This document shows positions 1 through 21,859 of a stretch of 21,859 nt of DNA, in pieces. The DNA comes from a virus. The position numbers and the translations under genes are program-made. Every line of letters begins with the position of its first letter. Within the stretch, counting starts at the first letter, position 1. Under the pieces are notes generated by a model. It did not search any database. It had not been told where the DNA came from and worked only from the letters and a program-made list of their open reading frames with translations. The DNA is taken from positions 1 through 21,859 of IMG/VR virus record IMGVR_UViG_3300033571_029222; one strand, written 5' to 3'.

Positions 1-714
1 ATTTGATGTTGCTAATCTTGCTGCGGCTTGATTTGTAATATGTGTTACTGTTCCACCATTTACATAGGTATCTCTAAAATTTGGGTCGATACCATAAGTG
101 TGTTTATAATCACCAAGAGTAAAGGCCTCAGACACTCTCATTCTGCCAAAAGCATCAGCGGCACCATCAACAACAGTAGATGTTACTGTGCCGGTAATAG
201 TAGCATTAACATTTGGCGTATTGGTCACTACAACATTTTGTGTTGCTGGGAAATTGATAACATTGACTTGAACAGTATTACCAATATTGATAGTACCATT
301 TACTGTTTGTGTGGCTGGGAAGTTACCAATATTTACCGTACCATTTACTGTTTGTATGGATGGCAAATTGCCAATATTGACAGTGCCATTCGCGGTTACA
401 TTTCCAGTTACTATCACAAGATTCGTTACATTTACATTACCGCCAATCGGTAAATAATTGACAGTCAATAATCCACTTGTACCGACTTCTGTAATATGTG
501 TGTGTACAGGATTTTCTGATGAACTTGCAACATTAACAGTATCTACGAAATTAACGTTTCCAGTAATTGTGATATTTTCCGAACCAAGAGTCACTGGCAA
601 AGGATTTGAAGGCGAAACAATTTCACCATTGACGTTATTAGCCAACATCACCACTTCATATCGTTTAGATATGGCGGCATCTAAAGCACCAGTCTCAATC
701 TTAAATTGTGCCAT
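1..714 (-). CDS. Partial repeat-rich virion (fibre/decoration-like) protein, N-terminal 238 residues
   Basis: An open frame starts with ATG at 714, directly after the TAA of the upstream gene, and runs off the left edge with no stop. The first ~75 residues are a mixed leader. They are followed by a beta-rich, Asn/Thr/Val-rich stretch with a 15-residue repeat (core GTVNIGNFPATQTV), and then a segment containing DAFGRMRVS and TLGDYKH. Such NFPATQ-type repeats and a following 'DAFGR-R-S' segment are familiar from tailed-phage virion proteins (family knowledge from memory, not a search). The position downstream of a late-promoter gene also fits a structural role, probably a fibre, collar or decoration protein. 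The exact virion position cannot be told. The C-terminus is missing. Confidence 0.7.
   Translation of the reverse strand, partial: MAQFKIETGALDAAISKRYEVVMLANNVNGEIVSPSNPLPVTLGSENITITGNVNFVDTVNVASSSENPVHTHITEVGTSGLLTVNYLPIGGNVNVTNLVIVTGNVTANGTVNIGNLPSIQTVNGTVNIGNFPATQTVNGTINIGNTVQVNVINFPATQNVVVTNTPNVNATITGTVTSTVVDGAADAFGRMRVSEAFTLGDYKHTYGIDPNFRDTYVNGGTVTHITNQAAARLATSN
236..390 (-). repeat. 45-base tandem coding repeat in the virion protein gene
   Basis: About 3.5 diverged copies of a 45-base unit begin near 236, 281, 326 and 371. Each encodes 15 residues around the core VNGTVNIGNFPATQT. The period is an exact multiple of three and the reading frame is kept, so this is a protein repeat (probably beta strands of a fibrous region), not an intergenic array. 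Confidence 0.75.
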
Positions 715-1086
715 TTAGCAATTCCAACGGCGTAGAGCCTTGTTAATTGGGCTATCTGGATCTCGTGCATTTTCTGGATTCGTCAAACGCTTTTTCATGC
801 CACCCATTCTGGAGCAAAAAGATTTACGGCGGGCTGCACGTTTACCAGTAGGATTCTTTTCTGTAACAGCAGTTTTTAACTTAGAACCCGGATTCTCGCG
901 ACGATATGCATTTACAGCCTTTTGTGAAAGACCATCAGTTTTATCTGCCTTGTTAACTTTTTGCCAATCTTCTTGAACTTCAATCTCTTCTTTCACACAA
1001 GAACCTGGAGAGTATGGCTTTTTACCTGGAACTGGTTTATATCCAGACCAGCATCTTTCTGCAATAAAGTCTTTATAGCGTTTCAT
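715..1086 (-). CDS. Small basic conserved phage protein with Cys/Arg-rich C-terminus and capsid-targeting-like N-terminus
   Basis: A 123-residue, strongly basic protein. The ATG overlaps the end of the 902-residue gene by four bases, so translation is probably coupled. Residues 1-10 (MKRYKDFIAE) resemble the T4 capsid-targeting peptide. The C-terminal half carries SKLKTAVTEK, a KSFCSRMGGMKKRLT segment and the ending RRWNC. I recognise this as a small domain common in tailed phages and in some bacteria; its function is unknown to me. There are four cysteines in all, two near the N-terminus (C12, C30) and two in the C-terminal domain, which could bind metal but no clear zinc motif is seen. Basic charge, late context and the leader suggest a DNA-associated internal head protein (inference). 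Confidence 0.75.
   Translation of the reverse strand: MKRYKDFIAERCWSGYKPVPGKKPYSPGSCVKEEIEVQEDWQKVNKADKTDGLSQKAVNAYRRENPGSKLKTAVTEKNPTGKRAARRKSFCSRMGGMKKRLTNPENARDPDSPINKALRRWNC
1057..1086 (-). other. Candidate capsid-targeting peptide
   Basis: Encodes MKRYKDFIAE followed by Arg. It matches the pattern of the T4 internal-protein capsid-targeting sequence (MKTYQEFIAE, recalled from the T4 literature), which the gp21 prohead protease removes after Glu. The residue after the Glu is Arg rather than a small residue, which is a weakness. Confidence 0.5.
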
Positions 1087-3791
1087 AGGTAATTTCTCTT
1101 TTTAAATGTTGAAAGACTGATACCTTTCTTTTGTAACTCATCCGCTTTTTGGTCGCCTATGCTTGCGCCTGTTTCATCACCAGTCAATTCTTTAATAGGA
1201 GTTACTTTTCCTTTTTTATTAATCTTCTCGCCCATATCGCGACCAATACTCTCACCAGCACCAGCCATTGAAAGCCCAGGTTCTATGCCTTTGTCGATTT
1301 CGAAGATTTTCTGTTTGAAGTTTTCTTTGATCTTTGTGAGGGTGATCTTGGTTTTTTTACTGGTTTCGGCAATTCCGTTTTCACTTCCCGCTTCGGCTCT
1401 TCCTTCTTCACTGGTTCCGTGACTTGTGGGGCAACCGCAATGCTCGGTGATGGTAATTCTTCCTTCTTCTCTTCGACTTTGGTCGATGGTGTGGGTAGAA
1501 TCAATATTTTGTCCTGTGCCGCTCTTATTGCTCCATCCAATGGATGTGGTTCCGTCGTATTCTTTGGCCGAAACAAATTCTTCAGAAAATTGAACATTTA
1601 AGCTCTCCTTTAATTTAACCATGTAACCTTTTTCTGCTTTGACCACTTCACCGTTGTTTCGATGTGCATCTTTCGCAGCAGCATTCCTGAGTATATAGAT
1701 TCTTGGGCGACCATTTAAAGCGACATATACAGAACCGTTGTATTTTATTTTTTTAATTCCTGTATACTCTTCGCTGATTTTTCCTTTTCCGTAATTGGAG
1801 ACATTGATAGGTTCTCCTTTTCTTTCTGGATTAGGATCATGCCTACGTTTTGCAGAAACAGCAGAAGCACGTTCTTTTTTACTTAGTTGTGCTCTTTTTT
1901 CATTTGACATACACTTTGGTTTAGCTTCGCCAGGTTCTCTAGCGCAAGGACCAATCGCTTCACCTTTGCTATTGATTCTTTTCCAACCACCTTCAGGATG
2001 TTTTGGATTGAACCAATTTCTCAAATCTTCGAAAACTGGAACTTTTTTACCTAGCGTTAGCGCATCGAACGCACTTGTATCCGAGAATTGATTTATCTCT
2101 TCTTCAACTTCTTTTTCACCATTACCTGTTAACATACCAAAAGCTTGCTTCAATTCTTCCGGTGTATCAGCAGTAACACTAATAGTTATAGCTTCAAATA
2201 ATTGCTCAAATTCATTATCCAAGGATTCTTTCATCTTCAATGGCTGTGAAGAAGCACTCACGGGAATATTTGCTGCTTTCTTTTCCATTTTCTGTTGCTG
2301 CACATGAGTAGGATCTTGAACAAGTTTACCATGAACAGAATGATGTGTAACTTTTCCGTTTTTGCCATAACGACCATAACCGTAATATTGAAGACCTAAC
2401 TTTCTAGCTTCATCAGCAGCGATATCTCCTTGAGGAGCAACCATCTCTGTGCCTTTTTTCGGAACACCTAAAGTGTCTTTCTTACCTAATTCACCAGCAA
2501 TCCATTCTTTTGCTCTAGGATGTTCAGCAGACTTCTTGACGAATTCTTGAACACCCTTGAATATATCCAGCATTTCATCTTTTTTAGCTTTTACAATTTC
2601 AGGTGATGCTGTACGCAAATCTTCAGAATTATCAAACTCTCGATATTTGTCACCAAACAATTTAGCTAATTCTGGTCTTGCTGCTTGTACAGAATCCCAC
2701 TTTTCTTTACGGAGGTCTTCCGGAACGGTTCTACCGCCCCGTTGACCACGCTCAATATTTCTCTGCTTTGATACTTCATCAGCAGTATTGACCATGACCA
2801 TACCTGTTTCATATCCTAATTCTTCAAGCTCTTTCTTAATTCTTGCGATTTTCTTGGGATCATCACCTGTTCCATTAATAATCAGCCCGTTTCTACCAAG
2901 AAGGGCTAATCTTTGACGCAATTCAGTAACATCTTTTGCACGACCACGAACGATATTTCTAACTTCTTTCTCAGATTCTGGCATTCTTTTGTCCAGATTC
3001 TTTTTGTCCATCAAGAATTCAAGTGCTTTATCAGAGTTGATCTCTGTAAGACCATGCCCAGCCAAAGTATTATCAAGAACATAATCTTTACCCGAACCTG
3101 GACCACCAGCCAAGAACATAGCTTTGAAAATACCTTTGTCATGAACACCTTCAGACAAAATTAATTGAATCATATTTTCAAAGTTTTCTTTGATACCCAT
3201 ACCTTTTCTAACATCCATCATCATTTCTCTTGCCGTTTTATCTGAAACATTCGATGGAACACCTTGTTTAAATTTTGCAAAATCACTTTTACTAGCAGCT
3301 TCTCTCATTTTAGACGCAGACATACCTTCAACTCCTTCCGCATCAGGATCTCTTTCACCAGCAGAATGAACTTCTATCTTCGTAAAATTAAAATGCCCAT
3401 GAGGACCTTTTACATTATTATAACGATTTAATAATTTTTCATACTCTCCAATTCTATCTGATCCGCCAACCATATGAAGTTCAGTAACACCTTTTTTGTA
3501 TAAGGATGATGCATGAGCTAAAAAACTTGGTTGCTCAGATGAAGAAATAGCAAAATTCACACCAGGAAAGAAAGCTTTAATGTACTTTAGCTTTTCTTTA
3601 GGACTTAATGGATTTTTTTTGGGATCATGAGAGTGTGACAGAACGATTAAATGATCTGCGCCGTTCTGTTTTGCGATGGATTTGACTGTTTCCACAAGTT
3701 TTGCATGACCTGTGGTTGGAGGATTCATTCTTCCGAATGCAAAAACACACTTTTTTTGTGCTTTTTCAGCTAAAAAATCTTTAAATTTCAT
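1083..3791 (-). CDS. 902-residue multidomain protein: NMNAT-like nucleotidyltransferase, P-loop kinase and further small domains
   Basis: Starts at ATG 3791 behind a GAGG site, 39 bases after a perfect TATAAATA. Residues 1-9 are a capsid-targeting-like peptide. Residues 15-170 form an HxGH-class nucleotidyltransferase: GRMNPPTTGH (20-29) and MSASKMREA (157-165), like the ISSTxxR motif of NMN and phosphopantetheine adenylyltransferases. Residues 222-390 are a P-loop kinase (GGPGSGKD 229-236; NGTG 306-309) of PNK/zeta-toxin type. Small modules follow: ITISVTADTPEELKQAF (535-551), a basic Cys-containing domain (585-672), a beta-like module (679-726), a low-complexity region (740-820) and a conserved-looking tail (832-902). 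KE[NS][FL] segments separate the modules at 201, 521, 728 and 822. I infer a protease-processed, head-packaged polyprotein; the substrates are unknown. Confidence 0.85.
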   Translation of the reverse strand: MKFKDFLAEKAQKKCVFAFGRMNPPTTGHAKLVETVKSIAKQNGADHLIVLSHSHDPKKNPLSPKEKLKYIKAFFPGVNFAISSSEQPSFLAHASSLYKKGVTELHMVGGSDRIGEYEKLLNRYNNVKGPHGHFNFTKIEVHSAGERDPDAEGVEGMSASKMREAASKSDFAKFKQGVPSNVSDKTAREMMMDVRKGMGIKENFENMIQLILSEGVHDKGIFKAMFLAGGPGSGKDYVLDNTLAGHGLTEINSDKALEFLMDKKNLDKRMPESEKEVRNIVRGRAKDVTELRQRLALLGRNGLIINGTGDDPKKIARIKKELEELGYETGMVMVNTADEVSKQRNIERGQRGGRTVPEDLRKEKWDSVQAARPELAKLFGDKYREFDNSEDLRTASPEIVKAKKDEMLDIFKGVQEFVKKSAEHPRAKEWIAGELGKKDTLGVPKKGTEMVAPQGDIAADEARKLGLQYYGYGRYGKNGKVTHHSVHGKLVQDPTHVQQQKMEKKAANIPVSASSQPLKMKESLDNEFEQLFEAITISVTADTPEELKQAFGMLTGNGEKEVEEEINQFSDTSAFDALTLGKKVPVFEDLRNWFNPKHPEGGWKRINSKGEAIGPCAREPGEAKPKCMSNEKRAQLSKKERASAVSAKRRHDPNPERKGEPINVSNYGKGKISEEYTGIKKIKYNGSVYVALNGRPRIYILRNAAAKDAHRNNGEVVKAEKGYMVKLKESLNVQFSEEFVSAKEYDGTTSIGWSNKSGTGQNIDSTHTIDQSRREEGRITITEHCGCPTSHGTSEEGRAEAGSENGIAETSKKTKITLTKIKENFKQKIFEIDKGIEPGLSMAGAGESIGRDMGEKINKKGKVTPIKELTGDETGASIGDQKADELQKKGISLSTFKKRNYL
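1283..1597 (-). CDS. Nested out-of-frame ORF (104 residues), candidate overprinted gene
   Basis: Lies wholly inside the 902-residue gene in another frame of the same strand. ATG 1597 is preceded by AAAGGAG with a 7-base gap, one of the best Shine-Dalgarno sites in the window. The product has an amphipathic start (MFNFLKNLFRPK), a middle with DGAIRAAQDKILILP, and a long Pro/Lys/Glu/Ser-rich, probably disordered tail ending in a basic KKTSNRKSSKSTKA. The outer frame over the same bases (residues 732-836) is low-complexity Gly/Ser/Thr/Glu, and the conserved-looking outer tail resumes about where the nested ORF stops. Both frames being open could be chance. The start site and natural-looking composition favour real expression, possibly of a basic head or membrane-associated protein. 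Confidence 0.45.
   Translation of the reverse strand: MFNFLKNLFRPKNTTEPHPLDGAIRAAQDKILILPTPSTKVEEKKEELPSPSIAVAPQVTEPVKKEEPKREVKTELPKPVKKPRSPSQRSKKTSNRKSSKSTKA
1605..1611 (-). promoter_or_regulatory. Strong Shine-Dalgarno site before the nested ORF
   Basis: AAAGGAG on the minus strand, 7 bases before ATG 1597. In the outer frame the same bases form the AAG-GAG-AGC-TTA codons for KESL, whereas the other KESL (residues 521-524) uses AAA-GAA-TCC-TTG. The codon choice that creates the site is therefore not forced by the outer protein. Confidence 0.5.
3762..3791 (-). other. Candidate capsid-targeting peptide
   Basis: Encodes MKFKDFLAE followed by Lys at the start of the 902-residue protein. It resembles the T4 capsid-targeting sequence with its gp21 cleavage site after Glu. 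Further Glu-ending segments of the same style occur inside the protein at 3150-3191 (ending ILSE/G), 2193-2231 (ending LFE/A) and 1299-1328 (ending IFE/I). Confidence 0.5.
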
Positions 3792-3821
3792 TTCCTGCCT
3801 CTACAGCAAGGGTTTATTATT

Positions 3822-4844
3822 TTATGTTTTATTTATAAAACTTTTCAAGTCATCAGAATCTCTTCTAGTATTAATAGCTTCAGCCCTGGGAAACGGATTA
3901 GCCTCATTATAATCATTTATGAGTAATCTTTTCGTATTCAAAAGACCCATTATTAATCCATAATTTCTAAATCCTAAAGTATCCAATATGTCGCGAGTTT
4001 CTTTTTCTATATTATATGATCTGGCTGTAACGAAAATTATTTGACTTCCTTTTTCTTGTTCCTTGAGTATGGCATCAACATTATTTTCTAGTGGTTGAGG
4101 TTTAGTATAATCAAACTTGGGTTGAGATTTCAAAATAGTTCCATCAATATCACAAAATATTACATTTTTATTATTATAATCGAACCAATCTTCAGCGGTT
4201 CCAACATCAATATAATCTCTAACAGCCTTTCTCATAAAAATTTCATTATTATTTAATAAGTGTGTGATCACATCTGAAACAAATATCTCTTTTGAATATT
4301 GCTTCACTTTTAGAAAGGCATCTTTATACGACTCAACACTCTGAAATTTATATGCTCCAACACAAAACGTATCAGATACAACATTTTTCTCTATGATATT
4401 TGTTATGATATCTTGTTCATTATAAATCACAAAACTCTTAGATGACAGTTTTTTTAAGACATTATGTTCTCGGATATTTGATGTACAAATATAGTTACCA
4501 TCTGTTATATCATGATTAAAAAAACTATCACAATCTTTAATCAGGAATTCTCCTGTTATATTTCTGTTTTTCAATATTTGATATACAGTATCAGCAGGTC
4601 CAAGAGTAGGTTCTTCTAATACAACAATATCAACATTATCACCGAATTCATGTTTTATAAATTTTGTTGCTCTGTATGCATTCTCATGTTCTTTTAATAT
4701 GCCAACAGTTATTTGATATTTACCATAAAATTGCTTTACGGCATTCATCAGCATCAGTTCGTGTTTATAATCATAAAGTAGATATTTCGGTCTCATGCCT
4801 GGAAATCTACTCGACATACCTGCTGCTGGAACAATAATATTCAT
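3822..4844 (-). CDS. Sugar/phospho-substituent nucleotidyltransferase fused to a HAD phosphatase
   Basis: ATG 4844 gives 340 residues and a four-base ATGA overlap with the kinase gene upstream; a GTG at 4859 is an alternative. Residues 1-220 are a nucleotidyltransferase: AAGMSSRF (7-14), K20, KDCDS (103-107) and IDVGTAEDW (212-220). Residues 226-330 are a HAD domain: DIDGT (232-236, catalytic Asp 232 and 234), VTAR (272-275) and LINDY (308-312). The first domain should join an NTP to a phosphorylated sugar or phospho-alcohol; the HAD domain should remove a phosphate. Next to an APH/LicA-like kinase it resembles the LicA-LicC (choline kinase, phosphocholine cytidylyltransferase) pairing. The substrate is unproven. 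This is the last gene of the glycan island. Confidence 0.8.
   Translation of the reverse strand: MNIIVPAAGMSSRFPGMRPKYLLYDYKHELMLMNAVKQFYGKYQITVGILKEHENAYRATKFIKHEFGDNVDIVVLEEPTLGPADTVYQILKNRNITGEFLIKDCDSFFNHDITDGNYICTSNIREHNVLKKLSSKSFVIYNEQDIITNIIEKNVVSDTFCVGAYKFQSVESYKDAFLKVKQYSKEIFVSDVITHLLNNNEIFMRKAVRDYIDVGTAEDWFDYNNKNVIFCDIDGTILKSQPKFDYTKPQPLENNVDAILKEQEKGSQIIFVTARSYNIEKETRDILDTLGFRNYGLIMGLLNTKRLLINDYNEANPFPRAEAINTRRDSDDLKSFINKT
3830..3837 (-). promoter_or_regulatory. T4-type late promoter TATAAATA
   Basis: An exact TATAAATA on the minus strand, inside the last codons of the nucleotidyltransferase-HAD gene and 39 bases before ATG 3791. T4 late promoters consist of this octamer at -10 and are read by host RNA polymerase with gp55, gp33 and the sliding clamp. 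It would separate late expression of the 902-residue gene and what follows from expression of the glycan island. Confidence 0.7.
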
Positions 4845-5593
4845 TTCATTTCTTCCCACAATTTTTTTATTTGTTTCATTAAAAAGTTGTAATCTTTATC
4901 ATTTTTTCGACAGTGCTCTAAAACCCGAAAAAGCATTAATATTATAAATCCATTATTATTCGAGATGGGAAATCTTGTTACTATTCTATTTTCCAAATCA
5001 CCGAGTTTAACATCCAATTTCAAGTTATCATTCCGAAGAAACCATTTACAGTTTAAATCTTGTCGCAACTTCGCAATGTCAAAAACATATGAATCATACT
5101 CCGTCTGCACACAATCAATTAGAAAAAAATCATCTTCTGTTTTTAGTATATTTTCTAAAGTTAAATCGCCATGGTAAACTGAGGTTGGAAGCTTTAGAGG
5201 CATTTTTTCCAGAAGTTGTTCTACAGTAAAAGGCAAATCATATTTCACATCAAAATTTTTGATTTTTTTCAGAATTATTTCTGAATAATCTTTCTCTTTG
5301 GCACTCGTTGAAAATTCAGATAGAATTTTTTCGAGAAAATTAAAAATACTCTCTATGCCGTGTGACCTGAGATAATTTTTCATATCTAGTCCATGGATAT
5401 ACTCCATATCCAATATATTTTCAGCATGATAATATATCTTAGGAACAGGATAATTCAATTTTAGAAGTTCAGTCATTCTTTCACAATTTCTGTGAATATT
5501 GTTAATTTTTCTAACGAATAATCCTTGTTGATTTTTCATCAGAAAAACTTCACTTCCAGAATGACCAGAAAATTTCTTTACTTCTTTATCCAT
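4841..5593 (-). CDS. APH/choline-kinase-like small-molecule kinase
   Basis: 250 residues starting at ATG 5593, overlapping the upstream gene by 16 bases. It has the aminoglycoside-phosphotransferase/choline-kinase fold signature: YHGDLTLENIL (140-150) is the Brenner catalytic loop with D143 and N148, and FLID (157-160) supplies the metal-binding Asp160. The N-lobe contains FVRKI with the likely ATP-binding Lys29, and MEYIHG (63-68) is the hinge. Family members phosphorylate choline, ethanolamine, sugars or antibiotics. Here, directly before a nucleotidyltransferase, the likely role is to phosphorylate a sugar or amino-alcohol for activation as a nucleotide conjugate (inference). Antibiotic resistance is unlikely in this setting. 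The gene is AT-rich. Confidence 0.75.
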   Translation of the reverse strand: MDKEVKKFSGHSGSEVFLMKNQQGLFVRKINNIHRNCERMTELLKLNYPVPKIYYHAENILDMEYIHGLDMKNYLRSHGIESIFNFLEKILSEFSTSAKEKDYSEIILKKIKNFDVKYDLPFTVEQLLEKMPLKLPTSVYHGDLTLENILKTEDDFFLIDCVQTEYDSYVFDIAKLRQDLNCKWFLRNDNLKLDVKLGDLENRIVTRFPISNNNGFIILMLFRVLEHCRKNDKDYNFLMKQIKKLWEEMK

Positions 5594-6276
5594 TCTTCAT
5601 AATCTTCTCTAATCAAAGAATGTGGTGTTCCATTATGTGGACCAGGAGGAAAAGGATTATTCATATCTACATAAAAAAGATTTTCTCCCACTAAACCATG
5701 CAATTTTAATTGAGCACTCGTCATATCCTCACCGATCATTTGCACTCCTTGATTGTAAAATAAATCTCTGTTCCTATAAACAGTCATTCTTTTATCCATG
5801 TTTATAGAAGAGCTAAAAGCAAATTGATCGTTACCAAAGTCTCTTGTGGGTACCATTCTACAATGTGGCATATACATTTTAGAGGGATCTATTTTTTCGA
5901 ATGGTATTCGCAAATTCAATGCATAATCAGTTCTACTTTTAATCACCCAATCATAAACAAAATTATTTTCTTGTTCATGTTCCTTTTTTAACCAACAAGA
6001 TTTTTCCATGGAATAAAGTGCTGCAACGGTAAAACGAGCTGGCCATTTATGAGGATTTGGTGTATTTGTGTATATCTGATCAAAATTGTCTTTTAAGACT
6101 GGTTCTATCACATAAGAAATTGGATTATAAAGTTTGATAAGATCTTCAGACTCAGGAAATTCCCAGGTGTGTATAAAGACATCTACATCATAAAAAGATA
6201 ACAAGTTCTTTTTATAATATTCATAGCCTTGTTTAAATGATCTAGCTTGTCCAGAAAAGCAAAGTGCTATTTTCAT
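5578..6276 (-). CDS. Putative glycosyltransferase-like protein (SGQxRSF type)
   Basis: 232 residues, starting with a four-base ATGA overlap with the upstream gene. The N-terminus MKIALCFSGQARSF followed by VDVFIHTW (31-38), and KSRTDYAL (113-120) further on, mark a family of putative glycosyltransferases found in polysaccharide loci of bacteria and in aquatic phages. The RTD (115-117) probably corresponds to a GT-A-type metal-binding position. The assignment is from recalled pattern only; donor and acceptor sugars are unknown. Its place among six to eight sugar-modifying genes supports the role. Confidence 0.6.
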   Translation of the reverse strand: MKIALCFSGQARSFKQGYEYYKKNLLSFYDVDVFIHTWEFPESEDLIKLYNPISYVIEPVLKDNFDQIYTNTPNPHKWPARFTVAALYSMEKSCWLKKEHEQENNFVYDWVIKSRTDYALNLRIPFEKIDPSKMYMPHCRMVPTRDFGNDQFAFSSSINMDKRMTVYRNRDLFYNQGVQMIGEDMTSAQLKLHGLVGENLFYVDMNNPFPPGPHNGTPHSLIREDYEEWIKK

Positions 6277-7085
6277 TTTGTGTACTCATCTCTCAAAATT
6301 AAAGTTGAAGCTAATGTTGATTTTGGAGGAGGATCTTTATGGTCAAAAACTGAATGATGTCTATGTGTTTTATTGGACAAAATCCACATTTCATCTTTAA
6401 TTCTGTCCGAAAAAAAGTGAGGAAAATTATTTTCGCGTCTATAACTTTCCCACCAATTGCTATCTAGAGGTGAGGATAAAGTTTTTATGTAACTAGAATT
6501 TGCCCACCAATAATTTCCAGAAAAATGTGGAGAAGGCCATCGAGTGTAATTTGCACCCACGATATCTACATTTTTTTCACTTAAAATATCTAAACAATTG
6601 GCGTGATTCTCTAAAACAGACCAATCTAAAAATTTTCTCCAGTGAAAATAGTTGATTAGAACATCATATCCAAAATCGTTGTCATTTTTATCCAAGTGTC
6701 TTTTTAAGGAGGTTACTCCTTTGGCATGAAAATATAACACTTCGAAATCATCAGATGCTTCATTACAATCATTCCATATTTTCTGTAAGGTTGATGTTTC
6801 TGTTATGAAATTGCCCTTCTTAGAATTGAAATTTTTTAGTTCCTCATCTTTATTCGGTTTTTTGTACCATGTACATTGTACATTACAACGAAGTATTTTT
6901 TCTCGATAATTTTTTAAAATTGACAAAAAACAGTCCAGATCTTCTTCTTCACCTACTGCGGTAATATTAATTGTGTCTATTTTTTTATCTAAAGAACAAT
7001 CTCGTATGGTTTTAAATTGATCTAAGAAAATGGAAATCCAGTGTTTATCATCTGTTAGATATATGTGGTAATAGGCTTGTATCAT
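6273..7085 (-). CDS. Putative glycan-modifying (glycosyltransferase-like) protein with HAKG motif
   Basis: 270 residues; ATG 7085 overlaps the upstream stop by four bases and its own stop overlaps the next start. YFHAKGVTS (118-126) and a later HFSGNYWWANSSYI segment are typical of an uncharacterised family in bacterial polysaccharide loci and large aquatic viruses, usually treated as glycosyltransferase-like. No clear DxD motif can be pinned down. The N-terminus reads like a short alpha/beta nucleotide-sugar-binding half (strands at YYHIYL and INITAVG). Function is inferred from context; specificity is unknown. Confidence 0.55.
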   Translation of the reverse strand: MIQAYYHIYLTDDKHWISIFLDQFKTIRDCSLDKKIDTINITAVGEEEDLDCFLSILKNYREKILRCNVQCTWYKKPNKDEELKNFNSKKGNFITETSTLQKIWNDCNEASDDFEVLYFHAKGVTSLKRHLDKNDNDFGYDVLINYFHWRKFLDWSVLENHANCLDILSEKNVDIVGANYTRWPSPHFSGNYWWANSSYIKTLSSPLDSNWWESYRRENNFPHFFSDRIKDEMWILSNKTHRHHSVFDHKDPPPKSTLASTLILRDEYTK

Positions 7086-7756
7086 TTGTTTACTAATAAT
7101 CTATTGAACGGTTTTTTACCATTTTTCAGAAAGACCACCATACTATCATGAAAACACACGCCCGTCAAATCGTTACATATTGACAATAATTTATGATCTA
7201 TATTTCTTCTATCTGATGAATCGATATGCTGATAATTGATGAGATCAGAAATTCTTTTGGAGTATTCGATAAACGAATTTCTATCATAAAGTGATGAACC
7301 AAATGATCTATAGTAGCTAGTATGTGTATCTTCGCAAATTAATACACCATCTTTTTTGATATGAGGAAAAACTCTTTCGAATGTTACTATTTGCTGTTGC
7401 ATTGTATGACCACCATCATCGATCAAAACATCAATTTCTGGATATTTCTGTAAAAAAGAGTTCCAAAATTCATGACTTTCTTGATCACCAATAACTATAT
7501 CAATATTTTCATCATAAAAAGGCTTATGGTTCATAACTGCAGGATCTACGTCAATACCGATGATTTTAGCTTCTGGTCCTAGAAACTTTCTCCACATTTG
7601 TATGCTACCGCCAGACTGAACGCCGATTTCAACCAATGTTATGGGCTTATTGATGTATTTTGAACAATAATTTTCATATACATCGAAATAAGGATCCCAT
7701 TTATCTGAGCCTAGAGTTAGTTCATTATGAAAAATTTCTCTAATTCTACTCATCAT
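7082..7756 (-). CDS. SAM-dependent methyltransferase (sugar O-methyltransferase-like)
   Basis: ATG 7756 overlaps the upstream stop by one base (TGATG) with GAGGAG in front. ATG 7753 and TTG 7759 are alternatives. The 224-residue product has a class I methyltransferase core: LVEIGVQSGGSIQMW (41-55, SAM loop), GIDVDP (67-72) and LIDDGGHT (111-118). The Asp-Asp-Gly-Gly-His motif is typical of the macrolide-sugar O-methyltransferase (MycE-like) and cephalosporin-hydroxylase-like group, where it helps bind metal. The likely role is O-methylation of a sugar, in line with the neighbouring C-methyltransferase and dehydratase. Acceptor unknown. Confidence 0.75.
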   Translation of the reverse strand: MMSRIREIFHNELTLGSDKWDPYFDVYENYCSKYINKPITLVEIGVQSGGSIQMWRKFLGPEAKIIGIDVDPAVMNHKPFYDENIDIVIGDQESHEFWNSFLQKYPEIDVLIDDGGHTMQQQIVTFERVFPHIKKDGVLICEDTHTSYYRSFGSSLYDRNSFIEYSKRISDLINYQHIDSSDRRNIDHKLLSICNDLTGVCFHDSMVVFLKNGKKPFNRLLVNK

Positions 7757-8961
7757 CAATTCTCCTCTATTTTTTGCTCAGGAAAATACTTAACAAAAAT
7801 GTCTTTATTTTCTGGACGAAGTTTTTTAATTTTTGCTTTCATTTCTGTATGAAAGTTCCACGCCAATGGAATAAAACAAATCGATTGATTCTTATAGTTA
7901 TCTAAAAGATCCATTCCACGAATCAAAACAGAACTTCCTGGTGTATAAAGTCCCTGCTTTAAAGGATTTTCATCTATGATAAAGTCTGGCGATTCATTAC
8001 AAAAATTCAATAAAGTATTTCCTTTTGCTGGTGCACCTAATCCGATTACAGGAATTCCAGAACTTCGATACATTTTAATTTTATTTGCTACATATTCGGC
8101 AACAGAAATACATTTTTTAGCGTAATCATCATAGGTTTTTTCTGTATACAAGCCTTTTTTATGTTCCATAGAAATCAAGTTTTCTATGACTTTAGGTGCT
8201 TTTAAATTTTTAGATATGATAAAAATGTAGCTTGTTCCATGAACAGGCGATTTAACAACATCAATTAAATTTAAGCCAGCTCTTTTACATAGAGCATCAA
8301 TAGATTTGACATTATAAAAAGATAAATGCTCATGATAAATTGTATCAAACTCTCCGTTCAAGATCATATCTGCTTGTGAGGTTGTCGCAAACATCAAACT
8401 ATCTTTATGCATGACCTCACGAATATTTTGCAGCAATTTCAGTTGATCGAAATTGTGAGCAAAAGCGTTTTGACACACGATAACATCAAATTTCTGTTCA
8501 AATTCTTTTCCGGTAAAATAGCCACAAACAACTTTATGTCTTTGCGATGATGTTGGATAAAGATTTTCCGCTGGATCAACGCCGAAAGTTTCTGCGCCAT
8601 GATTCTGAAAATAATTTAATTGACTACCATCATTACAACCAATATCTAGAACAGTTCTCGGCTTTGTTCCATATTTTTCAGCAGCAAATTGTGCAAACCA
8701 ATCGAAATATTCTAATTGTGATTTCGCTGTGCCCGAAACATACAAATAATCTTTAAACATCAAATCAGGATTGACGCGATGTGTTAGTTGAACATGGTAG
8801 CAATGTTCACAGCGAACAATCGCTAAAGGATAAATCTCTTGTATTTCATCTTTGCTTTTTTTATAAGAATTTGCGAGAGGTTGATCCTTCAAATCCAACA
8901 CAGGAATTAAAGTATCGTGCCCACATGCAATACAATTATCAATTGATTCTACATTAGCCAT
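7756..8961 (-). CDS. Nucleotide-sugar C-methyltransferase (TylCIII/NovU-type)
   Basis: 401 residues with the three-part layout of sugar C-methyltransferases. First comes an N-terminal zinc-binding domain with paired cysteines (C10/C13 and C51/C54). Next is a SAM-binding core, VLDIGCNDGSQLNYF (104-118), FGVDP (126-130) and VCQNAFAHN (162-170). Then HEHLSFY (210-216), and a C-terminal domain with GLGAPAKGNTLLNF. TylCIII, NovU and TcaB9 methylate a carbon of a 4-keto-deoxy sugar nucleotide, the product of the neighbouring dehydratase. The ATG lies 12 bases inside the end of the dehydratase gene, so the two are probably translationally coupled. This gene and the dehydratase look GC-richer than the genes downstream. 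Confidence 0.85.
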   Translation of the reverse strand: MANVESIDNCIACGHDTLIPVLDLKDQPLANSYKKSKDEIQEIYPLAIVRCEHCYHVQLTHRVNPDLMFKDYLYVSGTAKSQLEYFDWFAQFAAEKYGTKPRTVLDIGCNDGSQLNYFQNHGAETFGVDPAENLYPTSSQRHKVVCGYFTGKEFEQKFDVIVCQNAFAHNFDQLKLLQNIREVMHKDSLMFATTSQADMILNGEFDTIYHEHLSFYNVKSIDALCKRAGLNLIDVVKSPVHGTSYIFIISKNLKAPKVIENLISMEHKKGLYTEKTYDDYAKKCISVAEYVANKIKMYRSSGIPVIGLGAPAKGNTLLNFCNESPDFIIDENPLKQGLYTPGSSVLIRGMDLLDNYKNQSICFIPLAWNFHTEMKAKIKKLRPENKDIFVKYFPEQKIEEN

Positions 8962-9983
8962 CTGTCATTCTCCAAATACCAATCACTCACTTGTTTAATT
9001 CTCTCAGAAAATGCTACCCTAGGTTCCCATCCAAGACTTCTCATTAATCCACCATCAAGTGCATATCTCAAATCGTGTCCAGGTCTGCTCGAATGGAAAT
9101 CTACCATTTCATAAATCAATTCTTTTCCTTGTGCATCAGCAACAAGTTTAGCGAGGGTTAGATTGTCAACTTCTTCTTTACCAACGATATTGAATTTCGC
9201 ACATTTCGCATGACCATAGTCCATGGAAGGAACTGGTTTATTTTTAACCAAAAATAGAAGTGCATCAGCTACATCGGCCGCATGAATATAGAATCGACTT
9301 CCAGCTTGTGTTCTAGTGTGATCTGCATGGATAAAGATTTTTTCACCTTTACGAACTCGATCAATACACAGAGGAATAAATTTCTCTGGTGTCTGCCTCT
9401 CACCGAAAACATTCATTGTATGAGTGATCATCATTGGAATTTTATATGTGTTTTCATATGCAACACATAGTTCTTCGGCGCCAGCTTTTGATGCGGAGTA
9501 TGGATTTGTAGAATTGTATCGATCTCGCTCTTTATATGCAACACCTGGAGGTGCAACACCAAAAATTTCATCGGTGCTAAAGTATAAGAAAGTTTCTAGT
9601 TGATATGGAAGTTTTCTTGCAAACTCTAGAAGATGAGCGGTACCGATAGTGTTATCAAAAATGAATTCCATCGGATGAGTAATCGACCTATCTACATGTG
9701 AAGATGCAGCTAGATGCAAAATTACATCAATATTTCCGTGTTTATGAAGAAAGTTTTGTGTAATAGGATTAATCTCAGCTTTCAAATCATGAAAGACTAC
9801 ATTAACTCTCTTTTGCACTTCTTTATCATAACTTTCCAAAACTTCATGAAGCCGATTTAAATTACCAGAATAATCTAGTCGATCAATCGTGGTAATTTTC
9901 CAGTCTGTGACTCGAATCAAAAGATCAATAACATGATGTGCAATAAATCCTGCGCCACCTGTGATTAAAACATGCTTACTCAT
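8949..9983 (-). CDS. rmlB: dTDP-glucose 4,6-dehydratase-like extended SDR enzyme
   Basis: 344 residues, close to the usual RmlB length. The NAD-binding loop GGAGFIAHH is at 9-17. SSHVDRSI (94-101), STDEIFG (136-142) with the catalytic Thr-Asp-Glu triad, and YSASK (162-166) are the signature residues of nucleotide-diphospho-glucose 4,6-dehydratases. The enzyme makes a 4-keto-6-deoxy sugar nucleotide in the cytoplasm, the entry step for many deoxysugars, and fits directly with the adjacent C-methyltransferase. ATG 9983 overlaps the preceding gene by eight bases. No RmlA, RmlC or RmlD was seen, so the nucleotide sugar must come from the host or from the nucleotidyltransferase at the end of the island. 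The gene symbol is given by family, not by proven specificity. Confidence 0.85.
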   Translation of the reverse strand: MSKHVLITGGAGFIAHHVIDLLIRVTDWKITTIDRLDYSGNLNRLHEVLESYDKEVQKRVNVVFHDLKAEINPITQNFLHKHGNIDVILHLAASSHVDRSITHPMEFIFDNTIGTAHLLEFARKLPYQLETFLYFSTDEIFGVAPPGVAYKERDRYNSTNPYSASKAGAEELCVAYENTYKIPMMITHTMNVFGERQTPEKFIPLCIDRVRKGEKIFIHADHTRTQAGSRFYIHAADVADALLFLVKNKPVPSMDYGHAKCAKFNIVGKEEVDNLTLAKLVADAQGKELIYEMVDFHSSRPGHDLRYALDGGLMRSLGWEPRVAFSERIKQVSDWYLENDRWLM

Positions 9984-10662
9984 TGATATATTCTCCTGTG
10001 GGGGCGATTACTCCCTCAATTCCTATAGGTTCAACTGTTACCGTTTTATACATATGCAAATTTTTATAGTATGAATGTTCAACATCGATTCCATACTGCA
10101 AACAATCATTGAAAATCATTGGAAGCTTTGATTGAAAATAATCGAGAAGGCTTTCATCCATATGCCATAATCTCAATTTAAAAAGTTTATTTACACCAGA
10201 TTTTTCTTGTGCTTCTTTTGACATCCATGAATCTACTTCATGTGCAAAAACAAAAGCGTTTTCATATTCATCTCGATTTAAAATGAAATTATCATTGAAT
10301 TTATATCTACCAGATACTTTATAATATCTTTTTGTTCGTGACTTATTTTTTGAATATGAATCTAATGCGATGATGAAGCTTAATGTTTCAGCTATACTTC
10401 TTAGTCCAACACCAGAAAATTGCTTTACTTGAGGATTAGAACCTGTATACAAATATTCGACGTTCATGCTCTTCAACTCTTCAACATATTCTGATGATGG
10501 AACATCATAAGATCCATCAAACATAATTATGCGATTGTTTGGACAAACTTTATTTACAGATTTTATAGTTTCAATTGTCTGTTCGAATCTCTGCACATTA
10601 TTGAATACAGAAAGCTGTTTTACATTCAAAGCCGAATTAATAAAAAAAACTCCATCAAGCAT
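9976..10662 (-). CDS. Putative glycosyltransferase-like protein (unknown specificity)
   Basis: ATG 10662 was chosen because GAGGAAA lies just before it and it overlaps the upstream stop by eight bases; a frame open further upstream reads into that gene. The 228-residue protein has an N-terminal strand (VFFINSAL), IIMFDGS (45-51) and YYKVSGRYKFNDNF (113-126). The latter resembles the 'K-SGRY-lnd-F' segment of WavE-like and related lipopolysaccharide-synthesis proteins. No canonical DxD is obvious. Context supports a sugar-transfer role; the family assignment is tentative. Confidence 0.55.
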   Translation of the reverse strand: MLDGVFFINSALNVKQLSVFNNVQRFEQTIETIKSVNKVCPNNRIIMFDGSYDVPSSEYVEELKSMNVEYLYTGSNPQVKQFSGVGLRSIAETLSFIIALDSYSKNKSRTKRYYKVSGRYKFNDNFILNRDEYENAFVFAHEVDSWMSKEAQEKSGVNKLFKLRLWHMDESLLDYFQSKLPMIFNDCLQYGIDVEHSYYKNLHMYKTVTVEPIGIEGVIAPTGEYINE

Positions 10663-11491
10663 AATTTTCCTCAATAATTTTTCTCCATTCTGGTACTCTA
10701 TCATATTGATGGACAATTGTAAAGATTTTTCCTGTTGATGTAGTAATTTTATCATCATTCATTTTAGGTTCAGCCTCAAGAAGAAAAGGTCTGAATTGTT
10801 CTATTTTAGATGGATCAGCCGTTGTGCCTAATTGTGCTGCCCATCCATCTTCAGAATTCATATACTTACAAGTTCGTGTATATGGTGACATTGAAATCAT
10901 GAAATTGAAGGTGGATTGATCACAAATAGGAATTGGTCTATTGATTGCAGCAGTAAAAATACTAATAACCAAATCTTTCATCTGTTCTGCCCGACCTGCA
11001 AGAACACCAACATTATAAATGGTATTATTTTTATAATTCTCGTGAATATATGGACCAAAAGTTTCTAGTAAGTTTCGATTGCCCCAAGGCTCATCTTTAT
11101 ACTTCATACTCTCAGAAGCAAAAACTAAATCTTTATCTCCTAAGTTGTCTTCTAGCCATTCGATAGGATTTTTCTGAAAAATAACATCTTTAACATCAGT
11201 TGTGACTACATATCGATAATCATTTCTACATAGATGATCGTAAATATGGGCGAATCTTTCTACATGAACAGGAATTTTTCCTGGCGAATAAATTAAATTT
11301 CCTTGATCGTCTTGACCAAATCCAATAACTTTAAATCCAGATTCAATTACTTTTTTTGCAGATTCGTTGTCGCAGTTCATAAGGATGAGAAATTTATCAC
11401 CCTCAAAACCAGATTTGTTGATGGAATTCACCCAATATTTCAGAGTGTCCCAATTGTAGTTATTTGCACATCCTATAATCAAGTCTTTCAT
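10655..11491 (-). CDS. Putative GT-A glycosyltransferase, first gene of the glycan island
   Basis: 278 residues. ATG 11491 has AAGGAG (11499-11504) with a 7-base gap. VVTTDVKDVIF (95-105) provides a D99-x-x-D102 cluster at the end of a strand, the usual place of the nucleotide-sugar and metal-binding motif in GT-A enzymes. YNVGVLAGR and a late DQSTFNFMI segment also fit the GT-A acceptor half. It likely transfers a hexose from a nucleotide sugar; substrate unknown. It opens a run of nine overlapping genes, and only 30 bases separate it from the late gene before it, with no clear promoter there. Confidence 0.65.
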   Translation of the reverse strand: MKDLIIGCANNYNWDTLKYWVNSINKSGFEGDKFLILMNCDNESAKKVIESGFKVIGFGQDDQGNLIYSPGKIPVHVERFAHIYDHLCRNDYRYVVTTDVKDVIFQKNPIEWLEDNLGDKDLVFASESMKYKDEPWGNRNLLETFGPYIHENYKNNTIYNVGVLAGRAEQMKDLVISIFTAAINRPIPICDQSTFNFMISMSPYTRTCKYMNSEDGWAAQLGTTADPSKIEQFRPFLLEAEPKMNDDKITTSTGKIFTIVHQYDRVPEWRKIIEENYA

Positions 11492-11521
11492 AATATATCT
11501 CCTTCATTTTATATAGTATGA

Positions 11522-11833
11522 CTATTGCCCTGGAGTATCCTTTTTATACTTGTTTACCAGGTGTTTTGTTCCCCACTGTCCAGCTCCAGCTACTGGAAGA
11601 ATATCTGGATTAGGGGACTTCTTTTCTTCACTTACACTTTTATGTAGTTTCACTCCAGTGACTTTCTGAACTAGATTCCATGCTTCTTTGTGTCTTTTAT
11701 TTTTTACATGATCATCGAAAGTTTTCTTTTGATTTTCATTGGCACTTCTTTTAAATTTAATTAGTTCCATAATGCCTATATTACCAGCATATGCAGCTTC
11801 ATGTAAAACTTCAAATTGTTTGAAAGTGTACAT
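11522..11833 (-). CDS. Small conserved phage protein with capsid-targeting-like N-terminus
   Basis: 103 residues; ATG 11833 shares one base with the upstream stop (TAATG). The protein starts MYTFKQFEVLHE-AAYAGN. The first part resembles the capsid-targeting peptide and LHE/A fits a gp21-type cleavage site. The rest is helical and basic (NIGIMELIKFKR, KEAWNLVQKVTGVKLHKS) and ends in a flexible tail with GAGQWGTKHLVNKYKKD. I recall similar small proteins in marine T4-like phages but know no function. It is the last gene of the late block led by the promoter at 14195, followed by the glycan island. A packaged internal protein is a reasonable guess. Confidence 0.7.
   Translation of the reverse strand: MYTFKQFEVLHEAAYAGNIGIMELIKFKRSANENQKKTFDDHVKNKRHKEAWNLVQKVTGVKLHKSVSEEKKSPNPDILPVAGAGQWGTKHLVNKYKKDTPGQ
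11798..11833 (-). other. Candidate capsid-targeting peptide (divergent)
   Basis: Encodes MYTFKQFEVLHE followed by Ala-Ala. The xFKQF core and a Leu-x-Glu/Ala cleavage-like end fit the T4 head-protease pattern, with two extra residues compared with the other three examples in the window. Confidence 0.4.
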
Positions 11834-13071
11834 TACTTACTCCAGTTTTTCTGTGCCGTGAAGTTTAAGTGACTGAATTCAAGCCTATCAACTAATTTTA
11901 CCGCACTACCTTTTAATTTATCAACGGCAACAAAACCTTCTGGATTTGTAATTCGATAACCATCTTCCGTCTGCACGAAGGTGTTTGTTACTTGTTTTAT
12001 TTGTTGAAGCTTTTTAATAATCATATTTTTAGCATCGACTAATAAATTTTGTAAATTGAAAATTGCAACCAAATCTGTTGTATTCGATCTATAAAATCTC
12101 ATCAATTCATTCTTCTCAACCATTCTTTTTTCTTTAGTGTCTTTCTTTTTGGCCGCTAAAATTTCTTTATTTAATTTATCTTCGACCCACTTAATCAATT
12201 CAACGGTATGTTTTGTAGTGTCTGTTATTTTTTGGCCTGAACGGATCTTAGAGTTATTAAAAGTTTTAATTTGTGTCTGTATAATATCGGAAGAAGAAAT
12301 TCTATTTAAAGTCATAGAATTTATTCTGGAGAAAATAGTTCCTGCTTGAGATAAAATTGATGTGATTTCTTTTGTTTCTTCTTTAGTAAATGTTACTGTT
12401 CCTGATGCATCAATAAAATATGCATCCCTAAACCAAACATCTTTTGTCTTTTTTAGATTATTAATATCAATATTGAATGATGCTTTCAAAGATTGAATAG
12501 TTTTACCTGTATAAGAAGTGTGAAAAACTATTCCCATTTTAGCCATTCTCATAGATGCAGCCAGTTTACTATCGGCCGGTACAGCATAAACAATGGTATT
12601 AGGCTGAAACACGAGATATTTTTCACCTCCAATTTCCTTTATCGCACCATCGAGATCATCCTCACCAAACATCATATCACCTTGAAGAATGCCTTCGATA
12701 CCCAGTTTCGGTAGATATGTGAGAGCAGTCTTTAATTTTTTATTTAAACCCTCGCCAGGATGATTTCGATCAATATCTTCTTCTGTATAATTTAATTTGG
12801 CATCAACATTAAAAATGCCTTTAGTGGCAACAAAAAACTTTCCATTCTCTGGATTAATTCCAGAAAATACTGCTGGTGCACCGTCCCATTTCGTTGTGAC
12901 ATTCACTTTTGAATCGGAATTACCAGCTAACATATCTCGAAGAGAGCGTAGAAAATTAATCGCATCTCTAGCACCAGGAACACCTCGATTGAGAACTTCA
13001 TCTTCGATATGCTCCAGATGAACGTTTTTTCCTTCTTTACTAGATTCGATTATAAATTCTTTGAAGTTCAT
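11833..13071 (-). CDS. Late protein with nucleotidyltransferase/ligase-like motifs and capsid-targeting-like N-terminus
   Basis: ATG 13071 was chosen (10 bases after the upstream stop, with AGG 7 bases ahead) over an extended frame that would overlap that gene by 71 bases. It gives 412 residues starting MNFKEFIIES. TTKWDGAPAVF (59-69) looks like motif I (KxDG, Lys61) of covalent nucleotidyltransferases (DNA/RNA ligases, capping enzymes). FVATKG (80-85), GILQGDMMF (127-135, resembling the DGE motif), EGFVAVDK (378-385) and SAVKLVDR (389-396) could be the later motifs, the last two resembling IV and V. A helical insert (about 225-365) lies between, which is unusual. It belongs to a large unannotated family I associate with T4-like phages. 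A ligase-type or AMP-transferring activity is inference. Confidence 0.75.
   Translation of the reverse strand: MNFKEFIIESSKEGKNVHLEHIEDEVLNRGVPGARDAINFLRSLRDMLAGNSDSKVNVTTKWDGAPAVFSGINPENGKFFVATKGIFNVDAKLNYTEEDIDRNHPGEGLNKKLKTALTYLPKLGIEGILQGDMMFGEDDLDGAIKEIGGEKYLVFQPNTIVYAVPADSKLAASMRMAKMGIVFHTSYTGKTIQSLKASFNIDINNLKKTKDVWFRDAYFIDASGTVTFTKEETKEITSILSQAGTIFSRINSMTLNRISSSDIIQTQIKTFNNSKIRSGQKITDTTKHTVELIKWVEDKLNKEILAAKKKDTKEKRMVEKNELMRFYRSNTTDLVAIFNLQNLLVDAKNMIIKKLQQIKQVTNTFVQTEDGYRITNPEGFVAVDKLKGSAVKLVDRLEFSHLNFTAQKNWSK
13045..13071 (-). other. Candidate capsid-targeting peptide
   Basis: Encodes MNFKEFIIE followed by Ser-Ser. It fits the (I/L)-x-Glu/small-residue cleavage pattern of the T4 prohead protease and the F-K-x-F core shared with three other proteins in this window. 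Confidence 0.5.
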
Positions 13072-13081
13072 TTGTTTACCT

Positions 13082-14161
13082 TTACAGTTGAAGTCCCACT
13101 TTGTCCCTAACTCTATCAAAAGCAGCCTTACTTCTAAATGTGTATACGTCATTCTTTACTGTATCTTTGGCTTCTACAGTGGCTTGCATTTTGAATTCTG
13201 GAACTCCATCTTTATTAATTCCCATTTTAACGATATTCAAATCTTGAAAACATTCACTCATTATCTCATCGAAATTAAAATCGCTTGAAGAAATGAATTT
13301 AATAAAGCCATAAACTAAATTTGTTGTTGTATAGTTAGCTTTACCCTCCTTCAATTTTTTCTTCTCAGATTCTGGAACTTTTGTCGAATCAATAATAAAA
13401 CGATTTAGAAATTCCACATATGCAGCCGTATTCGATAGAGAGATGTTTCCTAATGGTTTATCTTTATTCGCTTCTATTTTTTTGCCATCGGATGCAAAAT
13501 CAACACCACTAAACATAGTTCTAAGTTCTGATTGTGATATCTCAAAACCTCTAGCTTTATTCGAATCTCCTTTGATTAGATCACCAAAAGCGATAATAAC
13601 ACCTTCAAACATTCCATGAGTTGTTAGATTTTCAATAACTGTTAATTCTTTTTGATTTTTACGAAAGATGGGAGAATCTTTCATTCTCTGTATTCTCTCA
13701 TAAATCAAACGAGGAGCAAATGTATTTGAACCGCCAGTCAAAGCTTTCGAACTGAAACCGTAATAATGTGCATTATGAACAAAAAAATCAAATATCTCAT
13801 AGTTCGTTCTAACTGGAAACGTGATATGGTTTATCTGTCTATTTTTTAGAAATTTCATGGCAAAAAAAGGACCTAAAACTTCACCGAATTCAGTCGTGAT
13901 TACCTTAGGATCAATTTCTTGTTTAGCATTCAAATAAAAATTCTTTAATTGTTGTGATTGAATTTTTCCTTCCATGAAATCTACCAGTCCGAACAAATAC
14001 ATCTTGACAGCAACAGAAACTTTTAGCTCTTCGATTTTACCCTTTACTATCTTCGAATAATCTTTGACGGGAAATATCCAGAATTTATCATTTTGCGTTC
14101 TTACTAATTGAGGAATATCAGATTTAGGATGATTTTTGAAAAAATCTGATGGTTGAAACAT
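13082..14161 (-). CDS. Late protein of unknown function, possibly PD-(D/E)xK nuclease-like
   Basis: 359 residues from ATG 14161, with AGGG ahead and a perfect TATAAATA 34 bases upstream, so it should be a late gene. Not confidently recognised. TTEFGEVLGPF (89-99), then TNYEIFDFFVHN (119-130) and YYGFSSKALTGGSN (133-146), has the order Glu - Asp125 - SxK139 on predicted helix and strands, reminiscent of PD-(D/E)xK restriction-type nuclease cores. Ser in place of the second acidic residue weakens this. The C-terminal part is mixed and Lys-rich. A structural or packaged DNA-acting protein are both possible. It heads the block containing the ligase-like gene. Confidence 0.65.
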   Translation of the reverse strand: MFQPSDFFKNHPKSDIPQLVRTQNDKFWIFPVKDYSKIVKGKIEELKVSVAVKMYLFGLVDFMEGKIQSQQLKNFYLNAKQEIDPKVITTEFGEVLGPFFAMKFLKNRQINHITFPVRTNYEIFDFFVHNAHYYGFSSKALTGGSNTFAPRLIYERIQRMKDSPIFRKNQKELTVIENLTTHGMFEGVIIAFGDLIKGDSNKARGFEISQSELRTMFSGVDFASDGKKIEANKDKPLGNISLSNTAAYVEFLNRFIIDSTKVPESEKKKLKEGKANYTTTNLVYGFIKFISSSDFNFDEIMSECFQDLNIVKMGINKDGVPEFKMQATVEAKDTVKNDVYTFRSKAAFDRVRDKVGLQL

Positions 14162-14194
14162 ATAATTATCCCTAAATTATTGTAATTTATTGGA

Positions 14195-14202
14195 TATTTA
14201 TA
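14195..14202 (-). promoter_or_regulatory. T4-type late promoter TATAAATA
   Basis: An exact TATAAATA on the minus strand that overlaps the TAA stop of the helicase gene, 34 bases before ATG 14161. With the site at 3830 it is one of only two exact copies I found ahead of genes. Both precede genes that lead blocks carrying capsid-targeting-like leaders. Confidence 0.7.
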
Positions 14203-15598
14203 CTTTCACTCCCTTGAATTTAGAACTAAAATCCTGACGTTCTCTATTTCCAAATGTATTGATTGGCTTATCATCATCAATTCCCGAATCAATCAAGTCT
14301 TGTGCATTACTCTCTACATCATACAATCTCATCTTCGTTCTGTCAACACCAACGACGAACTTTTTGTTGATGCCAGGATCGTTGTATCGATTTTTCAACT
14401 GTTTAACCATTATCTGTCCAAGCTGCTGCAATTCTTCTGTGCTGATTAGAGCAAACATAAAGTCTGCCGTTGCAGGAAGACCAAAAGATTCACTAGTATC
14501 TTCTAGACCGACATCAGAATTACTATAACCGGATCTGGTTGTTTGTGTAGCTGAAACAATAGGAACAGCGAATTCAACTGCAAGTCCACGAAGTTCTTCA
14601 GCAATCGACTTAATGTAAGTGTATGAGTTTACACTGCTTCCCATCTTCAGTCTACTTGAACAACAAATATTCAAATAGTCAATAAAGATAATTTTTGGAC
14701 GAAAGTTCTTTTTAAGTTGTAACTCATTCAACAATGATCGAAAATGCAATGCACTAGCTGATGCAGTTGGATATTCTTTAATGATAAGTTTACCATGGGT
14801 TTTGCTTTGAAGAGCAGAAAATCTTTTTGAATAGTCTTCTTTGGGAATTACATGCAAATCATTGATACTGATATTCAATAGGTTTGCATCGATTCTTTCT
14901 GCAATTTTTTCTTCAGCCATCTCCATTGTGATATAAAGAACATCATGGCCCTGAGAAATACACGATGCAGCAACATGACACATGAAAAGAGACTTACCAA
15001 CACCAGTCCCAGCAAGAGCGATATTGAGTGTTTTGTTAGGTAGCCCACCTTTTGTAATCTTGTTGAAGTAATCCAAGTCGAAGGGAATTCTCTCTTCTTT
15101 CTGATGATAAAATTCAAAACGTTTTTCATAATCATTAATATAATCGTGACCAACATTGTTGTCAAAAGAAACTCCTAGAGCATCAGAAAGAATCTTAGGA
15201 ATCTCACCTTTTGCTTTATTAGTTTTTTTATTGTCTAGAATGTTAACTGATTCCATAATCGCATTATACAATGCCCTATCTTGGCAAAACTTTTCAGTCT
15301 GTTCAGTTAACCACTGAGTTTCTGTAGGTTCATCTTTATGTTTATGGATTTCATTGACTAATTCTACACAACCTCTGACTTGTTCCTCAGTTAATGTTTT
15401 AGATTCTACGAAGTTGATGACCAATGCTTCTTTAGTTGGCATCTTCTTGTACTTTTCAATAAAATCTTTAACTTCCTTGAAAATATTTTTCTCTGTTGTA
15501 TCAGAAAAATATTCTTGTTCGATAAAAGGCATTACCTTTCGAGTGTAATCTTCATTATAGATCAGATTTTTCAGAATAGAATGTTCGAGGCGATTCAA
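14198..15598 (-). CDS. 41: DnaB-like replicative helicase (T4 gp41-like)
   Basis: 466 residues, close to T4 gp41 (475). The start is TTG at 15598: GGAAGG lies five bases before it, an in-frame stop closes off anything further upstream, and no ATG is available. The N-terminal ~150 residues are the helical primase-interacting region. The RecA-like motor follows with Walker A AGTGVGKS (196-203), TMEMAEE (224-230), Walker B IIFIDYLN (303-310) and SATQTTRSG. It unwinds DNA 5' to 3' as a hexamer ahead of the phage polymerase and primase. It overlaps the preceding small gene by 44 bases, so translational coupling is likely. Confidence 0.92.
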   Translation of the reverse strand: MNRLEHSILKNLIYNEDYTRKVMPFIEQEYFSDTTEKNIFKEVKDFIEKYKKMPTKEALVINFVESKTLTEEQVRGCVELVNEIHKHKDEPTETQWLTEQTEKFCQDRALYNAIMESVNILDNKKTNKAKGEIPKILSDALGVSFDNNVGHDYINDYEKRFEFYHQKEERIPFDLDYFNKITKGGLPNKTLNIALAGTGVGKSLFMCHVAASCISQGHDVLYITMEMAEEKIAERIDANLLNISINDLHVIPKEDYSKRFSALQSKTHGKLIIKEYPTASASALHFRSLLNELQLKKNFRPKIIFIDYLNICCSSRLKMGSSVNSYTYIKSIAEELRGLAVEFAVPIVSATQTTRSGYSNSDVGLEDTSESFGLPATADFMFALISTEELQQLGQIMVKQLKNRYNDPGINKKFVVGVDRTKMRLYDVESNAQDLIDSGIDDDKPINTFGNRERQDFSSKFKGVKV

Positions 15599-15923
15599 AA
15601 TTACCTTCCATTAAAATGATTTCAGAGAGAATGTCACCTAGCATTGTAACACACTTTTCATCTTTTTCTAACTCATTTTTGGCATAATTAGCAGAATCTA
15701 CTATCATATAACCAAATTTAAGTGTAGCCAGATAACCTTGTTCTTCTACGGCGGCATTCGTATAATAATATAAAACACCAGCATAAGGACCTTTTAGAAT
15801 CCTTATGCCAGTCAAATCAGTATCGGGAAAATCGTGAAACTGGAAGTCCTCATCAAGCTTCAGTTTCTTCGGTTTCTTCCAAAATTGAAGTATTTCCCAT
15901 AATATTTCCGTAAGCGATTTCAT
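15555..15923 (-). CDS. Small conserved protein between uvsX and the helicase
   Basis: Up to 122 residues. The only ATG (15923) lies 71 bases inside the end of uvsX, and its first ~23 codons read the uvsX tail in another frame. A later non-ATG start (for example CTG 15863) just before KLDEDFQFHDF would remove most of the overlap, so the start is uncertain. From DFQFHDFPDT onward the sequence looks like a real beta-rich protein (GIRILKGPYAGVLYYYTN, TLKFGYMIVDS), and I recall similar small proteins in this position in marine T4-like phages. It ends 44 bases inside the helicase gene. Function unknown; a replication or recombination accessory is suggested by position only. Confidence 0.7.
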   Translation of the reverse strand: MKSLTEILWEILQFWKKPKKLKLDEDFQFHDFPDTDLTGIRILKGPYAGVLYYYTNAAVEEQGYLATLKFGYMIVDSANYAKNELEKDEKCVTMLGDILSEIILMEGNFESPRTFYSEKSDL

Positions 15924-16917
15924 ATTTTTTTCTCACAAATTCTTTAAATTCTGGATTTTTAAGAATATCTTTCCAAAACTCCTCTGTCTGTGTAGCATCA
16001 AAACGATATTTCTTATCTGAAATTTCACCCGTTTCTTTGTTCACTTTCGAGTACCAACCATTGCTTGGTTTGATTACAAAGTCACCCTCAAGGGCTACAT
16101 CCAAGAGCCCGGAGTATTTCTGAATACCGCCTTCGAACGAAACAGCGATAGGAATTTTTGATTTTTCTTTGACATAACGAGATTTCTCCACATTAATAAT
16201 AAAGTTATATCCAGTAATTTCAGTACCATCTTTTTCTTGTTGTCGACCAAGAATAAAGATATTGTCGGCTGAGTAATAAGAACCTGTTCCACCACCAACA
16301 ATATCCTTTGGAAACATACCGATTTCTTTATAGGTATGATTAACTACAACCATGGGAATATCTTTGATGGTTAGATGAGGCGTTATCATTCGAAACAAAC
16401 TTTTAACTTGTTTCGCTCTGCTCATATCTGCAACAGATTTTTGATCCAGTGCATCTTCAACTTCTTTCTTTGATGCAAGATTACCGATTGAATCGACAAT
16501 AATCATTACCCTTTCACCACGCTCAATTGTTTCTAATTGCTTCATGATATCGAATTTCAATTGCTCAATATCGGTAATGGGTGTGTGAAGGACTCGCTCA
16601 GTGTTGATGCTGAATGTATTGAAGTAAGACTGAGGAGTACCAAACTCAGAATCGTAAAATAAAAGAACAGAATCTTCATATTTCTCCATATATGATTTAG
16701 CCATAAGAAGACTAAATGCTGATTTAAAATGTTTAGAAGGACCAGCCCACATAGTTAAACCTGGAGTAAGACCACCGTCCAGTCTACCACTCAATGCTAC
16801 ATTCACCATGGGAATTCCTGTAGGAATCATATCCTTTTCATTAAAGAATTTCGATTTTGAAAGAATCGATGCATCTTTAATTGTGGAATTCTTTTTAATT
16901 TTATCCAATAAACTCAT
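15853..16917 (-). CDS. uvsX: UvsX RecA-like recombinase
   Basis: 354 residues, similar to T4 UvsX (391) but shorter at the C-terminus. Walker A is GPSKHFKS (59-66), matching the characteristic UvsX form GPSKxFKS rather than bacterial RecA. Walker B is VMIIVDS (137-143); FYDSEFG (87-93) and the GGGTGSYYSAD loop (DNA-binding L2 region) follow. It forms filaments on single-stranded DNA and drives strand exchange for recombination-dependent replication. ATG 16917 has AAGGAAA ahead and lies nine bases after the polymerase stop. The acidic tail (EETEETEA) resembles the regulatory acidic C-terminus of RecA proteins. Confidence 0.95.
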   Translation of the reverse strand: MSLLDKIKKNSTIKDASILSKSKFFNEKDMIPTGIPMVNVALSGRLDGGLTPGLTMWAGPSKHFKSAFSLLMAKSYMEKYEDSVLLFYDSEFGTPQSYFNTFSINTERVLHTPITDIEQLKFDIMKQLETIERGERVMIIVDSIGNLASKKEVEDALDQKSVADMSRAKQVKSLFRMITPHLTIKDIPMVVVNHTYKEIGMFPKDIVGGGTGSYYSADNIFILGRQQEKDGTEITGYNFIINVEKSRYVKEKSKIPIAVSFEGGIQKYSGLLDVALEGDFVIKPSNGWYSKVNKETGEISDKKYRFDATQTEEFWKDILKNPEFKEFVRKKYEIAYGNIMGNTSILEETEETEA

Positions 16918-16926
16918 AATATTTCC

Positions 16927-19467
16927 TTAGAAAAAGCTGTCTAATGAATTCGTTTTTTCTGCTGACCAACCAATACAATCTAGAATGATCTTAACTGGCT
17001 CAAGAAATGCCTTTTCAAATTGTAAATCATAATCAACATAATTGTCAAGATTAAATTCAGATGGCAATCTTGTCGGATAAGAAATCACGGTATCATCAAT
17101 AGGATTAGGCTTCTTTAGATATGTGAACTTCAATTTTTCACCTTCTTGAATTTGAGGATACTTTTTAGTTAGTCCATTCTTATTCAATAGATGATTGTAG
17201 AGAAGTGCGCCTTTCACATGTATTGGTGTACCTTTAGTATATATTATCTTAGTATCTGAATATTTGTCGAGTCCATTAACTGATCGAGGAAAAGAAATTT
17301 CTTCTGGAGGTAATTCCACAAATTCTTTTTTAAAGTCCTCAATAAATTTTTGTACCGAAGTTTCATCAGATGTTACTGTCAATTTAATGACATCTTTCAT
17401 TTTCTCACGAATAGCTGATGGAGTAGACGATTTAACCATTTCTAAACCCATAACTTTCATTTGAGGTTCGTTATATTGAACACCCTCATTATTATATACA
17501 TTTAGAATGTATCGCTTCTTTGCTGTCCAAATACCTTTATCAGACAAACCCTCACGTTTCATTTGCATTTTTTGCGCGTATGCATGAACATACTGAGCAA
17601 GTTCAGAGTAACTATTATCAATGAACGGTTGAATTTTATCCTCGCAGACACGATCCATGAAGGAGATAATTTTCGAAGTCTCTTTCTGTCCAGTAAAAAC
17701 TTTGTCAACAAGTTCACCAAGACGCAGATAAATCGAGTCTGTATCTGAAGCAATAACATAATCTACTCCATCCGTTTTCAATAATGAGTTCATATATTGA
17801 TTTAGCTTGTTTTCAATCCATCGAATGGACAACTGACCCGCTGAAGTAACAGCGAGGGCTTGTCTTAAATCGTAGAATCGAAAATATTGTGAACCCATCG
17901 CTCCATATGCAGAGTTTAGTGAAACTTTTTTGGCTAATTGTAGATTATCATATCGAGAAATTCTATTTTTAATCTCTACTTTTTTACTTGAATCTTTTTC
18001 TTTTTCATACTCTTGCTTTGCTTGAAGCATCAACTTTTTGAATTTCTTTCGATCTTCATACATTTCTTCGAGCATCTTTGGCAAGAAACCTCGTTTATCT
18101 GTACGAAAGAATTGTCCATTCGGTGTTAGTGTAACACCATTCAAAGAATCAGTATTAATCTCTTTGTTTAGAAGTTTTTCAACATTGACACCGCGACTGA
18201 TAATTCCAAACATTTCTTGATTATAGTCTTTAGGCTCAACCAAAGTTTCTGGTGAAATATTATATTGCATCATCAAATGTGGATACAGACTATTCAAATC
18301 GAATGATGCTACCCAATCGTGCATACCAATCTGTGGATCTTTTACATATGCACCTTCAAAGGGAGCATCTTTTTCACTAAATTCTCTAGGTGGAACAGCA
18401 ATACCCTTTTCGATTAGATTATTATAAATTAGTGCATCCCACATTCTCGTTTGTGTGAAAATATCATCATAATTTGATTTTGTATCATATGCAAGAGTTA
18501 GTCCCAACTCAATAAGCTTTAATTTATTCTCAAGCTTCTCGATAAGCTCAACGTCTTTGATATTATACTCAATAAATTTTTGATAATTCAAACGATAAAG
18601 TTGATGGAGATTATCATATTCATCATATGACAATTTGCTTTCGCCCAGTTCAACATTAGCAATGTTATCTAAACGATAATTCTCCTGTGATTTGCCACCA
18701 GGAGCATACCATTTATAAAGCTCAATGTAATCTAAAGAGGAAATGCCATAAATTTCATATGCGGTTAGTTCTCGTCCTTTAATATGAGCAGTTCTCTCAT
18801 TCACAAGATTCCAAGGTGAAAGCTTTTTCATCTCGTCTTCACCAAGGAGTTTCTCAAATCGATTGATTAGATAAGGAATATCAAAAAACTTTGTATTCCA
18901 ACCTGTGATTACATCAGGATAATCTTCTACCCAATCTTTGAGAAAGCTTTTACATAAAGTCCATTCATCAACACATTTAATATAGGAAACGTTACTTTGT
19001 TGATTATGAAATTCTTGACAGCCATAGACTTTCATTTCTCCATTGAGTTTTTTGATTGAGATTGCTGTAATTGGCTCAGTTGCTTTGTATGGGTCAGGAA
19101 AGCCATTTTCCGACCCGACTTCGATGTCGATAACTGCAATGTTAATTTTCGACTGATCCCATTCGACCATTCCTTTGAACTCATCAGCAATAAAGGCGTA
19201 TTCATATCGATTATTCCCATAAATTTTAAAATTATCTACTTCTTCATATCGTTTAATAAAATCTCTACACTCACGAATAGAGTCAAACTTGATTTCTTCA
19301 AGAGGTTGATCTTGAAGATTTTTCCAGAGATTGTTTTTCTTCGTTTCAGCAGGCAAAAACATTCTCGGCGTATAAGAAATTTTAAGTCTTACACGCCGAG
19401 AATTTTCAACACCTCGATACAAGATGTTGTTACCTACACAAAGTACATTTGTGTAAAATTTATTCAT
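16927..19467 (-). CDS. 43: Family B DNA polymerase (T4 gp43-like)
   Basis: 846 residues (T4 gp43: 898). The 3'-5' exonuclease has DIE (114-116), NTKFFD (191-196) and YNIKD (301-305). Polymerase motifs are DLNSLYP (390-396, motif A), KKVSLNSAYG (513-522, motif B) and SDTDS (574-578, motif C). All catalytic acids are present, so both activities should work. The C-terminus, SLDSFF, resembles the short peptide with which T4 gp43 binds the gp45 sliding clamp. ATG 19467 shares one base with the preceding stop (TAATG). The gp44/62 clamp loader and gp45 are not in the window. No intein or split, which are known in this gene in some phages, is seen. Confidence 0.96.
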   Translation of the reverse strand: MNKFYTNVLCVGNNILYRGVENSRRVRLKISYTPRMFLPAETKKNNLWKNLQDQPLEEIKFDSIRECRDFIKRYEEVDNFKIYGNNRYEYAFIADEFKGMVEWDQSKINIAVIDIEVGSENGFPDPYKATEPITAISIKKLNGEMKVYGCQEFHNQQSNVSYIKCVDEWTLCKSFLKDWVEDYPDVITGWNTKFFDIPYLINRFEKLLGEDEMKKLSPWNLVNERTAHIKGRELTAYEIYGISSLDYIELYKWYAPGGKSQENYRLDNIANVELGESKLSYDEYDNLHQLYRLNYQKFIEYNIKDVELIEKLENKLKLIELGLTLAYDTKSNYDDIFTQTRMWDALIYNNLIEKGIAVPPREFSEKDAPFEGAYVKDPQIGMHDWVASFDLNSLYPHLMMQYNISPETLVEPKDYNQEMFGIISRGVNVEKLLNKEINTDSLNGVTLTPNGQFFRTDKRGFLPKMLEEMYEDRKKFKKLMLQAKQEYEKEKDSSKKVEIKNRISRYDNLQLAKKVSLNSAYGAMGSQYFRFYDLRQALAVTSAGQLSIRWIENKLNQYMNSLLKTDGVDYVIASDTDSIYLRLGELVDKVFTGQKETSKIISFMDRVCEDKIQPFIDNSYSELAQYVHAYAQKMQMKREGLSDKGIWTAKKRYILNVYNNEGVQYNEPQMKVMGLEMVKSSTPSAIREKMKDVIKLTVTSDETSVQKFIEDFKKEFVELPPEEISFPRSVNGLDKYSDTKIIYTKGTPIHVKGALLYNHLLNKNGLTKKYPQIQEGEKLKFTYLKKPNPIDDTVISYPTRLPSEFNLDNYVDYDLQFEKAFLEPVKIILDCIGWSAEKTNSLDSFF

Positions 19468-19763
19468 TAAAACTTGGGAATAGTCGATGCGATTTGAATG
19501 CCTGAACCAAACATCTTATTATATTCGTTGGTCAGTTCCGTCATAGGAGTATTCGTGCATAAAATATCTTGCACATGAAATGTAATTCCAGTATCAAATT
19601 CTTCACTGTATTCCAAAAAAGGAATAAATCCCATTGCTGGTCCATCTTTTGTCGGCTGTACAATAACCTGTACTGGTTTTTTTAAGATAACATAATCACC
19701 CTTTGTTGAAAGATCTCCGATCAAGGTTTGATTAGTTTTAAATGTAATTAGTTTAACGGTCAT
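19467..19763 (-). CDS. LSm-like small phage protein upstream of DNA polymerase
   Basis: 98 residues with ATG 19763 in a four-base overlap with the preceding stop. The pattern of short strands (KLITFKTNQTLIGDLS, YVILKKPVQVIVQP, GFIPFLEYS, ITFHVQDILCTNTP) followed by a helix TELTNEYNKMFGSG resembles a small LSm/Hfq-type barrel protein common next to the polymerase in marine T4-like phages (family recalled, not searched). A role in RNA binding is therefore possible. Its place directly before gene 43, where T4 has the translational repressor regA, makes an autoregulatory or RNA-linked role attractive but unproven. Confidence 0.7.
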   Translation of the reverse strand: MTVKLITFKTNQTLIGDLSTKGDYVILKKPVQVIVQPTKDGPAMGFIPFLEYSEEFDTGITFHVQDILCTNTPMTELTNEYNKMFGSGIQIASTIPKF

Positions 19764-19987
19764 ACTGGAATCCTTTCACTTTCATCAAAAACACCAAGAG
19801 TAAGCCAACGCTTAGGAAAAAGCATTTCCCTCGACTCAAAATCTTTTGGATCGAAATTGGGATCGTCCACAAGACCAATAAGTTCAATCAAATTATCGTA
19901 TTCTCTACGATAAAAATCATATTTCTGTGCAGAAATAAGTTTATACTTCTTTACAAGATACTCACCAGCTTTATTGATATTATCCAA
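19760..19987 (-). CDS. 75-residue hypothetical protein
   Basis: A short ORF tied to both neighbours: it overlaps the upstream MazG-like gene by eight bases and the LSm-like gene by four. The likely start is TTG 19987, with GGAG about 11 bases ahead; no suitable ATG exists. The sequence is helical at first (KAGEYLVKKYKLISAQKYDFYRREYDNLIELIGL) in two halves, then mixed, with KRWLTLGVFDE near the end. I do not recognise it. Conserved operon position and tight coupling support expression. Confidence 0.6.
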   Translation of the reverse strand: MDNINKAGEYLVKKYKLISAQKYDFYRREYDNLIELIGLVDDPNFDPKDFESREMLFPKRWLTLGVFDESERIPV

Positions 19988-20252
19988 TTTGAATACTACT
20001 CCATTGTTTTAGTTTAACAAATTTAGCACTTTTAGCAAGCAAAACATTATCATGTGAAACTATTTGTTTCTCAATCAAAAGTTCAAGCATAGCCAGAAGA
20101 TCACCGACTTCTTCTTCTAAATGTTCACGATTGGTTTTCGGCTTACCTGGTTTGTAATTATCGATACCGAATCGTTCACATTTACTGACGGCTTGAATAA
20201 CTTCTGCACATTCTTCTTGTACAATAAGAAGCAATTCTTTAATGTCACTCAT
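19980..20252 (-). CDS. MazG-like nucleotide pyrophosphohydrolase
   Basis: ATG 20252, one base after the upstream stop, was preferred over a TTG at 20279 that would overlap the previous gene. The 90-residue helical protein has the all-alpha NTP-pyrophosphatase motif: EECAE early in the first helix, then EEEVGDLLAMLELL, giving the EExxE...ExxD magnesium-binding set. Such enzymes hydrolyse (d)NTPs or related nucleotides to monophosphates. In phages they are thought to adjust nucleotide pools or, as proposed for MazG, alarmone levels. Notably the gene before it also carries a domain of this superfamily. Confidence 0.75.
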   Translation of the reverse strand: MSDIKELLLIVQEECAEVIQAVSKCERFGIDNYKPGKPKTNREHLEEEVGDLLAMLELLIEKQIVSHDNVLLAKSAKFVKLKQWSSIQIG

Positions 20253-20253
20253 T

Positions 20254-20799
20254 TTACTTGGATCCGACGAACTTGTCAAGACTTGGAGGTTGCCATCCTT
20301 CAGGTTTCATCACTTTGCCATCATTATTCTTCAAAACTTTACCAGTTTGAACATCGATCTTAGCCAAGTTACTACGAGCAACTTCATCCCATGCACCATA
20401 GACATCAAAACCTTTCATCTTACAATATCCAAGAATAACCCAAATCATATCCATACATGCATCGAGTTGTTCGACATCATCATCTTTTTTCAGTCCATCC
20501 TGAAATTCCCAAAACTCTTCTTTGATGAGATTTCGGTAAAGACTAATATTTTCAGGAGATGTTTTTTGATCACAAGCTTCGATAAACGTATGGACATCAG
20601 CATAAAAATCAGTTTCAATTTTTTTCAATATAATTACTCCATCTTTTTCAGAAATATCAAGTTTAGTTCCCTCAAACCATTTCATCTCTTCACAGAGTTC
20701 ATCTGGCAATTGTAGAATAGCAGAACCGTCATCAAGAAGTTCAACGACTTCACCTGTATAAGTTTTAGCTTTCAATTGATACTCTCTTCCATTCATCAT
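20254..20799 (-). CDS. AbrB/MazE-like domain fused to MazG-type pyrophosphohydrolase
   Basis: Residues 12-60 (GEVVELLDDGSAILQLP, then KWFEGTKLDISEKDGVIILKK) have the strand pattern of a SpoVT/AbrB or MazE swapped-hairpin domain, usually DNA-binding. Residues 65-150 form an all-alpha NTP-pyrophosphatase with EEFWE (94-98), EQLD (110-113) and D117, followed by a tail with GKVLKNNDGKVMKPEGW typical of the HisE-like phage branch. Substrate unknown; nucleotide-pool cleaning or metabolite signalling are candidates. The ATGs at 20799/20796 overlap the upstream gene by ~35 bases. TTG 20775, with a purine-rich GGAAGAGAG ahead, is a real alternative start and keeps both domains. Confidence 0.7.
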   Translation of the reverse strand: MMNGREYQLKAKTYTGEVVELLDDGSAILQLPDELCEEMKWFEGTKLDISEKDGVIILKKIETDFYADVHTFIEACDQKTSPENISLYRNLIKEEFWEFQDGLKKDDDVEQLDACMDMIWVILGYCKMKGFDVYGAWDEVARSNLAKIDVQTGKVLKNNDGKVMKPEGWQPPSLDKFVGSK

Positions 20800-21121
20800 T
20801 TACTTTAACCCAAAGACGATTATCTTTACCAACAGACATTTCAACTTTGTTTTGGTACTCTACATTAGAATGAGAGATGAGAAAGCCGTTACCTTCTAGT
20901 GTAGAAGGTTCTCTCTTTTTAGGATTTCCTTGCAACATTAGTGTCGTTGGTGTTTCTGGTGCAAGGTGTGAAATGTCTTGCTTAGGCTGTTCAGGTGCAG
21001 GAATATATTTTGTTTCTTGATAGTGTTTCTCAACAATCATCTTGCCTGCTGCAACACCACCAACAATAGTTCCAAAGATTCCAGCCTTTCTCAAAAATCC
21101 TCTTCGTGTATTCATACTCAT
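20765..21121 (-). CDS. Small protein with twin-arginine-like leader
   Basis: 118 residues. The start at 21121 overlaps the deaminase stop by four bases; ATG 21115 is also possible. TRRGFLRKAG (5-14) followed by a hydrophobic stretch (GIFGTIVGGVAAGKMIV) is a good match to the S/T-R-R-x-F-L-K Tat signal. No clear AxA peptidase site follows, so it may act as an anchor. The remainder is a Pro-rich linker (about 40-70) and a compact end with HSNVEYQNKVEMSVGKD and LWVKVNDEWKRV, probably a small beta domain. A Tat-type leader implies export or membrane insertion of a folded protein by the host. Function unknown; strange company for nucleotide enzymes. Confidence 0.65.
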   Translation of the reverse strand: MSMNTRRGFLRKAGIFGTIVGGVAAGKMIVEKHYQETKYIPAPEQPKQDISHLAPETPTTLMLQGNPKKREPSTLEGNGFLISHSNVEYQNKVEMSVGKDNRLWVKVNDEWKRVSIES

Positions 21122-21561
21122 GTTTTGTTCACCTCAATATTACATTTTTTTAAAAATTCAATACCATCATCACTCCGATATGTATTACGATAATAAACAG
21201 ATTTGATTCCGCTCTGGTATATAAGTTTAGCACAATCTAAACACGGAGAGTGGGTAATAAACATAGTAGCACCATCACCAGATTCGGTAGATTTAGCTAA
21301 CTTAGCAATTGCATTCGTTTCAGCATGAAGCACCTCCGGTTTGGTTTTTAAAGTTGGACCATCTCCTTGCATATACGGCAAGGTCGGTATGATCACATCT
21401 TCACAATCATTGTCCCAACCAGAGGGCATTCCATTGTAACCAATAGAGATGATGCGATCATCTTTTACAACAATCGCACCAACATGAAGACGCCGAGCAG
21501 TTGAGAGTTCAGCAAAAGTCTCAGCGACCTTCATGTATGCATTAACAAACTTTTCTTTCAC
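21118..21561 (-). CDS. cd: dCMP deaminase
   Basis: 147 residues with the zinc-dependent cytidine/deoxycytidylate deaminase signature: HAETNAIA (79-86, His79 zinc ligand and Glu81 proton shuttle) and SPCLDC (105-110, zinc ligands Cys107 and Cys110). GYNGMPSGWDN (41-51) is typical of phage dCMP deaminases. It converts dCMP to dUMP for thymidylate synthesis. The start is GTG 21561, overlapping the rubredoxin stop as GTGA; the next Met (residue 10) would cut into the conserved N-terminal helix. T4 dCMP deaminase is longer (193). Confidence 0.9.
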   Translation of the reverse strand: MKEKFVNAYMKVAETFAELSTARRLHVGAIVVKDDRIISIGYNGMPSGWDNDCEDVIIPTLPYMQGDGPTLKTKPEVLHAETNAIAKLAKSTESGDGATMFITHSPCLDCAKLIYQSGIKSVYYRNTYRSDDGIEFLKKCNIEVNKT

Positions 21562-21692
21562 AGGACCTCAAACTCATCTTTACCAACACCACATTCTGGG
21601 CAAAGCCAGTCTTCAGGCAGTTCATTGAATGGAACATCACTGTGTTCTTCATGAACATAACCGCATACTACGCAAACATGTTCAGGTATCAT
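21558..21692 (-). CDS. Rubredoxin
   Basis: A 44-residue protein with CVVCGY (7-12) and LPEDWLCPECGVGKDEFE (25-42), which is the CxxCGY...WxCPxCG rubredoxin iron site (Cys7, Cys10, Cys31, Cys34). It carries one iron and transfers single electrons. The spacing between the two Cys pairs is shorter than in free rubredoxins and nearer to the rubredoxin tail of rubrerythrins. ATG 21692 overlaps the stop of the rubrerythrin-like gene (ATGA), so it is most likely the electron donor of that protein, encoded separately. Confidence 0.88.
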   Translation of the reverse strand: MIPEHVCVVCGYVHEEHSDVPFNELPEDWLCPECGVGKDEFEVL

Positions 21693-21859
21693 AGAGCCTC
21701 CAATACTTTTTTGTATGCATTCGCGTGGCGTTCTTCAACTTTCTTTAGAGCGGCGAAACGTTTTTCTGCTTTTTCTAGGATCATTTTAAAGTGTTCAGCA
21801 TGTTCACGCGATTCATTTGCTTGTTGTTTCGCTTCAAGCATAGCCTGTTCGTTACCTTC
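21689..21859 (-). CDS. Partial rubrerythrin-like (ferritin-fold) protein, C-terminal end
   Basis: The last 56 residues of a protein entering from the right edge. Two helices are visible, with ANESREHAEHF and VEERHANAYKKVLEAL. The ExxH pattern (EERH) and the AxxY ending match the last helices of the rubrerythrin di-iron four-helix bundle, which in other organisms reduces hydrogen peroxide. Canonical rubrerythrin continues into a rubredoxin domain; here a stop overlaps the start of a separate rubredoxin. The assignment rests on a short piece and on this neighbour. Confidence 0.65.
   Translation of the reverse strand, partial: EGNEQAMLEAKQQANESREHAEHFKMILEKAEKRFAALKKVEERHANAYKKVLEAL

Follow-up and report, generated by a model that had tools for sequence, protein, structure and literature searches.

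Should a bacteriophage chain that joins several unlike domains be read as one enzyme, or as a set of head proteins made together and cut apart inside the prohead? The question arises from a 902-residue ORF in the window (the whole stretch of DNA analysed, 21,859 nucleotides; the record, from a virus of bacteria, is a 21.9-kb fragment). The ORF is genuine, running from 3791 to 1083 on the minus strand, and encodes a multi-module protein. The original prediction took its product for a polyprotein of several packaged proteins, cut by a T4-like head protease at Glu-terminated sites in recurring K-E segments that echo the N-terminal leader. A viral-contig scan yielded 80 relatives, from which 50 distinct sequences were compared, the window's own included. 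The features of the locus are listed below, with a slash after the Glu of leaders, boundaries and candidate sites.

1083..3791, minus strand: multi-module protein, whole ORF, 902 aa (80 viral-contig relatives)
3765..3791, minus strand: leader MKFKDFLAE/, residues 1-9, putative T4-type capsid-targeting sequence with predicted LAE/ cut site
3183..3749, minus strand: nucleotidyltransferase domain (cytidylyltransferase/NMNAT-like), residues 15-203 (PF01467; PHROG 3041, E=3e-66)
3150..3191, minus strand: junction 1, residues 201-214, KENFENMIQLILSE/G (conserved Glu; low pLDDT)
2490..3149, minus strand: P-loop kinase domain (zeta-toxin/AAA_33/PNK-like), residues 215-434 (PF06414, PF13671; Foldseek PNK, NadR)
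2316..2423, minus strand: GYGRY..GKVTH module, residues 457-492
2193..2231, minus strand: junction 2, residues 521-533, KESLDNEFEQLFE/A (conserved Glu; low pLDDT)
2028..2192, minus strand: AITISV module, residues 534-588, C-terminal VFE/D (swapped or missing in homologues)
1770..2027, minus strand: DLRxWF..GGWKRINSKGEAIGPC module (DLRxWF...GPC), residues 589-674, C-terminal ISE/ (PHROG 727)
1605..1769, minus strand: small module, residues 675-729, C-terminal YMVKLKE/ (strand at 722-727, pLDDT<50 from 730)
1299..1328, minus strand: KENFKQKIFE/I, residues 822-831, weakly structured tail, weak candidate site
1057..1086, minus strand: leader MKRYKDFIAE/ of the next gene (715-1086, DUF6321 module)
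13045..13071, minus strand: leader MNFKEFIIE/ of the DUF6267 gene (in-frame ATG at 13071 taken as start)

Domains and linkers of the 902-residue protein

Segments of the form KE[NS][FL] occur exactly at residues 201, 521, 728 and 822, as predicted, with 0.12 copies expected from composition shuffles; four copies were seen in 0/5000 shuffles. The sites ILSE/G (214), LFE/A (533) and IFE/I (831) are all present. The [LI]xE motif alone is unremarkable in this protein (15 sites vs 10 expected, P=0.06), some copies lying within folded domains, and its count was rejected as evidence by itself because the excess is not significant. The K-E element was rejected as the conserved signal as well. It is variable in homologues, where the conserved unit is FxxF[LI]xE; in the window protein the segment at 728 is devoid of this targeting core, and that at 822 has only a loose [IV]xE.

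The AlphaFold model, built from 46 sequences, is modest overall (mean pLDDT 64, pTM 0.37), with pLDDT below 50 at residues 203-215, 508-537, 556-588, 661-685, 730-816 and 830-873. The low values at 203-215 and 508-537 place both main junctions in linkers. The claim that the segments lie exactly between unlike domains therefore holds for 201-214 and 521-533, neither of which is inside a folded domain. The segment at 728 overlaps the last strand of the small module (675-729), which closes that domain; beyond it come a long disordered stretch (730-816) and the tail. It was discarded as a cut segment, being a closing strand without the targeting core, though LKE or LNE is conserved there. The segment at 822-831 belongs to the weakly predicted tail. 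Two further Glu-terminated module boundaries, at 588 and 674, were absent from the original prediction.

The first two domains resemble, in their modelled fold, an NMN-adenylyltransferase and a P-loop kinase. The best Foldseek match across both was NadR (6gyf, E=3e-8); ATP sulfurylase and polynucleotide kinase ranked next. A PDB sequence search with the nucleotidyltransferase domain gave no match, and in the NCBIfam scan a generic cyt_tran_rel match was the only one bearing on NadR-family membership, which is otherwise a matter of fold. These matches suggest nucleotide or NAD chemistry and leave the substrate unfixed. Pfam, PHROGs and NCBIfam scans of the chain detected no peptidase domain. 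The gene sits beside replication genes.

A T4-type leader and virion detection of its carriers

Packaging of the T4 internal protein IPIII requires just its first ten residues, among which positions 4 and 7 weigh most in targeting and positions 8 and 10 in cutting (PMC9026906). In T4 DNA, ipII and ipIII both encode MKTYQEFIAE, and a regular expression for the leader shape retrieved these two genes only from the 182 ORFs in the 60-110 kb part of T4. The leader of the window protein has the same shape and is one residue shorter. An N-terminal sequence with the IPIII pattern (an aromatic residue at 4, F at 7, [LI] at 8 and E at 10) was present in 50/50 homologues, as M[KR]Fx[DE]F[LI]xE or a closely similar form, a few having one extra residue. 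The residue preceding the Glu (P2) is hypervariable, with an entropy of 3.1 bits.

Cytidylyltransferase/NMNAT homologues have been detected by mass spectrometry (MS) in the virions of four cyanomyoviruses, S-SM1 (PMC3037559), S-SZBM1 (PMC9146016), S-CREM2 (PMC10665884) and S-SCSM1 (PMC9602691). Their N-termini are MKKFSAFLNE/A, MRFRQFIIE/A, MKNFSSFLTE/A and MKSFLQFLKE/A, respectively. These homologues are shorter and not fused to the kinase, and it is they, not the fused form, that MS covers. Three annotated S-CREM2 genes have the strict leader, and the products of all three were detected in virions: a SAM hydrolase (MKDFDSFLEE/F), a kinase ((V/M)KRFDAFLTE/E) and the cytidylyltransferase. The hypergeometric probability of this result is 0.013, or 0.003 when structural genes are left out. 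The strict regular expression was set before the S-CREM2 genome was read. Looser forms, added afterwards, match the virion-detected gp13 and Cas9-like gp12 (residues 19-25, FASFMAE/A), and also three small genes undetected in virions.

The targeting leader and the published virion proteomics of homologues support the claim that the protein is packaged, and we consider packaging through this T4-type leader highly probable. Leader removal, by analogy with the T4 rule, is probable too. It is improbable that the protein is instead an unpackaged intracellular enzyme with ordinary domain linkers, the leader and the Glu sites serving as structural helix caps. The adjoining replication genes and the commonness of [LI]xE alone would suit such an enzyme, and cyanophage MS authors have allowed that enzymes of this kind in virions might be carry-over contamination. 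Unrelated, virion-detected S-CREM2 enzymes and T4 internal proteins carry an identical leader shape, which speaks against it.

Internal junctions and module exchange

Inside the homologues, the strict core [FYW]xx[FLYMI][LIVM]xE occurs 54 times (shuffles 6.8±2.4, maximum 14; reversed motif 4), and 53/54 matches fall at the two junctions; because the homologues are related to one another, neither these matches nor the conservation counts are independent events. Within the window's own protein the strict core has no internal match, and the predicted echo of the N-terminal leader is poor in the very chain for which it was proposed but very clear in the homologues. The window protein is a degenerate member, and it was from this member that the signal was picked up.

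At junction 1, the Glu is found in 50/50 sequences and L/I at P3 in 48/50, with a P2 entropy of 3.2 bits. Junction 2, counted without alignment because the MAFFT alignment misplaced it, has Glu in 45/45 and F at P7 in 36/45, in forms such as FENFLSE/A, FEEFINE/A and FESFISE/D. Its P3 is L/I in 26/45 and F in 14/45, F being outside the T4 L/I rule. Site 831 reads mostly K[IV]xE/S in homologues, with L/I at P3 in only 35%.

Comparison across homologues was positive for module shuffling, loss and separate coding at the first two junctions. The architecture is mosaic, with at least two unlike effector domains in one chain and modules that are swapped, lost or standalone. Homologues differ at junction 2 (KFENFLSE/AVTV vs EFEEVFAE/DLRQWF), and the DLRxWF module is also encoded alone directly behind a leader (MKSFKQFVNE/DLRKW, MKTFNSFVSE/DLRKW, MKTFNTFVVE/DLRKW). 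The kinase is encoded alone in Melnitz (MKTFAELQE/GVYD) and in HTVC008M (MIPFILKE/GLYD), the fused form reading FEELLVE/GVHD. The next gene of the window (715-1086) starts MKRYKDFIAE/RCWSGYK, and its module is internal in two homologues (L066, L075), where it follows SFKSFINE/RCWPGYK. S-SM1 GC190, S-CREM2 gp12 and S-CREM2 gp14 likewise have the GYGRY..GKVTH module, placed beside the leader. Over all loci, at every distinct internal boundary, Glu precedes the kinase (46/46), DLRxWF (34/34), AVTV (31/31) and KNVPTSPEKW (21/21) modules.

Because the Glu is conserved, P2 is variable and modules are swapped at that exact bond, cutting at 214 and 533 is, on these sequences, moderately likely. It is possible at 588 and 674, weakly indicated at 831 and unlikely at 728. 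As counterpoints to cleavage, the kinase fold might start with LxE/G, and the window's own junctions are degenerate.

The protein might instead be packaged, lose its leader and stay uncut inside, the internal copies acting as additional sites for scaffold binding or being left over from the fusion of cargo genes, and be injected as one chain. Since modules encoded alone have leaders, their fusion would leave leader copies inside the chain, and NadR is a working two-domain enzyme with the same domain order. We hold this explanation doubtful, given that the internal Glu is kept in 100% of cases while P2 varies freely and that junction 1 retains [LI]xE in two homologues (L036, L030) although a 60-residue insert replaces the preceding sequence. 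Far less credible is the separate production of modules from internal translation starts. The window protein's Met207 lines up with the position where HTVC008M gp129 (MIPFILKE/G) starts, but it is not conserved: homologues are without Met at junction 1 (FEELLVE/G), and junction 2 has no conserved Met. Internal starts were rejected on these grounds.

Prohead protease, known systems and distribution of the leader

An S77 (T4-type) prohead protease gene is present in 7/10 long relative contigs. No peptidase S77 was found in the window record, but this is a 21.9-kb fragment. In capsid precursors that were aligned, an [LI]xE site is retained at cut positions assigned by alignment to T4 (FLTE/A in T4, ILTE/T in S-SM1, FLGE/I in HTVC008M, LYE/T and IAE/A in contigs), and gp21 specificity in these phages is likewise assigned by alignment.

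Our preferred reading, to which we give somewhat better than even credence, is that a T4-type, Kyanoviridae-like phage makes the 902-aa protein as a precursor of several head-cargo enzymes, targeted by its leader and cut by the prohead protease. Its first nine residues would be a capsid-targeting sequence of the T4 internal-protein type, docking the protein on the prohead core. A gp21-type prohead protease would take off the leader at LAE/K and would also cut the leader-like linkers at LSE/G (214) and LFE/A (533), and perhaps the further Glu boundaries at 588, 674 and 831. The nucleotidyltransferase, the P-loop kinase and the small basic modules would then be freed inside the head and injected with the DNA. 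Packaging of the fused form, cleavage of the leader and within the chain, injection and enzyme substrates are what we infer. Overall, the original prediction is partly supported. We found no cleaved fragment of such a chain reported in the literature.

Two known ideas come closest: the targeting of T4 internal proteins, and the polyvalent proteins described by Iyer et al. The likeness to the T4 IPII/IPIII and gp21 pathway lies in leader length and shape (aromatic-xx-F-[LI]-x-E), the [LI]xE cut rule, the S77 protease gene in relatives and T4-type gene order. T4, however, has the sequence once, N-terminal on small single proteins, whereas here it also stands between enzyme modules, and the cargo enzymes are unrelated to the internal proteins. 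Polyvalent proteins of phages and conjugative elements are multi-domain, are predicted to be packaged and injected, have been likened to polyproteins and include zeta-toxin-like kinases (Iyer et al. 2017, PMC5512222). Many of them, not all, contain embedded peptidases that release the domains, whereas the cutter proposed here is the prohead protease in trans.

The NMNAT/cytidylyltransferases of S-SM1 (T4-GC190), S-SZBM1, S-CREM2 and S-SCSM1 are homologous, have the same leader and were found by MS in purified virions; unlike the window protein, they are shorter and lack the kinase, and the virion papers do not describe a packaging signal. NadR (NMN adenylyltransferase and nicotinamide-riboside kinase) shares the order of nucleotidyltransferase then P-loop kinase. 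It differs in that the first domain of the window protein has no sequence match to solved structures, that a low-confidence linker with a cut-like site separates the two domains here, and that HTVC008M and Melnitz encode them in separate genes. In the openly accessible literature searched, we found no paper that connects this targeting sequence to cyanophages or to a multi-enzyme chain with such punctuation, so the novelty is provisional.

Cyanophage virion proteomes repeatedly hold metabolic enzymes, and the papers left cargo versus carry-over undecided. A T4-type leader on those enzymes would favour cargo and would supply a sequence rule for predicting which proteins are injected by very abundant aquatic phages. 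The chances are about even that, in Kyanoviridae-like phages, a repeated T4-type targeting and cutting cassette serves as a general loading signal for enzymes of many kinds (NMNAT-like, kinase, SAM hydrolase, Cas9-like) and also punctuates the chain, marking off modules of one gene product that would become separate injected enzymes after cleavage in trans by the prohead protease. If true, the cassette between modules amounts to a tailed-phage polyprotein strategy with the capsid protease as cutter.

Across the 80 relative loci, the leader expression matched 143 ORFs, 142 of them on the sense strand, and the reversed motif matched 7. A genome scan of HTVC008M with the strict leader gave one match, which was spurious; the cytidyltransferase of this phage lacks the leader and begins MKTLKELLRKK. 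Most leader-matching genes of two long relative contigs, 158 and 169 kb in length, lie in one block together with the DUF6267 and cytidylyltransferase genes. The remaining matches in these two contigs look spurious or scattered. The leader of the DUF6267 gene has counterparts in relative contigs that read MKFTQFLTE/S and MNFKEYLTE/A.

Cleavage-like sites between modules of other proteins

In the relatives' viral contigs L063 (from 9967) and L077 (from 8426), big adjoining multi-module ORFs were observed, whose modules are preceded by repeated EEVEQIDE/ or EEVELDE/ (the slash marks the supposed cut after Glu), that is, by [LI]xE without the aromatic core of the leader. Directly before the KNVPTSPEKW module, where sites of this coreless kind stand, Glu was present at 21/21 distinct internal boundaries over all loci. 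Agrobacterium phage Atu_ph07 encodes a 778-aa protein (L196 2254-4590) with the N-terminus MKWNDLNE/A; the kinase of the 902-aa protein is also internal there, at VTE/GVNDK, and a module is repeated, with NLTE/LFDT and NLNE/LFDT in front.

Leader-like segments in virion proteins

S-CREM2 (OR473000, L198 7704-10313) encodes a protein with a Cas9-like annotation that is found in virions. It carries the leader core FASFMAE/A at residues 19-25 and ends in the targeting-like KTFRDFLN. The 69-aa gp93 of S-SCSM1 (L201 16627-16836), also a virion protein, has a leader-like C-terminus, KRTFKEFLEYIE; in T4 Alt, the C-terminus is also a known site of processing.

Other features of the window

1-715 (-), frame open at the window edge, repeats of type GNLPS.QTVNGTVNIGN
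3822-11491 (-), block of sugar and surface-modification genes, flanked by the 902-aa and DUF6267 genes
11522-11833 (-), 103-aa ORF, N-terminus MYTFKQFEVLHE/A
20765-21121 (-), 118-aa ORF, N-terminus MSMNTRRGFLRKAGIFGTIVGGVAAG

The N-terminus of the 103-aa ORF is the leader of the 902-aa protein in stretched form. That of the 118-aa ORF looks like a twin-arginine (Tat) export signal, which is uncommon for a phage. The block comprises an NTP-transferase/HAD fusion, a kinase, glycosyltransferases, methyltransferases and an NDP-sugar dehydratase. The product of the edge frame is probably a structural (fibre-like) protein.

What the first reader, a model, noticed from the sequence alone, without database searches (positions are those of the whole stretch)
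11833..13071. Unannotated late protein with ligase-type nucleotidyltransferase motifs
The order KWDG (61-64), FVATKG, GILQGDMMF, EGFV (378-381) and AVKLVD (390-395) parallels motifs I, III, IIIa, IV and V of covalent nucleotidyltransferases, with a long helical insert before the last two. With the packaging-type leader it could be an injected ligase, RNA-repair or AMP-transferring enzyme. Motif IIIa has Asp where ligases usually have Glu.
Basis: partly seen in the sequence, partly recalled or inferred. Interest (0 to 1): 0.68.

Follow-up and report, generated by a model that had tools for sequence, protein, structure and literature searches.

The report
Ligase-like enzyme in aquatic T4-like phages
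A protein of unknown function (DUF6267), present in almost every sequenced T4-like cyanophage and in related aquatic phages, very probably has the fold and catalytic residues of RNA/DNA-joining enzymes; in this phage it is late-expressed and probably carried in the virus head, so a very common 'unknown' phage gene becomes directly testable.

Summary
The reading frame is real but lies on the minus strand (13071→11833, 412 aa). It is Pfam DUF6267, function unknown. Across 54 diverged homologues, Lys61, Asp63, Gly64, Lys84, Asp132, Glu378, Gly379 and Lys392 are all invariant. Two confident models (window protein, pLDDT 86; a short cyanophage homologue, pLDDT 91) match only covalent nucleotidyltransferases among the top 50 solved structures, RNA ligases first (Naegleria Rnl, Z 9.1 and 8.5). 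Correction: FVATKG is best read as motif Ia and QGD as motif III, so the Asp-for-Glu change is in motif III. No known ligase family matches by sequence and almost nothing follows motif V, so it is a new family, not Rnl1, Rnl2 or a DNA ligase. It sits in a late-type operon (TATAAATA, conserved in relatives), carries a capsid-targeting-like leader in this lineage, and is linked, twice fused, to an NMN-adenylyltransferase-like HIGH enzyme whose cyanophage orthologue was found in virions. Most likely: a lysyl-AMP polynucleotide ligase for RNA or DNA ends; substrate and AMP donor unknown. Nearly all T4-like cyanophage records have it, and the 15 DUF6267 phages first tested lack a DNA ligase gene; one phage with both rules out strict replacement.

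The parts
11833..13071 (-). DUF6267 protein (412 aa), predicted lysyl-nucleotidyltransferase / ligase-like enzyme
13045..13071 (-). N-terminal leader MNFKEFIIE|S, capsid-targeting-like with a gp21-type cleavage-like site (inferred)
   Evidence: leader pattern in 87 of 97 freshwater/other members; T4 CTS described in PMC9026906
13000..13020 (-). Invariant HxxHxE(D/E) element (residues 18-24) upstream of motif I; no counterpart identified in known ligases
12880..12891 (-). Motif I KWDG (residues 61-64); Lys61 = predicted adenylylated lysine
12817..12834 (-). Motif Ia FVATKG (residues 80-85; invariant Lys84)
   Evidence: assignment by order and spacing (inference)
12676..12684 (-). Motif III QGD (residues 130-132; invariant Asp132 in place of Glu)
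12586..12600 (-). NTIVY (residues 158-162), candidate motif IIIa
12511..12522 (-). HTSY (residues 184-187), alternative candidate motif IIIa
11992..12423 (-). Helical insert (about residues 217-360) between motifs IIIa and IV, variable in length
11929..11940 (-). Motif IV EGFV (residues 378-381)
11884..11904 (-). Motif V AVKLVDR (residues 390-396; invariant Lys392 and Arg396; the second Lys of classical motif V is Val/Ile)
14195..14202 (-). T4-type late promoter element TATAAATA, 34 nt upstream of the first gene of the operon
13082..14161 (-). Upstream, probably cotranscribed gene (359 aa), no family match
11522..11833 (-). Downstream small gene (103 aa), start overlaps the DUF6267 stop; leader-like N-terminus MYTFKQFEVLHE|A
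1083..3791 (-). Partner protein (902 aa): capsid-targeting-like leader + HIGH-superfamily NTase (GRMNPPTTGH...SASKMR) + P-loop kinase
3830..3837 (-). TATAAATA 39 nt upstream of the partner gene

Best explanation
DUF6267 is a new family of the covalent nucleotidyltransferase superfamily. Shown here by computation: a ligase-type fold with invariant motif I, Ia, III, IV and V residues. Inferred: Lys61 attacks the alpha-phosphate of an adenylate donor to give lysyl-AMP (motifs Ia, III, IIIa and V hold the nucleotide and metal). The AMP is then passed to a 5'-phosphate end, most likely of RNA (tRNA or other cleaved RNA) and possibly nicked DNA, and the end is sealed. The family has no OB fold or C-terminal domain, so the helical insert and the HxxHxED element probably take over substrate or donor binding; RLIG1 shows that a bare NTase core can work as a ligase. 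In this phage the protein is made late from an operon next to the replication genes, probably packaged in the head through its leader, and delivered with the DNA together with a HIGH-superfamily NTase/kinase partner. My probabilities: covalent NTase about 0.87; strand-joining ligase about 0.55; RNA preferred over DNA about 2:1; packaged in this lineage about 0.6.
For: Invariance of all catalytic-type residues in 54 sequences down to 28% identity, with the same residues kept in 414 sequences apart from a truncated frame and a misaligned site. Two models, pLDDT 85.6/pTM 0.82 and 90.6/pTM 0.85; every one of the 50 best VIA rows for both is a covalent NTase: NgrRnl Z 9.1, rmsd 3.7, 182 aligned, and Z 8.5, rmsd 3.9, 174 aligned; then REL1, T4 Rnl1, Trl1, T4 Rnl2, DNA ligases. 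Profile comparison with T4 Rnl1 aligns motifs IV-V in register, E378~E227 and K392~K240 (weak). Precedent: RLIG1, an orphan family whose Dali top hit was also NgrRnl, with rmsd 4.83 over 136 residues to Rnl1, is an active single-domain RNA ligase (PMC11494293). Late element 34 nt upstream, found on the same strand in 38 of 64 relatives and on the opposite strand in 0. Leader in 87 of 97 freshwater/other members. HIGH NTase downstream in 75 of 94 loci, fused in S-PM2 and in the very distant L479/L480. The cyanophage partner T4-GC190 was detected in virions (PMC3037559).
Against: No sequence-level match to any ligase model or solved structure. Foldseek E-values are weak (best 0.22 and 0.046); only the VIA second look is clear, and Z about 9 is modest. 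I had no coordinates, so superposition of the catalytic residues in 3D was not inspected. Motif III has Asp, motif V one Lys instead of two. No substrate-binding domain follows motif V. Two DUF6267 phages also carry a recognised RNA ligase and one a DNA ligase, so its task is not simply theirs. Most cyanophage members have no leader.
Confidence: 0.6

Rival explanations
1. A covalent nucleotidyltransferase that is not a strand-joining ligase: the lysyl-NMP is transferred to another acceptor (RNA 5' cap, a protein side chain, or a phosphorylated small molecule), in a pathway shared with the HIGH-superfamily NTase.
For: Same fold and motifs; the most constant partner found is a HIGH NTase; no separate nucleic-acid-binding domain after motif V; coexistence with true RNA or DNA ligases in some phages.
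Against: Among the top structural rows RNA ligases rank above DNA ligases and capping enzymes; no capping OB domain; the P-loop kinase fused to the NTase has weak polynucleotide-kinase similarity (phrog_505, E 6e-5), which would suit nucleic-acid repair.
Confidence: 0.27
2. It is the missing DNA ligase of T4-like cyanophages, sealing Okazaki fragments or nicks in injected or replicating DNA in place of gp30. (A sub-case of the ligase reading above, so the confidences overlap.)
For: Cyanomyoviruses lack g30 homologues (PMC2984593); fifteen DUF6267 phage records have no PF01068 or PF01653 ligase while T4, a T4-like phage and KVP40 have PF01068 and no DUF6267; DUF6267 occurs in 366-368 Synechococcus and 61 Cyanophage records versus 375 and 61 for UvsX; it lies next to gp43-uvsX-gp41.
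Against: Stenotrophomonas phage DLP6 has both; late promoter and packaging leader are odd for a replication enzyme; no OB domain; the cyanobacterial control genome has an NAD+ ligase of its own. Presence and absence are confounded by phylogeny.
Confidence: 0.15
3. A catalytically dead or unrelated structural/internal-head protein whose resemblance to ligases is a common arrangement of two beta-sheets.
For: Weak Foldseek E-values; Z under about 8 is often non-specific (note).
Against: Invariance of exactly the catalytic set over sequences as low as about 28% identity; two models give only this superfamily in 50 of 50 rows.
Confidence: 0.1

Closest known systems
DUF6267 / PF19782, phrog_455, cyanophage T4-GC 71
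   Same: The window protein is a full-length member (E 4e-109).
   Different: The family has no assigned function; this clade carries a capsid-targeting-like leader and lies in a late-type operon.
Naegleria gruberi RNA ligase (NgrRnl, 6vt9/5cot)
   Same: Best structural match of both models; motif IV-V spacing 14 residues (E312-K326 versus E378-K392; residue roles inferred from the mutant names in the PDB titles).
   Different: 10-12% identity; the match starts at NgrRnl residue ~143, so an N-terminal part of NgrRnl has no counterpart; Glu (E227) presumed in motif III.
RLIG1 (C12orf29 / Yasminevirus)
   Same: Single-domain RNA ligase without an extra RNA-binding domain; motif set K73, D75, R89, E174, E240, K253 in the same order (PMC11494293); also found as an orphan family through remote similarity.
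   Different: Biochemically proven with ATP; Arg in motif Ia and Glu in motif III; no phage-head link. No direct sequence comparison was made here.
T4 RNA ligase 1 (Rnl1, gp63)
   Same: Fold match Z 7.6; motifs IV-V align in register by profile comparison.
   Different: No PF09511 match; DUF6267 lacks a C-terminal domain; Rnl1 has K240 and K242 in motif V, DUF6267 only K392.
T4 Alt / IP internal head proteins
   Same: N-terminal leader of the capsid-targeting type with a cleavage-like xxE|S/A site, late-type promoter.
   Different: Packaging and cleavage not shown for DUF6267.

Membership tests
DUF6267 (PF19782) | Pfam model match above the curated cut-off | tested here: met
   366 bits versus cut-off 27, residues 16-408 over the full model
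Covalent nucleotidyltransferase superfamily | Motif I KxDG with invariant Lys | tested here: met
   K61, D63, G64 invariant
Covalent nucleotidyltransferase superfamily | Motifs Ia, III, IV, V in order with basic/acidic residues | tested here: met
   K84, D132 (Asp for Glu), E378-G379, K392 all invariant
Covalent nucleotidyltransferase superfamily | Nucleotidyltransferase fold | tested here: met
   50 of 50 best VIA rows for both models; Foldseek alone weak
Covalent nucleotidyltransferase superfamily | Lysyl-NMP intermediate | not testable with these tools
   needs a labelling assay
T4 Rnl1 family (PF09511) | Sequence model match | tested here: not met
   no PF09511 hit up to E 10; profile comparison covers only 20 columns
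T4 Rnl1 family (PF09511) | C-terminal Rnl1 domain after motif V | tested here: not met
   only 16 residues after R396
Rnl2 family (PF09414) | Sequence model match | tested here: not met
   no hit; hhalign with a T4 Rnl2 alignment finds nothing in the motifs
ATP-dependent DNA ligase | PF01068 match and OB domain with motif VI after motif V | tested here: not met
   no PF01068 hit; protein ends 20 residues after K392
NAD+-dependent DNA ligase (LigA) | PF01653 match | tested here: not met
   no hit
NAD+-dependent DNA ligase (LigA) | NMN-binding Ia domain | tested here: inconclusive
   an invariant HxxHxE(D/E) element precedes motif I but no Ia homology was shown
RLIG1 family | Sequence homology to RLIG1 | not tested
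   used only as a mechanistic precedent from PMC11494293
Capsid-targeted internal head protein | CTS-like N-terminal leader | tested here: met
   MNFKEFIIE|S; pattern in 87 of 97 freshwater/other members, mostly absent elsewhere
Capsid-targeted internal head protein | Presence in virions, cleavage by prohead protease | not testable with these tools
   literature only for the partner T4-GC190 (PMC3037559)

The most novel reading that the evidence does not exclude
A head-packaged, NAD+-coupled nucleic-acid ligase: DUF6267 takes AMP from NAD+ (leaving NMN, with the invariant HxxHxE(D/E) element as an NMN site of its own kind), and the linked or fused HIGH NTase, whose closest curated families are NMN/NaMN adenylyltransferases and which in this window is fused to a P-loop kinase as in NadR, regenerates NAD+. 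Both are delivered with the phage DNA.
Probability: 0.1. Interest if true: 0.85.

Novelty: new variant of a known kind. Interest (0 to 1): 0.62.

Why it matters
DUF6267 is found in nearly all sequenced T4-like cyanophages and in pelagiphages, yet has no function, and no paper in the held library mentions it by name. A concrete catalytic hypothesis with named residues turns it into a short labelling assay. It also reopens the remark in PMC2984593 that cyanomyoviruses either have distant, unidentified homologues of DNA ligase or none. If the enzyme is carried in the virion and coupled to NAD metabolism it would be a new kind of injected repair or takeover module in some of the most abundant phages.

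Tried and rejected
Sequence searches against Pfam, PHROGs, NCBIfam and PDB sequences gave only DUF6267/phrog_455 and noise (RalF_SCD E 0.12; ribosomal protein eS1 E 0.03 on the helical part). Profile comparison with T4 Rnl2 found no motif match. I first considered strict replacement of DNA ligase; DLP6, with both genes, rejects the strict form. Strict equivalence with RNA ligases was rejected because G001 and G004 have both. The upstream 359-aa gene has no detectable homologue at the same position in HTVC008M, DLP6, C48C1 or cyanophages, so it is not part of a universal module. The leader is not universal: absent in the MANV, short and most pelagiphage groups. The 'HLQH' short group has no NTase within the 3.5 kb examined (0 of 14), so the NTase link is not absolute. 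Sigma-70 promoter and terminator scans were at chance level. No tRNA in the window. Solved-structure sequence search with the HIGH NTase found only marginal NadR (E 0.4).

Full report
WHAT IS THERE. The flagged interval encodes nothing on the plus strand. On the minus strand it is one 412-aa reading frame, 13071→11833, inside a run of minus-strand genes of a T4-like phage: gp43 polymerase, UvsX and gp41 helicase upstream (recognised by eye from the reading frames; same order annotated in S-PM2), then a 359-aa gene of no known family, then this gene, a 103-aa gene whose ATG overlaps the stop, an island of sugar/methyl/glycosyl genes, and a 902-aa protein. The ATG at 13071 has an AAAGG sequence upstream; the frame stays open to 13152, but that part overlaps the previous gene and is not conserved. 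The record itself is a 21,859-base virus fragment.

FAMILY. The protein is a full-length member of Pfam DUF6267 (366 bits) and phrog_455, both of unknown function. tblastn finds relatives in 466 of 50,697 phage records, nearly all cyanophages, plus pelagiphages, Methylophilales phages and a few others. By first word of the organism name, DUF6267 occurs in 366-368 Synechococcus and 61 Cyanophage records, against 375 and 61 for UvsX, so it is close to universal in T4-like cyanophages. It is T4-GC 71 in the cyanophage literature numbering.

CATALYTIC RESIDUES. I collected several hundred homologues and aligned 54 spanning 28-88% identity. Thirty-two columns are invariant, including K61, D63, G64, P66, K84, F87, Q130, D132, N158, Y162, H184, Y187, E378, G379, V381, K392 and R396. 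In 414 sequences the catalytic set is violated only by one truncated frame (L476) and by a local misalignment at K84 in two very distant proteins, which read LKSF there. Shuffling shows that the bare pattern is rare (182 of 200,000) but not impossible; conservation and fold carry the argument. By order and spacing I read KWDG as motif I, FVATKG as Ia, QGD as III, EGFV as IV and AVKLVDR as V. Thus the Asp-for-Glu change lies in motif III, and motif V has one Lys, not two.

FOLD. AlphaFold2 on that alignment gave pLDDT 85.6, pTM 0.82; on a 306-aa cyanophage form that lacks most of the helical insert, pLDDT 90.6, pTM 0.85. Foldseek E-values against PDB are weak (best 0.22 and 0.046), although ligases and capping enzymes dominate. 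In the VIA second look all 50 best rows for each model are covalent nucleotidyltransferases: Naegleria RNA ligase (Z 9.1, rmsd 3.7, 182 aligned; Z 8.5, rmsd 3.9, 174 aligned), REL1, T4 Rnl1, Trl1, T4 Rnl2, archaeal Rnl, then DNA ligases. The chain ranges end so that motif IV and V residues fall within one or two positions of their counterparts (for example 338 minus 326 versus 405 minus 392). I could not open the coordinates, so this is a consistency check only. Profile-profile comparison with T4 Rnl1 relatives aligns only motifs IV-V, in the expected register; with Rnl2 nothing. RLIG1 is a close precedent: an orphan family whose Dali top hit was the same Naegleria enzyme, with 4.83 A over 136 residues to Rnl1, and which proved to be a single-domain RNA ligase (PMC11494293).

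NOT A KNOWN LIGASE FAMILY. No PF09511, PF09414, PF01068 or PF01653 match. The chain ends 20 residues after K392, so it has no OB fold and no Rnl1/Rnl2 C-terminal domain. The helical insert and the invariant HxxHxE(D/E) element at residues 18-24 are its own.

CONTEXT. (a) Late expression: only two TATAAATA elements exist in the window (about 2 expected by chance), both on the coding strand and 34 and 39 nt upstream of the ATG of the DUF6267 operon and of the 902-aa partner gene. In relatives the element upstream of the operon is on the same strand in 38 of 64 and on the opposite strand in 0 of 64 (the relatives are not independent). (b) Packaging: the leader MNFKEFIIE|S resembles T4 capsid-targeting sequences (PMC9026906) and is shared by this clade (87 of 97) and by several marine non-cyanophage members. 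Leaderless cyanophage members exist. The neighbouring cyanophage NTase, T4-GC190, has such a leader (MKKFSAFLTE|A) and was detected in virions by mass spectrometry (PMC3037559). (c) Partner: a HIGH-superfamily NTase lies downstream in 75 of 94 loci with enough flank, is fused to DUF6267 in S-PM2 and, in a very different protein, in L479/L480. Its best specific curated matches are NMN/NaMN adenylyltransferases, below cut-off (8 of 9 members to TIGR00482, best 9e-8; 6 of 9 to NadR). In the window it is fused to a P-loop kinase, an arrangement like NadR (PMC9503650); others predict NDP-sugar synthesis for some phage HIGH NTases (PMC7824862).

LIGASE CENSUS. Fifteen DUF6267 phages and Melnitz-3 have no PF01068 DNA ligase, and the fifteen have no PF01653 either; T4, a T4-like phage and KVP40 have PF01068 and no DUF6267. 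This fits the statement that cyanomyoviruses lack g30 (PMC2984593). But DLP6 has both, and two DUF6267 phages also have a recognised RNA ligase. The pattern is confounded by shared ancestry.

CONCLUSION. The claim 'ligase-type covalent nucleotidyltransferase' is well supported by computation; 'ligase of RNA or DNA ends' is the most likely specific activity but unproven; 'injected' is plausible for this lineage. It is a new family of a known superfamily.

Noticed in passing
window 3822-11491 (-): Island of about nine sugar/surface-modification genes (GDP-mannose dehydratase-like epimerase, C-methyltransferase, APH/choline-kinase-like, HAD plus nucleotidyltransferase-like, glycosyltransferase-like) between the DUF6267 operon and its NTase/kinase partner.
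   Followed up: partly
window 1283-1597 (-): A 104-aa reading frame with a strong ribosome site (AAAGGAGAG) lies in another frame inside the C-terminal part of the 902-aa partner gene (1083-3791); either overlapping genes or a frameshift that fuses two genes. No Pfam match.
   Followed up: partly
window 715-1086 (-): DUF6321 protein with a capsid-targeting-like leader (MKRYKDFIAE|R), another candidate head-packaged protein of unknown function.
   Followed up: no
L479 and L480 (Firmicutes-bin contigs): 930-aa proteins with DUF6267 + HIGH NTase + an unassigned C-terminal domain, by far the most distant relatives; two similar copies in one metagenome bin, possibly from phages.
   Followed up: partly
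L440 (Stenotrophomonas phage DLP6): Same cassette (DUF6267, small gene, 'cytitidyltransferase') in a phage from soil that also has gp30 DNA ligase.
   Followed up: partly
L085, L086, L294-L373 ('HLQH' short forms): A cyanophage subgroup carries DUF6267 among small unknown genes, with no NTase within the 3.5 kb examined (0 of 14).
   Followed up: no
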